The notes beneath the pieces are model-generated. The model saw only the letters and a program-made list of their open reading frames with translations, was not told where the DNA came from and made no database searches. Made by a program: the position numbers and the translations under genes. 64,000 nucleotides of DNA from Deltaproteobacteria bacterium (GTDB lineage: Bacteria > Desulfobacterota > Desulfuromonadia > Geobacterales > Geobacteraceae): positions 1-64,000 of the forward strand of contig JAJZUQ010000012.1 in NCBI GenBank assembly GCA_021848385.1, in the 5' to 3' direction. Below, one piece after another: positions 1 to 64,000 of the stretch (position 1 is its first letter; each line of letters begins with the position of its first letter).

Positions 1-1
1 G

Positions 2-439
2 GCGGTCTACCTCGGTACACTCGGTGTAATCTGCGTGTCATCCGCTTTTATCTTCATCAACCCTGAACCGACGTACACCGTGCTCCGCAATATAAAGATG
101 ATTGAGAACGCCACATGGGTGTTCCTTGCCGTCATAAACATCGACCTGATCCGCAAGATCTATATCCAGATACGTGATTCGGTAATTTCCAAGGGATTTG
201 TGGCGTTCGGGATGGTCTTCTTTTTCATCTTTCTCTGGAAGGGATCGGAACTCTATCTCCAGGTCTTCTGCTGGGACAGCGACTGGCATATCTTTGCCAC
301 CAACAACAGTATTGCTGACACCTTTGACCTTTATTCCGGCCGCATCGCCTTTTCGATGATGGTAAATCAGGCCGCCGCCATGCTGTCGGCTCTTTCGGTC
401 GGTGGAACGTTTGTCTATCTGTATCGACTGCTCAGGTAA
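2..439 (+). CDS. Hydrophobic membrane protein, 5'-truncated by window start
   Basis: Frame open from base 2 through the stop at 439; several hydrophobic segments. Confidence 0.6.
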   Translation, partial: AVYLGTLGVICVSSAFIFINPEPTYTVLRNIKMIENATWVFLAVINIDLIRKIYIQIRDSVISKGFVAFGMVFFFIFLWKGSELYLQVFCWDSDWHIFATNNSIADTFDLYSGRIAFSMMVNQAAAMLSALSVGGTFVYLYRLLR

Positions 440-458
440 AAGGGGAATCAGCGCACAG

Positions 459-668
459 TCATTCCTCCTTTGTAATCCGTATCACCTGGAGAACGCCGGG
501 CATTGATTCGATGGTGTTGATATTGAGCGTGTCCGTGTCGCCGATCACGCCAATGATGATCCGGTTGGCACCGGTCGATTGATGAATGTCGAAATCCTTG
601 GTAATCAAATACTCTTTAACCTGGTCAAGCGCCGTTTCGTCGGCGCTTTTTTTCATTATTATCAGCAC
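459..668 (-). CDS. Stand-alone DAHP-synthase N-terminal ferredoxin-like (FXD) domain protein
   Basis: 69 aa MLIIMKKSADETALDQVKEYLITKDFDIHQSTGANRIIIGVIGDTD... resembles the N-terminal regulatory domain of type I-beta DAHP synthases; no catalytic domain follows. Confidence 0.7.
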   Translation of the reverse strand: MLIIMKKSADETALDQVKEYLITKDFDIHQSTGANRIIIGVIGDTDTLNINTIESMPGVLQVIRITKEE

Positions 669-706
669 GACAGATTCCTCCTCGGATGTGCACGGTTTGC
701 TTTCGG

Positions 707-985
707 CTATTTCCCTTCCTGGCTCGTCATAATTCTTTCCAATCGCCGCGATTCGTCGATCACCCGCTCGAACAGTCTGACGATGGCCTGATCATCCAAA
801 GGCCCATGGTTTTCATCCTTCATCCGGGCGAATATGCGCTTTTCCCGCGAGGGGTCATAGACGGGGAGCTGCAAGCCCTTCTTTATCTCGCCGATCTTGA
901 GGGCCAGGGAGGCCCGCTCGTTAAATATGCGGAGGAGCGCACTGTCCAGTCGATCTATTTCCTGTCTGATTTCATCGATGGTCAT
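707..985 (-). CDS. Chorismate mutase, AroQ type
   Basis: MTIDEIRQEIDRLDSALLRIFNERASLALKIGEIK... AroQ helix pattern; start chosen inside ORF 707..1099. Confidence 0.88.
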   Translation of the reverse strand: MTIDEIRQEIDRLDSALLRIFNERASLALKIGEIKKGLQLPVYDPSREKRIFARMKDENHGPLDDQAIVRLFERVIDESRRLERIMTSQEGK

Positions 986-992
986 GGGAGCC

Positions 993-2588
993 TCAAAAGT
1001 TTTTCTTGATGAACGTATCCTTTTTGCAGTGGACATCGTCCCGCTCTGGATAATCGATGTTGTAATGGAGACCACGGGATTCCTTGCGGTTCTGTGCACA
1101 GCGCACGATCAATTCGGCAACAGTAGCGATATTGCGTAGTTCGATAAGGTCAGAGGTGATGACAAAATCCCAGTAATAGTCTTCGATTTCTTCCTGGATC
1201 AGCTTGATCCGGTTCAATGCGCGTTCCAGGCGCTTGGTTGAGCGGACGATGCCGACGTAATTCCACATGAAACGGCGAATCTCATCCCAGTTCTGCGATA
1301 CGACAACCATCTCATCACTGTTTGTCGCAGTACCGGCGTCCCACGCAGGTATTTCGGGAAAATCGAAACGGTTGGCGGTGAGCTGCTCGATGGCATGCTT
1401 GTAGGCACGCCCGGCGTAGACTGCGGCTTCGAGCAGAGAGTTGCTGGCCAGCCTGTTTGCACCGTGCAGGCCGGTGAAGGCAACTTCACCGATTGCGTAA
1501 AGAAAATTGATATCGGTTTCGGCGTTCAGGTCAACGGCGACACCACCGCAGAGATAGTGGGCCGCCGGCACGACCGGCAGTCCTTCTTTGGTCATATCGA
1601 GACCATACTCAAGGCAGGTCTGGTAGATGTTCGGGAAACGGGTGCGAACGTACTCCGGATCCTTGTGGGTGATATCCAGGTAGACGCAGTCATCGCCATG
1701 GGTTTTCATTTCGTGGTCGATGGCCCGTGCCACGATATCGCGGGGGGCCAGATCCTTCAGGGGGTGATATTTGTCCATGAATGCCGTGCCATCACGACGG
1801 CGCAGCATTGCCCCTTCGCCGCGGACCGCCTCGGAAATCAGGAATGATTTTGCATGGGGGTGAAAGAGTGTCGTGGGGTGGAATTGCATGAACTCCATGT
1901 TGGCAATGGTGGCGCCTGCCCGGTACGCCATGGCGACACCGTCACCTGTCGCGACATCGGGGTTGCAGGTATAGAGGTAGACCTTTCCCGCCCCACCGCT
2001 TGCCAACAGGGTTATCTTGGCGGCAAAGGTTTTTACCGTGCCGCTTCCTATATCGAGAACGTGAGCTCCGAGGCAGCGATTCTGCTTGAGGCGCTTTTGA
2101 GTCACTTTCGATTCGGTAATCAGGTCGATGGCAATGTGGTGTTCGTAGATGGATATATTGGGATTTTCACGTGCTGCAACAACCAGTGCCCGTTCTATTT
2201 CCCGGCCAGTAACATCGTCGGCGTGGAGTATACGCCGCTGGCTGTGCCCCCCCTCGCGGGTGAGGTCATAATCTTCACCCTTTGTCGTGAATTCCACTCC
2301 CCAGTCGATGAGGTTGTTGATTGTCTTGGGGCCCTCTTCGACCACCATGCGAACCACGTCCTCGTGGCATATGCCGGCTCCTGCCACCAGCGTGTCCTCA
2401 ATGTGGGCATCGAAAGTGTCTTCCTGTGAAAATACGGAAGCGATCCCACCTTGGGCGTAATTTGTGGCCGACTCTGTTATTTCGCGTTTAGTAACCAGCG
2501 CCACCTTGCCATGGGCTGCGGCCCGCAATGCAAATGAAAGTCCGGCGATACCGCTGCCTATGACCAGAAAATCGCTTTTCTCCTTCAT
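993..2588 (-). CDS. nadB: L-aspartate oxidase
   Basis: 531 aa, FAD motif VIGSGIAGLSFALRAA, HPTTLFHP, GANRLASNSLLEA. Confidence 0.95.
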   Translation of the reverse strand: MKEKSDFLVIGSGIAGLSFALRAAAHGKVALVTKREITESATNYAQGGIASVFSQEDTFDAHIEDTLVAGAGICHEDVVRMVVEEGPKTINNLIDWGVEFTTKGEDYDLTREGGHSQRRILHADDVTGREIERALVVAARENPNISIYEHHIAIDLITESKVTQKRLKQNRCLGAHVLDIGSGTVKTFAAKITLLASGGAGKVYLYTCNPDVATGDGVAMAYRAGATIANMEFMQFHPTTLFHPHAKSFLISEAVRGEGAMLRRRDGTAFMDKYHPLKDLAPRDIVARAIDHEMKTHGDDCVYLDITHKDPEYVRTRFPNIYQTCLEYGLDMTKEGLPVVPAAHYLCGGVAVDLNAETDINFLYAIGEVAFTGLHGANRLASNSLLEAAVYAGRAYKHAIEQLTANRFDFPEIPAWDAGTATNSDEMVVVSQNWDEIRRFMWNYVGIVRSTKRLERALNRIKLIQEEIEDYYWDFVITSDLIELRNIATVAELIVRCAQNRKESRGLHYNIDYPERDDVHCKKDTFIKKNF

Positions 2589-2788
2589 GGAATCCTCCCT
2601 TTTTAGATGCTGATCAAGTAGTCGTCAAGACGAAGAATTATTTACCTCCAACGGTGGTATGTCAAGGCATTTTAAGGTGTTATCTTATGTTTGCGCAAGT
2701 TTAGTCTTGCCAACTTGAGAGTATTGGCCTATAAATTGAATGAAATTATATGTAATTAGCTGATTTTTAAGTTTCACGGAGAGGGGAT

Positions 2789-3403
2789 GTGCCGGTGAAA
2801 AAAAGCCTGTTTCTTCTTGTCATAGCCACACTGTGTGTGCTGTTCGGTGGGGAAGCGGTGACGTTGGCAGCCGACATCTATAAATACGAGGACGCGGATG
2901 GTATCGTCCATTTTACCGACGCTCCTACCGATCATCGCTTCAAGATTTTCATGCGTGACATTAAAAAGGACAAGAGGTTGCGTACCAACTTCAAGATGAC
3001 CAACTGCCGCAATCCCGAGGAGTTCGATCCTATCATCAATGCATGCGCCCTTGAGTTCGGAGTGGAAAAATCTCTTGTCAAGGCGGTCATACATGCAGAG
3101 TCGGGGTATAACCCCAATGCTTTGTCCCGCAAAGGGGCAAGTGGTCTGATGCAGCTCATGCCAAAGACTGCCCAGGATCTGAAGGTCAACAACAGCTTCG
3201 ACCCCCAGCAGAACATCCGTGGTGGCGTTCGTTACCTTAAATTCCTCCTCACCACATTCAAGGGTGACGAGCGGCTCGCCCTTGCCGCATACAATGCGGG
3301 TCTGACCAAAGTTGCCCAGCATGGCGGTGTGCCTCCCTATGCGGAGACACAAAACTATGTCAGCAAGGTTCTCAGCTACAAACAATCCTATAGTAGCCAC
3401 TGA
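2789..3403 (+). CDS. Lytic transglycosylase (SLT domain) with DUF4124-like N-terminus
   Basis: KAVIHAESGYNPNALSRKGASGLMQLMPKTA...AYNAG. Confidence 0.92.
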   Translation: MPVKKSLFLLVIATLCVLFGGEAVTLAADIYKYEDADGIVHFTDAPTDHRFKIFMRDIKKDKRLRTNFKMTNCRNPEEFDPIINACALEFGVEKSLVKAVIHAESGYNPNALSRKGASGLMQLMPKTAQDLKVNNSFDPQQNIRGGVRYLKFLLTTFKGDERLALAAYNAGLTKVAQHGGVPPYAETQNYVSKVLSYKQSYSSH

Positions 3404-3415
3404 ATAAGGACGTGT

Positions 3416-4009
3416 ATGTCTCAGGCTAACGGTAGCCCCATCTGGAATATTCCCAATATCCTTACCTTGCTCCGTATCGCGGCAATTCCGCTTTTAGCAG
3501 TTCTCCTCCTCTCTCCCTCAAGGGAAGCAGGTTTCTGGGCAGCTGCACTTTTTGCCGTAGCATCCATCACTGACTGGCTTGACGGATACCTTGCCCGTCG
3601 CATGGGGGTTGTCACGGTTTTCGGCAAGTTTCTTGACCCGATTGCCGACAAACTGATCGTCATGGCGGCGCTTATCATGATTCTTCCCTACGACCGTGTG
3701 CCTGCCTGGATGGTGCTTGTTATTCTCGGTCGCGAGATCATCATTACCGGATTGCGTGGGATTGCCTCTACGGAGGGGATCGTTATTTCGGCCAGCAACC
3801 TGGGCAAGTTCAAGACCATCTTTCAACTCGTTGCCATTATTGCCCTTCTCTTGCATTATGACTACCACTGGTTCTTCTCCATCGATCATCCCTGGCTGTA
3901 TGTTAACATGCACAACGTCGGCATGTTCTACCTCTGGATAGCCACTATCATCACCATTTGGTCGGGTGTTGATTATCTGGTCAGGTTTATGCGTGTTATT
4001 GCAAAATGA
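3416..4009 (+). CDS. pgsA: CDP-diacylglycerol--glycerol-3-phosphate 3-phosphatidyltransferase
   Basis: CDP-alcohol phosphatidyltransferase motif DWLDGYLARRMGVVTVFGKFLDPIADK. Confidence 0.93.
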   Translation: MSQANGSPIWNIPNILTLLRIAAIPLLAVLLLSPSREAGFWAAALFAVASITDWLDGYLARRMGVVTVFGKFLDPIADKLIVMAALIMILPYDRVPAWMVLVILGREIIITGLRGIASTEGIVISASNLGKFKTIFQLVAIIALLLHYDYHWFFSIDHPWLYVNMHNVGMFYLWIATIITIWSGVDYLVRFMRVIAK

Positions 4010-4133
4010 AGTAGCTCCAGTACCTGGACACCATGGAAGGGTAGACGGTTATCTTAGGCGTTGACAGCATCGTGGTAAAAGTGTATAAAGCTACTTCCAT
4101 TTGCCTCGAATGCAGGGGTGTGGGACACAAATC

Positions 4134-4208
4134 GGCGGCGTAGCCAAGTGGTAAGGCAGAGCTCTGCAAAAGCTCCATTCAGCGGTTCAAATCCGCTCGC
4201 CGCCTCCA
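4134..4208 (+). tRNA. tRNA-Cys (GCA)
   Basis: Cloverleaf with GAGCT-CTGCAAA-AGCTC anticodon arm and encoded CCA. Confidence 0.95.
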
Positions 4209-4216
4209 AAAAAAAC

Positions 4217-4250
4217 AAGGGGTTAACCTGTTTATGGTTAGCCCCTTTTT
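4217..4250 (+). terminator. Rho-independent terminator after tRNA-Cys
   Basis: ggggttaacc...ggttagcccc followed by T-run. Confidence 0.8.
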
Positions 4251-4419
4251 GTTGTGTGCGCCCGGCTGGACGCGTGACGCGCATGCACCATTCGATGTGC
4301 TATGGTGGTCGATCCGTGCCCCTTGACGCAAGTCTGAACAGCTTTAAGCTTTATGGCAGATGGCAAATGTGATACTACTTAAATTCATCTTACGAGAAAC
4401 TGCAGTCAGGGAATAAATC

Positions 4420-5688
4420 ATGTATTGGCAGCATTTCGGATTTATAGAGCCACCGTTTGCCCTTACGCCGAACCCCGACTTCCTCTTCCTGAGTCCCCAT
4501 CACCAAGAGGCATTCGCCCATCTCCTGTATGCCATTGATACCCGTGCCGGTTTTGTCGAGCTTTCAGGGGAGGTCGGGACCGGCAAGACGACCATCGTCA
4601 GGACCGTCCTGAATCAGCTTGACCCTGAAACCCACCGGACCGCGCTGATCTTCAACCCGACCCTGTCCCCCGTCGGTCTCCACCAAGAAATCAACCGTGA
4701 ATTCGGCCTCCCCTGTTCGAGCAGTGAAGCCCATGAACTCCACCAGTTCCTCAATGCATTTCTTCTGGAACAGAACCGGGCTGATCGCACGGTAGTCCTT
4801 GTCATTGACGAAGCCCAGAACCTTTCCCCTGCAGTACTCGAACAGGTGCGCCTCGTTTCCAACCTGGAAACCGAACATGCCAAACTGATCCAGATCGTAC
4901 TCGTCGGACAACCAGAACTGCAAACCCTTCTGGCTCGCCGGGAACTACGCCAGCTCGATCAGCGGATCACGGTCCGCTATCACCTGAAACCCATGGATCG
5001 TGAGGATGTGCATGACTATATCCGTCACCGAATAAAGGTTGCCTCCGGAGGCGGGGAGCCGGTCTCCTTTTCTCCCCGTGCTGTCATAAAGATATTCCGT
5101 TTTTCAGGGGGGCTCCCACGGCTGATCAACGCCGTCTGTGATCGGGCGCTGCTTCTGGCCTACACGATGGAGACCAGGGAGATTTCACCCGACATGGCAA
5201 CACGGGCGATTCGTGATGTCAGCAGGGAAGAGCGGGGCCCGGTGTTTTTGGGCAGCCGTGTAGCCATTGCCGTGCTCGCCGCTATTCTGGTGGCATCGGT
5301 TGGGATGACATTTCTTGTCAAAAGCACCGTTGCAAAATGGGAGCAGACGGGAAAAACCATCACCACCCGCGCTGGACGCCCCGTTGCGGGGCAAGAAGAG
5401 GCTGCCGGTGGGGTGAAGATGCTCCAGCAGATGCTCAAGAGGGTGGGGCACTACGAGGGTATGCAGACCGGCGTGTTCGATGGCGTAACGGAGAATGCTG
5501 TCCGGAGCTTTCAGCGTGCGGAGGGGCTGGAGGTTGACGGACTGCCGGGAGGGAAAACCTTGGCGCGTCTCTACCAGCGATCCGGTGGAAAGCTCACCCC
5601 CGATCCCTCAGTTGTACCGGCAAACGGAGGGCGTAGCGCGGGGAGCGGGGAGTTGCCCGTGAAAGCGGGATCGGGGCAGTCGCGATGA
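4420..5688 (+). CDS. ExeA/GspA-like AAA ATPase with C-terminal peptidoglycan-binding domain
   Basis: MYWQHFGFIEPPFALTPNPDFLFLSPHHQEAFAHLLYAI, Walker A GEVGTGKTT; PG-binding repeat GVFDGVTENAVRSFQRAEGLEVDG. Confidence 0.9.
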   Translation: MYWQHFGFIEPPFALTPNPDFLFLSPHHQEAFAHLLYAIDTRAGFVELSGEVGTGKTTIVRTVLNQLDPETHRTALIFNPTLSPVGLHQEINREFGLPCSSSEAHELHQFLNAFLLEQNRADRTVVLVIDEAQNLSPAVLEQVRLVSNLETEHAKLIQIVLVGQPELQTLLARRELRQLDQRITVRYHLKPMDREDVHDYIRHRIKVASGGGEPVSFSPRAVIKIFRFSGGLPRLINAVCDRALLLAYTMETREISPDMATRAIRDVSREERGPVFLGSRVAIAVLAAILVASVGMTFLVKSTVAKWEQTGKTITTRAGRPVAGQEEAAGGVKMLQQMLKRVGHYEGMQTGVFDGVTENAVRSFQRAEGLEVDGLPGGKTLARLYQRSGGKLTPDPSVVPANGGRSAGSGELPVKAGSGQSR

Positions 5689-6290
5689 GTATGATCCTCG
5701 ATGCGTTGCGGAAGATGGAACAGGATCGCAAGATTCGGCGCCAGGGAGCGGCTCCCTTGCGTCCGGAGGTACTCAGTTATCGGAGCAGCGGACAGAAAAA
5801 CCGCCGGAATCCTGTCGTTGTCCCCATTGCCGGATTTGTGCTCGTTGCTGCCGGAATCTGTCTGGGGATTTGGGCTACAAGCGGGGGAAACGACGTGCCG
5901 CCCCGTCTGCCCGTCCAGGAAACCCGGGCTGCCGAGGTTCCCGATACCCAGCCTCCAATCAGAACCCCTGCCCCTCCGGCGCCATTGCCACAGCCATCAC
6001 CGGTGCCGGCCCCTGTGCCGCCGCCTCCGGTGCCGGCCCGAAAGGCCCCTGCTGAAGGGACTTTCATTCATAGAGAGAAAACGCCAGGTAATGCCGGTGT
6101 TACCGTTTCGGGGATAGCATGGCAGGATGAACGGGAGCTGCGGAGAGCCGTGATAAACGGGTCACTGGTCGGGGAAGGTGCCGAGGTGGGGGGTGCCCGT
6201 GTTGTCGAGATCAAGGAGGATCGGGTCAGGTTCTCACGAGATGGTCAGGTGTTCGAAGTTCTTTGCTCTTCTGCCTTCACTCCTCAGTGA
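5685..6290 (+). CDS. GspB-like general secretion pathway protein
   Basis: MSMILDALRKMEQDRK start, one TM, Pro-rich linker, C-terminal GIAWQDERELRRAVINGSLVGEGAEVGGARVVEI; overlaps the GspA-like gene. Confidence 0.8.
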   Translation: MSMILDALRKMEQDRKIRRQGAAPLRPEVLSYRSSGQKNRRNPVVVPIAGFVLVAAGICLGIWATSGGNDVPPRLPVQETRAAEVPDTQPPIRTPAPPAPLPQPSPVPAPVPPPPVPARKAPAEGTFIHREKTPGNAGVTVSGIAWQDERELRRAVINGSLVGEGAEVGGARVVEIKEDRVRFSRDGQVFEVLCSSAFTPQ

Positions 6291-6375
6291 CGGTCGTTTT
6301 GGGCCACAATTACAGAGCGTTTGTTTCCTGCACCTTGTATGGGTGCGGGTTCATTTCCCTTGAAAGGAGCGGAAT

Positions 6376-6756
6376 ATGAATGTACTACGCAAAAAAGCGG
6401 GGTGTTTAACGGCAATGACCCTGGGGTGCCTGCTTGCCGGATGTGCCGGTGATGGCACCTTGCTGAGCGAAAAGATCAAGGCCGGTGAGAACGCGATTGC
6501 CTCTGCTCGGGAGAGTTCGGCCTCGGTCAGTGCAGCCGTAGAGCTGAAGAGTGCGGAGGAAAAGCTCGCCGCGGCCCGCGCCGCAGAGGTAGAGAAAGAG
6601 TATGACAAAGGTGTCCGGTTGGCCGAAGAGGCGCAGGTTACTGCCGACTATGCCCGGGCCCGGGCAGATGCAATCAAAGCACAAAAAGCAGCCGAAGAGA
6701 TGCGAGCGAAAGTAAAGGCCCTGAAAAAGGAAGTCGAGTCGATGCCATTGCGGTAA
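6376..6756 (+). CDS. DUF4398-like lipoprotein
   Basis: Lipobox LLAGC; Ala-rich coiled coil. Confidence 0.7.
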   Translation: MNVLRKKAGCLTAMTLGCLLAGCAGDGTLLSEKIKAGENAIASARESSASVSAAVELKSAEEKLAAARAAEVEKEYDKGVRLAEEAQVTADYARARADAIKAQKAAEEMRAKVKALKKEVESMPLR

Positions 6757-6810
6757 TCCGGGCCACGTTGACGGGCGTTTTATATCAAATTTACGGATAG
6801 GGGGTAACCC

Positions 6811-7764
6811 ATGACCAGATTTTTATCTGCAGTGTTGGGAAAAAGAACGGGTAGCGTCATTCTGCTGAGTTTACTGGTGGCAGGATGTGGTCCGTCGCAG
6901 TCGGACATGATGGCCAGGGACCGGCTTGAACAGGCGCGTGAGGTATATGACACGGCAAAGAGCAATGAGAATGTTCAGGCGTATGCGCCCGTACCGTTGA
7001 TCGAGGCGGAAAAGGCCATGTCATTGGCGGAACAGGCAAAGGACCCGGACGACATCGCACACCTGTCGTGTCTTGCCAAACAGCGATCGCTCATTGCCGT
7101 TGCCATTGCCGAGGGGAAAGTTGCTGAAAACGATACCAGACTTCTCGACAAGGAGAGTGCTGAAATACTTCTGATGAAGCGGGAGCGTGAAACGAAGATT
7201 GCAACGAGCCGTGCCGATGCAACGGCGGCGGAACTGGAAAAAATAAGGCTTGAATCCGAAATAAAGACGCGCGAACTCGACAGGTTGAAACGGGAAGCCG
7301 AGGCACGTGCCAACGAGGCACAGAACGCCTCGAAGCTTGCCGAGCAGTTGTTGAAGGAACTTTCCGATCTCAAGGCGAGGCAGACCGAACGAGGTATCGT
7401 ACTGACGATCGGCGATGTACTCTTTGCCACCGGCAAGGCGGATATAAGGAGTGGCGCCCAGCGCAGCATTGACAAGCTGGCAGCGTTTCTGACTGCGCAA
7501 CCGAACCGAAATGTCGTGATAGAAGGGTATACCGACAGTGTGGGGAGCGACAAATATAATCTTGACCTGTCGGAAAGACGTGCTGAATCTGCCAAGAACG
7601 AGCTTGTAGCCCGTGGAATAGGTGGCGAGCGGATCACGACCAGGGGGTTTGGAAAGCGGGACCCGGTGGCAAGCAACGACACGCCGGAAGGTCGCCAGTT
7701 GAACAGACGGGTGGAGGTTATTATCCTGAATGAAGTGGCAAAACCGGAGGTGAAATCGCCCTAA
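6811..7764 (+). CDS. OmpA-family lipoprotein (DUF4398-like + OmpA C-terminal)
   Basis: Lipobox LVAGC; VVIEGYTDSVGSDKYNLDLSERRAESAKNELVARGI. Confidence 0.9.
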   Translation: MTRFLSAVLGKRTGSVILLSLLVAGCGPSQSDMMARDRLEQAREVYDTAKSNENVQAYAPVPLIEAEKAMSLAEQAKDPDDIAHLSCLAKQRSLIAVAIAEGKVAENDTRLLDKESAEILLMKRERETKIATSRADATAAELEKIRLESEIKTRELDRLKREAEARANEAQNASKLAEQLLKELSDLKARQTERGIVLTIGDVLFATGKADIRSGAQRSIDKLAAFLTAQPNRNVVIEGYTDSVGSDKYNLDLSERRAESAKNELVARGIGGERITTRGFGKRDPVASNDTPEGRQLNRRVEVIILNEVAKPEVKSP

Positions 7765-7861
7765 GGGCTTCCCCAACCTCCATTTCTTGACGAAACTGCT
7801 TGACACATTTCCTCCCGGGATGTCAGACTTTGCACCATATGAGTTCATCTGACCGGATAGG

Positions 7862-8875
7862 TTGCGAGACGTTATTCCCATGAAAGAACACGATGCTGCA
7901 GGGAAAAAACCAATTCAAATAGGTAAGGGGAAAGCTTCGACGGTAGGGAGAGGACGCCGTTCCCGTTTTGTTAGACAAATGAAATGGCGTGTGGGGGTGG
8001 TGGCTTTCATAATGTTCTCCCTCCCCGTAGTTCTTCTCCCCCGCAGGGTTGCCGTAAGATTCGGCGAGCTTGCCGGCATTCTCGTATTTCACCTGTGCCG
8101 TTGCGAAAGGCTCAGGGCCATCGAGAACATTCAGGGCTCTCTCTCCTATTTCGAACGAAACGGGGGATTGGACCCTGCGTATGGTTCGCCCTACGAGATT
8201 GCCCGGCGAACATTCGCCCAGTTCGGCAAATCCGTGGTTGAAGTCCTGAAACTATACTACGGTGTTGGACGGGGAATCATCGACAGTGTGGAAATCCGGG
8301 GGCTGGAGCATTACTGGAAGGCCTGTGAACGGAACAAAGGGATCATCTTTATTACGGGCCATTGCGGTAACTGGGAGTTGATGGCCCTGGCATTCGGGGC
8401 TCGTTATGCACCTGTTTCTGTCGTAGCGAAGCATCAGGACAACCGGTTTTTCAATTCGGCGATAGAAAATTTGCGCAGCAACTTTCGCAATGGCGTGATC
8501 TATACCGATGGAGCGGCACGGAAAGTCTTTTATGAACTGAGACAGAAGGGGATTGTGGGGATACTGCTGGACAAGGTGGTGAAACCCCAGGAAGGTGCTG
8601 TTGTCGACTTTCTGGGAAGACCGGCCTGGACACCGATCATGCCGGCCATCATAGCTGCAAAGACCGGAGTTCCCCTGGTCCCCATATTCATTCATCGTGA
8701 AGGTGACAGGCACGTCATCACCATCTCCCCTGAGATAGATTTTTCATGCGACGATACGGCAACTATGGATTCCGTTGCCATTACGCAGGAGTTGACATCT
8801 CATATCGAAAACTACATACGAACCCATCCTGACGAATGGATGTGGATGTACAAGCGCTGGAAAAACGTCGCGTGA
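7862..8875 (+). CDS. Lauroyl/myristoyl (LpxL/HtrB-like) acyltransferase
   Basis: GIIFITGHCGNWELMALAFG, VDFLGRPAWT; ends PDEWMWMYKRWK. Confidence 0.88.
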   Translation: MRDVIPMKEHDAAGKKPIQIGKGKASTVGRGRRSRFVRQMKWRVGVVAFIMFSLPVVLLPRRVAVRFGELAGILVFHLCRCERLRAIENIQGSLSYFERNGGLDPAYGSPYEIARRTFAQFGKSVVEVLKLYYGVGRGIIDSVEIRGLEHYWKACERNKGIIFITGHCGNWELMALAFGARYAPVSVVAKHQDNRFFNSAIENLRSNFRNGVIYTDGAARKVFYELRQKGIVGILLDKVVKPQEGAVVDFLGRPAWTPIMPAIIAAKTGVPLVPIFIHREGDRHVITISPEIDFSCDDTATMDSVAITQELTSHIENYIRTHPDEWMWMYKRWKNVA

Positions 8876-8918
8876 CGTTTGCCCGGGATGCGAATAATCC
8901 GAATTGAGGTATGCTTGA

Positions 8919-8956
8919 GAGTGCCCACCGACGTGTTACGGATGGGCACTTTCTCG
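8919..8956 (+). terminator. Hairpin with T-rich tail
   Basis: gagtgccca...tgggcactttctcgttttt. Confidence 0.65.
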
Positions 8957-9000
8957 TTTTTCCCCGTAACGGGCAAGTGTATGACGTTCCCAAGGAGGCA

Positions 9001-11319
9001 ATGATGAATAGTTATCCCAAATCACTCCCTATTCTCCTTCTGGTGGTGCTGCTCTGCGTCGTTTTGTACCTGCCTCGTCATGCCGCTGCCGACAACGGTG
9101 ATGTTGGATGGCCACGGAGTTTCAATGATGGGGGAACGATCGTTACCGTTTACCAGCCCCAACCGGAGTCCCTTGAGGGGAACGTGTTGAAGGGGATGGC
9201 TGCCGTTTCCTTGATTCCCAAGGGGAAGAAACAGCCGGTGTTCGGTGCGGTCTGGCTTGAGTCAAAAGTTGCGGTCGACAGGGACAGTCGGACCGTGCAG
9301 ATTCTAAGCACCGACGTGCCGCGGGTACGATTCGCTGATGCCACTTCAGAAGAGCAGGAGCATTACAGCAGCTTCCTTGAAAATCAAATTAATGCAATCC
9401 CACTCACCATTAACTACGACCAGCTTCTAGCCAGCCTCAGTGTTGCCCAACGGGAGCGGAGGGAAGCCGAAGGACTGAATAACGCACCGCCGAAGATCAT
9501 TTTTGAGACGGTTCCGGCGATTCTGGTGCTCATCGACGGTGAACCCCGACTCCATGCATTGGCCGGCACGAAGCTGAAGCGGGTTATAAATACCCCCTTT
9601 TTCATCGTCCTTGACACGACGACAGGGACCTACTGGCTGAACGGCGGCACCACATGGTTTGCCGCGTCTGATGTCATGGGGCAATGGCAACGGAATACGA
9701 CTCCTCCCCGAGAGGTCGTGACTGCTTTCTTATCCCAACTGGGCACCGCAAAGCCGAAAATCTCCAAGGCGGAAACTTCAGCGGACAAGCGGGTGCCCAA
9801 GATTGTTGTCGCCACCGAACCGACGGAACTGATCGTCTTCGACGGCGAACCGAAGTTTACCCCCCTCATCGACAGTGACCTCCTCTATGTGACCAATACG
9901 GAAGACGATGTTTTCCTGGAGATGACAAGCCAGCGGTACTATGTGGTCCTTGCCGGCCGGTGGTACCGGAGTGGGTCGCTCAAGGGTCCCTGGGAGTTTG
10001 TCCGCCCCGATCACCTTCCGGAGTCATTTGCCCGGATACCCGAATCCTCGGAAAAGGGTAAAGTGCTCCCCTTTGTTGCCGGCACCCGGCAGGCCCAGGA
10101 AGCATCCATGGATGCCCAGATTCCGCAGACCGCCGCCATCAAGCGTAATGAGGGGAGCCTGGATGTCGTCTACGATGGCGAACCGAGGTTCGAACCGATC
10201 CCCAAGACGACAATAGAGATGGCGGTCAACACCCAGGAAACGGTGCTCAGGATTGGCGACAGCTATTACTGTTGTCACCAGGCGGTCTGGTACGTGGCCG
10301 ATTCGCCGGAGGGACCGTGGGCTGTGGCCGACTACGTTCCCCCCGAGGTGCAGACCATCCCACCCGAGAGCTCGGCCTACAACGTGAAGTATGTCCGGGT
10401 CTACGATGCGACCCCCGATGTCGTGTATGTGGGGTACACCCCCTCCTATCTGGGGTGTTACCCTTACTATGGTTCGGTCGTGTACGGTACCGGCTACTAT
10501 TATCCCCCGTACATCGGTCCCATCTTCTACTACCCGCGTCCCTTTACCTGGGGGTTCCATGTTAACTTCAATCCCTGGACCGGCTGGAGCTATGGCATGA
10601 GCTGGAGCGCCGGCTGGCTGGATTTCAGCCTCGGGTTCGGTTATTATGGCGGCTGGTGGGGGCCGGGAGGCTACTACTGGCGTCCCAACTACAATTACTA
10701 CTACCGGCCGGTCAATATTTACCGTCCGGTAGGCACGAATGTCGGTGTCAGGGGAACCGGTACCCGATCTGCCGGCGGTATCCGCCCTCTCCGGAACGTT
10801 ACAAACCTCTACAGCCGCGGGGATAACGCCAGGATGCTGGCTGGCGGAACTGCTTGGAACAGGGTGGGAAGGCAGACTTTTGCCCCAAGGGTCTCCACAA
10901 GGGGTCAGGTGAACAATGTCTTCACCGACAGAGAAGGGAATGTCATGCGCCGCGGCAAGGACGGCAGCTGGCAGCGACGGGAGCGGGGGACGTGGAAACC
11001 GGCCGAGAGGAAAGCGGGTGCAACGGGGGACATGCGACCGGCCATGAACCGCGGTGTCGGGACCACACTCGATCGCGATTACGAAGGGCGCAGGCGAGGG
11101 ATTGAGCGGGCGCAGAGTTATCGTCCTCCCCAGAGTTACCAGCGCTCCCAGGATTACCGGCCGCCACAGGGATACCAGCGACCGGCCGGCGGCTTTTCCC
11201 GTCCTTCGGGAGGAAGCAGTTTTCCGCGTGGTGGAGGATACTCCCCCCCCTCAGGCGGCGGGTTTTTCCAGGGGGGTGGAAATGTCCCCGTGCCGCGTGG
11301 CGGTGGCCGGAGCCGGTAA
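9001..11319 (+). CDS. Large exported protein with three tandem DGEP/WY...GPW modules and Tyr/Gly/Pro-rich C-terminus
   Basis: Signal peptide; internal repeats read directly; start chosen after SD aaggagg. Confidence 0.75.
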   Translation: MMNSYPKSLPILLLVVLLCVVLYLPRHAAADNGDVGWPRSFNDGGTIVTVYQPQPESLEGNVLKGMAAVSLIPKGKKQPVFGAVWLESKVAVDRDSRTVQILSTDVPRVRFADATSEEQEHYSSFLENQINAIPLTINYDQLLASLSVAQRERREAEGLNNAPPKIIFETVPAILVLIDGEPRLHALAGTKLKRVINTPFFIVLDTTTGTYWLNGGTTWFAASDVMGQWQRNTTPPREVVTAFLSQLGTAKPKISKAETSADKRVPKIVVATEPTELIVFDGEPKFTPLIDSDLLYVTNTEDDVFLEMTSQRYYVVLAGRWYRSGSLKGPWEFVRPDHLPESFARIPESSEKGKVLPFVAGTRQAQEASMDAQIPQTAAIKRNEGSLDVVYDGEPRFEPIPKTTIEMAVNTQETVLRIGDSYYCCHQAVWYVADSPEGPWAVADYVPPEVQTIPPESSAYNVKYVRVYDATPDVVYVGYTPSYLGCYPYYGSVVYGTGYYYPPYIGPIFYYPRPFTWGFHVNFNPWTGWSYGMSWSAGWLDFSLGFGYYGGWWGPGGYYWRPNYNYYYRPVNIYRPVGTNVGVRGTGTRSAGGIRPLRNVTNLYSRGDNARMLAGGTAWNRVGRQTFAPRVSTRGQVNNVFTDREGNVMRRGKDGSWQRRERGTWKPAERKAGATGDMRPAMNRGVGTTLDRDYEGRRRGIERAQSYRPPQSYQRSQDYRPPQGYQRPAGGFSRPSGGSSFPRGGGYSPPSGGGFFQGGGNVPVPRGGGRSR

Positions 11320-11415
11320 GGCGGGCTTTGCAGTCTGTAATCGACTCAACTCCACTGTTCAGTGTGATCCGTATCTGATACGAATCAGGATGACTACGGG
11401 AAAGGTAAACGGCTG

Positions 11416-12396
11416 ATGCAGGTGCTTGCGGGTGATATAGGCGGGACATCGGCGCGGCTGGCGTGGGTTGCCGTAAATGATGATGGGTGTGAAATCCTGG
11501 CTGAACACTGGTACAGGAGCCGCGAGCACGGCAGTCCCGTCGATGTGGTCAGGGAATTTGTGCATGAGTTCGGCGTAACGGTGGACCGTGCCTGTTTCGG
11601 CGTTGCCGGCCCTGTGAGGGAGGGGAGGGTGCAGACGCCGAACCTCCCCTGGAGCGTTGACGGGGAGGAACTGGCGCGGGCACTGGGTCTTCCGGCGGTT
11701 GGGATCATCAATGATCTTGAGGCACATGCACACGGCATCGACCTCCTGAAAGACGAGGATCTTGCAGTTCTTAATCCGGGTATCGCCACGAAAGGGGGGG
11801 CCATAGCCGTTATTTCTGCGGGTACCGGTCTGGGAGTCGCCTTTGCCCATTGGGACGGGACCGTCCATCGGCCGCTACCGAGTGAGGGAGGACATGCCGA
11901 TTTTGCCCCCCGGAACGAGCTGGAAGCGGAACTTCTCCTCTACCTGCGCACCGAGCATGGGCGAGTCAGCTGCGAGCGGGTGATATCGGGGCCGGGACTC
12001 CGCAATATCTACCGTTTTCTTCGTGATTGTAAACAGATGCCGGAGTGCCCGGAAGTTGCTGCGGAAATGCTGACGGACGATCCCTCCCGCGCCATATCCT
12101 CAGCAGCCCTGGAGGGGCGCTGTGAGCTTTGCGTTCGTTCCCTCGATCTCTTTGCCTCTCTCTACGGTGCTGAAGCGGGGAATGTGGCGCTGCGGTACCT
12201 TGCCACTGGCGGTATTTATGTGGGTGGCGGAATAGCTCCCAAGATCATCGACAAGCTCAGGGAGCCGGCCTTCATGATGGCCTTCACCGCCAAGGGGCGT
12301 CTCAGCCCTCTGCTGGAAACCATTCCGGTGCGGGTTATCCTCAATGAGAGGAGTGCACTCCTTGGTGCGGCGCGCTGTGCCGCACTGGAGGGGTGA
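11416..12396 (+). CDS. glk: Glucokinase
   Basis: LAGDIGGTSARLAWV, ISAGTGLGVAF, EGGHADFAPR. Confidence 0.93.
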   Translation: MQVLAGDIGGTSARLAWVAVNDDGCEILAEHWYRSREHGSPVDVVREFVHEFGVTVDRACFGVAGPVREGRVQTPNLPWSVDGEELARALGLPAVGIINDLEAHAHGIDLLKDEDLAVLNPGIATKGGAIAVISAGTGLGVAFAHWDGTVHRPLPSEGGHADFAPRNELEAELLLYLRTEHGRVSCERVISGPGLRNIYRFLRDCKQMPECPEVAAEMLTDDPSRAISSAALEGRCELCVRSLDLFASLYGAEAGNVALRYLATGGIYVGGGIAPKIIDKLREPAFMMAFTAKGRLSPLLETIPVRVILNERSALLGAARCAALEG

Positions 12397-12463
12397 GGAG
12401 GTCAAGGAACTAAGACGCTTGACGACAGGGATGCCATACAAACGAGATGCACTTCCTTTTTTC

Positions 12464-12492
12464 TTGACACCGGTCGGGTTCTGTTTTATAAA
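12464..12492 (+). promoter_or_regulatory. Sigma70-type promoter upstream of tRNA-CAT/tilS
   Basis: TTGACA - 17 nt - TATAAA. Confidence 0.8.
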
Positions 12493-12591
12493 CTTTGTTT
12501 CCTGAGGTTCGGGTCACGTAACGACGTTTCCAACCCACCATACCTACCGACCTCTTTGGCCAATCCAGGGAGGTTTTTCATGCACGAGCTT

Positions 12592-12668
12592 GGCGGTGTA
12601 GCTCAGCTGGTTAGAGCATACGGCTCATATCCGTAGTGTCCGGGGTTCAAGTCCCTGCACCGCCACCA
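12592..12668 (+). tRNA. tRNA with CAT anticodon (elongator Met, or Ile2)
   Basis: Cloverleaf, TACGG-CTCATAT-CCGTA arm, encoded CCA. Confidence 0.9.
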
Positions 12669-12673
12669 AATCA

Positions 12674-12701
12674 ACCCCTCTTGATAAAGAGGGGTTTTTT
12701 T
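12674..12701 (+). terminator. Rho-independent terminator
   Basis: acccctcttgataaagaggggttttttt. Confidence 0.85.
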
Positions 12702-12756
12702 ATGCCTGTAGTTTGCTAGTATAACTGGATATAAGGATCACCATCGGGGGCGACGA

Positions 12757-14142
12757 GTGCGGCGTCAGGTTGTGGACACAATAAGAGAATACGGGTTATT
12801 CGCGGAAGGGGGCCGGGTCGTGGTGGCCGTGTCCGGCGGTGCCGATTCCGTTGCCCTCCTCGACCTCCTCGCCGATCTGCCGGAATTTCATCTCTCCCTT
12901 GTGGTAGCCCATCTCAATCACCTGCTTCGCGGCGAGGAATCTGACGGTGATGAGGCTTTCGTTGTTCGTCTGGCCGGCGTATATGGCATCCCCGTGGTAA
13001 CCCGCCGGGTGGATGTGCATGAACTGGCCCATAGAAAGAGGCTTTCTCTGGAAGAAGCGGGGAGGGTAGCCCGCTATGCCTTTTTCGATGAGGTTGCCGC
13101 AAGCCATGGTGCCCACTCCGTTGCCCTTGCCCACCATGCCGACGACCAGGCCGAAACGGTCCTGCTGCGCCTGCTGCGTGGGGCGGCCGGGAGCGGACTG
13201 TCCGCCATGCTTCCTCGCTCGGCAGACGGCAGATACGTCCGGCCGCTTCTGAGAGTGATCCGCCGGGAAATCGAAGCGTACCTGGCCGCGCGCGAGCTTT
13301 CTTTTCGTACGGACAGTAGCAACACCGATACGGGTTTTCTGCGCAATCGGGTGCGTCACGAGCTGTTGCCCCATCTTGCCGGCTATAATGCGAATATTGC
13401 GTCGCGTTTGACGGCGACTGCCGAAATACTGGCTAACGACGAGGAACTTCTTGAGCAGATTGTTGTCGCCGCATTTGCCCGCCACGGCAGTTTCGACCGG
13501 GCGGAGGCAAGGCTGTGCATAACGGCTCTGACCACTGAATCCCGAGGGTTGAGACTTCGTCTTTACCGTCATGCCCTTCGTCTTGTCCGGGGTGACCTGG
13601 CCCGGATCGGCTTCACCCACCTCCAGTCCATCGACCGTCTCGTACGTGACGCCGCCTCAGGTGCGAGCCTCAATCTGCCAGGGGGGAGCCGGGTGACAAA
13701 GAGTTACGAACACCTGGTTTTTACCGTGGGAGCTGGCGAGACGGTTCCCGCTGAGTGGGAGGTGAAGGTGGAGGGGCCAGGGAGCTATCCTCTTCCTGGC
13801 GGCAGCGTGCTGGTGGTCGAGCCGGCTGCGCTTCATGCCGCTCTGCAGGCGGCATCACCTGCGATGACCTTCCTGGATGGTGAGCAGGCCCCTTTCCCCT
13901 GGCTGGTGCGCAACTTTCGCCCGGGGGATCGGTTTGTCCCCCTGGGGATGACAGGCAGAAAGAAGGTCAAGGAGCTCTTTATCGACGACAAAATCCCCCG
14001 TGACCGGAGATGGCGTATCCCCCTGATATTCAGCCCAACTGACCTGGTCTGGGTGGCTGGCGTGCGAGCTTGTGCGGAGGCGCGTCTGACGCCGGGTACC
14101 GTGGACGTGCTGAAAGTTGAAATTCTCGGCTTAATGCCTTAA
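12757..14142 (+). CDS. tilS: tRNA(Ile)-lysidine synthetase
   Basis: PP-loop VVAVSGGADSVALLDLL; DDQAETVLLRLLRGAAGSGLSAM; GTG start. Confidence 0.94.
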   Translation: MRRQVVDTIREYGLFAEGGRVVVAVSGGADSVALLDLLADLPEFHLSLVVAHLNHLLRGEESDGDEAFVVRLAGVYGIPVVTRRVDVHELAHRKRLSLEEAGRVARYAFFDEVAASHGAHSVALAHHADDQAETVLLRLLRGAAGSGLSAMLPRSADGRYVRPLLRVIRREIEAYLAARELSFRTDSSNTDTGFLRNRVRHELLPHLAGYNANIASRLTATAEILANDEELLEQIVVAAFARHGSFDRAEARLCITALTTESRGLRLRLYRHALRLVRGDLARIGFTHLQSIDRLVRDAASGASLNLPGGSRVTKSYEHLVFTVGAGETVPAEWEVKVEGPGSYPLPGGSVLVVEPAALHAALQAASPAMTFLDGEQAPFPWLVRNFRPGDRFVPLGMTGRKKVKELFIDDKIPRDRRWRIPLIFSPTDLVWVAGVRACAEARLTPGTVDVLKVEILGLMP

Positions 14143-14268
14143 AGGTCTTGTAAATAGGGGGCTATTATGGTACTTTTCGTCGTCAAAACGCGTTGTATAA
14201 GCCGTTACGGACCGCACCCACGCTGCCGGCCATGACCCCGCAGCTTACCCGACTCAAGAGGAGGCACC

Positions 14269-16089
14269 TTGAACCAGTTTTATAAAAACCTCGCGCTCTG
14301 GCTCGTCATCAGTCTCATGATGATACTTCTCTTCAATCTCTTCAACAAACCGAAGCCAACCCAGGAAAAGCTCGCCTTCAGCGATTTCATCACGGCGGTG
14401 GATTCAGGAAAGATCAACGCGGTTACCATCCAGGGTAACGAGGTGTACGGCAAGTTTACGGACGGCAAGGATTTCCGCACCTATAAACCCTCCGACGCCA
14501 TGCTCTCCGAGACGCTTCTGGCGAAAAAGGTTTCAATCAACGCCAAGCCTGAGGAAGAGAAATTCTCCTGGTTCTCCATCTTCATTTCCTGGTTCCCTCT
14601 GCTCTTCCTGGTGGGGATATGGATCTTCTTCATGCGCCAGATGCAGGTAGGTGGCGGCAAGGCCATGTCATTCGGCAAGAGCCGGGCCAAGCTTCTGACC
14701 GAGGCTCAGGGTAAAATCACCTTTGAGGACGTGGCCGGGATCGAAGAGGCGAAGGAAGAGCTGGAAGAGATCATCTCCTTCCTCAAGGACCCGAAGAAAT
14801 TCACCAAGCTGGGGGGGCGTATCCCCAAAGGTGTGCTTCTCATGGGTCCCCCGGGTACCGGTAAGACCCTTCTTGCCCGTGCCATTGCCGGTGAGGCAGG
14901 GGTGCCGTTTTTCTCCATCTCCGGTTCGGATTTCGTGGAGATGTTCGTCGGGGTCGGTGCAAGCCGGGTTCGTGACCTCTTTGTCCAGGGGAAAAAGAGT
15001 GCTCCATGCATCATTTTCATCGATGAAATCGATGCCGTCGGGCGTCATCGCGGTGCCGGCCTCGGTGGTGGTCACGACGAGCGTGAGCAGACCCTGAACC
15101 AGCTTCTCGTGGAGATGGACGGCTTCGAATCCAATGAGGGGGTCATCCTGATCGCCGCTACCAACCGGCCCGACGTCCTCGACCCGGCCCTGCTCCGTCC
15201 CGGCCGTTTCGACCGCCAGGTGGTGGTTCCCCGCCCCGACGTGAAGGGTCGCGAAATGATTCTCAAAGTGCATGCCAAAAAGGTGCCTCTCTCCCCCGAG
15301 GTCGATCTTGGGGTCATCGCCCGCGGCACTCCCGGCTTCTCCGGTGCCGATCTCTCCAACGTGGTGAACGAGGCGGCGCTCCTTGCCGCCAGGAAGAACA
15401 AGAACGTTGTGGAGATGATCGACTTCGATGATGCCAAGGACAAGGTTCTCATGGGGGTTGAACGGCGCAGCATGGTGATCTCTGACGATGAGAAGAAAAA
15501 TACCGCCTATCACGAGGCGGGGCATACGCTTGTTGCCAAGCTGATTCCCGGAACCGACCCGGTGCACAAGGTCTCCATCATCCCCCGCGGAAGGGCCCTC
15601 GGTGTAACCATGCAGCTTCCCATCGAGGACAAGCACAGTTACACCAAGGAGTCGCTCCTCGACCGGATCGCCGTACTCATGGGTGGCCGGGCTGCCGAGG
15701 AGATCATCTTCAACAGCATGACAACCGGTGCCGGCAATGATATCGAGCGGGCCACCGAGATTGCCCGGAAGATGGTCTGTGAGTGGGGGATGAGTGAAAA
15801 GCTCGGGCCGGTTACCTTTGGCAAGAAGGATGAGCAGATTTTCCTCGGCCGGGAGATGGCTACCCAGAAGAACTTCAGCGAGGCGACGGCGGTGGAGATC
15901 GATGGTGAGATTCGGCGCATCGTGGAGCAGAATTACAGCCGCGTCATCCGGTTGCTCAGTGCGAATGTCGACATACTTCATCTGATTTCTAAGGAACTCA
16001 TCGAGAAGGAAAACCTCACGGGGGATGAAGTTGACGCCATCATCAAGGGGTCGTCAGCTGGCCAGCAAGGGGAGGTCGCACCATCCTGA
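14269..16089 (+). CDS. ftsH: ATP-dependent zinc metalloprotease FtsH
   Basis: [26 protein letters not shown] motif; TTG start with SD agagg. Confidence 0.97.
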
Positions 16090-16958
16090 CCGGTTGTCGC
16101 GGCAATTCCCTGCAGTCGCTCTGCTGGACGACAGGCCGGCGCACCATAGATCTGGCTGCGCACCCCTGTATCATGGGGATACTCAACGTCACCCCTGATT
16201 CCTTCTCCGATGGAAACAGGTTTTTCTCCCCGGAGAAGGCCGTTGAACGCGCGCTGGCGATGGAGGCGGACGGTGCGGACATCATCGACATCGGTGGCGA
16301 GAGCACCCGTCCTGATGCGCCGCCGGTTTCTGCGGAGGAGGAACTGCGCCGGGTCGTGCCGGTCATAGAACGTCTGGTGGGCCGATTGGGCATACCCGTT
16401 TCCGTTGATACCACCAAGGCGGTTGTGGCTGAAGCTGCCCTGGCCGCCGGTGCCGAGATTATCAACGACGTCAGTGCCATGACCTTTGATTCACGGATGG
16501 CCGGGGTTATAGCCGCTGCCGGCGCTGGGGTCGTGCTCCAGCATACCAGGGGGACTCCAGGTGAGATGCAGAAAGACACCTCCTATGGCGACCTTGTCGG
16601 CGACGTAAAGGAATTCCTGGAGGAGGCAATCCGGAAGGCCAGACAGGCCGGGATCACTGACGGACAGGTGGCTGTCGATCCCGGCATCGGTTTTGGCAAG
16701 GATTGTGCGGGAAACCTTGAGATTCTCCGCCGTCTGAGCGAGTTTTTATCCCTCGATCGACCGATTCTGGTCGGGACCTCACGCAAGGCGTTCATAGGGC
16801 AGGTACTGGACCGGAACGTGGACGACCGTCTATTCGGAACGGCCGCAACGGTTGCTCTGGCACTGGTTAACGGCGCCACAATCTTTCGGGTCCATGATGT
16901 CAGGGCGATGCGGGATGTTGCGTATATGAGCCGTGCCATTGTCCAGGGAATCAGGTAA
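16086..16958 (+). CDS. folP: Dihydropteroate synthase, probably with non-canonical start
   Basis: [15 protein letters not shown]...GGESTRPDA; upstream codons encode [28 protein letters not shown], extending FolP homology above the first ATG (16173). Confidence 0.88.
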
Positions 16959-17029
16959 CGTCACGTTCATGGCAGCCCGTGCAAATCCGCCTACCCCGCT
17001 AGGCAACTTCATCCGGTCAGGTGGCAGTG

Positions 17030-17797
17030 ATGTTCTCTCCTCTCCACAACTGGCAATGGCTTGTCGACCTGTTGGACATCCTGTTGCTTGCCTACGTCAT
17101 ATATCGCCTCATGCTCCTGGTAAGGGGGGCGATGGCGTGGCGGGTGATGTTTGGCCTGATCGTGCTGCTTGTCTGTCACAGCCTGTTTCACTTGACCGGT
17201 TTCAGGACGGTCACCTGGCTCCTCGATAATCTCCTCGGTTCCATTGTTCTTGTTCTCGTTATCATTTTCCAGCATGACATCCGCCGGGCTCTTGTAGCCC
17301 TGGGCCGCACCCGGTACGGCAAGGGACAGGATAGCGATGCGACGCCCGAACTGATCGAGGAACTGGTCATTGCGTCAGAGGGCCTGGCCGGCAAACAGAT
17401 CGGTGCCCTCATGGTCGTCGAACGGGCCATGTCTCTCGATACCTATATGGCGGTTGGAACGGAGATCGATGCCAAGGTGACGAGTGAAATCATTTCATCG
17501 ATTTTTCTCCCCTATTCGCCGATTCATGACGGAGCAGTCATCATTCAGCATGGAAAGTTGACCCGGGCCGGATGTTTTCTTCCCCTGACCCAGAATCCCG
17601 ACGTAGATAAGGCACTGGGGACCCGCCACCGGGCAGCAATCGGGCTTACGGAGGTCGCCGATGCGGTGGTGATTGTGGTCTCCGAGGAGACCGGCAAGAT
17701 TTCGGTTGCGGTCGGCGGAAAGATCACCCGTGATCTGGAGAGCGCGACGCTGCGCAAGATGCTGAAACGGCTTCTTGACGCACGGTGGTTATCATGA
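17030..17797 (+). CDS. cdaA: Diadenylate cyclase (DisA_N/CdaA type)
   Basis: Three TMs, then DAC motifs YSPIHDGAVII and GTRHRAAIGLTE. Confidence 0.93.
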   Translation: MFSPLHNWQWLVDLLDILLLAYVIYRLMLLVRGAMAWRVMFGLIVLLVCHSLFHLTGFRTVTWLLDNLLGSIVLVLVIIFQHDIRRALVALGRTRYGKGQDSDATPELIEELVIASEGLAGKQIGALMVVERAMSLDTYMAVGTEIDAKVTSEIISSIFLPYSPIHDGAVIIQHGKLTRAGCFLPLTQNPDVDKALGTRHRAAIGLTEVADAVVIVVSEETGKISVAVGGKITRDLESATLRKMLKRLLDARWLS

Positions 17798-18210
17798 AAA
17801 CCCCCGCATGGCTGCAGGAAAATATAGGGCTCAGGATCATGGCCCTTGTCCTTGCCTTATTGCTCTGGGCCTACGTGACCGGGGGAGGGGAGACGGAACG
17901 TGTGCTCACTGCCCGGGTCGAGACGATGAATCTGCCTGCCGGGCTGGTCGTGGCTGGCAATCCGGTGGAGCGGGTTGAATTGCGGCTTGCCGGACCTCGT
18001 ATGCTATTGGCAAAAATAGCGGCTGACCGCCTGACCATTCCCCTCGACCTGGGGGGAGTGCGGGAAGGGAGTGTTACCTTTGCCGCGTTGGAAACGAGAT
18101 TGCCGATGCCTGCCGGTGTACGGATCACCCGTATCTATCCCTCTACTGTCGAACTCCGTCTGGTCAGAGGAGATGGCGGTACGGCAACCCCTGCCCGTGG
18201 TGAGAAATAG
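17794..18210 (+). CDS. YbbR-domain protein (CdaR-like)
   Basis: MKTPAWLQENIGLRIMALVLALLLWAYVTGGGETERVL... overlaps cdaA. Confidence 0.85.
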   Translation: MKTPAWLQENIGLRIMALVLALLLWAYVTGGGETERVLTARVETMNLPAGLVVAGNPVERVELRLAGPRMLLAKIAADRLTIPLDLGGVREGSVTFAALETRLPMPAGVRITRIYPSTVELRLVRGDGGTATPARGEK

Positions 18211-18280
18211 CTGCGGATTGGCTTGCTACATCATGCAGTGTGCAGATATTAAACCGGCATGACCGGTACAGGAGTGCAGT

Positions 18281-19636
18281 ATGAAGAAACTTTTCGGAAC
18301 CGACGGCGTGCGCGGCGTGGCAAACGTTTATCCCATGACAAGCGAAATGGCCATGCAGATTGGCCGTGCTGCGGCGTATATTTTCAAGAACGGTCGTCAG
18401 CGGCACCGTATCGTCATCGGCAAGGACACCCGCCTCTCCGGGTATATGCTTGAGAATGCCCTGGTTGCGGGTATCTGTTCCATGGGAGTGGATGTACTGA
18501 TTGTCGGTCCGCTCCCGACTCCCGGTATTGCCAACATTACCTCCTCCATGCGTGCCGATGCAGGGGTTGTTATCTCTGCCTCCCACAATGCATTCCAGGA
18601 CAACGGCATCAAGTTTTTTTCGCGCGACGGCTTCAAACTTCCGGACGAAATGGAACTGAAGATAGAGGAACTCATCTTTTCCAAAAAGATAGATTCCCTG
18701 CGCCCAACTGCCACCGAGGTCGGCAAGGCCTACCGTATTGATGATGCTGTGGGCCGTTATGTGGTCTTTCTCAAGAACACCTTCCCCAAGGAACTGGATC
18801 TGACCGGGCTGAAAATTGTTCTCGATTGTGCCAACGGCGCTGCATACAAAGTGGCACCGGCGGTATTCGAGGAGCTGGGGGCCGAGGTGATCTCCATCGG
18901 CGTCAAACCGAACGGTATCAATATCAATGCCGGCTGTGGATCCCTTCACCCGGAGGTTATCAGCGAGGCGGTCAAGGAACATCGCGCCGACCTGGGGATT
19001 GCCCTGGATGGTGATGCCGACCGGGTGATCTTCGTGGATGAGTTTGGCAACGAGGTGGATGGCGACCACATCATGGCCATCTGCGCCACCCATCTGATCA
19101 GGCAGAAGAAACTGCGGAAAAACACGCTGGTAGCCACGGTGATGAGCAATATGGGGCTTGATATCGCCGTCAAGAAGGCGGGTGGAAAGATCATCAAGAC
19201 CGCCGTCGGCGACCGCTACGTGGTGGAAGAAATGCTGAAAGGAGGGTACAATCTGGGGGGAGAACAGTCGGGGCATATGATATTCCTCGACCACAACACC
19301 ACCGGCGACGGAGTCCTCTCCGCCCTGCAGGTGCTGGCGATCATGCGCCGGACCGGAAAGACCCTGGCGGAGCTGGCGGAGGTGATGATCCCCCTGCCGC
19401 AGGTGCTGGTGAACGTCAGGGTTCGGGAACGAACGGACATCATGACCATTCCCCAAGTAGCCGCGCTGATTAAGGGGATAGAAGAGAAGGTAAAGGATGA
19501 GGGGCGGGTGCTGATCCGTTATTCCGGAACGGAGCCACTGCTCCGGATTATGCTGGAAGGGCAGGACAAGTACCAGATTACCACGTGGGCCAAGGAGATC
19601 GCGGACCTGGTGGAGAGCAAGATCGGAGGTAAGTGA
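18281..19636 (+). CDS. glmM: Phosphoglucosamine mutase
   Basis: [40 protein letters not shown]. Confidence 0.97.
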
Positions 19637-19638
19637 GT

Positions 19639-20358
19639 ATGGCCAAGCTGGGGGTCAATATAGACCACGTCGCGACTATCCGCCAGGCACGGGGAGGGAA
19701 CGAGCCTGATCCGGTTACCGCCGCGGCCATTGCAGAGCTGGCAGGCGCTGACGGGATCACAATCCATCTGCGGGAGGACCGCCGCCATATCCAGGATCGT
19801 GATCTGAAGATCCTGCGTCAGACTGTCAAGACACGGCTCAATCTGGAGATGGCCGCCACCGCTGAAATGGTGGCCATTGCTTGTTCCGTGAAGCCAGATA
19901 TGTGCACTCTCGTCCCTGAGAAACGCCAGGAACTCACAACGGAAGGGGGCCTGGATGTCCGCATCCACCAGGAGAGCCTGACCGATGTGGTTGAAAAGCT
20001 CCAGGAAGGGGGGATGCTCGTCAGCCTTTTCATCGACCCCGACCCCGATCAGGTCAAGGCGGTAAGCAAGATAGGAGCCGATTATGTCGAAATTCATACC
20101 GGTTCTTTTGCCGAGGCCCGAGGCTATCGTGCGCAGGATGGGGAGTTGCGCAAGATAGAGAATGCGATCAAACTCGCTGCAAAACTCGGTCTTGGCGTCA
20201 ATGCGGGGCATGGCCTCAACTACAGCAATATCAAGATGGTGGCGGCCCTTGGCGGGATCGAGGAGTTCAATATCGGGCACTCCATCATTTCCCGGGCAGT
20301 GCTGGTCGGACTCGACCGGGCGGTGCGGGAAATGATGGATCTGGTAAAATATGCCTGA
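19639..20358 (+). CDS. pdxJ: Pyridoxine 5'-phosphate synthase
   Basis: [29 protein letters not shown]. Confidence 0.97.
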
Positions 20359-20367
20359 CGGGGCGAT

Positions 20368-20748
20368 ATGATTTTCGGGAATGGTATCGATATCGTGGCT
20401 ATCAGCCGCTTCGAGCGTTTTGTGGTGGAGAATAACGTTCCGCTCCTGGAACGGCTTTTTACCTCGCACGAACGTGAGTACTGTGCGGTGCGCAAGCGGA
20501 GCGCCCAGCATTATGCCCTCCGTTTCGCCGCAAAGGAGGCCTTTTTGAAGGCTCTCGGCACGGGTCTCCGTGACGGCATAAGCTGGCATGACGTGGAGGT
20601 CGTCAACGACTCTCTCGGCAAGCCGGAACTTCGACTCTCCGGCCGTGCCCGTGAACTTTACGACGGGCATGGACTGAAGCATCACTTTCTGTCCCTGTCC
20701 CACGATGGCGACGTGGCTGCCGCATCCGTGATCCTGGAGGGAGAATGA
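20368..20748 (+). CDS. acpS: Holo-[acyl-carrier-protein] synthase
   Basis: [27 protein letters not shown]. Confidence 0.95.
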
Positions 20749-22289
20749 AGGTCGTTACCGGCGCAACCATGCAGGAGATCGACCGGCGGGCCATCGTGGA
20801 GTTCGGTGTGCCGGGGCTTGTCCTGATGGAGAATGCGGGTACCGGCTGTGTTGCGGCCATCATGGAGATGTATGGTTGTCAAAATGGTAAGCGTGCCGTT
20901 GTGGTGGCGGGTAAGGGGAACAACGGCGGTGACGGATACGTTATCGCCCGGCTCCTCCATGAGCAGGGGTGGCATGTTGCAACCTTCGTCATCGCCCGCA
21001 AAGAAGATATAGGCGGTGATGCACGCACCAACCTTGAACGCCTGGGAGATAGTGCGATCGCGTACTGCCCCGAGCCCGGCATGTTTGGACACTACGTCGC
21101 GTCGTTGCGGGGGGCGGACGTCATCGTCGATGCCCTGCTCGGTACCGGCCTCAAAAGTGACGTGACGGGGGTATATGCCGAGGCCATTTCCCTGATGAAC
21201 GGTGCCGGTCGGCCGGTGGTGGCGGTGGACATACCCTCGGGGATCGACGCGGCCACCGGCAAAATACTGGGGCGGGCGGTGCGGGCTGACCTCACCGTGA
21301 CCTTTGGTCTGGCCAAGTGCGGTCATGTCCTGTATCCGGGGACGGAGTTCACCGGTAACCTGAAAGTAGTGGACATCGGGATTCCCACCGACGTGACTGA
21401 TGCTGCACCAGGTCTTGACTTTCTCGATGCTGCCACAGTCCGGCCCCTGCTGCGCGGACGTGAACGTACGGCACACAAGGGGAGTTATGGCCATTGCCTC
21501 ATTGTTGCCGGCTCCACCGGCAAAACGGGTGCTGCGGCCATGGCCGCCAACAGTGCGGTCCGGAGTGGTGCCGGCCTGGTGACTCTGGCGGTGCCGGCCA
21601 GCCTCGGCCACATCCTGGAGGTCAAAACTACCGAGGCCATGACGCTTCCTCTTCCCGACGGTGGTTTCGGTCATCTGGTGGATGCTGATCAGGCGTGCAT
21701 CGACAATGCTCTGAAGGGGACGAGTGCGGTGGCAGTGGGTCCCGGCCTTGCACTCCATCCCGAGACAGCCCAGCTGGTCCGGTGGTTGGTTTCGACCATT
21801 ACCCAACCGCTGGTGCTTGATGCCGATGGGCTGAACGCTGTTGCCGAAGAGCCTGAGGTACTGCTCCGGAAACAGTCTCAGACCGTGGTTGTGACCCCCC
21901 ATCCTGGTGAAATGGCACGTCTTGCCGGTTGTTCGGTGACTGATGTGGAGCGTGACCGGATAGCTTCCGCCCGGGAGTTTGCCAAACGCTACGGAGTCCA
22001 CGTAGTTCTCAAAGGGGCGCGCACCATCATTGCCGCTCCCGATGGCCGGATGGCCATTAACGGAAGTGGTAACCCCGGCATGGCATCGGGAGGGATGGGC
22101 GATGTCCTCACCGGCATCCTGACAGCACTCCTCGCCCAGGGATATGAGCCGTTCACCGCCTGTCGTGTCGGGGTGTTCCTCCATGGGTATGCGGCCGACA
22201 TGGTGGCGGCGGAGATGGGAGAGATCGGAATGGCCGCCGTGGACGTTCAGGAACGGCTTCCCTATGCTTGTAAACAATTGATGACATGA
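20745..22289 (+). CDS. nnrDE: Bifunctional NAD(P)HX epimerase/dehydratase
   Basis: Yje[19 protein letters not shown]-terminal [19 protein letters not shown]. Confidence 0.93.
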
Positions 22290-22759
22290 ATGGAGAGAAT
22301 ACTATGCTGACCGTTTCCGATGTAATGACCAAAGAGGTGATCACCGTCACGAAGGACACATCCATACGGGACCTGGCTGAGCTGTTTACCCGGCACCGGA
22401 TCAGCACCGCACCGGTGGTCGATGCTGCCGGGGACCTCATCGGTGTCGTGACGGAAAGTGACTTGATCGAGCAGGACAAGAACCTCCATATCCCGACGGT
22501 CATCTCTCTCTTCGACTGGGTGATCTATCTGGAGAGCGAGAAAAAATTCGAGCGGGAACTGCAGAAGATGACCGGGCAGACTGTTGGCGACATATTGCTG
22601 ACGGAAGTGGTAACGGTTACGCCGGCAACCCCCTTGAGCAGTGTCGCTGACCTTATGAGCAGTAGGAAACTCCATGCCCTGCCGGTAGTTGAGGGTAAGA
22701 AGGTGGTCGGTATGGTGGCCAGGATCGACCTTATCCGTACCATGACCGGCCAGGGATAA
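22286..22759 (+). CDS. Tandem CBS-domain protein
   Basis: VSDVMTKEVITVTKDTSIRDLAELFTRHRISTAPVVD... two CBS motifs; ORF start shown, an internal ATG at 22304 is possible. Confidence 0.9.
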   Translation: MNGENTMLTVSDVMTKEVITVTKDTSIRDLAELFTRHRISTAPVVDAAGDLIGVVTESDLIEQDKNLHIPTVISLFDWVIYLESEKKFERELQKMTGQTVGDILLTEVVTVTPATPLSSVADLMSSRKLHALPVVEGKKVVGMVARIDLIRTMTGQG

Positions 22760-22761
22760 CC

Positions 22762-23265
22762 GTGGTCGAGCTGATTACCAGCAGTGCTGCGGAAACCGCT
22801 TCCCTGGGGCGGCGACTCGGCACCCTGCTCGGGCCGGGTGATTTTGTGGCACTGACGGGCGATCTCGGGACGGGCAAGACCGAGTTTTCCCGTGGAGTGG
22901 CTGCCGGTATTGGGGTGAAGGAGACGACTCCCATCACCAGTCCGACGTTTACTCTTCTCAACAGTTATCAGGGGCGATTGCCGTTCTATCATTTTGACCT
23001 TTACCGGCTTGCCGGCGCGGGTGATATTTTGGAACTCGGTTTTGAAGAATATTTTTATGGTGACGGGGCCTGTCTTGTGGAGTGGGCGGAACGGCTGCAA
23101 GGGGAGATGCCCGGCGACCGCCTGACCGTCACGTTCAGCCATGAAGGAGACGATAGCCGACGCCTGCTGTTCGAGCCCCACGGGAAGCGCTATGAGGAAC
23201 TTCTGACACAGCTTTTTCCGGCAAATTTGAAAAAATGTTTTGACCCGTTGCAGGATTCCTGCTAA
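22762..23265 (+). CDS. tsaE: tRNA t6A threonylcarbamoyladenosine biosynthesis ATPase TsaE
   Basis: ALTGDLGTGKTEFSRGVAAGIG, ITSPTFTLLNSY, HFDLYRL. Confidence 0.94.
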   Translation: MVELITSSAAETASLGRRLGTLLGPGDFVALTGDLGTGKTEFSRGVAAGIGVKETTPITSPTFTLLNSYQGRLPFYHFDLYRLAGAGDILELGFEEYFYGDGACLVEWAERLQGEMPGDRLTVTFSHEGDDSRRLLFEPHGKRYEELLTQLFPANLKKCFDPLQDSC

Positions 23266-23337
23266 TAGAAACGTTCCAACCGTTTGCCCCTGCTTGAATG
23301 GGTGAGACAAGGTTTTACGCAAAGGAGGATAGCTCAG

Positions 23338-24570
23338 ATGGCACTGGTGGTTCAAAAATACGGCGGTACGTCCATGGGGTCGGTCGACCGGATCAGAAAT
23401 GTGGCCAAGCGGGTCGCCAGAACTTATGACGCCGGCAACGATATGGTAATTGTCGTGTCCGCCATGTCCGGCGAAACCAACAAGCTGGTGGCCCTGGCTA
23501 ATGATATCTGCGAATTTCCCGATAATCGCGAATATGATGTGCTGGTGGCGTCAGGTGAACAGGTTTCTATCGCACTGCTCTCGATCTGTCTGAAATCCAT
23601 GGGGTACAAGGCCAAGTCCTATCACGGCTGGCAGGTGCCGGTTATCACCGACAACGCCTTCAGCAAGGCGCGCATCGAAGAGATTCCCGACACCAAAATG
23701 CGCGCGGACCTCAAGGACGGAACCATTGTTGTGGTTGCCGGATTCCAGGGTATCGACCGTGAAGGGAACGTTACCACACTTGGCCGGGGGGGGTCTGACA
23801 CGTCGGCGGTGGCTCTGGCTGCGGCCCTCAAGGCAGATGTCTGCGAGATTTTCACCGACGTGGACGGTGTCTATACCACCGATCCCAACATATGCACCGA
23901 TGCCCGTAAGATCGAAAAGGTTTCTTACGAAGAAATGCTGGAACTGGCCAGTCTGGGTGCGAAAGTGCTCCAGATCCGGTCGGTGGAATTCGCCAAAAAG
24001 TACAATGTGGACGTGCACGTCCGCTCCAGCTTCAATGATAATCAGGGTACCATGGTTACCAAGGAGGATAAGGAAATGGAAGCAGTACTCGTATCAGGCA
24101 TTGCCTATGATAAGAACGAAGCCAAAATTGCCGTAATGAATGTTCCCGATAAGCCGGGGATCGCTGCCAAGATTCTTTCTCCTCTTTCCGATGCCAACAT
24201 CTCTGTCGACATGATCGTTCAGAACGTGAGTGAATCCGGTCACACCGATTTTACCTTTACCGTCACCAAGGCCGATTTCAAGAAGGCCCTTGCCATTACC
24301 AAAGAGACGGCTACAGAGATATCCGCCAAGGATGTGGTAACCGATGAGAGCATCTCCAAGATTTCCATCGTCGGTGTCGGCATGCGGAGCCATGCCGGTG
24401 TGGCCACCAAAATGTTCCAGACCTTGGCAAAAGAGGGGATCAATATCCAGATGATCTCAACATCCGAGATCAAGGTCTCAGTGGTGATCGATGCCAAGTA
24501 CACTGAACTTGCGGTACGGGTGCTGCATGATGCATTCGGCATGTCGGGGAAAGATGCGAAAGAGGAGTAA
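23338..24570 (+). CDS. lysC: Aspartate kinase
   Basis: [40 protein letters not shown]; tandem ACT domains. Confidence 0.96.
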
Positions 24571-24708
24571 CTCTTTTTTCACCAGTTGTTTTTACTCATT
24601 AGTCTCAAGCAGGAGGCACAGGGGATACTCGAGTCGAAGTTCTGACCGGTGTTGTGCTCTGTGCCTCTTGTCGTTGGGATTAAAATCCATCTGATCGAAG
24701 GTGAATGT

Positions 24709-26295
24709 ATGGGCCTGGTAAAATTATACGATACGACATTACGAGACGGGACGCAGGCGGAGGATATCTCGTTCCTGGTGGAAGACAAGATCCGCATCGC
24801 CCACAAACTGGACGAGATAGGTATCAACTACATCGAGGGAGGATGGCCCGGGAGTAATCCGAAGGATGTCGCTTTTTTCAAGGACATAAAAAAGGAGAAG
24901 CTTTCACAGGCGAAGATCGCGGCCTTCGGTTCCACGCGGCGGGCAAAGATTACACCGGACAAGGATCAGAACATCCGGACCCTGATTCAGGCAGAACCCG
25001 ATGCCATCACCATTTTCGGCAAAACCTGGGATTTTCACGTGCGGGAAGCGCTGCGCATCTCTCTTGAAGAAAACCTGGAGCTGATCTTTGACTCCCTGGA
25101 GTACCTGAAATCCCACGCCCAGGAAGTCTTCTACGATGCCGAGCATTTCTTTGACGGCTACAAGGCCGATCCAGAGTATGCTATCAAGACTCTCAGGGCG
25201 GCCGAGCAGGCCAAGGTCGACTGTATCATCCTCTGCGATACCAATGGCGGCACCCTGCCGTTCGAACTGGCCCAGATTATCAAGGATGTGAAAAAACATA
25301 TCCAGACACCCCTCGGTATCCATGCCCATAACGATTCCGAGTGTGCCGTCGCCAATTCGCTCCATGCCGTGGACCTGGGGGTCGTGCAGGTACAGGGGAC
25401 CATCAACGGTTTCGGCGAGCGGTGCGGCAACGCCAATCTTTGCTCCATTATCCCCGCCCTGAAACTGAAAATGCAGAAAGAGTGCGTCAGTGACGAACAG
25501 CTCCGCAAGCTCCGTGACCTGTCACGTCATGTTTACGAACTGGCCAATCTTTCCCCTGACAAGCACCAGCCCTACGTGGGGAATTCCGCCTTTGCCCACA
25601 AGGGAGGGGTCCATGTCAGTGCAATCCAGCGGCATCCGGAAACCTACGAGCACATGCGCCCCGAGTTGGTTGGTAATACTACGCGGGTACTCATTTCAGA
25701 CCTTTCCGGGCGTGCGAACATCCTTGCCAAAGCCGAGGAGTTCAATATAAACCTGGACAGTAAAGACCCTGTCACTCTGGATATCCTGGACAACATCAAA
25801 GATATGGAGAACCGCGGGTACCAGTTTGAAGGAGCGGAAGCCTCCTTTGAACTGCTTATGAAACGTGCCCTCGGGACCCACCGCAAGTTCTTCTCGGTCA
25901 TTGGTTTCCGGGTTATCGACGAGAAGCGCCATGAGGACCAGAAACCTTTGTCCGAAGCTACGATCATGGTCAAGGTGGGGGGGAAACTGGAGCACACCGC
26001 TGCCGAAGGGAGCGGTCCAGTGAACGCACTCGACAACGCCATCCGGAAGGCGCTGGAGAAATTCTATCCACGGCTGAAGGAGGTCAAACTCCTCGACTAC
26101 AAGGTTCGGGTGCTCCCAGCCGGCCAAGGTACTGCATCGTCTATCCGGGTGCTCATCGAATCGGGGGACAAGGAGAGCCGTTGGGGGACGGTCGGCGTTT
26201 CCGACAATATTATCGACGCCTCCTATCAGGCGCTTATCGACAGCATTGAATACAAGCTGCACAAGGGCGAGGAGGGGGAGGCGGGTAAAAAGTGA
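24709..26295 (+). CDS. cimA: (R)-citramalate synthase
   Basis: [27 protein letters not shown]; LeuA-type [16 protein letters not shown]-terminal regulatory domain. Confidence 0.93.
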
Positions 26296-26849
26296 CCCGA
26301 CGAAGCGATAGCTTTGTACTCTGGCTTCTTTCAGCCGGCTTCTGCGTGATCTGTTTTTATAAAGGCCACGGTACTCCCTTGCAAGGGGTGCCCGTGGCCT
26401 TTATGCATAGGCCCGGTTCCTCTGTTTCCCTGCGCATAACGGGTGCTGTGCCGAAGCCGGGCGTGTATCAATTTCCCGAGGGCATGACGATGGGTGATGT
26501 CATGAAAATGACGCTGCCCCAATCGGGTGTCATTCAGTTGGAAGACCCCGTGCATTTACGCAAAATGAAGACCGGTGACATAGTGACTGTTCGTCTGGCG
26601 GTGAACGAACATGCTGAAATATCTGTAGGTAGTATGACTGCCCGGGAGCGGATGCTGCTTGGGATTCCGTTAAACCCCGACCTTATGGATTGCGCAGATT
26701 GGGATGCCCTGCCGGGTATAGGGCCTGAACTTGCAAAAAGCATTATTGCTGAGCGTCATAAAAATGGCGGATTCGGCAATGTCGAGCACCTCGAAAGGGT
26801 GCCCGGTCTCGGCTCAAAACGGATAGAGTCTATCAGACGCTATTTTTGA
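26292..26849 (+). CDS. ComEA-like SLBB + helix-hairpin-helix protein
   Basis: [24 protein letters not shown] and [35 protein letters not shown]. Confidence 0.85.
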
Positions 26850-27000
26850 CAAGATATAACTGACTTGAATTATACAAGAAATAGGTGATATGGATAACAG
26901 GCAGACTCTATCTATTATTCTTGTTTGCGAGTTGGCACATATGATGAAATACCCACCGGTACTTGCGATTGCAGATATTTCCTAGGTGGGGGTGCCCGTT

Positions 27001-27156
27001 ATGAATTGTCCTAAATGTAAAGGTCGTATGTTTGCCGAGAAGTTTTATGATTTTGTCAGGTCCTTCGATGCCTGGAAGTGCACGTGTTGCGGTGAGGTGC
27101 TGGATCCGACAATACTTGCAAACCGGGCCAGGAACCAGAATCTTTACCTGGGATAG
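27001..27156 (+). CDS. 51-aa CxxC...CxxC zinc-ribbon microprotein (absent from supplied ORF track)
   Basis: MNCPKCKGRMFAEKFYDFVRSFDAWKCTCCGEVLDPTILANRARNQNLYLG*; SD-like ggtggggg upstream and terminator downstream. Confidence 0.75.
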   Translation: MNCPKCKGRMFAEKFYDFVRSFDAWKCTCCGEVLDPTILANRARNQNLYLG

Positions 27157-27186
27157 ACCGGTCGGGCTGAACATAGCAGTGACGAA

Positions 27187-27218
27187 AGAGGGGGAAGGGT
27201 GCTTCCCCCTCTTTTTTT
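27187..27218 (+). terminator. Rho-independent terminator
   Basis: gagggggaagggtgcttccccctcttttttt. Confidence 0.88.
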
Positions 27219-27512
27219 GTGCATCACGGTATAGTGAACCTCTATTCGGCAGTTGAACACTGCCTGCAGTCGTACTAAAGGGCTATTTCTGTAATTCTAG
27301 GCTCATTGCGCTGCATCCGATCAACTCACCCTGCGGGTTCGAACAGGATCGGCTGCGGACGCTTCATTTCGCCAAGAATTACGACGAAATACCCCTCATG
27401 TACTCCTTCCGGCAGTATTCAACTGCCATATCAGGTTGAATGAAGAAAGGTGACTTGTTGTGCCACGGTGATAGGGTACAATTATCCTGGTTTAGGGGAA
27501 ACGGAGGGGAGT

Positions 27513-28562
27513 ATGGCCACAATCGCCGATCAGATCGGTACCAGGCAGTTTACTGATGGACTACTGGCCTGGGTCCGGGGAAAAGGGAACATAGCTATTG
27601 TCGCCCATGATAATCCTGATCCCGATTGTCTGGCGTCAGCCATGGCGTTGCGCCACCTGTTCGTGACTAAACTGGGCCAGGAGGTAGTTATAACCTTTTC
27701 AGGAATGATAGCCCGGAGCGAGAACCTGGCCATGGCAAAGGAACTGCACATTCCCCTAGCCCCCTTAGGTATAGTGGACCTGTCCGAATTTTCGGTAGTA
27801 TGCATGCTTGACACCCAACCAGAAACGGGAAACAACTCACTTCCACCGGAAACCCGCGTGGATCTTGTCATTGACCACCATCCTCTCAGGGATGCCACGA
27901 GGGGGTGCCGCTGGGTCGATGTACGCGAAGAGTACGGTGTGACAGCCACCATTCTCTATGAATATCTGCAGGTACAGGAAGTTCAACTTGGGACTAAACT
28001 GGCAACGGCACTTTTTTATGCCATAAAATCAGAGACTCAGGACCTTGGGAGGGAGGCCAATGATCCGGACCGGGAGGCGTACCATCGGCTTTTTCCCCTG
28101 ACAAACAAGAACCTTCTTAACTCGATTAACCACCCGAAACAACCCGTAGAATATTTTATAACGATCAGTGCCGCACTTGCCAATACATCTATTTACGGCA
28201 ATGTCCTTATTTCCTCCCCTGGAGCTGTGGTTTTCCCTGAACTCGTTGCTGAAATGGCTGATTTTCTGCTAAGACTTGAAGATATAGAGATGGTTCTTGT
28301 CATGGGGCTGTACAATGATGACCTGATACTCTCTATGCGCAGCAACCGGCACGATGTAAATGCCGGTGAGGTTCTCAGGCGCCTGGTAGAGGGTTACGGC
28401 GTTGCAGGGGGGCATGGCATGATGGCCGGAGGCAAGGTGAAGATCTCTTTCCTGACACCGGCCACCATCAGGGCGATGGAAGATCTCTTGAAGAAGAGAT
28501 TTCTTGAAGGACTGGGGGTGACCGAACAGCCGATTCGTCAACTTGTCGGGCGTCGTGGTTGA
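27513..28562 (+). CDS. DHH-family phosphoesterase (NrnA/RecJ-like)
   Basis: [41 protein letters not shown]. Confidence 0.88.
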
Positions 28563-28617
28563 CAACTGGTCGGGATTCCGGATATATATGGCAGACACTA
28601 CGATAACAGGGAGTATT

Positions 28618-29334
28618 ATGAGACGTGATGGAAGAGGGGCGGAAAGCCTCAGGGAGATACGTATTACACGGCAGTTTCTGAAACATGCCGAGGGAGCGGT
28701 TCTTGTCGAATTTGGCGATACAAGGGTCATCTGTACGGCTTCGGTCGAAGAAAGCGTCCCGCCGTTCCTGCGGGGGAAGGGGGGGGGATGGGTGACGGCC
28801 GAATATGCCATGCTGCCTCGTGCTACCCACACCCGTTCGTCGCGGGAATCGGCTAAGGGTAAAATAGGTGGGCGCACCCATGAAATCCAGCGTTTGATAG
28901 GCCGATCACTACGTGCCGTCACAGATTTGACGCTTCTTGGGGAGAGGAGTATTCTCATTGACTGCGATGTCATCCAGGCCGATGGTGGTACCCGCACTGC
29001 TTCCATAACCGGAGCGTATGTGGCGCTCGTGGATGCAGTTAACTGGTTGGTGGGGAAAGGTGTCCTGTCACGGTTTCCCCTTAAGGAGGCGGTGGCCGCG
29101 GTGAGTGTCGGCATCGTTTCGGGGGGTCCTGTCCTTGATCTGGACTACCTGGAGGATTCATCGGCCGAGGTGGACATGAATATCGTCATGACCTCCTCCG
29201 GTCGGTTCGTCGAGGTACAGGGGACGGCGGAAGGTACACCGTTCACCGTTGCCGAGATGGATGCCATGCGTGATCTGGCCCAGCAGGGGATCCGGCAATT
29301 GTTCGCAATCCAGAACGAGGCTCTCGGCCGATGA
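28618..29334 (+). CDS. rph: Ribonuclease PH
   Basis: [59 protein letters not shown]. Confidence 0.96.
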
Positions 29335-29930
29335 AAGAGCTTCTTGTGGCGACGTGCAACCGTGGCAAGCTGCGTGAGTTCGAGGCGTTGCTTCACGATA
29401 TCGTGGCCCGGGTCTACTCCTTTGATGAGTTTCCCGGAGTTCCGGAGGTTGAGGAAGATGGGGCCAGCTTTGCGGAAAATGCCGAAAAAAAGGCACGAAA
29501 TGCCGCACGGTCAACCGGTAAGCCGGCACTTGCCGATGATTCGGGATTGGTGGTTGATGCTCTCGGTGGGCGCCCGGGGGTGTACTCTGCCCGTTTTGCC
29601 GGTGAAGCTGCCGATGACGGGGCAAATAACGCCAGGCTGCTGCGCGAACTTGACGGCGTGCCCCGGGAGTCGCGCAGCGCCGCCTTCCACTGCGTGATCG
29701 CTTTCTGTCAACCCGATGGCGAGTGCCGTACGTTCACCGGTACGTTATCAGGGGTTATCCTCGATGCTCCCCGGGGAGACGGTGGTTTCGGCTACGATCC
29801 CCTGTTTCTTGTCCCTGAGTATGGGCGAACGCTCGCTGAACTGCCATTAGAGCTGAAAAACCGTATCAGTCATCGGGGGCGGGCACTCAAGGAGTTGGGG
29901 GATTACCTGCATGCGCACGACAGGTCGTGA
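29331..29930 (+). CDS. rdgB: XTP/dITP diphosphatase (RdgB/HAM1)
   Basis: [42 protein letters not shown]. Confidence 0.96.
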
Positions 29931-30019
29931 CCCGTCTCTGACCGGTTTTTTACTGAGCCGTGCTGAGCGATAAAAATGCTTGCATGGCTTTTGGGCCTAT
30001 GGTATAAACATATTTTTCT

Positions 30020-30097
<78 letters not shown>

Positions 30098-30104
30098 AAA
30101 CTCT

Positions 30105-30181
30105 GCGCCTGTAGCTCAGTTGGATAGAGCAACGGCCTTCTAAGCCGTAGGTCAGAGGTTCGAATCCTCTCAGGCGTGCCA
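30105..30181 (+). tRNA. tRNA-Arg (TCT)
   Basis: ACGGC-CTTCTAA-GCCGT anticodon arm; CCA encoded. Confidence 0.95.
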
Positions 30182-30192
30182 GATCCCAGTAT

Positions 30193-30269
30193 GGTGGCTA
30201 TGGTGAAGCGGTTAACACAAACGACTGTGACTCGTTCATACGTGGGTTCGAATCCCACTAGCCACCCCA
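30193..30269 (+). tRNA. tRNA-His (GTG)
   Basis: ACGA-CTGTGAC-TCGT arm; G-1:C73 pair; CCA encoded. Confidence 0.95.
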
Positions 30270-30326
30270 TTTAAACACCAGGCCCCGCTCAAGCGGGGCT
30301 TATTGTATTATGCCGTTGCAGGTTTT

Positions 30327-30411
30327 GCGAGAGTGGCGGAACTGGCAGACGCACTGGACTTAGGATCCAGCACCGAAAGGTGTAGGGGTTCAAATCCCCT
30401 CTCTCGCACCA
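30327..30411 (+). tRNA. tRNA-Leu (TAG)
   Basis: CTGGA-CTTAGGA-TCCAG arm, long variable arm, CCA encoded. Confidence 0.95.
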
Positions 30412-30504
30412 TCCGTCAGTTCCCTTCCGTCAGTTCCAGATGGGCAGAGTGCCCAACCGCACAACCGGCCAAATTTAATCCAGAATACATAGTGAGGTCC
30501 GAAC

Positions 30505-31803
30505 ATGCAGATTAACGTGGAAGCTCTCAGCAAGGTGAAGAAGAAAATCAGTTTTGAAATTCCCGCTGACCGTGTGGCGGCGGAAATCGAGAAGGCGTAT
30601 GATGAAATCCGCAAGCATGCAGCCATAAAAGGGTTCCGGAAAGGCAAAGTCCCCCAGGCGATGCTGGAGAAACACTACAGTGACAAGATGGCGGACGATG
30701 TCCTGAAGAGCCTGTTCAACGACACCTATTTCAGTACCTTGAAAGAGCATAAGATTTACCCTGTCTCTCACCCCACCATAGATACCGATGAGCTGAAAAA
30801 GGGGGAATCGTTCAAGTATTCCGCGACGGTCGAAGTCTTTCCGGATATCGAGGTGAAGGACTATATCGGCCTATCGTTGAAGAAGGAAAAATACGTTCGG
30901 GATGAGGCTGTCATCGGAAAACGCCTTGATGAAATGCGCGAAGGGATGGCCCAGTTGGAGCCGGTAACGGGGCGGCCCGCCGCACAGGGTGATTTCGTGA
31001 CCATTGACTTCAAGGGGTTCCTTGACGGAGTTCCCTTTGACGGCGGAGAAGCTGCTGACCACGTGCTGGAACTCGGATCAGGCCGTTTTATCCCCGGTTT
31101 CGAGGAGCAACTGGTCGGCTTGGAAGCCGGTACGGAGAAGGAGATCGTGGTTACTTTCCCGGCGGATTACGGAAGTACAGAACTGGCCGGCAAAGAAGTG
31201 ACCTTTGCGATCAAGCTCAAGGAGATCAAGGAGAAGGAACTCCCTCCTCTCGATGATGAATTTGCCAAGCAGTTCGGTGAGTTCGAGACTCTGGCGGATT
31301 TAAAGGCAAAACTTGCAGAAATCCACGACCTGCGTGAGAAGGAAAGAATTGATGCCGATCTGCGGGACAGGCTGGTAAAGGCGCTTATCGAGAAGAATGA
31401 TATCGAGGTGCCCGAGTCGATGGTGGTGCGGCAGCTCGACATGATGCTGGAGAGCACCAAGCGGCGTCTGGCCAACCAGAAGATGTCGCTGGCGATCATG
31501 GGCCTTGATGACGAGAGTTACAAAGTCCAGTTCAAGAGCGTCGCTGAGCAGCAGGTAAAAGGCTCTCTGCTCCTGGATGCACTGTCCGGCAAGGAGAAGA
31601 TCATCGTCGGTGAAGCCGACGTGGAAGCCCGGTTGAGAAAACTCTCCGAAGAGAATGGACAGCCATTTGAACGGATCAATGCTTATTATCAGCAGAACCA
31701 GCAGGCGATGGATAATCTGGTGGCACAGGTAAAGGAAGACCTGGCAATTGAATTCCTGCTCGAAAAAGCGAATGTTGCTGAAGTAGACAAGGGTGAAATT
31801 TAA
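30505..31803 (+). CDS. tig: Trigger factor
   Basis: [21 protein letters not shown] domain [22 protein letters not shown]. Confidence 0.97.
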
Positions 31804-31817
31804 CGCGCGGAGGCGAA

Positions 31818-32417
31818 ATGCTGGTACCCATTGTAGTTGAGCAGACCGGCCGGGGCGAGCGCTCTTACGATATCTATTCGCGCCTGTTGAAAGACCGGAT
31901 TGTCTTTCTCGGCGGTGAAATCGACGATAACCTGTCGAACCTCATCGTTGCCCAACTCCTTTTCCTCGAAGCGGAGGACCCTGACAAAGACATCCATCTC
32001 TATATTAATTCCCCCGGTGGGGTGGTTACCTCGGGGATGGCTATCTATGATACCATGCAGTACATCAAGGCGCCCGTATCAACGATTTGTGTTGGTCAAG
32101 CCGCATCCATGGCTGCTCTTCTTCTCTCCGGCGGTGAAAAGGGAAAACGTTTCAGCCTGACCAATTCCCGCATAATGATACACCAGCCGCTGGGGGGGTT
32201 CCAGGGACAGGCGACCGATATTCACATCCATGCCCAGGAAATACTCCGCATGAAAAAGACCCTGAACCAGATACTCGCCTTCCACTGCGGGCAGTCGCTG
32301 GAGAAGGTGGAAGCGGATACGGAACGTGATTATTTTATGTCTGGAGAAGACGCCCGTAACTATGGTATCATTGATTCCATAATTGAGAGAAATACCCTTA
32401 CGGGAGGCCCCCGGTGA
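31818..32417 (+). CDS. clpP: ATP-dependent Clp protease proteolytic subunit
   Basis: [36 protein letters not shown]. Confidence 0.98.
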
Positions 32418-33667
32418 GCAGAAGAGACGATAGATCCGATAATCTGATCTGTTCTTTTTGCGGTAAAAGTCAGGACGAAGTCAAGAAGTTGATCGCCGGC
32501 CCGACGGTCTATATCTGCGATGAATGTATTGAGCTCTGTAATGACATTATTGCCGAGGAGACCAAGCTTGAGGAGGCCATGGGGCCTGACGTACGGAAGC
32601 TCCCCAAGCCCCAGGAGGTCAAGGAGGTCCTGGACGAATACGTTATCGGTCAGGAGCGTGCCAAGAAGATCCTTGCCGTTGCCGTCTACAATCATTACAA
32701 ACGCATCGAGGCGATGGGGAAGCCGGGCGATGTGGAGATGCACAAGAGCAACATCCTGCTGCTCGGCCCCACTGGTTCAGGCAAAACCCTTCTGGCGCAG
32801 ACCCTGGCCAGGATCCTCAAGGTCCCGTTTGCCATGGCTGATGCCACCAATCTCACCGAGGCCGGTTACGTCGGTGAGGATGTGGAAAACATCATCCTCA
32901 ACCTGCTGCAGGCTGCGGATTACGATGTGGAACGTGCCCAGAAGGGGATCATCTACATTGATGAGATCGACAAAATAGCCCGCAAGTCCGACTCTCCTTC
33001 CATAACCCGCGATGTATCCGGTGAAGGGGTCCAGCAGGCGCTCCTGAAAATCATCGAAGGGACCGTTGCGAGTGTGCCCCCAAAAGGCGGCCGCAAGCAT
33101 CCACAACAGGAGTTTCTCAAGGTTGATACGACCAATATTCTCTTCATTTGCGGCGGGGCGTTTGCCGGTCTGGACAACGTGATTCAGCAGCGGATCGGAG
33201 TGAAGACCCTCGGTTTTGGCGCTGATGTGAGGAAAAAGGTTGAGAAGCGGGCCGGTGAACTGTTGGTGGAAGCGACTCCTGAAGATTTACTCAGGTATGG
33301 TTTTATCCCTGAATTCATTGGGCGTCTGCCGGTTCTTGCCACCTTGAGCGAGTTGGGCGAAGATGCCATGGTACAGATTCTGAAGGAGCCGAAAAACGCC
33401 CTGGTGAAACAGTACCAGAAGCTCTTCGAGATGGAGCACGTAAAGCTCAAATTCACTGACGGATCACTGGTCGCCATTGCACGGGAAGCCCTGAAGCGGA
33501 AGACGGGTGCGCGCGGACTGCGTTCCATTCTTGAAAATGCCATGCTCGACATCATGTACGACATCCCATCCCAGACCATGGTGAAAGAGGTTGTCATCAA
33601 CGATGATGTCATTTATAACAAGGAAAAGCCGATTATTGTCTATGAAAACGTGGCGGAATCCGCCTGA
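32414..33667 (+). CDS. clpX: Clp protease ATP-binding subunit ClpX
   Basis: Zinc-binding [28 protein letters not shown]. Confidence 0.98.
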
Positions 33668-36087
33668 TGACAGGACTTACCATGAAATCGACGAGCATCA
33701 GCAAGAGAGGGAATCCCGCAAGATTCCCTCTCTTGCCATTAAGAGATATTGTTGTCTTTCCCTCCATGGTGATTCCCCTCTTCGTTGGCAGGGAAAAATC
33801 CATCCAGGCGCTGCAGGCGGCCATGGACGACAGCAAGCTGATTTTCCTGGCAACCCAGAAGAACGCCCGGACGGAAGAGCCTACGGCTGATGACATCTAC
33901 ACGGCCGGTACGATCTGCCAGATACTCCAGCTGCTCAGGCTGCCCGACGGAACCGTGAAGGTTCTGGTTGAGGGGAAGCGGCGGGGGAATATTGTTTCTT
34001 ATGAGACCACTGCGGACTATTTTATCGTTGACGTTGAAGAGGTTGCGGAGAAAAGAACCCCCAAATCGGAAGTAGAGGCGCTCGTACGAAGTGTGACGAC
34101 TACCTTTGAGAACTACGCCAAACTTGCCAAGTCGCTACCGAACGAAATTGTCGGAACCCTGACCGGCAACAGCGATCCGGGGCAACTGGCGGATAGTCTT
34201 GTCGCCCATCTCAATCTCAAGATTACCGACAAGCAGGAGCTTCTTGCCATGCGCAACGTGGCACGGCGGCTGGAAAAGCTTCTTGCACTCATGGAATCGG
34301 AAATCGAGATCCTCCAGATTGAGAAAAAAATTCGTGACCGGGTCAAGAAGCAGATGGAGAAATCCCAACGCGAGTACTATCTGAATGAGCAGATGCGTGC
34401 CATCCAGAAAGAGTTGGGGGCCAAGGACGAGTTCAAGCAGGAAATCAGTGAACTGGAGAAGAAGCTTGAGAAGCTTAATCTCTCCGTCGAGGCCCGGAAG
34501 AAGGCGCAGGCCGAACTGAAAAAACTCAGGCTTATGTCCCCTATGTCCGCCGAGGCTGCAGTCGTGAGAAACTATGTGGACTGGCTGTTATCGCTTCCTT
34601 GGGGAAACTGTGTAGATGAAAAAAATGATATCGAGCTGGCTGAAAAGGTCCTCGACGCTGACCATTGTGGTCTTGAGAAGGTCAAGGAGCGCATCCTTGA
34701 ATACCTGTCGGTGAACTCCCTTGTCAAAAAGCTAAAGGGGCCGATTATCTGCCTGGTCGGACCTCCTGGTGTTGGAAAAACTTCCTTGGCTCGCTCTATT
34801 GCCGCGGCTACCGGGCGTGATTTCGTCAAGATGTCCCTTGGTGGGGTTCGGGACGAGGCCGAGATTCGAGGGCATCGTCGCACCTATGTTGGAGCAATGC
34901 CGGGCAAAATCATTCAGAATCTCAAGAAAACAGGCAGTAACAACCCCGTATTTCTTCTGGATGAAATTGACAAGATGAGCACCGATTTTCGTGGTGATCC
35001 GGCATCTGCTTTGCTGGAAGTGCTCGACCCCGAGCAGAATGCCATGTTTACCGATCATTTTCTTGAAGTTGAGTACGATTTGTCCCGCGTCATGTTTATC
35101 ACCACGGCAAATTCCCTCCATACTGTTCCCCGGCCGCTTCTGGATCGACTGGAAGTTATTAGGATTGAAGGCTATACGGAAAACGAAAAATTGCAGATTG
35201 CACGCCGGCATCTGTTGCAGAAACAGTTTGCAGCAAATGGGCTCCAGTCTGGAGCTGTTGCCGTTACCGACCGGGCACTACTTGAGGTAATCCGCTATTA
35301 CACCCGCGAGGCTGGAGTGCGGAACCTGGAACGGGAACTTGCCTCAATCTGTCGTAAAATAGCCCACAGCATGGTCAAGGGAGCTCGTCGTAAATTCAAC
35401 GTACAGCCGAAGCAGGTGCGTGATTATCTTGGAGTGCCCCGGTTCAGGCATGGTATTGCTGAAGAGCATGATGCGGTGGGGCTTGTCACCGGCTTGGCGT
35501 GGACAGAAGTTGGCGGAGAGTTGCTTGCCATAGAGGTGGCTGTAGTGCCGGGGAAGGGGAAGCTGACCATTACCGGAAAACTGGGCGACGTCATGCAGGA
35601 GTCGGCTCAGGCGGCCATGACCTACGTCCGGTCGCGGGCCGAGCTGTTCGGGTTGGAGCGGGAATTCTATCAGAATGTCGATATTCACATTCACGTTCCT
35701 GAAGGGGCTATCCCTAAAGACGGCCCGTCAGCCGGCATTACTATGGCTACGGCACTTACATCGGCTCTGACCGGCAAGGCGGTACGCCGCGACGTCGCCA
35801 TGACCGGTGAAATAACCCTCAGAGGGCGCGTTCTCCCCATAGGAGGGCTGAAAGAGAAAATTCTCGCAGCGAAACGGGGCGAGATCAAAATGGTTCTTAT
35901 CCCTGTTGACAATGAGAAAGATCTTGCGGAAATTCCTCCGGAAATAACGGAAGGAATCACTGTTCGTCCTGTCGAGCATATGGATCAGGTTCTGGAGTTG
36001 GCGCTCCTGGGCGTGATTGACGTTTTACCATCGCCGCTAGTCATGGGTGGAACATCAATGAATGATGATGCGGTGACGGCGCACTGA
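33667..36087 (+). CDS. lon: Endopeptidase La (Lon); start may be ATG 33667 or ATG 33682
   Basis: [53 protein letters not shown]. Confidence 0.97.
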
Positions 36088-36111
36088 TTGCTGATGGTCG
36101 GGAAATAATTC

Positions 36112-36141
36112 TTGACACTGCCGGTTCTGCTCTGCTATAAA
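36112..36141 (+). promoter_or_regulatory. Sigma70-type promoter for the Asp-Val-Asp tRNA cluster
   Basis: TTGACA - 18 nt - TATAAA. Confidence 0.75.
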
Positions 36142-36208
36142 TCACTTTCTATTTTGCTCGGGATATTAGAGCAGCAGTAAGCAGAGTTGATAAAAAACGA
36201 TATATTTC

Positions 36209-36285
<77 letters not shown>

Positions 36286-36292
36286 TTTTTTA

Positions 36293-36368
36293 GGGCGAAT
36301 AGCTCAGCTGGGAGAGCGCCAGCCTTACAAGCTGGATGTCACAGGTTCGATCCCTGTTTCGCCCACCA
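36293..36368 (+). tRNA. tRNA-Val (TAC)
   Basis: CCAGC-CTTACAA-GCTGG; CCA encoded. Confidence 0.95.
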
Positions 36369-36409
36369 TGCATTTCCTGTTTTTTTTTAACATACAATTT
36401 GATGTAACT

Positions 36410-36486
<77 letters not shown>

Positions 36487-36493
36487 GTACCTG

Positions 36494-36524
36494 AAGGGCC
36501 ATGATTTTTCATGGCCCTTTTTTT
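36494..36524 (+). terminator. Rho-independent terminator
   Basis: aagggccatgatttttcatggcccttttttt. Confidence 0.88.
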
Positions 36525-36632
36525 ATGGCCATTCTGAAATGCTCCCGTCCTGCCTTGTCAGGCCGTCCCTTTCCCTTGACTAAGCGGGCAAAAATCGTTT
36601 ATCCTTACTGAAATACTTATCTAGGGGATGTT

Positions 36633-37601
36633 ATGACTGGTCATCGTCTGATTGTGCTGCTTGTTTGTCTCGTTTGTTTCTGTTACGGCGCTGCGTTCGC
36701 CAGTGATGTTAACAGCGTTGTCGCAACCGTTAATGGTGAGAACTTGATTGCTGCGGAGTTGTACCAGGAGATGCAGAAGATTGTTCCCTTGGAGGCAAGT
36801 TATCACGGTGGAATGTCGGCTGAAAAATTAAGTAAAATTCAAGCAAAAGCCCTGGCTGCGCTGGTTGAAAAGGAACTTCAGTACCAGGACGGACTCGCCA
36901 GGGGAGTGAAGCCGGATAGCGGAGCCGTGGACGAGAGGTACAAGAGCGTTATTGAAAATTACAGTAACCGGAAAGAATTTAACAAGGCGATCGAAAAGGC
37001 CGGATTTACCGAAAAGCTGCTGAAACGATTCATAGTGCGGGAACTGTTATCGGGAAAAATGCGCAAACAGGAAGTTGACGACAAGGTCAGGATTACCGAT
37101 GCAACCATAGCGGAGTACTACGAAACAAACAAAAGCAGGTATATGAAACCGGAGGAATACCGGGCAAGCACCATACTGGTAAAAGTTGATCCTTCATCAA
37201 ATACGGAGGAACGTGCCAAGCTCAAGGCACGCGCCGAGTCACTGTTGAAAAAAATCAGGGAAGGGGCCGATTTTGGTCAGCTTGCCTATGACAATTCGGA
37301 TGATATGTCCCGGATAAAGAATGGGGATATCGGATATTTCCATGCGGGGAGGATGGTCCCCGAGTTTGAAGATGCAGTGAAAAAGCTCAAGATCGGTGAA
37401 GTAAGCGGGATAGTCGAATCGATGTATGGATATAATATCATCAAACTTACCGATAAAAAAGAACCGCGCCAACTCCCCTTCGAGGAAGTAAAGGATAAAA
37501 TCCGGTCACAATTGGTTGATAAGGAAAAGAAAAGACTGTTTGAAGAGTGGATGGGCGGCCTGAGAGCGAAGGCAAAGATAGCTTATCCCGGTAAAGGCTA
37601 G
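36633..37601 (+). CDS. PpiC/SurA-type peptidylprolyl isomerase, exported
   Basis: Signal peptide; parvulin signature GADFGQLAYDNSDD...GDIGYFHAGRMVPEFEDAVKKLKIGEVS. Confidence 0.92.
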   Translation: MTGHRLIVLLVCLVCFCYGAAFASDVNSVVATVNGENLIAAELYQEMQKIVPLEASYHGGMSAEKLSKIQAKALAALVEKELQYQDGLARGVKPDSGAVDERYKSVIENYSNRKEFNKAIEKAGFTEKLLKRFIVRELLSGKMRKQEVDDKVRITDATIAEYYETNKSRYMKPEEYRASTILVKVDPSSNTEERAKLKARAESLLKKIREGADFGQLAYDNSDDMSRIKNGDIGYFHAGRMVPEFEDAVKKLKIGEVSGIVESMYGYNIIKLTDKKEPRQLPFEEVKDKIRSQLVDKEKKRLFEEWMGGLRAKAKIAYPGKG

Positions 37602-37606
37602 TCCTG

Positions 37607-38341
37607 GTGAAGGCCTTTGTCGTAATCCCGACCTATAATGAACGGGAAAATATTGAAAAACTGATCAGCGATGTATTGGCTCAGGATGGTTGCATCCATG
37701 TTCTGGTCGTCGATGATAATTCCCCTGATGGCACGGGTGAGGTCGTTGACGGCCTTGTCGCTTCTTCCGGCCGTGTGCACGTTCTCCACCGTGCCGGCAA
37801 GTTGGGGCTTGGCTCGGCATATCGGGAAGGTTTCCGGCTTGCACTGGATAAGGGCGCGGACTATATCGTTGAAATGGATGCGGATTTCTCCCATGATCCG
37901 GCGGTGTTGCCGCTCTTTTTTGCCCGGATGGGAACCTGTGACCTCGTGATTGGTTCCCGTTACCTCAACGGTGTAAGCGTCGTAAACTGGCCGCTCAGGC
38001 GACTCATGCTCAGCTATTTTGCAAGTGTCTATACCCGTGCGATTACCGGCCTCAAGATTTCCGACTGCACGAGCGGTTTCAAATGCTTCAACCGCAGGGT
38101 GCTTGAGACGATTGATCTCTCACAGATCAAATCCGACGGTTACTCCTTCCAGATAGAGATGAACTACCGCTGTGTGGAGAGTGGATTTCGTGTTGGGGAA
38201 GTGCCCATCATTTTTATTGATCGTCACGCCGGTTCGTCCAAAATGTCGAAAAAAATCGTGCGGGAAGCGGTTCTCATGGTCTGGAAGCTCAAATTGGGAT
38301 CCCTTGTCGGCAAGTTACTGCCGAGGGGGAAAAGATCATGA
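37607..38341 (+). CDS. Polyprenol monophosphomannose synthase-like GT2 glycosyltransferase
   Basis: VVIPTYNERENIEKLI; VVDDNSPDGTGEVV; EMDADFSHDPAVLP. Confidence 0.92.
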   Translation: MKAFVVIPTYNERENIEKLISDVLAQDGCIHVLVVDDNSPDGTGEVVDGLVASSGRVHVLHRAGKLGLGSAYREGFRLALDKGADYIVEMDADFSHDPAVLPLFFARMGTCDLVIGSRYLNGVSVVNWPLRRLMLSYFASVYTRAITGLKISDCTSGFKCFNRRVLETIDLSQIKSDGYSFQIEMNYRCVESGFRVGEVPIIFIDRHAGSSKMSKKIVREAVLMVWKLKLGSLVGKLLPRGKRS

Positions 38342-38523
38342 TTAACGGCACATGGGCTTTTTTCTGCGTCGTCGGTTTCTGGGGTTGGGTTCTGGCCACT
38401 GTCGGTTTTATTGTCAAGGCTTTCCCTTCGGCAGGTGTTTTCCGGGACCGGATTTCCCTCCTCTGGGGAGGCGGGGTTGTTCTTTTCTATATCCTCTGGG
38501 TTGTGAGCATGGTGCACGCATGA
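38338..38523 (+). CDS. 61-aa two-TM membrane protein
   Basis: Overlaps neighbours on both sides (ATGA junctions); hydrophobic. Confidence 0.7.
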   Translation: MINGTWAFFCVVGFWGWVLATVGFIVKAFPSAGVFRDRISLLWGGGVVLFYILWVVSMVHA

Positions 38524-39560
38524 AAAGTGGGTATCTGCTTTTTAAGTTCATAGTATGTTGTAGTTGTTTCCTCCTCTCCGCCTGTGCCACTGGTGAACCC
38601 CTTGCATGGCAAAATTCCGCGATTAATGCCGTGTGGCCACCGCCTCCCAACTCACCTCGCATCAGGTTTCTGCGTGACCTGAACGGGCCTGACGATGTGT
38701 TGCCGGCAAAAGGAAACCTTTCGCGGTTTATGGAGTTTGTTACCGGAGAGGGACAGGCGAAAATAGAGCTTGTGTCTCCCTACGGTGTGGCCAGTAACGG
38801 TGATTCCGTCATCTACGTAACCGATATTGCCGCTGGTGTGGTTCACCGCTACGATCTCGTGAAGCGAACCGTTACCTATCTTACCCATGCTGGCGACGAG
38901 CCCCTTGTCCGGCCGGCGGGTGTGGCTGTAGACCGGGAGGGGGATGTCTATATTTCCGACGCCGGCAATGCCAAGGTATTCAAATATGATAAGAACGGTG
39001 AGTTCCTCCACGAGTTGACAGCGCAATTCCAGCGTCCGGCTGGGATTGCCATCAACAGCCGCGGAGAGAAGTTTGTCGTTGACGTGTTGGCACATAAATT
39101 GAAGGTTTTCGATGTTCACGACACATTTGTCAGAGATTTTCCCCAAGCCGATTCACCTGAACCGCTCAATCTTCCTTCTAATGTTGCAATTGGCCGAAAT
39201 GACGACGTTTATGTGACTGACTCTATGAATTTCAAGGTCAAGGTGTTTGACCATGCCGGTGTTTACAAAAAAAGCATCGGTCAAATAGGGGATGCGCCCG
39301 GTTCTTTCGCGAGGCCCAAAGGGGTTGCCGTTGACAGCGAAGACCACATTTATATCGTCGATGCGAGCCACGGAAATTTCCAGATCTTTGACCGTGACGG
39401 GAAACTCCTTCTCTTTGTGGGGAAGAACGGTGCAGGCCCCGGCGAGTTTTCCCTCCCCAGCGGCATTTTCATTGATGCGAAAGACCGTATCTTTGTAGCT
39501 GATACCTATAATCACCGGATTCAGATATTCCAGTACATGACAGAAGGTGGTACGCGATGA
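38520..39560 (+). CDS. NHL-repeat (beta-propeller) lipoprotein
   Basis: Lipobox LLSAC; repeated GVAVD..GDVYISDAGN..KVFKYD motifs. Confidence 0.9.
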   Translation: MKSGYLLFKFIVCCSCFLLSACATGEPLAWQNSAINAVWPPPPNSPRIRFLRDLNGPDDVLPAKGNLSRFMEFVTGEGQAKIELVSPYGVASNGDSVIYVTDIAAGVVHRYDLVKRTVTYLTHAGDEPLVRPAGVAVDREGDVYISDAGNAKVFKYDKNGEFLHELTAQFQRPAGIAINSRGEKFVVDVLAHKLKVFDVHDTFVRDFPQADSPEPLNLPSNVAIGRNDDVYVTDSMNFKVKVFDHAGVYKKSIGQIGDAPGSFARPKGVAVDSEDHIYIVDASHGNFQIFDRDGKLLLFVGKNGAGPGEFSLPSGIFIDAKDRIFVADTYNHRIQIFQYMTEGGTR

Positions 39561-40435
39561 GATGCAAACCTTTGATGCTCGTAGTGCTTTTGTTTGTATC
39601 GGCTGCGGGTGCCGGTTCGGTAGGTGCCGTAGGGCCTAAATTGGGTGATAACAATGGCCTTAATACCAATAAGCACAACCTCTCCTCCCGAAATGCCGCT
39701 AATGTTACGTACGCCGCATCGCCAGGTGATGCTCTGGGAAGGGATACGCAAATCTGCATCTTCTGTCACACGCCCCATAATGCGTCTCCCCAGGGAGCAC
39801 TCTGGAATCGTAAGGACACCACGTCGACTTTTGGTATCTACACGTCCAGCACCCTCGTCATCCGTCGGGCAGGTGTCCCGTCCAGTTACGGTGAACCTAA
39901 CGGCTCTTCCCGTCTCTGTCTCAGTTGTCACGATGGTATTACGGCAGATTTGAACGTCTTGGGTAACGTGTATGTTGGTGCTCAGATCGCATTCCCGGCC
40001 GGGAAAGGGAAAATTTCGGGGGTTGCGGCCTTTGATGCCAATAAGGTGAAATATGGACACCACCCTATTTCGTTTGTCTATGATGCTTCAGTGCTTGCCG
40101 CGATCCAGAGCGATCCGTTGAAGAATACCCAGGGGTACCAATTGCCGTCTGATACTGACCCCTATGTTAAACTCCAGAAACTGCAGAACAAAAAGTGGAT
40201 GCAGTGCACGACCTGCCACGATCCTCATCAAAACCAGACAGATGATACCGCCACCTATCCGTCTGGCTATGCGCAGGGGAGAAAAATTGCTCCCTTTTGG
40301 GTTTATGGTAACGGAAACAGTAGCGATGTTGGGGCGGGCAATGCCAGTACCGCTCATGATTTTGTCTGCCAGAAGTGCCACAACCTAACCCGTTACGGCT
40401 TCAGTAATAATTCGACGGCCTGGCCATGGCCCTAG
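39557..40435 (+). CDS. Exported c-type cytochrome, four CxxCH motifs
   Basis: CIFCH, CLSCH, CTTCH, CQKCH. Confidence 0.9.
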   Translation: MRCKPLMLVVLLFVSAAGAGSVGAVGPKLGDNNGLNTNKHNLSSRNAANVTYAASPGDALGRDTQICIFCHTPHNASPQGALWNRKDTTSTFGIYTSSTLVIRRAGVPSSYGEPNGSSRLCLSCHDGITADLNVLGNVYVGAQIAFPAGKGKISGVAAFDANKVKYGHHPISFVYDASVLAAIQSDPLKNTQGYQLPSDTDPYVKLQKLQNKKWMQCTTCHDPHQNQTDDTATYPSGYAQGRKIAPFWVYGNGNSSDVGAGNASTAHDFVCQKCHNLTRYGFSNNSTAWPWP

Positions 40436-40455
40436 TCATTTTCTTCAAGGAACCC

Positions 40456-41532
40456 ATGAGTATGGTAAAACTGCCCATAATTATCTTCATGTTCATCCTG
40501 GGGTCGGCTGTTCCGCTTCTGGCCGCCGGCCAGAATGTCAGGCCCCATCTTGACCGAAACAGCCTCCCCTACGGTTGCGGTTCCTGCCATGTAGGGTTCG
40601 ATTTCAATTCAGGTGGGGGATCTGACGGCTGTGTCAGCTGCCACGGCAAGACTAAAACGAGGTCGGATTTCGTAAAATCAAGTGCTCCCTTGCGTGACAT
40701 AGAGAGTGAGTTCAAAAAGAGATATCGCCATCCGACCTTTGACGCCCGTGGTGTGCACAAGGCCAATGAAGTGCTGCCTGAACAGGACCCCCGTGCGCTC
40801 CGTCATGCCGACTGTGTGGATTGCCACAATCCCCATCTGGTAACGGCAGGCAACGTCTTCGCCGGCCTTAAGGGCAAGAGAGTGGGAAACAGCATCACCG
40901 AAATTACCAACGAGTATGAACTCTGTTACCGATGCCACAGCGACAGTCTCAATCTGCCGGGCCGGGAAACCAACAAGAGGGCCGAATTCTCCGTTAACAA
41001 CCCTTCCTTCCATCCCGTGGAAGGGGAGGGGAAGAATCTTTCGGTTATCAGCCTTCTCAAGCCCTATCGTGAGAAGAAGATAGATCCCTCTGATGTTTCG
41101 ATCATAAGCTGCCGGGATTGTCATCGCAGCGAGTCACCCTCTTCTCCCAAGGGGCCCCACGGTTCGGAGAACCAGTACATACTGGTGGAGAATTACTCCA
41201 CCAGGGACAGGGAACCGGAGAGTGCAACCGCCTATGCCCTCTGTTATCGTTGCCACAACCGCACCAGCATTCTGGGTGATGAAAGCTTCCGCCTCCATTC
41301 CCTGCACATCAAGGGGAAGGTGACAGTGGGAATGAATAATGGCACATCCTGCTTCACCTGTCATAACTCACATGGCAGTACCGAATACAAGTACCTGTTA
41401 CGTTTTAACCGTGACATCGTTTCGGCAAGTTCGTCCGGTTTTCTGAAGTTTACGGAAAAAGGGACCAACGCCTTTCATGGCGAGTGCTATCTCACCTGTC
41501 ACGGTGTTGACCACAACCCGAAGAGCTACTGA
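40456..41532 (+). CDS. Exported multiheme c-type cytochrome, 7 CxxCH + 1 CxxxCH
   Basis: CGSCH, CVSCH, CVDCH, CYRCH, CRDCH, CYRCH, CFTCH, CYLTCH. Confidence 0.88.
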   Translation: MSMVKLPIIIFMFILGSAVPLLAAGQNVRPHLDRNSLPYGCGSCHVGFDFNSGGGSDGCVSCHGKTKTRSDFVKSSAPLRDIESEFKKRYRHPTFDARGVHKANEVLPEQDPRALRHADCVDCHNPHLVTAGNVFAGLKGKRVGNSITEITNEYELCYRCHSDSLNLPGRETNKRAEFSVNNPSFHPVEGEGKNLSVISLLKPYREKKIDPSDVSIISCRDCHRSESPSSPKGPHGSENQYILVENYSTRDREPESATAYALCYRCHNRTSILGDESFRLHSLHIKGKVTVGMNNGTSCFTCHNSHGSTEYKYLLRFNRDIVSASSSGFLKFTEKGTNAFHGECYLTCHGVDHNPKSY

Positions 41533-41555
41533 GTATGTCAATCCGGGAGAGATCT

Positions 41556-41978
41556 ATGAAATGGTTCCTTTACACCGGCTTCATGGTAGTTGTGTTATCC
41601 GGTACGGGCCTTGGGTATGAAGGGGTAGTGCCGTTAAATGGGAAGATATCTCCCCACGGTACGGATGCCGATTGCTCTGTCTGTCATACGGCCTCTAAGA
41701 CGGATCTTGAAAGCTGGTTCACCTTCCCCTGGACCAAGAAAAAGTTCAAGTCTGACTACAACGCCATGTGCCAGCAATGCCACGGAATAGATTTTGGCCA
41801 TGGCGCCGGTAAGAAACCGGCTCTGAACCGCGATGGATTAAGACTTGCTGCCGATGGGACAATAACCTGTGCCATTACGTGTCATAACATGCATGTCAAG
41901 AGTGACGATCCGGTCCAGAATAAATACCATTTAAGAATGTCGCGCGACAATCTCTGTTTTTCCTGTCACGACAAATAG
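41556..41978 (+). CDS. Exported c-type cytochrome, 3 CxxCH + 1 CxxxCH
   Basis: CSVCH, CQQCH, CAITCH, CFSCH. Confidence 0.88.
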   Translation: MKWFLYTGFMVVVLSGTGLGYEGVVPLNGKISPHGTDADCSVCHTASKTDLESWFTFPWTKKKFKSDYNAMCQQCHGIDFGHGAGKKPALNRDGLRLAADGTITCAITCHNMHVKSDDPVQNKYHLRMSRDNLCFSCHDK

Positions 41979-42016
41979 TCGTCACGCAATAGCCTAATAT
42001 TTTAAGCCAGTTGCTT

Positions 42017-42046
42017 AAAAACCACGGGTGCAAGCCCGTGGTTTTT
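42017..42046 (+). terminator. Rho-independent terminator after cytochrome cluster
   Basis: aaaaaccacgggtgcaagcccgtggttttt. Confidence 0.9.
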
Positions 42047-42087
42047 ATATTTAACTTTAATCATGATTGTGATAGAATTTCGCACTT

Positions 42088-43296
42088 ATGGCTATCTATA
42101 CCTGCAAGCTTGGTTCTAGCGACGGCAGAATCATTGTCAAGGAATTTGAGGCTACCAACAGGGAATCCTTGCGGCAGAGTCTTGAAGATCAGGGGTTGTT
42201 TGTTTTTGAACTGAAAAAAAAATCTTTTCAGTTTTTGTGGGACAAGGGAGCCGCCCGAAAAAAAGTTGATAACCAAGAACTCATCTCTTTCAACCAGGAG
42301 TTGCTTGTCCTGATCAAATCGGGCATGCCGATTATACAGGCGCTTGATGTCGTTCTGGAGCATGGTGGTAAAGGGAAGCTGCCGGAGATCCTGCAGGAGG
42401 TCAGGGAAGACATTAAAGGTGGCGCGGCACTGTCCGATGCGTTTGAAAAACACCCCAGGGCGTTTTCCCATCTGTATGTCGCCTCACTACGTGCCGGTGA
42501 ACGAACCGGTGACCTCCCTCAGACGATTCGGCGCTTTATCGCATTTTTAAAAAGAATGGAGGGGTTCAGGAAGAAAGTCGTTTCCGCACTCATCTATCCT
42601 TTAATTCTGCTCACCCTTGCAACCGTAGTTGTTACCGTCTTATTGCTTTACGTGGTCCCCGTATTCAGCCAGATATTTTCAGATGTCGGGTCGCAGCTTC
42701 CCCTGCCGACCCGTATCCTTATATGGTTTACCGTTCTACTGCGGACCTATTCGCCCGTGGTGCTTGTCATTGCGGTAGTTGCGGGTGCTCTGGTCCGTCG
42801 CTGGCTGCGAACCACCGCCGGGAGATACACCGTCGACCGGTTGCTGTTGCGTATCCCCTTTATCGGTCCCCTCGCGACCCAGTATGCCGTGGCTGGTTTT
42901 ACCCGTACTCTCGGCACGATCCTGGGTAGTGGTATCCCGATCGTCGAATCTCTCAAGATGGCGGTCGGAACGTTGAATAACAAGGTGCTCGAACGCAAGC
43001 TTCTGCAGGCTGTCGCCAGGGTCGAGGAGGGAACCACGCTGGTGAATGCTCTGGAGGGGGTAAAAATGATGCCTCCCCTCGCTCTCCGGATGCTTGGTGT
43101 CGGCGAGACAACGGGTGCTCTGGAGGAGATGCTGGCTGACATATCCGAGTACTTCGAGGAGGAAATCGACCGGCAGCTCCATATCCTCACCACTGCCATC
43201 GAACCTGCTATACTCGTAGTTACCGGTCTCATCATCGGTGTTATCATCATCACTCTTTACCTGCCGATTTTCAAAATCGGAACTGCATTCGGATAA
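42088..43296 (+). CDS. Type II secretion/T4P inner-membrane platform protein (GspF/PilC)
   Basis: IQALDVVLEHGG; LRAGERTGDLPQTIRR; two GspF domains. Confidence 0.93.
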   Translation: MAIYTCKLGSSDGRIIVKEFEATNRESLRQSLEDQGLFVFELKKKSFQFLWDKGAARKKVDNQELISFNQELLVLIKSGMPIIQALDVVLEHGGKGKLPEILQEVREDIKGGAALSDAFEKHPRAFSHLYVASLRAGERTGDLPQTIRRFIAFLKRMEGFRKKVVSALIYPLILLTLATVVVTVLLLYVVPVFSQIFSDVGSQLPLPTRILIWFTVLLRTYSPVVLVIAVVAGALVRRWLRTTAGRYTVDRLLLRIPFIGPLATQYAVAGFTRTLGTILGSGIPIVESLKMAVGTLNNKVLERKLLQAVARVEEGTTLVNALEGVKMMPPLALRMLGVGETTGALEEMLADISEYFEEEIDRQLHILTTAIEPAILVVTGLIIGVIIITLYLPIFKIGTAFG

Positions 43297-43307
43297 CGGA
43301 CCAGCCC

Positions 43308-45029
43308 ATGGGAGAATTTTTCAAACAGAAAAGAATCGGCGACATCCTGGTGGAGAGGGGGGATTTGACCTCTGACCAGCAGATGTATGCTGCCGACCGC
43401 CAGAAAAACAGCAATGCGCGTTTCGGCGAAATCTGCATCCAGGACGGTCTTGCTACCGAAGAGGCTGTTGCACGGGCATTGGCTGAGCAGTTCGGCATGG
43501 AGTACGTTGATCTTGAGGGTGTCAAGATTGATGATACCATCCTGAATTCCATCACCCCCGACAGTATCTATCGTTACAAGTTCGTCCCCATTGAATTGAA
43601 AGACAACGCTCTTGTCGTGGCCATTTCCGACCCGACCGATGTTGTGACACTTGATGAGCTTGAACTTTTTCTGAACCAGCCTCTCGTCATGAAACTGGCA
43701 ACGGATTCGTCGATTGAGCATGTCCTGAAGCGGGGCGAAGGGACAAGCAGGGTCCTCAAAGAGGTATCCGAGGACTTCATGCTGCAACTGGTAACGGAAA
43801 CCGACAAGGGGGAAGAGGTCCTGTCGGTGGAAACGGTATCCACCGATACCAGCCCTATCATCAAGCTGGTCAACTCTACCGTCCTCGATGCTCTCAACCG
43901 GCGGGCGAGCGATATCCATATCGAGACTGCCCAAGAGGGCGTCATCATCAAATACCGGATTGACGGCGTCCTTTACAAGGCAACTGACCCCATAGACAAC
44001 CACTTTCAAGGCCCTATCATTTCCCGCCTGAAGGTCATGAGCGAGCTGGATATTTCCGAGCGGCGCATCCCCCAGGATGGTCGTTTCAAGGTGAGGATCA
44101 ACGGCAAGTCCATCGATTTCCGGGTTTCCATCATGCCGAGCGCCTTTGGCGAGGACGCGGTCATCCGTATTCTTGACAAGGAGAGCATCGCTACCGACCT
44201 GAAGGGGCTTACCCTGGAAACCCTCGGAATGGCACCAAGGGAGATCAAACGCCTTCGCAAGATGATCCGTGAACCTTACGGCATGGTACTCGTCACGGGT
44301 CCGACCGGTTCGGGGAAGACGACCTCCCTCTACGCTGCCCTGACGGAAATCCACACGGGAGAGGAAAAGATCATCACCATCGAAGATCCGGTCGAATACC
44401 TCCTGCGCGGTATTGTCCAGATTCCGGTGAACGAGAAAAAAGGTCTTACCTTCGCCCGGGGGCTCCGTTCTATCCTGCGGCATGACCCGGACAAGATAAT
44501 GGTCGGCGAGATCCGGGACCCGGAGACGGCACAGATTGCCGTTCAGTCGGCCCTTACCGGTCACCTGGTGTTTACCACGGTGCATGCCAACAATGCCTTT
44601 GATGTCCTGGGGCGTTTCACCCACATGGGGATCGATCCCTACAATTTTGTCTCCTGTCTCAATTGCGTCATGGCCCAGCGACTGGTGCGGAAAATCTGCG
44701 CTAAATGCAAGTATCCGGTATCCATCCCGGACGAGGCTCTGCGGGAATCGGGGATCGATCCCGAGCAGTGCCGTGATGTAACTTTCTACGATGCCAAAGG
44801 GTGCGACGACTGCAATAATACCGGCTATCGCGGCCGTGCGGCCATTGTCGAGCTACTGGACCTCAACGATGAAATTCGTGAACTGATTATCGCCAAGGCA
44901 CCGAATGCCCAGCTTAAACGGGCTGCCAGCGAAGCCGGGACAATCTTTCTGCGCGAATCGGCGGTCGAAAAGGTACTGGCTGGCGAGACCACCCTGCGGG
45001 AGATAAACCGCGTCACCTTTGTGGAGTAA
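43308..45029 (+). CDS. Type II secretion/T4P assembly ATPase (GspE/PilB)
   Basis: [25 protein letters not shown]; tetracysteine CAKCKYP..CDDC. Confidence 0.96.
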   Translation: MGEFFKQKRIGDILVERGDLTSDQQMYAADRQKNSNARFGEICIQDGLATEEAVARALAEQFGMEYVDLEGVKIDDTILNSITPDSIYRYKFVPIELKDNALVVAISDPTDVVTLDELELFLNQPLVMKLATDSSIEHVLKRGEGTSRVLKEVSEDFMLQLVTETDKGEEVLSVETVSTDTSPIIKLVNSTVLDALNRRASDIHIETAQEGVIIKYRIDGVLYKATDPIDNHFQGPIISRLKVMSELDISERRIPQDGRFKVRINGKSIDFRVSIMPSAFGEDAVIRILDKESIATDLKGLTLETLGMAPREIKRLRKMIREPYGMVLVTGPTGSGKTTSLYAALTEIHTGEEKIITIEDPVEYLLRGIVQIPVNEKKGLTFARGLRSILRHDPDKIMVGEIRDPETAQIAVQSALTGHLVFTTVHANNAFDVLGRFTHMGIDPYNFVSCLNCVMAQRLVRKICAKCKYPVSIPDEALRESGIDPEQCRDVTFYDAKGCDDCNNTGYRGRAAIVELLDLNDEIRELIIAKAPNAQLKRAASEAGTIFLRESAVEKVLAGETTLREINRVTFVE

Positions 45030-45031
45030 CC

Positions 45032-45958
45032 ATGTTTTTTGCCCGTAAAGCCATCGGTTTGGAGCTTTGCCAGGAGGGGGCCAGGTTTGTGCTGGTCAGC
45101 GGCAAGCGGAGTCAGCCGCAACTCGACGAGTTCCGCGTCGCCGCCTTCGCTCCCGATACCGTGAAGCTTTCCTACCGGGAGCCGAACGTGCTTAACCAGG
45201 GGGCTTTCGTTGCTGCAATCCGGGAAAATTACCTGCAGCTGCTTACCGGAGTCAGGAAAGTCGCCGTGTCGATTCCCGATGCTGCAGGCCGGGTCATCCT
45301 TCTCGATCTTGAGACGAGGTTCAAGGACAAGAATGAAGGAGCGGATATCATCCGCTGGAAACTGAAGAAGAGTTTTCCTTTTAACGTCAATGAAATGCAC
45401 CTTGATTACCAGATCCTCCAGGAAAAGGAGACCGGTGAGATTTCCGCGCTGGTTTCACTCGTTGCCCGGCAGGTTATCACCCAGTATGAAGACTTGCTGG
45501 GAGAAGCCGGGCTTGAGCCAAACCGCATTGACTTCACCACGTTCAATCTTTACCGGTTATTTGCCTCCCGCTTGGAACTCGTGGAAAACGTGGCCTTTGT
45601 TGTGGCCTATGGCGGTATGTTCAGCATTCTGGTTTTTTCCGGGGGGGAGCTGGTGTTTTACCGGTCCAAAGAACTGCCGGAAGGGAGCCGGGATACTACC
45701 CGCTTTTTTCGGGAAATCAACAGTTCATTCCTGGTATTCCAGGAAAAGCATACCGGTCAGGTTATCGATGAAGTATATTGCGTGTGCGATCCGAACAAAG
45801 CGGCGGAACTTGCCGCCGTGGTCGGTGAGGCCACCGGCCGTGACCCGCTGATCCTCGATGCCGGACGTTTCATAACCCTTCGGTCGGGGCTGGTAGGTGA
45901 TCAGACCATCACGCACCGGCTGAATGCTGCCATCGGTGCCGCGACAAGGAACCTCTGA
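45032..45958 (+). CDS. PilM-like pilus assembly protein (GspL N-terminal-like)
   Basis: AIGLELCQEGARFVLV...; actin-like fold features, followed by PilN/PilO-like genes. Confidence 0.75.
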   Translation: MFFARKAIGLELCQEGARFVLVSGKRSQPQLDEFRVAAFAPDTVKLSYREPNVLNQGAFVAAIRENYLQLLTGVRKVAVSIPDAAGRVILLDLETRFKDKNEGADIIRWKLKKSFPFNVNEMHLDYQILQEKETGEISALVSLVARQVITQYEDLLGEAGLEPNRIDFTTFNLYRLFASRLELVENVAFVVAYGGMFSILVFSGGELVFYRSKELPEGSRDTTRFFREINSSFLVFQEKHTGQVIDEVYCVCDPNKAAELAAVVGEATGRDPLILDAGRFITLRSGLVGDQTITHRLNAAIGAATRNL

Positions 45959-46488
45959 TGCGTTTCGACATCAATCTTGCGACAAGGTATTATATCAATA
46001 CGCGCCAGATCAACCTGGCAGTGGCAGCGGCTGTCATTCTGCTGGGGGTGGCGCTCGCATGGAATATTATAACCTTCACCACTGTATCTTCGGAGATCGG
46101 ACAACTGGTTGCAGACGCGGCGGGCAAGGGCTCCGGTGAGTTGAAGAATGTGTCCCCACAGGAGTATCAGGCTCTCCTGGGCAAGATCAGCGCGGCTAAT
46201 GCCATAATCGCCCGCAAATCCTACAACTGGCTCGGACTTCTCGGTCAGCTTGAGGGGGTAGTGCCCGATGGCGTGTCCATTTCCTCGCTTACTCCCGATA
46301 CCAAAGGTAACGCCCTGGAGATCTCCGGCGTTGCCCTCAATTTCAAGGGACTTCGCACTTTTGTGGAACAACTGGAAGGATCGCGATTTTTTACCGATGT
46401 GTTTCTGGTGAGTCAGTCCGAGAACAAGGTTTCCGATACACAGAAGGGCATCAACTTCTCCATTACGTGCAAGGTGCCGGGTAAATGA
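45958..46488 (+). CDS. PilN-like assembly protein
   Basis: MRFDINLATRYYINTRQINLAVAAAVILLGVALAWNI; SLTPDTKGNALEISGVALNFKGLRTFVEQLEGS. Confidence 0.8.
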   Translation: MRFDINLATRYYINTRQINLAVAAAVILLGVALAWNIITFTTVSSEIGQLVADAAGKGSGELKNVSPQEYQALLGKISAANAIIARKSYNWLGLLGQLEGVVPDGVSISSLTPDTKGNALEISGVALNFKGLRTFVEQLEGSRFFTDVFLVSQSENKVSDTQKGINFSITCKVPGK

Positions 46489-47030
46489 ACGGTAAACTTC
46501 TCTGGGACATCGTTAAATCGAGGCCGAAATCACTGGCAGTGGTACTCCTGCTGGTCATGCTTAATGGCGGCCTGTTTTTCTACAATGCATACTCCCAGCA
46601 ACCGCGTCTGCAAAACCTGCGTCAGCAATGGGCGGAAAAGCGGCGGGCCGGCGTCGGGGTCCGTGATGCAGCGGGAATTTACCGCCAAGGGACCGGCGAC
46701 CTTGCCACGTGGCGGGGACGGATAGCACCCAAGAAGGATTTCGCCCGGGTAATCGGTACCCTTTTTGACATGGCTTCCAGCAGTTCCCTGAAGGTCGGTG
46801 CCGTCAGTTACCGGCCGGTGCCGATCAAACAGGACAATCTGCTTGCCTTCACGATCAGTTTCAGTGCCTCGGGAAAGTACGCCGCGGTCAAAAGTTTCAT
46901 TGCCGACCTGATGCGCACCAAAGAGATACTGACCTTGGACAATGTCACGTTGTCCAGTACCAAAACGACCGAAGAAGCTATTGACATGAAGATCGAACTC
47001 ACGGCGTATTTCAAGACGGAGGGGGCATGA
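46485..47030 (+). CDS. PilO-like assembly protein
   Basis: One TM, coiled coil, ISFSASGKYAAVKSFIADLMRTKEILTLDNVTL. Confidence 0.75.
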   Translation: MNGKLLWDIVKSRPKSLAVVLLLVMLNGGLFFYNAYSQQPRLQNLRQQWAEKRRAGVGVRDAAGIYRQGTGDLATWRGRIAPKKDFARVIGTLFDMASSSSLKVGAVSYRPVPIKQDNLLAFTISFSASGKYAAVKSFIADLMRTKEILTLDNVTLSSTKTTEEAIDMKIELTAYFKTEGA

Positions 47031-47638
47031 ACCGGCAGAAGCTGGCTCTGGCCATACTGCTCGGCATATTTGCCGTCGCGCTGGTTGTCAGTTACTACCG
47101 GATGCCGCGACAGAAGACAGTAGCCCGGCTTACCTATACGCAAGGTTCGCGGGCTGAGGCCAAGCGGCCCGGCACTGCCCAGCAGCCGGACGATACCAGG
47201 CTTCATCTGGACCTGCTGGACCGTGAACAGCCCCAATTTGCCGGCTTCAGGCGCAACATCTTCAAGCCTCTATTCCATGAGGAAGTGAAGTTTCCGGGGG
47301 GACAGTCACCCCGTCCCATGACGATTCCCCTTCCGCCGCCACCTCCACCTCTGCCACCCCAGCCCGCTCCGCTTCCCCAGGTAGCGCAGCCCACGCCCCT
47401 GCAACAGGATATGGCGCGTTTCACGTTCCTCGGCTTTTTGAAGAAGGACGCACTCAAGATAATTTTTCTCGCCAAGGATAAGGATATTTTCCTCGTCAAA
47501 AAGGGTGATAAACTGGCAGGCAGGTACGAGGTAACCAGCATCACCGACGAGGCACTGATAATCCAGGTACAGGGTAATGGCGGCGAAATTGTCATCCCCC
47601 TCACGGAAAACCGGGCGCTCAGTGCTCCGCGCAGCTAA
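47027..47638 (+). CDS. GspC/PilP-like protein
   Basis: TM, Pro-rich linker, FTFLGFLKKDALKIIFLAKDKDIFLVKKGDKLAGRYEVTSI. Confidence 0.7.
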   Translation: MNRQKLALAILLGIFAVALVVSYYRMPRQKTVARLTYTQGSRAEAKRPGTAQQPDDTRLHLDLLDREQPQFAGFRRNIFKPLFHEEVKFPGGQSPRPMTIPLPPPPPPLPPQPAPLPQVAQPTPLQQDMARFTFLGFLKKDALKIIFLAKDKDIFLVKKGDKLAGRYEVTSITDEALIIQVQGNGGEIVIPLTENRALSAPRS

Positions 47639-47684
47639 GTTTGCCGTCCCGTTGAACTCAGCTCCGGGCCGGAAGTCCAAGGAG

Positions 47685-50147
47685 ATGCATCGCATGCAAT
47701 TGTTACGGAAAATATTCCTGTTGTGCTGCCTGATGTCACTGGTGGGTGGATGTGCCGCCGGCCGTTCCGCCTTCAACAGGGGGGAAGATCTGGAGCAGCA
47801 GGGTAAACTTGATGAGGCGGTGCTCAAGTATGCCGAAGCAACAACGGAGAATCCGTCCGTTGCGGAATACCGGGTCCGTTTTCTGAAGGCCGGTGTGGAG
47901 GCTGCGAAGAAGCATCAGAAGAGTGGTGACACCTTTCTGGAGGCAAAAAATTACGATGAGGCCCTTCGCGAGTACCAGACCGCCTTTACCCTCGATCCTT
48001 CCCTTGAAATCGCCCGCCAGCAGGCCGACCTGGTCCTGAAGCTGCGCAGTTCCCAGGCTTTTTACAAGGAAGGCGAAGATTTTGAAAAGGGGCACAAGGT
48101 TCGCGAGGCGCTCCGTTCCTACAAGAAGGCGGCCGATCTCGATCCCGGAAACAAGGAAGCCCGTGATGGCGTGGAACGGCTGGTCAAGGCCCGCCGTCTC
48201 AGGATGGACGGCTTCGAGCTCAACCTCAAGTCCAACAAGCCGATCACCCTCAAGTTCAAGGATGCCAAGATCAAAGAGGTCTTTACCATTCTGTCCCAGC
48301 TTTCCGGGATCAATTTCGTCTTTGACGAAGGGGTCAAGGACCAGAACGTCAGTGTCTTTCTGGAAAATGCCACGTTTAACCAGGCCCTCGACATTCTTCT
48401 GAGCATCAACAAATTGAGCAAGAAGGTACTCAACGAGAACACCATTATCGTCTATCCCCGCACGCCGGATAAGGCGAAGCAGTATGAAGAGCTGATGGTG
48501 AAGACGTTCTACCTCAACAAGCTGGAAGCGAAAAAGGCGGTCAACCTGATCCGCACCATGCTCCAGGTCAAGAAAATCTACGTGAACGAGGAAATGAACG
48601 CCCTGGTTATCAGGGACACCGCAGACGTCATCGAAGTGGCACGCAAGATCATTGAGGCCAACGACGTCCCCGATGCGGAGGTAGTGCTCGATGTGGAGGT
48701 GGTGGAGATTGCCAAGAACAAGGCCGACAGTTTCGGCCTTGCATTGAGCAAGTACAATGTCAGCCTCAATACCTTGGCACCGGGGGTCGGTGGAGCGGCT
48801 GGACAATTCCTTTCCGACACGTTCACGCCTGCAACAACAACCACTACGGCGACCACAGGCACAACAACAACTACCCAGCAAACGACTTCCTCGTCTCTGC
48901 TCAATGTCTTCAACTGGCGCGGCTTCGGCGGTTTCATCACCGTGCCGAACGCCACCTTCAACTTCGGCAAGACCCTGGCCAACGGCGAGTCCCTGGCCAA
49001 TCCCAAGCTCCGGGTCAAGAACCGTGAGAAAGCCAAGTTTAACGTCGGTACCCGGGTGCCGATCACCACTACCTCGTCACCCACTGGCGGTGGTGTCTCC
49101 GTCAACGTCCAGTACGTGGATGTGGGGGTGAAACTGAACGCCGAGCCTACCATCCAGCTGAACAACGACATCAGCATCAAGCTGAGCCTGGAGGTCAGTT
49201 CCATCCTCTCCCGCGACAAAGTGGGGGATAGTTCATCACTTACCACCGTCGTCACCATCGGTACCCGCAACCTGGACACGGTGCTGAACCTCAAGGATGG
49301 GGAAACCAGCATCATCGGCGGCCTCATCCAGGACAACAAGAGCACCAGCAAGAAGAAAATCTGGCTCCTGGGGGATATCCCGATTCTCGGCTCGCTGTTG
49401 GGGAGCACCGACAATTCCAACGATAAGACGGAACTGGTGTTGGCCATAACCCCCCGTCTCGTGCGGGGGATAACCGTTCCGGATGCGGATGTCTCCTCAT
49501 TCTGGTCCGGCAGGGAAGACGAACCGGTTGTGGGCAGGCTCTATACGTCTTTCCATGATTCGGACGCGGAAGCTCTCCCGGCAGCTGCGGGGCAGCCTGT
49601 TGCGGCACAGAAGGCGGGCGGGGCGGCAACTCCTCCCCTACCGGGAGACGCAAAACAGCCTGCATCTCCGGCAGCACAAAAGGCGGCAGAGCAACCGACG
49701 GTGCCGGCTCCTGTTCCCGCTCCCGCACCACCCGAACGGGTCATGCTGAACCTTCTGACCCCGCCTACAGTCAAGGTTAACGACCAGTTCAGAGCCGAGA
49801 TAAAGGTCTCCGATGCGAAGAATCTCTACAATGCGCCGTTCACCCTGGTATACGATCCGCTTTTTGTCGACTTTGTCGGCATTGAGGAGGGTCCGTTCCT
49901 GAAGAGTGACGGGAGACAGACCATCTTCAAATCTGTCCCGGACGCGAAGAACGGGCAGGTGGCCGTAACCCTCGGACGGGTTGGGGATGTGCCCGGTGTC
50001 ACCGGTGCGGGGACCATCGCTACCGCTATCTTCAAGGCAAAGAACCGGGGGCCGGCGAGCCTCGGCTTCATCAACGCCAATTTTGTGGCGGCCGGCGGGA
50101 AACCTGTCGAAACACTCCCCTACAATACTGCGGTTGAGGTACAATAG
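47685..50147 (+). CDS. GspD-family secretin lipoprotein with N-terminal TPR-like repeats and C-terminal cohesin-like domain
   Basis: Lipobox VGGC; secretin signatures NGESLANPKLRVKNREKAKFNVGTRVPITTTSS and GLIQDNKSTSKKKIWLLGDIPILGSLLG; C-terminal VKVNDQFRAEIKVSDAKNLYNAPFTLVYDPLFVDFVGIEEG... Confidence 0.9.
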   Translation: MHRMQLLRKIFLLCCLMSLVGGCAAGRSAFNRGEDLEQQGKLDEAVLKYAEATTENPSVAEYRVRFLKAGVEAAKKHQKSGDTFLEAKNYDEALREYQTAFTLDPSLEIARQQADLVLKLRSSQAFYKEGEDFEKGHKVREALRSYKKAADLDPGNKEARDGVERLVKARRLRMDGFELNLKSNKPITLKFKDAKIKEVFTILSQLSGINFVFDEGVKDQNVSVFLENATFNQALDILLSINKLSKKVLNENTIIVYPRTPDKAKQYEELMVKTFYLNKLEAKKAVNLIRTMLQVKKIYVNEEMNALVIRDTADVIEVARKIIEANDVPDAEVVLDVEVVEIAKNKADSFGLALSKYNVSLNTLAPGVGGAAGQFLSDTFTPATTTTTATTGTTTTTQQTTSSSLLNVFNWRGFGGFITVPNATFNFGKTLANGESLANPKLRVKNREKAKFNVGTRVPITTTSSPTGGGVSVNVQYVDVGVKLNAEPTIQLNNDISIKLSLEVSSILSRDKVGDSSSLTTVVTIGTRNLDTVLNLKDGETSIIGGLIQDNKSTSKKKIWLLGDIPILGSLLGSTDNSNDKTELVLAITPRLVRGITVPDADVSSFWSGREDEPVVGRLYTSFHDSDAEALPAAAGQPVAAQKAGGAATPPLPGDAKQPASPAAQKAAEQPTVPAPVPAPAPPERVMLNLLTPPTVKVNDQFRAEIKVSDAKNLYNAPFTLVYDPLFVDFVGIEEGPFLKSDGRQTIFKSVPDAKNGQVAVTLGRVGDVPGVTGAGTIATAIFKAKNRGPASLGFINANFVAAGGKPVETLPYNTAVEVQ

Positions 50148-50159
50148 CCTGGCGCTACC

Positions 50160-50654
50160 ATGAAGATTCCGGGACTGAACAGCCGGGGCCTGAGCCTCAT
50201 CGAACTGGTGGTGACCGTTACCATTCTCGCCATACTGGCCGCTGTCGTTCTGCCGTCGGCAGAGATGACGGCAAAAAGGTTGAAAGAACTCGAGTTACGG
50301 CGCGAGCTGCGAACTATGAGAACCGCCCTGGATGATTTTAAAAAGACCTATGACAAGGCGGTGGACGAAAAAAAGATAGTCGCTTCCATGAACAAGTCCG
50401 GGTATCCTGAGACCTTGCAACAGATGGTGGAGGGGTACGATTTCGGCGGAGCGCTTAATTACAAGAAGAAATTTCTCCGCAGGATTCCTGTTGACCCGTT
50501 CAATCCCCCAAAGCCCGGCGAGGAGCCGAAGTGGGGGCTCCGTTCCTACACTGATGAGCCTGATTCTACCAGCTGGGGGGGGGAGGATGTGTATGATATT
50601 TATTCCCTCAGTGAAGAGACGGCAATCGACGGGTCACACTATAAGGATTGGTAA
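50160..50654 (+). CDS. Type II pseudopilin
   Basis: Prepilin motif RGLSLIELVVTVTILAILAAVVLP. Confidence 0.9.
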   Translation: MKIPGLNSRGLSLIELVVTVTILAILAAVVLPSAEMTAKRLKELELRRELRTMRTALDDFKKTYDKAVDEKKIVASMNKSGYPETLQQMVEGYDFGGALNYKKKFLRRIPVDPFNPPKPGEEPKWGLRSYTDEPDSTSWGGEDVYDIYSLSEETAIDGSHYKDW

Positions 50655-50657
50655 AAA

Positions 50658-51062
50658 ATGGCGACAAGGTTATTGAAACAACAGAAAGGCTTCACGCTCA
50701 TCGAGCTGATGATCGTCATAACCATAATCGGCATACTCGCAGCCATCGCCGTTCCCAATTACCAGGTGGGGGTGATCAAGGCACGGGAAGCGGTACTCAG
50801 TGAAGCCCTCTTCAACTTTCGCAATACCATCGAGCAGTTCAATGCCGACCAGGGGAAATACCCCGATACGCTCCAGGACCTCGTGGACAAGAAATATTTC
50901 CGCGCACTGCCGATAGACCCGTTCACCAGGAAAAACGATACCTGGGTGACAGAGGCACCACCTGCTCCGGCCGACGGAAGCGAAGTCAAGGGCTCAATTT
51001 ATGACGTGCACAGTGGTTCCAATCTGATCGGCACCAATGGTGTTCCGTACAATGAGTGGTAG
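50658..51062 (+). CDS. GspG-like type II pseudopilin
   Basis: KGFTLIELMIVITIIGILAAIAVPNY; may correspond to OxpG-type pseudopilins of Geobacter. Confidence 0.9.
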   Translation: MATRLLKQQKGFTLIELMIVITIIGILAAIAVPNYQVGVIKAREAVLSEALFNFRNTIEQFNADQGKYPDTLQDLVDKKYFRALPIDPFTRKNDTWVTEAPPAPADGSEVKGSIYDVHSGSNLIGTNGVPYNEW

Positions 51063-51103
51063 CGGGCAGGGCGGTATTACGGAGGCAATTAAACATATCC
51101 TTG

Positions 51104-51213
51104 GTAGGGGCTAGGTCTGCCTCGCCCAATCTGGGCACGGCACACCGTGACCCTACATCAGGGTTGTCATGTTTAAATGCCGGATTAATAACGCCTTCGA
51201 TGTGTGCCGTGCC
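51104..51213. repeat. Palindromic REP/MITE-like intergenic element
   Basis: 53-nt imperfect palindrome gtaggggc...gaccctac (51104-51156) plus 12-bp perfect inverted pair GGCACGGCACAC (51134-51145)/GTGTGCCGTGCC (51202-51213). Confidence 0.65.
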
Positions 51214-51246
51214 ATGGAGTTCTTCGAAACGTTCAAAGGATGATTA

Positions 51247-51918
51247 ATGATTCAGCTGCATAATGTATTCATGTCCTATCAGAAGGAAGTCACCGCCCTC
51301 CACGGCATCAACCTCCGCGTTCCGCGAGGGGAGTTCATCTTTCTCACCGGCCCGTCGGGTGCCGGAAAGTCGACGCTTTTGCGGTTGCTCTACGCAGGAC
51401 TCACCCCCACCAGAGGGCAGGTGGTGATTGACGGCCAGAATGTGACCCGCATGACGCGATCCCAGATTCCCTATCTGCGACGCTCCATCGGTGTGGTGTT
51501 CCAGGATTTCAAGCTCCTTCCCAACCGGACGGTGCTGGAGAATGTTGCCATAACCCTTGAGGTACTCGGCTGGGGGAAGCAGGACATCAACAAGAAGGTG
51601 TACCACATCCTTAAACAGATGGGGCTTGAGCACAAAATCAACGCCACTCCCCTCAGATTGTCCGGCGGCGAACAGCAGCGGGTTGCCCTGGCGCGTGCCC
51701 TGGTGAACGACCCGAAGATCCTGTTGGCAGACGAGCCGACCGGCAACCTGGACGAGGAAAACAAGGATCTCATCCTGAATATATTCAAGGACGCCAATAT
51801 CCGGGGGACCACGGTGGTCGTAGCAACCCACGACAAGCGGCTGATAGAGAACTCCCACAAACGGATAGTCTCTCTTGATAAAGGAAAGATCGTGGAGGGG
51901 TCCGATGCCGGTCAATAA
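51247..51918 (+). CDS. ftsE: Cell division ATP-binding protein FtsE
   Basis: ABC ATPase; LTGPSGAGKSTLLRLLYAGL, LSGGEQQRVALARALVNDPKILLADEPTGNLD. Confidence 0.96.
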   Translation: MIQLHNVFMSYQKEVTALHGINLRVPRGEFIFLTGPSGAGKSTLLRLLYAGLTPTRGQVVIDGQNVTRMTRSQIPYLRRSIGVVFQDFKLLPNRTVLENVAITLEVLGWGKQDINKKVYHILKQMGLEHKINATPLRLSGGEQQRVALARALVNDPKILLADEPTGNLDEENKDLILNIFKDANIRGTTVVVATHDKRLIENSHKRIVSLDKGKIVEGSDAGQ

Positions 51919-52849
51919 GCCGCTCAAACGGCCCAAACTTGCCAATGAAGGGGTTGTTGGCAGGTCCACATTCTTTGTCAACAGGGCGCTCCTCAATATC
52001 CGGCAGAACATCTTCGTTAATCTGGTAACCATCGGAACGATTACTCTGGCAATTCTCATCATTTCTCTGTTCATGCTCGTTTTTGTCAACCTGGAAGGGG
52101 TGTCGAACGACTGGAGCAAACGGGTACAGGTGACGGCCTACTTCGAGCAGGAGCTCTCGCCTCCGGAACTTGCCACCCTGAAGTCTCTTGTGCAGGCCAT
52201 ACCGGGTACGGACCGGGTAACGTATGTCAGCAAGGAGGAAGCATTCAAACGCTTCCGTGAGCGTCTCAAGGGGCAGGAACTTCTTCTGGAGGGAATTACC
52301 ACCGATGTTCTCCCTTCTTCGGTTGAGATCAGCCTGAAAAGCGCCAGCCGGAACAGCGATGCCATTTCAGCCTATGTTGCCCGGCTCAAGAAGGTTCCCG
52401 GCGTAACCGAGGTGCAGTATGGGGAAGAATGGGTGCAGCGCTACACGACCTTTATGAACTTCATGCGGATGGCCGGTCTGCTCCTTGGGAGTTTCCTGTT
52501 TCTCGCTGTAGTGTTCATCGTTTCCAATACCATCAAGCTGACCATCTACTCCCGCAAAGAGGAACTGGAGATTCTCGGACTTGTGGGTGCGACCCGATTC
52601 TTCATCAAGGCACCGTTCCTCATCGAAGGTATCCTGCAAGGTGCGGCCGGTGCCGGACTGGCTCTGGTTATCCTTACAGGGTGTTACTACGCCTTTCTCC
52701 ACAATGCGGGTAATTTCCTCTCCTTCAATCCTGCTGCCTCAGGGCTGGCTTTTCTGCCGCCGGTCCATATTGCGGGTTTATTCGTCAGCGGGGTACTGCT
52801 GGGGTTCATTGGCAGTATCACTTCTCTCAAGCGTTTCGTCAGCGTCTGA
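51905..52849 (+). CDS. ftsX: Cell division permease-like protein FtsX
   Basis: Four TMs; overlaps ftsE; FtsX extracellular domain. Confidence 0.94.
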   Translation: MPVNKPLKRPKLANEGVVGRSTFFVNRALLNIRQNIFVNLVTIGTITLAILIISLFMLVFVNLEGVSNDWSKRVQVTAYFEQELSPPELATLKSLVQAIPGTDRVTYVSKEEAFKRFRERLKGQELLLEGITTDVLPSSVEISLKSASRNSDAISAYVARLKKVPGVTEVQYGEEWVQRYTTFMNFMRMAGLLLGSFLFLAVVFIVSNTIKLTIYSRKEELEILGLVGATRFFIKAPFLIEGILQGAAGAGLALVILTGCYYAFLHNAGNFLSFNPAASGLAFLPPVHIAGLFVSGVLLGFIGSITSLKRFVSV

Positions 52850-52851
52850 CC

Positions 52852-54033
52852 ATGATCCGAATCGTTACTTTTCTTATCATACTTGCCTGTCTTTTCGGTT
52901 CAGGTCCGCTCCATGCCGATGTCCGTGACGAGTTGAAGGGTGTTGCGAAGCAGATCAAGGAAAAAAAGCTTCTCCTGAATAAGACGAAAAAGGTAGAAAC
53001 CCGGGTCAGCACCGAATTGACCCAGATAGAGAAAAGTCTGCACGACAAAGAAAATAATCTTGTCGTCCTTGGACGTGACCTTAAGGGGGTTGAGACAGTT
53101 CTTGGCCAGACCCAGCGCGAGATAGAAGTGGCCAGGGAGGAAGCGGAACGCAAACGTGACCAGATCCGCAGGCGTCTGGTTGCTCTGTACAAGACCGGTG
53201 AGATGGGAAGTGCCCGGATGTTTTTCGGTGCGGAATCACTCCCCCAGATGGTCGAGGGGCAGCGCTACATGCAGGCGGTTCTTGAGCGTGACAAGAAGCT
53301 GTTTGCCGACTACAACCAGAAAATCGAACAATTGAGAATTCTCAAGGTACGTCTCGAAGGTGATGCCGCCCGCAAGGAGAAAATCAAGGCGTCCATTGAG
53401 GTAAAAAAGCAGGAGATCGAGGCGGAAAAGCAGAAGAAGGCCACCTATCTCAGCCAGGTTCGGCAAGACAAGAAGACTTACCAGACGTCGATAAAGGAAC
53501 TTCAGGCCAATGCCCGGCGGCTCCAGTCCATGGTGGAAAGGCTTGAAGCGCGTAGCAGAAAAAGCTATACTGCAAAAAGTAACAAGAAGGGAATTGGTGG
53601 CGGACCACCCCTCCCGCTCATACCGGACAAGGGATTCGGTGCCCAGAAGGGGCGGCTCAGCATGCCGGTCCATGGTGAAATCGTCGGACGGTATGGCAGA
53701 CACAAACATCCCGAATTCAATTCCTATACGGTCAGCAATGGTGTGTCAATCGCAGCACCGGCGGGGACTGACATCCATGCGGTGTTTGACGGCCAGGTCA
53801 TCTTTGCCGACTATTTCAAGGGGTATGGCAACATGGTGATCGTCGACCACGGTGGTGGTTTCTTCAGTCTCTATGCCCATACCGCCCGAATCATGAAAAG
53901 GGTGGGGGCGAATGTCACGCGCAACGAGGTTCTGGCGAGCGTGGGTGACGTGGATTCCTCACAGGGCCCAATGCTCTATTTCGAAATCCGTTACCAGGGC
54001 AAGCCTATCGACCCGACCCCCTGGATACGCTAG
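52852..54033 (+). CDS. EnvC-like murein hydrolase activator (coiled coil + M23)
   Basis: Coiled coil; IAAPAGTDIHAVFDGQVIFADYFKGYGNMVIVDHGGGFFSLYAHT. Confidence 0.93.
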   Translation: MIRIVTFLIILACLFGSGPLHADVRDELKGVAKQIKEKKLLLNKTKKVETRVSTELTQIEKSLHDKENNLVVLGRDLKGVETVLGQTQREIEVAREEAERKRDQIRRRLVALYKTGEMGSARMFFGAESLPQMVEGQRYMQAVLERDKKLFADYNQKIEQLRILKVRLEGDAARKEKIKASIEVKKQEIEAEKQKKATYLSQVRQDKKTYQTSIKELQANARRLQSMVERLEARSRKSYTAKSNKKGIGGGPPLPLIPDKGFGAQKGRLSMPVHGEIVGRYGRHKHPEFNSYTVSNGVSIAAPAGTDIHAVFDGQVIFADYFKGYGNMVIVDHGGGFFSLYAHTARIMKRVGANVTRNEVLASVGDVDSSQGPMLYFEIRYQGKPIDPTPWIR

Positions 54034-54133
54034 TTTTCGTCGGAAGGGTTCCTTTCCGAATCGAAATTGTTAGGTTCACATCCGCGGTTTCCGGAACGAA
54101 ACTACGCCAAGCATTACACGACTATTGGGAGGC

Positions 54134-55471
54134 ATGATGTCAGTTCGCAACAAAGGGAAAAAGATAACCCTACTGGTTGCCGCGGTAACCTTACTGGCGG
54201 TATTTGTCGGTATGGGTACCCAGCGCAGGTGTGCTGCACAGGGGGGGAACGATTACGAGTCTATTGAGCTCTTTACTGACGTGCTCGCCATCGTCAAGAA
54301 GAGTTACGTAGAAGAAGTGGACACGAAAAAACTCATCTACGGCGCGATCAACGGTATGCTCTCGTCCCTTGATCCCCATAGCTCCTTCATGCCACCCGAG
54401 ATGTACAAGGAGATGAAGATTGAGACCAAGGGTTCCTTTGGCGGTCTGGGGATCGAGATAACCATCAAGGACGGTATCCTGACGGTTATTTCACCCATTG
54501 AGGACACTCCTGCCTTCAAGGCCGGCATCAAGGCGGGCGACCAGATACTGAAGATCGACGACAAGTTTACCAAGGACTTGACCATCATGGATGCGGTCAA
54601 GCGGATGCGCGGTCCCAAGGGGTCCAAGGTTGTCCTGACCATCTTCCGCGAGGGACTGGACAAACCGAAGGAATTTTCGCTGGTCCGTGATGTAATCCAG
54701 GTGAAGAGCGTCAAGTTCAAGATGCTGGACGATGGTTTTGGCTATGTCCGGATCGCCCAGTTCCAGGAAAAGACCGACGACGATCTGTCCAAGGCCCTTG
54801 AAACCCTGCATAAGGAAAACGGCGGAAACCTCCGCGGCCTGGTTCTTGACCTGCGCAACGATCCCGGCGGGTTGCTTGATCAGGCGGTACGGGTCGCAGA
54901 GCACTTTGTCGATGAAGGACAGTTGATCGTCTACACCGAGGGACGCGAGAAGGAATCCAAGATGCGGTTCACCTCCCGGAAAGGGGACAAGGAGCCATCC
55001 TATCCGATAGTGGTCCTCATCAACAGCGGCAGCGCCAGCGCTTCGGAAATCGTGGCTGGTGCCCTCCAGGATCATAAACGGGCGGTTATCATGGGGACCC
55101 AGAGCTTCGGCAAGGGATCGGTCCAGACTATTATCCCGCTTTCCGATAATTCGGGGCTGCGTCTTACCACTGCCCGCTACTACACTCCCAGCGGTCGTTC
55201 TATCCAGGCCAAGGGAATAACCCCTGATATTACGGTGGAGCGGCTGGAACTTCCCTCGACTGAAAAGAAGGAAGGTGCACACCTGCGCGAGAAGGACCTT
55301 GAAAACCACTTTGAAACTGCTGACGGGAAGGAAACCCCCGCCGTGAAGAAGGAGGAGGGTAAGCTTCCTGCTTATAAGACGGATGAACAGATCAAAGGTG
55401 ATTACCAGGTTCTTCGCGCCCTGGACCTCCTGAAGGGATGGGAAATTTTCAAAAAGGTCAGTAAACCGTAG
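54134..55471 (+). CDS. S41-family C-terminal processing protease (PDZ)
   Basis: DPHSSFMPPEMYKEM; PDZ domain; LINSGSASASEIVAGALQDHKRAVIMGTQSFGKGSVQT. Confidence 0.95.
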   Translation: MMSVRNKGKKITLLVAAVTLLAVFVGMGTQRRCAAQGGNDYESIELFTDVLAIVKKSYVEEVDTKKLIYGAINGMLSSLDPHSSFMPPEMYKEMKIETKGSFGGLGIEITIKDGILTVISPIEDTPAFKAGIKAGDQILKIDDKFTKDLTIMDAVKRMRGPKGSKVVLTIFREGLDKPKEFSLVRDVIQVKSVKFKMLDDGFGYVRIAQFQEKTDDDLSKALETLHKENGGNLRGLVLDLRNDPGGLLDQAVRVAEHFVDEGQLIVYTEGREKESKMRFTSRKGDKEPSYPIVVLINSGSASASEIVAGALQDHKRAVIMGTQSFGKGSVQTIIPLSDNSGLRLTTARYYTPSGRSIQAKGITPDITVERLELPSTEKKEGAHLREKDLENHFETADGKETPAVKKEEGKLPAYKTDEQIKGDYQVLRALDLLKGWEIFKKVSKP

Positions 55472-55642
55472 CAGATTGCAGACACGTCATTCATTGTGGG
55501 CACCAGTACGGCAACGGGAGAGTAATAAAAAAACTCTTCCGTTGCCTTTGTCGTGCCGATGTCGTTGGAGGCAACGGTTTAACTTTACTGAATCCACACT
55601 TGTAGTATACAGAGACGGTCGTCAACCAACAGAGGCCCAGAC

Positions 55643-56284
55643 GTGACCAGCGTGAGAAGAGCTAAAAGCGACAGTAAGGCAGGTGAATCCGCAAAGCTCG
55701 ATGTACGTGCTTTTGGCGGGTTGTCCATCTACTACAAGGGCGCTCCCATAACCATTATCTGGGAAAGTCAGAAGGCGCGCCTCCTGTTCTGCTATCTGCT
55801 GGTTACCTACGATCAATGGGTCCACCGCGACAAGCTTATCGAAGTCCTCTGGCCCGGCTGCGACATCAAGGCCGGCGCAAACAACTTCAAGACCACCGTC
55901 AGTCGTCTCAGGAAGTCCTTCAGCGGTCCCCAAACCATCAACCCCGTTATTACCCAGGGGGAGGCGGTGCGGATCGACGTCAATGCCATTTCACTCGATG
56001 CGAGCCAGTTCCGTTATCATGCCACAAATGGCATCAAGTTCCAGGCACGGGGAGACTACAAATCCGCCCGTGACTTCCTTGAGGTTGCCCAGGATCTGTA
56101 CACTGCCGATTTCCTTCCCGAAGAACCGTTCAACCCTTTTCTCACCGCGTCTCGGAATGAATTGCATCTCCTTTACGCGTCGGTTCTCTCCTCCCTTGAA
56201 AAGGTGTACCAGCATGAACAGAATTCCGATGCCATGGAAGCGCTTCTTGCGCTCAAACGTTCAATGATGCCACACCAGCTCTGA
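55643..56284 (+). CDS. SARP/BTAD-like winged-helix transcriptional regulator
   Basis: VRAFGGLSIYYKGAPITIIWESQKARLLFCYLLVTYDQWVHRDKLIEVLWPGCDIKAGANNFKTTVSRLRKSF. Confidence 0.82.
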   Translation: MTSVRRAKSDSKAGESAKLDVRAFGGLSIYYKGAPITIIWESQKARLLFCYLLVTYDQWVHRDKLIEVLWPGCDIKAGANNFKTTVSRLRKSFSGPQTINPVITQGEAVRIDVNAISLDASQFRYHATNGIKFQARGDYKSARDFLEVAQDLYTADFLPEEPFNPFLTASRNELHLLYASVLSSLEKVYQHEQNSDAMEALLALKRSMMPHQL

Positions 56285-56458
56285 CATCTTTTCTTTGCTA
56301 CACGTCACGTAACAGTGATTACACACCTTTTAGCCCCGGCTGGCCGCAATGGCAGGCCGGGTCTGCTTATTCCCGCTACAAAATATTTCTCTTTACCTCT
56401 GTTGCAAAATAATTCTAAACTTACAGAGATGTAATAAAAAAGTGTGGAGGATACCGAT

Positions 56459-56941
56459 ATGAGGTTGCGGAATATCTTAGGGGTGCTGGCGATTGGTGCG
56501 GTCTTCGGTATTGCTGGGTGTGGTGGCGGGGGAGGAGGGGGAACTACGACTCCAGCAACAAAAGCTGTGGTAACTATTGCCATCAACAAGTCGATAAGCA
56601 AACTTGACTCGTTAAAACTCAAAGTTACCAATACTGATGGTGCTACTTTTACCAATGCTGTTACGTTAAATGAAGCCTTGGCATCAAATGCTTTCATGGA
56701 AGCGGGTATCGCAATCGGTGATCCTTCAAATCTAGTATCAGTTGGTTTGGCAAGCGCTAACGGTTTCGATGTCGCTGCAAACAGCCCTATTGTGCAGTTG
56801 AATTATACGGTTTCTTCCGGTGCCCCGACTTTTACCGTCAGTTCAGTTCCTAGTTCTTCAACGTTCAATATAGTAACGCAACAATCAGAACAGATAATTC
56901 TCAACCCAGCTGACTTTGTGGTTAAGGTAACCTACCAGTGA
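56459..56941 (+). CDS. Gly-rich-linker lipoprotein, beta-rich (possible cohesin-like fold)
   Basis: Lipobox IAGC followed by GGGGGGG; beta-rich C-terminus. Confidence 0.65.
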   Translation: MRLRNILGVLAIGAVFGIAGCGGGGGGGTTTPATKAVVTIAINKSISKLDSLKLKVTNTDGATFTNAVTLNEALASNAFMEAGIAIGDPSNLVSVGLASANGFDVAANSPIVQLNYTVSSGAPTFTVSSVPSSSTFNIVTQQSEQIILNPADFVVKVTYQ

Positions 56942-56968
56942 TCGTCTGAACGTCCTACAACTTGGAAG

Positions 56969-56991
56969 AGGCCGGGTAGTGGCCCGGCCTT
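56969..56991 (+). terminator. Rho-independent-type hairpin
   Basis: aggccgggtagtggcccggcctt. Confidence 0.75.
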
Positions 56992-57151
56992 GTTGTCTGA
57001 GGAGCGTCCTTCCTCCTCATCTCTGTAGGCCAAAGGCTATACGGCAGTGCCATCTCCTTCGAGTCCGTCCTGATTGACTGCATGGGGAGTGGGTGCTGTC
57101 GACCCTCGCCTGGGACGGTAGAGCTTTTTGGTGTGTCTGGTAAAAAAAGTG

Positions 57152-57180
57152 TTGACTCACGAAATCGGTTTTGTTATAAA
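57152..57180 (+). promoter_or_regulatory. Sigma70-type promoter for tRNA-Gly
   Basis: TTGACT - 17 nt - TATAAA, 14 nt before tRNA. Confidence 0.8.
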
Positions 57181-57194
57181 AAGAGGCTCGTTGA

Positions 57195-57269
57195 GCGGGA
57201 ATAACTCAGTGGTAGAGTGCGACCTTGCCAAGGTCGAAGTCGCGGGTTCGAATCCCGTTTCCCGCTCCA
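57195..57269 (+). tRNA. tRNA-Gly (GCC), apparent integration site
   Basis: GACC-TTGCCAA-GGTC anticodon arm; CCA encoded. Confidence 0.95.
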
Positions 57270-57281
57270 GTAAAAACCCAA

Positions 57282-58718
57282 CTACTTCGTGTAGTTATCC
57301 GCAAAAAGCCGTTGTTTGTCGCCGAAATTGTCGCTGAAAATTTCGGTGGGAACAACGGCTATTTTTTTGCCGGCCTGCTCCGCCGGTTCGGAGTCGGCCA
57401 ACGGTCCCGCCGCCAGGAACGCCTGGAATTCCCCTTCGAGTAGGTAATCCCGCCCCATGTAGTCGAGAATCAGCTCCCGTTCTTCATACAGCCCGTCCCG
57501 GTATTTGCCGTACTGGCGGTAGATCATCCCCTTGTCAGCATGGCCGGTGAGGCCAGTGAGCCGTTCGTGGTCGACCTTGAGAAGCATTGACCAGGCTATC
57601 CCCGTGTGCCGGGTGGAATAGCCGACGCGGTGGTCAAGACCGGCCGCTTTGACGGCGGGTCCCCAGACGTACTTGTAGTACTCGGCGTAGCTGAAGGGGC
57701 TGCCGTCGGCCATGGTGAAGACAAACGCGCACTCGTCACTTGACTGGCGCAACGCGGCATCGAGAACCTGCCGCAGCTTTGCCGTAATGGGGTAGTTGCG
57801 CTTGCGCATTGTCGTCTTCAGGTAGGGCGAAATTGTTCCATCTTTGTGCCGTTTGAGTTGGATACGAACCTTGTCGGTACCAACTGCCTGCTTTGTTAGT
57901 GCTTCTATCTCCGAGCCGATCGCCATTGTCAGGAGCATGAACTCGGTGACCGGTCCGTAGAAGGGCTCGATATGGGCAAGAAGCATCTGCCATTCAGAGG
58001 GAAGAAATGCCTTGCGGGGCTCGGCGTCGCCGTCCTCGCTCAGCAACTCGGTGAGGGGCGTCTGTTTGGCTTGGCGAATCTGGTTGACTTGTTCCAGTTC
58101 GGTGATGTACTGGCTCACCGAGACGAACGGGTCGTCAAGCTGCCACCCCCAGCGGGAATTGGCCGAATTCCAGATCCGTTTTAAGACGGTCAAGACGTGT
58201 CTCTTGCGCTTGACCGAGACCGGCTGACCTTTCCGGGCCCCCCGCAGGATATCAAGGCTGCCGAAAAAACGCTCCACCTCGATGGTGTTGAGCTGGGCGA
58301 AGTGGAGTCCACCAAGCCCGGCCAGGATCCGCTTGATGGCGCTCTCATAGTCCGGAGTCTTGGTCAGCTCCTTAAAGTTGTCCAGCCACTCTTCGAGCCA
58401 TTCGGCGACATATTCCCTAATTGTCACCTCATCGGCGCGGGGCCGGTACTGCTGTCCCTCGAGTCGGGAGAAATACTTTTTCTTTTCCGGATCGGCATTT
58501 TTGAAAACCTCGGCGAAGCGGAACGTTCCTTCTTGGATGTGCGAGTAGATTCCGTCGAGCATTTTTCGGATGCCGGCGCGGTGGTGCGGATTGTCCTCCA
58601 GTCCGGTTGAGAATGTGTATCTGGTCTTGTAATAAGTGATACTGACCCGCAGCCCTTCGTACTGATTTCGTGCCGGCAAAATCGAGCCAAACGGTCGTTT
58701 GTTACGCCTGTACATCAT
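57282..58718 (-). CDS. Tyrosine-recombinase integrase
   Basis: C-terminal YSTRHTGIAWSML...LTGHADKGMIYRQYGKY; ends 13 bp from tRNA-Gly. Confidence 0.88.
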   Translation of the reverse strand: MMYRRNKRPFGSILPARNQYEGLRVSITYYKTRYTFSTGLEDNPHHRAGIRKMLDGIYSHIQEGTFRFAEVFKNADPEKKKYFSRLEGQQYRPRADEVTIREYVAEWLEEWLDNFKELTKTPDYESAIKRILAGLGGLHFAQLNTIEVERFFGSLDILRGARKGQPVSVKRKRHVLTVLKRIWNSANSRWGWQLDDPFVSVSQYITELEQVNQIRQAKQTPLTELLSEDGDAEPRKAFLPSEWQMLLAHIEPFYGPVTEFMLLTMAIGSEIEALTKQAVGTDKVRIQLKRHKDGTISPYLKTTMRKRNYPITAKLRQVLDAALRQSSDECAFVFTMADGSPFSYAEYYKYVWGPAVKAAGLDHRVGYSTRHTGIAWSMLLKVDHERLTGLTGHADKGMIYRQYGKYRDGLYEERELILDYMGRDYLLEGEFQAFLAAGPLADSEPAEQAGKKIAVVPTEIFSDNFGDKQRLFADNYTK

Positions 58719-58736
58719 GCTAGCTCCTTATCATGA

Positions 58737-58781
58737 CGCTATCCTCCTTTCCGACCGGTTACAGTCGGTTGGAGGATAGCG
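58737..58781 (-). promoter_or_regulatory. Long hairpin between Xis-like gene and integrase
   Basis: CGCTATCCTCC ... GGAGGATAGCG, 11-bp perfect arms with inner CCGAC/GTCGG. Confidence 0.7.
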
Positions 58782-58792
58782 CTAACAAAAAA

Positions 58793-59206
58793 TCATCGCA
58801 AGAATTTGTTCAGGTAGTCGGGGTCGAACGGAGTTGGCCTCGAATGCCTCGGCGCATTCCGGTCGATAGTGGTGGGCCGGCCGGCTGGCCGGGGCTTGAC
58901 GGTGGTGCCGGCGTTCAGTCTGGGCTTTCTTGCCGCTGCCGTCGCCGCCTGCTTTTCGGTGCTGCCCTGCGAATCCCCCGGGCCCGGTTCTGATGCCGGG
59001 CCACGCTCGAGTTCGTCGTCATGCTGGCAGTCAGCCATAATTCTTTGGAGCGACTCCGTGCTCCAGGGTATGCGAACCACTTTGGCGATGGCGAGGTAGT
59101 GCCTACCACGCTGCAGCCGTCGCGTTTTGATCCAGTTCCATACCGTAGTTTCGCTGATTTGCATCCGTTCCGCAAACTGCTCAACGGTCAGCATTTCATT
59201 CTGCAT
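58793..59206 (-). CDS. Excisionase-like HTH DNA-binding protein
   Basis: MQNEMLTVEQFAERMQISETTVWNWIKTRRLQRGRHYLAIAKVVRIPW; basic C-terminal tail. Confidence 0.75.
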   Translation of the reverse strand: MQNEMLTVEQFAERMQISETTVWNWIKTRRLQRGRHYLAIAKVVRIPWSTESLQRIMADCQHDDELERGPASEPGPGDSQGSTEKQAATAAARKPRLNAGTTVKPRPAGRPTTIDRNAPRHSRPTPFDPDYLNKFLR

Positions 59207-59351
59207 CGCGGCTCCCCATTCCTTTGAGATGGATGCCCCCCTTGAGCAGACAGGCGCGTTCGCGCACATTTGCCAAGCTCGAGCCATCGTTAATGCTCAT
59301 TCATGCGACGTTCTGGTCCATGCCGGCAGTTCCTCCCGCGAAAGATACGAG

Positions 59352-59373
59352 ATGGAGGCAGCTTAGCCTCCAT
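59352..59373 (-). terminator. Terminator-like hairpin downstream of KfrA-like gene
   Basis: ATGGAGGC-agctta-GCCTCCAT. Confidence 0.45.
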
Positions 59374-59411
59374 CACACAGGCACAGGTGCGTGACAATGC
59401 GCTGAATAGCG

Positions 59412-60119
59412 CTACGCGGCGGGCTTGAACCCCTCGAGCACCCCCACTCTGGTTTCGAGCTCCACGATGGTCGCTTCCTGATCCAGGACGACCAACTGGA
59501 GCGTTTCGATCTCCTTCTGTGCGGCGAGCAGTTCAGCCCGGGCGTCCTCGACCTGAAGCAGCTTGTCGTTGACCGAGTCGCGGTACAATTCGAGGTGGCG
59601 GCGGGTGTCGGCCTTGATCGCCTCCAGCGTCGCATCGCTGACGGTGATGGTCTGGTCGATTTTGTCGGCCTCCAGCTCTTCGAGCTGCCGCATCAACTTG
59701 GTGAGGGTCGAGTAGGATCCGCCGAGATACTTGATAATGTTCCTCTGCGTAGGTGGCAGCCCCCTCTGCGCCAGATCAGCCTTGACGGTCTTGATCCGCT
59801 CTATCGAGAGCATCGACCGACTCAACTTCGGCGATTTCTCCGCGTCGGCCGGATTATCTGCAGTGGGAGACAAGTTTGCATCGCCTTCCAGATGGGCCTG
59901 CTTCTGGGTACCAACAGCAGACTCGTTAGGACCGGAAGAGGTTTCGTCGTCGTTGGTATCCGACGCAACCGTCTCATTCTGAACGGCTGTCGGCTTCTCG
60001 CTCTCGACTGCGCTTTCGGTTGTGCCGTCGGAGGACTCGATGGGGGAGGGGGAAGCCGCCAATTCTTCGGCGGCGAATAAATTCTCGGATACCTGGTCGA
60101 TAGTTTTCTTCTTTGCCAT
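59412..60119 (-). CDS. KfrA-like DNA-binding coiled-coil protein
   Basis: IERIKTVKADLAQRGLPPTQRNIIKYLGGSYSTLTKLMRQLEE followed by coiled coil. Confidence 0.7.
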   Translation of the reverse strand: MAKKKTIDQVSENLFAAEELAASPSPIESSDGTTESAVESEKPTAVQNETVASDTNDDETSSGPNESAVGTQKQAHLEGDANLSPTADNPADAEKSPKLSRSMLSIERIKTVKADLAQRGLPPTQRNIIKYLGGSYSTLTKLMRQLEELEADKIDQTITVSDATLEAIKADTRRHLELYRDSVNDKLLQVEDARAELLAAQKEIETLQLVVLDQEATIVELETRVGVLEGFKPAA

Positions 60120-60291
60120 GTTATCCTCTCCTTTTCTTGCCAGCATCAACCTACGCTGGGTTGGGGCCAATGATCACAGCCTCCCTTGCCAAGTTTTGGT
60201 GAAATTTAAGTTGTCATTCATCCCTCCTTTCTATGCTGTTGCCGCCAGTGGTGGTTTGATTGTTCTAACCACTGGTCGTCGAGTTTTCAGA

Positions 60292-60309
60292 ACTTCGGCC
60301 GGCCGAAGT
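60292..60309. promoter_or_regulatory. 18-bp perfect palindrome (candidate operator)
   Basis: ACTTCGGCCGGCCGAAGT. Confidence 0.65.
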
Positions 60310-60326
60310 GGTTTGGGCAAAAAAAA

Positions 60327-61286
60327 TTACTTGATGCTCATTGCCAACAGTACGCGAGCCAAATCGAGTACGTGGCCGCCTAGCTCTTGGGATTGAGATG
60401 CCTTCCGCAGCACGATGATCTCCTCACCTTTTACCTGAACGACGCCGACATAAGAAGGAATAGCGTTTAATTCGCTTGACGGTGAGGATACGACGACCCA
60501 TATCCGGTCAAAATACGGGGCCATGGCCTCTATCTCAGGTAGCATACGCTCGCTTCTTACAACGGTCTTGATTGCAAGTCCGTGGATTTCCAGGGCTCCA
60601 CCTGTGCGTTTAATGACCAACAGAGCTTCTGGAACTGATTCGCCAGGGAACTGGTGTCGGGTCAATCGCATGATCTTGTACAGTGCGATGTTTTCCATGG
60701 CCAGCCAGTTGCTACGTTTGTTCAGCGCATTCAATGCTTCGGCTTGGAAGACTTTGGCAGGCTGTCTCTTCATTGCGTTATCGAAGCTTATCCGACCCCT
60801 GCTCTGGGGATTGTCTTTGACAACATCTCGATAGGCGGTCCAGATGTACCGAAGCTCGGCTCTCTTGATCGTTCCCTCGAAGATTCGTTGGGCAAGCGAT
60901 CGGACCTTATCTTCCGACGCGGCTAATTCTATCCGCCGCAGCAGGTCGAAAGATTCTGGGCTGATATGGTCAGCAAGCTCTTCCAGGGGAGGAGCCTCCA
61001 TCCCCCAAGAAATAAGCTTTGGCCTGAGATACTCATCATAGGTTCGCGCCGCACGGTGGTAACTCCAGACCATGGTTGGACCGAGACTGAAAGTAAAATG
61101 GGATCTCCCGATTACCCAGTCGGTGAAGGATTTGGCGCCCTCCTTGCTCCAGTATTCATTTTGCTCGATCAGTACGAGCAGCCTGCCGATTTCGAACGGA
61201 GAGCGGCGACTACCTGACCGAATGGCCTGGAGTTCATCTTTGATGAAGTTGTTTTGGTTGCCGGTGCTGTTCATGATATATATCAT
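60327..61286 (-). CDS. Hypothetical accessory protein
   Basis: 319-aa ORF, start at 61286 or 61274; no family assigned with confidence. Confidence 0.7.
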   Translation of the reverse strand: MIYIMNSTGNQNNFIKDELQAIRSGSRRSPFEIGRLLVLIEQNEYWSKEGAKSFTDWVIGRSHFTFSLGPTMVWSYHRAARTYDEYLRPKLISWGMEAPPLEELADHISPESFDLLRRIELAASEDKVRSLAQRIFEGTIKRAELRYIWTAYRDVVKDNPQSRGRISFDNAMKRQPAKVFQAEALNALNKRSNWLAMENIALYKIMRLTRHQFPGESVPEALLVIKRTGGALEIHGLAIKTVVRSERMLPEIEAMAPYFDRIWVVVSSPSSELNAIPSYVGVVQVKGEEIIVLRKASQSQELGGHVLDLARVLLAMSIK

Positions 61287-61290
61287 ACAA

Positions 61291-61304
61291 CGGCCGGCCG
61301 AAGT
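61291..61304. promoter_or_regulatory. Second copy of CGGCCGGCCGAAGT motif
   Basis: 14/14 identical to 60296-60309. Confidence 0.65.
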
Positions 61305-61522
61305 AGGTCAAGCATTTTTTTCGAGGAGTAGGATTTTTTTTGCTTAAGGCGTGTCTATCCTTGCTATAGAGTCGACTTTGCTGTATAGGGTGCGAGAAAT
61401 GCGCTGCATTCGAAGGTCTTAAGGACGCATGAGATAGACCTGGCTTGTTAACAAGTGTAGCGTGTAGCACGAGCGCTACAGCTACAGTCAAGAGTGCGGT
61501 AATAGATGCAAAAATTTTATGC

Positions 61523-61551
61523 TTGACATTCTCATTAAATAATGCTAAATA
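61523..61551 (+). promoter_or_regulatory. Sigma70-like promoter in ORF-poor region
   Basis: TTGACA - 17 nt - TAAATA. Confidence 0.55.
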
Positions 61552-62102
61552 GACATCATTCTTTCCCAAACCGGGACATTGTTGACGTATTTCCACGGTT
61601 AACAGCCGCCTCACCACAACAGGCAGTATGCCTGTCCCACGAGCTCATTCCTCGCAGAAATCCTTGCTGCCGATTGCAGCACCTTAACATGGACAGTTGG
61701 ACTTCAACATGGAATGCCCTTGGCGGATGCTTGCGTCGCCCGGCAACACTTGTTGGTGATCCTGTTTGTTCCGAATTTGCACGGATATTGTCTTTGCTTT
61801 ACCCCCCGTGAGTCGAAACAATTTGCATGTGTGAGCGGAGACTGTTTCGCTTGGCTACTGCGTCGCCTACTTGAGCGTCAGACACAAAGCTCATCCAGAA
61901 ACAACAGTGGATTGCAGGAGGAAATGCCTGCATGGACAATTGAAGTTTCGCCTATTGCGATACGTGAATAATCGAAATACTGCGTAGAACCACCCCCCTT
62001 GTAAAATTCTGCAAAAATCCGAGCCAACTCTACCTAAGCAGCGAGCAAAGCAGCCCGTAATCGGGATGCGAAGCGAACGGGCGAGCTCCGCCTGAAAGCG
62101 AA

Positions 62103-62137
62103 GCGTCTCTGCCGAATTTTATTTTCGGCAGAGACGC
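62103..62137 (+). terminator. Strong hairpin in ORF-poor region
   Basis: GCGTCTCTGCCGAA-tttta tt-TTCGGCAGAGACGC, 14-bp perfect stem; no long T-run after it. Confidence 0.6.
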
Positions 62138-62182
62138 CGTGTAACTTACTGAAATCATTGAATAATTTCCACTGATGTCAAA

Positions 62183-62530
62183 AAGCGCCTGCGCTTAACA
62201 GGACGAAGAGAAATACAACTGCCTCAAGCGGATTACATAAGAATGCGATCAGCAGTAACCACCTGTAGGTCGCCGGAACGGAGAACGACCTGACGCTTGG
62301 ACGTTGCTGAAATGTTGTGCCCCAATGAGTGAGAATCGGCAGGGGGAAAACTGCCGAAGCAACCCGCATGAATCGGATTGGAGCCCGTGCTCACCACACG
62401 GGAACGCCGCCGACCGGGAGACCGGATGCGAAAGCTCTCAATGACTGGCTGGTTTGGGCCTGGATACTCGACAGCTCTGTTAGAGCTGCGGAGCATCTGG
62501 GCGGCGCTCACGATATCCAAACCAAGACAT
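62183..62530 (+). ncRNA. Candidate structured RNA / leader upstream of recombinase gene
   Basis: At least nine perfect complementary pairings read by eye, including a GAGA tetraloop hairpin and a 7-bp pseudoknot candidate. Confidence 0.55.
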
Positions 62531-62541
62531 GGAGGCACAAC

Positions 62542-63600
62542 ATGAAACTGGCAAATCAACCCAAGCTCTCACGACACGCGCAGAAGATGTTGGCACAGGT
62601 CAGGCAACACTTCGGCAAGGCGGAAACCCGTAACAAAGGTGAGAAGACCTACAAGCGGCACAAATCGAATATGTCGCGCATCGCCAGACACTTGGTAGCC
62701 AACGGTTATCAAGATGCCCGAGATCTCAAGCTGAAAACTTACCGGGCGATAATGGATGAGGCGAAGGAGGAAGGACTGTCGAAGTCGGCGCTCGAATCGT
62801 TGCATAGTACCTGCCGCAAGTTGTCAGCCGGCATTGGTAAACCGACTATGATTCCAAGGAAATCGTCCGATAGCGGCGCTATGGGTACTAAAGACTACTA
62901 CCGAACGCGAAACGAACGGGTGAAGCCCCAACATCATACATCATGGGAGGCTCGGATGGCGCTACAGGCTAAGATTGAGGCCAAGGACAAGGCTGCCGGT
63001 ATCGCCGCCAGTATGTCCTACCATTCTGGCGTGCGCAAGGAGGAGAGCCTCGCAAGTTGTGAATTCCTCAAAAAATGTTCCGATGGGAAGCTTTACACGA
63101 CCGTCGGTGTACGGCAAGCCGGAGAATACAGGCAGATAGGCTTTCAACAAATGCGCTACGCTTTCTCTGGCAATCGCAAAGACGCGGCATTTGAGAGGGA
63201 CTACGTAAAGACCATGCGGACAGGACAGGAATACATCGTTGCTATCTGGACAAAGAACGGTAAGCTGCGGCTCATTCCCGTCTTCGACAGAGAACAGCGG
63301 GCAACAGCCATTGCGGCTCAACAGTATATAAGAGACAACAAGAAGCTGGCCAGAGAACTGGGATCGGAGGTGAAGGTAAAGTCAGTCATCACGCCAGGAA
63401 AGACTCGCAATCAGGGCTATGATCACCTTGAATATGTACTTAGGTGTTGCGGGATGACAAAAAAGGAAGCGGGGTTTAGTCTTCACGCCGACCGGACGGA
63501 ATTCAATCTCAGGATGAAGGCGGCTGGATTCTCGCCGGAAGAGAGAATCCTTGCATTAGGACACAATGATCTGCGAAAACTCGCTAACTACGGCGGATAA
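62542..63600 (+). CDS. Divergent tyrosine recombinase (integrase domain-containing protein)
   Basis: SD ggagg 62531-62535, ATG 62542; catalytic pattern GVR(K)...TKNGKLRLIPV...HADR...LGHNDLRKLANYGG (R, K, HxxR, H, Y). Confidence 0.8.
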   Translation: MKLANQPKLSRHAQKMLAQVRQHFGKAETRNKGEKTYKRHKSNMSRIARHLVANGYQDARDLKLKTYRAIMDEAKEEGLSKSALESLHSTCRKLSAGIGKPTMIPRKSSDSGAMGTKDYYRTRNERVKPQHHTSWEARMALQAKIEAKDKAAGIAASMSYHSGVRKEESLASCEFLKKCSDGKLYTTVGVRQAGEYRQIGFQQMRYAFSGNRKDAAFERDYVKTMRTGQEYIVAIWTKNGKLRLIPVFDREQRATAIAAQQYIRDNKKLARELGSEVKVKSVITPGKTRNQGYDHLEYVLRCCGMTKKEAGFSLHADRTEFNLRMKAAGFSPEERILALGHNDLRKLANYGG

Positions 63601-63604
63601 CTTC

Positions 63605-63637
63605 GAAGGCCCTCAGGCTAATTCCTGAGGGCCTTTT
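63605..63637 (+). terminator. Rho-independent terminator after recombinase
   Basis: gaaggccctcaggctaattcctgagggcctttt. Confidence 0.88.
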
Positions 63638-63667
63638 CGTGTGCTGTTATATCAATATGGCAAAAAA

Positions 63668-63697
63668 CTACGAGGGCCGCCATAGCGGCCCTCGTAG
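63668..63697. terminator. Bidirectional terminator-like hairpin
   Basis: CTACGAGGGCCGC-cata-GCGGCCCTCGTAG with A-run before and T-run after. Confidence 0.8.
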
Positions 63698-63712
63698 TAC
63701 CGATTTTTAACA

Positions 63713-63892
63713 TTACTTGATGTAACGCGAGACGAGGCCGCCAAGAAATGCCAGCAAATGCCTCCCGTCCAGGGCGTGGTAAACTATTTGACCGTCATAC
63801 TTGATGGCCCAGCCCCGATGGTCGCAGATGACTTCAACGCATTCACCATTCTCATCCAATGACCGTACTATGTAGCTAACGTCATTCATCAT
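63713..63892 (-). CDS. 59-aa accessory protein (absent from supplied ORF track)
   Basis: MMNDVSYIVRSLDENGECVEVICDHRGWAIKYDGQIVYHALDGRHLLAFLGGLVSRYIK*; SD ggagaagg upstream; shares bidirectional terminator. Confidence 0.65.
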   Translation of the reverse strand: MMNDVSYIVRSLDENGECVEVICDHRGWAIKYDGQIVYHALDGRHLLAFLGGLVSRYIK

Positions 63893-64000
63893 GGTCCTTC
63901 TCCTTTGTTAGTGGTTTTTCTGCCCCTGTGGCAGTCCCTATTCGTGCCGGGTTTCCCAATTCACCTCCCTTTTGCACGGGCTTCTCCGGCGCCTACCGGA

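What the first reader, a model, noticed from the sequence alone, without database searches (positions are those of the whole stretch)
62183..62541. Dense nested stems plus pseudoknot upstream of a divergent tyrosine recombinase: candidate recombinase-associated structured RNA
Seen directly on the + strand: AAGCG/CGCTT (62183-62196); TCAGCA (62249-62254)/TGCTGA (62305-62310) enclosing AGGTCG/CGACCT (62267-62272/62286-62291) enclosing CCG-GAA-CGG; TCGGCAG/CTGCCGA (62336-62342/62351-62357); CCCGTG/CACGGG (62384-62389/62397-62402); CGCCGCC (62405-62411)/GGCGGCG (62500-62506) enclosing CCGG-GAGA-CCGG (GNRA loop), GATGC/GCATC (62425-62429/62493-62497) and CAGCTCT-gtt-AGAGCTG (62472-62488). GGTTTGG (62451-62457) is perfectly complementary to CCAAACC (62517-62523), crossing the CGCCGCC stem as a pseudoknot. 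CCAAACC ends 7 nt before the Shine-Dalgarno of the recombinase. So many perfect nested pairings are unlikely by chance. A leader controlling recombinase expression, a ribozyme, or an RNA partner of the recombinase are all possible; the function is inference. It may belong to a known motif such as int-alpA, which I could not check.
Basis: partly seen in the sequence, partly recalled or inferred. Interest (0 to 1): 0.88.

Follow-up and report, generated by a model that had tools for sequence, protein, structure and literature searches.

The report
Structured RNA leader of island recombinase
Just upstream of a site-specific DNA recombinase gene on a bacterial genomic island lies a folded RNA; relatives of that gene carry a conserved, undescribed RNA fold in the same place together with a DNA palindrome, so the recombinase probably works with, or is controlled by, its own RNA.

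Summary
Rfam has no match.

Comparing about 35 relatives of the recombinase in related genomes shows a real, apparently undescribed RNA. A five-helix core (P2 enclosing P3[H3a,H3b], H4, H5), then an unpaired motif ACACUYAAC, sits 40-230 nt upstream of the gene. Compensatory changes are massive. A covariance model from four leaders finds the others at the homologous place and strand. The RNA is linked to this recombinase.

The window's own copy is NOT recognised by those models. It shares the layout: the outer palindrome (62103-62137), a many-stem domain, a motif-like ATACTCGAC, and a 15-bp helix burying the Shine-Dalgarno and start codon. It is a divergent member at best.

The palindrome (core GCGTCTCT/GTCACT) lies upstream of nearly all relatives, including 12 of 13 proteobacterial plasmids checked. 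It shows no RNA-type substitution bias, so it is probably a DNA site.

Palindrome, RNA, recombinase is also the order of oriT, sgm-sRNA, mpsA in SGI1, where the RNA is essential for transfer. A translation-controlling leader is my first choice (0.45); a trans-acting RNA partner is second (0.3). The claimed pseudoknot is not supported.

The parts
62103..62137 (.). outer palindrome GCGTCTCTGCCGAA-ttttatt-TTCGGCAGAGACGC (arms 14, loop 7); candidate DNA site of the recombinase (recombination site / oriT / operator)
   Evidence: same kind of palindrome at -300..-560 in nearly all relatives; covarying arms; no RNA-type substitution bias in that part
62183..62196 (+). small stem AAGCG/CGCTT
   Evidence: present, but not paired this way in the MFE; not supported further
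62249..62310 (+). hairpin TCAGCA[..AGGTCG[CCG-GAA-CGG]CGACCT..]TGCTGA, upstream of the main domain
   Evidence: in the MFE
62312..62327 (+). 5' strand of long-range helix P1 (ATGTTGTGCC-CCA..TG)
62336..62357 (+). hairpin TCGGCAG..CTGCCGA (H1-like position)
62384..62402 (+). hairpin CCCGTG..CACGGG
62414..62425 (+). hairpin CCGG-GAGA-CCGG
62451..62457 (+).
62464..62472 (+). ATACTCGAC, resembles the family's unpaired motif ACACTCAAC / ACACTTACC
   Evidence: (by pattern; one A-to-G difference in the core), inference
62472..62488 (+). hairpin CAGCTCT-gtt-AGAGCTG (H6-like position after the motif)
62528..62543 (+). 3' strand of P1; contains SD GGAGG 62531-62535 and the first bases of the start codon
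62542..63600 (+). tyrosine recombinase, 352 aa, divergent PF12835/PF12834 type; catalytic R165, K238, H315, R318, H341, Y350 conserved
57195..58718 (.). island end: tRNA-Gly (57195-57269, +) and separate phage-type integrase (57282-58718, -)

Best explanation
The region is the control region of a mobile-island DNA-processing module: a DNA palindrome, then a structured RNA, then a tyrosine recombinase. SHOWN: relatives carry a conserved five-helix RNA core plus an unpaired motif on the sense strand directly in front of the recombinase start. The upstream palindrome is conserved across Proteobacteria and looks like a DNA site. INFERRED: the RNA is the 5' leader of the recombinase mRNA and folds as a closed domain that restricts ribosome access, so recombinase is made only when the fold is opened or bound (possibly by the recombinase itself, or during island excision or transfer). 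In the window this is a 15-bp helix that buries the Shine-Dalgarno and start codon. The window's copy has the same layout but a diverged fold.
For: Leader z-scores reach -10.8, with CDS controls mostly near 0. In sequence-only alignments, 77% of two-sided changes at predicted pairs stay Watson-Crick in the leader, 34-35% in the CDS. By segment the figures are 0.76 for the core and 0.83 for the SD-proximal part, against 0.26 in the CDS. G-U:A-C one-sided changes are 2.2:1 in core and SD-proximal part, 1:1 in CDS, and below 1 in the palindrome part. CM R1, from four leaders, finds groups F (2e-6), A (3e-4), B (1e-3) and others at the homologous place and strand. R2 and R3 find held-out leaders down to 3e-11. 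In 546 kb R3 gives 30 hits below E 0.02, all of them leaders. Genome-wide hits below 0.01 are 13 leaders and one other. The core lies immediately 5' of the SD, same strand, one copy per genome. SD unpaired probability is 0.24 in the family against 0.38 in control genes (p 0.004); the window's P1 is far stronger than shuffles.
Against: The window leader itself does not match R1-R3. SD-pairing elsewhere in the family is not stronger than shuffled sequence (mean z -0.2). The distance from core to start codon varies from about 40 to 120 nt, and the fold is more elaborate than SD occlusion needs. No expression data. Folding of single-stranded DNA on the same strand would leave a similar G-T bias.
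Confidence: 0.45

Rival explanations
1. The RNA is a functional partner of the recombinase, like sgm-sRNA of SGI1: a processed RNA, encoded between a palindromic oriT-like site and a tyrosine-recombinase-like protein, that is needed for processing or transfer of the island rather than for expression of the protein.
For: The same order and orientation are described for SGI1 (oriT, sgm-sRNA, mpsA); there the RNA acts in trans, is essential for transfer, and its authors argue that it does not act through mpsAB expression (PMC9299015). In pIGRK a 456-bp region with oriT lies just upstream of mobK (PMC8152469). Here the fold is elaborate, the unpaired motif extends to plasmids of other classes, the RNA is strictly linked to the recombinase, and islands carry a separate integrase. 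Plasmid pSIO1 carries the gene with a type IV coupling-type protein.
Against: No sequence or structural match to sgm-sRNA could be tested (SGI1 sequence not obtained). Known TR-like relaxases lack the core-binding domain (PMC9299015), whereas this family has SAM-like N-terminal domains. No promoter or processing data.
Confidence: 0.3
2. The conserved fold acts as single-stranded DNA, not RNA: part of a transfer or replication origin (single-strand initiation site, ssDNA promoter) or a folded recombination site next to the palindrome.
For: Palindromes with conserved arms and variable loops; origin-adjacent noncoding region of 0.5-2.7 kb in plasmid relatives; G-T wobble is also better tolerated than A-C in folded ssDNA; no G-U excess in Rhizobiaceae relatives.
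Against: The G-U bias changes sharply between the palindrome part (0.74-0.83) and the core plus SD-proximal part (2.2); the core abuts the SD in every case; no recognisable partner sites elsewhere in the genome.
Confidence: 0.15
3. The window's leader is an ordinary GC-rich, palindrome-rich island sequence that merely sits where relatives have the RNA; the conserved RNA has been lost or replaced in this copy.
For: No CM match in the window; the reverse strand folds even better (z -5.1).
Against: z about -4 on the sense strand; conserved layout with outer palindrome, motif-like sequence and an SD-burying helix far above shuffles; all catalytic residues of the recombinase intact.
Confidence: 0.1

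Closest known systems
sgm-sRNA with oriT and mpsA of Salmonella genomic island 1 (PMC9299015, PMC6414798)
   Same: Order and orientation: inverted-repeat DNA region, noncoding RNA of about 280 nt, then a tyrosine-recombinase-like gene, on an integrative island that has its own integrase.
   Different: MpsA lacks a core-binding domain and needs MpsB; here one protein carries both kinds of domain. The sgm-sRNA sequence and fold were not compared. Function here is untested.
MobK module of plasmid pIGRK (PMC8152469)
   Same: About 450-bp noncoding region with inverted repeats directly upstream of a tyrosine-recombinase-like gene.
   Different: No RNA reported there; MobK is described as a protein without a core-binding domain.
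IS110 bridge RNA (PMC11208160, PMC11208158)
   Same: A noncoding RNA encoded beside a recombinase gene.
   Different: Different recombinase superfamily; no evidence here for loops that base-pair with target and donor DNA (not tested).
int-alpA and other Rfam motifs
   Different: No match in Rfam 15 for the window or 15 homologous loci.

Membership tests
New RNA family defined here (P2[P3[H3a,H3b],H4,H5]-ACACUYAAC, models R1-R3) | Conserved core recognised by covariance model at the leader position | tested here: not met
   Window leader scores at most 1.5 bits (R2) and 0.3 bits (R3) for the sense strand, although about 30 relatives score 11-111 bits
New RNA family defined here (P2[P3[H3a,H3b],H4,H5]-ACACUYAAC, models R1-R3) | Layout: outer palindrome, structured domain, ACACTYAAC-like motif, hairpin, SD, recombinase | tested here: inconclusive
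   Palindrome and structured domain present; motif is ATACTCGAC, one departure in its core
int-alpA / any Rfam 15 family | Covariance-model match | tested here: not met
Tyrosine recombinases | Catalytic R, K, HxxR, H, Y | tested here: met
   Invariant columns R165, K238, H315, R318, H341, Y350 in A1; PDB profile hits XerC-like protein, XerD, XerH, IntI4
TR-like conjugative relaxase modules (MobK, MpsA, TcpM) | Inverted-repeat noncoding region directly upstream of the gene | tested here: met
TR-like conjugative relaxase modules (MobK, MpsA, TcpM) | Lack of a core DNA-binding domain (PMC9299015) | tested here: not met
   Phage_int_SAM_1 or SAM_2 domains in 9 and 6 of 15 members
TR-like conjugative relaxase modules (MobK, MpsA, TcpM) | oriT activity / strand-specific nicking | not testable with these tools
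   needs mating or nicking assay
sgm-sRNA | Essential trans-acting RNA between oriT and the TR gene | not testable with these tools
   position matches; trans activity untested; SGI1 sequence not obtained

The most novel reading that the evidence does not exclude
A widespread class of island- and plasmid-borne tyrosine recombinases works as a ribonucleoprotein: a conserved structured RNA made from its own leader is a required subunit for acting at the GTCACT/GTCTCT palindrome (for transfer or recombination), with sgm-sRNA of SGI1 as one instance.
Probability: 0.22. Interest if true: 0.92.

Novelty: new variant of a known kind. Interest (0 to 1): 0.7.

Why it matters
It adds an apparently undescribed, strongly covarying RNA family tied to a site-specific recombinase, and a DNA palindrome that marks the upstream region of this recombinase family across several proteobacterial classes. 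It makes a testable question of whether the RNA requirement of SGI1 transfer is a general principle: do tyrosine-recombinase-type mobilization modules use an RNA? It also gives covariance models with which to find further copies.

Tried and rejected
Rfam at permissive E-values: nothing. Close relatives of the window protein in genome contigs, viral contigs and plasmids: none; hence no covariation test on the window copy itself. Translated N-terminal extension: rejected. Pseudoknot of CCAAACC: not in MFE or centroid. A universal pseudoknot of the ACACUYAAC motif with a hairpin loop: seen by eye only in group B, not general. SD sequestration by P1 as a family-wide rule: not significant outside the window, only a modest accessibility effect. 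The palindrome as one of a cassette array (attC-like): rejected for its most common form, which occurs once per genome and only at recombinase loci. Recombinase as plasmid Rep: considered for pSIO1; other plasmids with the gene carry their own Rep. AlphaFold model of the recombinase: pLDDT 52, unusable, so no fold search was made. One genome-wide R3 hit (G137:C75) looks by its sequence like part of a coding region and is probably a chance match.

Full report
OBSERVATION. The leader folds better than dinucleotide shuffles (z -4.0; z -3.8 for the longer stretch); the CDS behind it does not (z +0.3). Rfam 15 has no match. GGTTTGG/CCAAACC pairs as a nested helix in the MFE, not as a pseudoknot.

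RECOMBINASE AND SETTING. The 352-aa protein is a divergent tyrosine recombinase with all catalytic residues. It lies on the last contig stretch of a genomic island: tRNA-Gly 57195-57269, a separate integrase 57282-58718, a KfrA_N protein 59412-60170. A 27-bp perfect repeat of the tRNA 3' end on contig C61 is followed by what looks like the C-terminal part of a second, similar integrase, suggesting tandem islands. Homologues occur sporadically in about a quarter of genomes of the order (35 of 141), mostly one copy per genome, often near other integrases, and more distantly on plasmids of Alpha- and Gammaproteobacteria.

A CONSERVED RNA IN RELATIVES. Between close pairs of loci the conserved DNA unit spans roughly -440 to the end of the gene. 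Leaders reach z -10.8. In alignments made from sequence alone, pairs predicted in one member keep Watson-Crick pairing after double changes in 77% of cases, against 34-35% in the CDS. By segment, the core and the SD-proximal part also show G-U:A-C 2.2:1, as expected for a folded sense strand; the upstream palindrome part does not. Pairs of sequences are not independent, so these are effect sizes rather than exact probabilities.

Individual folds show one architecture: P2 (often GACC/GGUC) enclosing P3 with two hairpins (H3a, H3b), then H4 and H5; then an unpaired CYUACACUCAAC; then a variable hairpin H6 and the SD. A covariance model built from four leaders of one subgroup (R1) recovered leaders of other subgroups on the right strand and at the right place, E 2e-6 to 0.02. 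R2 and R3, built iteratively, recovered held-out leaders to 3e-11, including one in another order. R3 over 546 kb gave 30 hits below E 0.02, all leaders. Genome-wide, 13 of 14 hits below 0.01 are leaders of this recombinase. In A8, 39 of 40 pairs show double changes and 90% of cells pair; slid controls give 35-40%. A6 and A8 are fitted to the structure, so the cross-group recovery is the stronger evidence.

THE WINDOW COPY. R1, R2 and R3 do not recognise it. It has the layout and a significant fold but not the recognisable core. No closer relative was found, so its own stems cannot be tested by covariation. I therefore describe it as a divergent, unproven member.

THE PALINDROME. A perfect palindrome with conserved core lies at -300..-560 in nearly all relatives: GCGTCTCTTGC or GCGTCACTTGC in Geobacterales, GTCACT in plasmids; arms 9-23 bp, loop 2-91 nt; window 62103-62137. 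It was found in 12 of 13 plasmid relatives, against 36 of 276 random windows. The exact GTCTCTTGC form occurs once per genome and only at these loci. It behaves as a DNA site, and plasmid relatives have 0.5-2.7 kb noncoding upstream gaps. The motif also continues into plasmids: AACACTCAAC in an IncP plasmid, AACACTTACC in a Salmonella plasmid, AAAACTTACC in Rhizobiaceae.

MECHANISM. Two readings remain close. A cis-acting leader follows from position, strand and SD occlusion. The alternative has a precedent in SGI1: sgm-sRNA, encoded between oriT and the tyrosine-recombinase-like mpsA, is an essential trans-acting transfer factor (PMC9299015), and pIGRK mobK has its oriT region immediately upstream (PMC8152469). 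But the known TR-like relaxases lack the core-binding domain that this family has, so I do not file the protein as a relaxase. Folded ssDNA is not excluded. I put 0.45 on the leader, 0.3 on the RNA partner, 0.15 on ssDNA.

NOVELTY. The RNA family is not in Rfam, and three searches of the held library gave no description of it; most subscription papers are not held. Recombinase-linked RNAs as such are known, hence new variant of a known kind.

Noticed in passing
57195-57269 and G000:C61:602-628: 27-bp perfect repeat of the tRNA-Gly 3' end on another contig, followed by what looks like the C-terminus of a second, similar integrase: tandem islands at one tRNA. Sibling genome G002 has several further 23-bp copies of this end.
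   Followed up: partly
59412-60170: KfrA_N-type plasmid protein (E 6e-8) on the island; a similar-looking protein lies next to the recombinase in locus L066.
   Followed up: no
60327-61286: 319-aa island protein with only marginal resemblance to McrBC / sce7726 families (E 0.05-0.07); unknown, possibly defence-related.
   Followed up: no
L066 / L069, upstream of the recombinase: What looks like a type I restriction-modification M subunit and partners carried on islands with the same recombinase module (by sequence start only).
   Followed up: no
L067 and L063: Islands in which the second recombinase looks like a large serine recombinase instead of a phage-type integrase, with the same RNA-plus-recombinase module.
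   Followed up: no
G009:C54, G057:C524, G129:C753: Copies of the recombinase broken by stop codons.
   Followed up: no
L078, L087, L073, about -300: Sequence AGCAAGAGA of the palindrome arm is repeated in a second hairpin between palindrome and RNA core, suggesting additional binding sites.
   Followed up: no
63603-63638 and 63720-63897: Terminator-like hairpin (AGGCCCTCAGG..CCTGAGGGCCTTTT) after the recombinase and a small ORF on the minus strand at the contig end.
   Followed up: no
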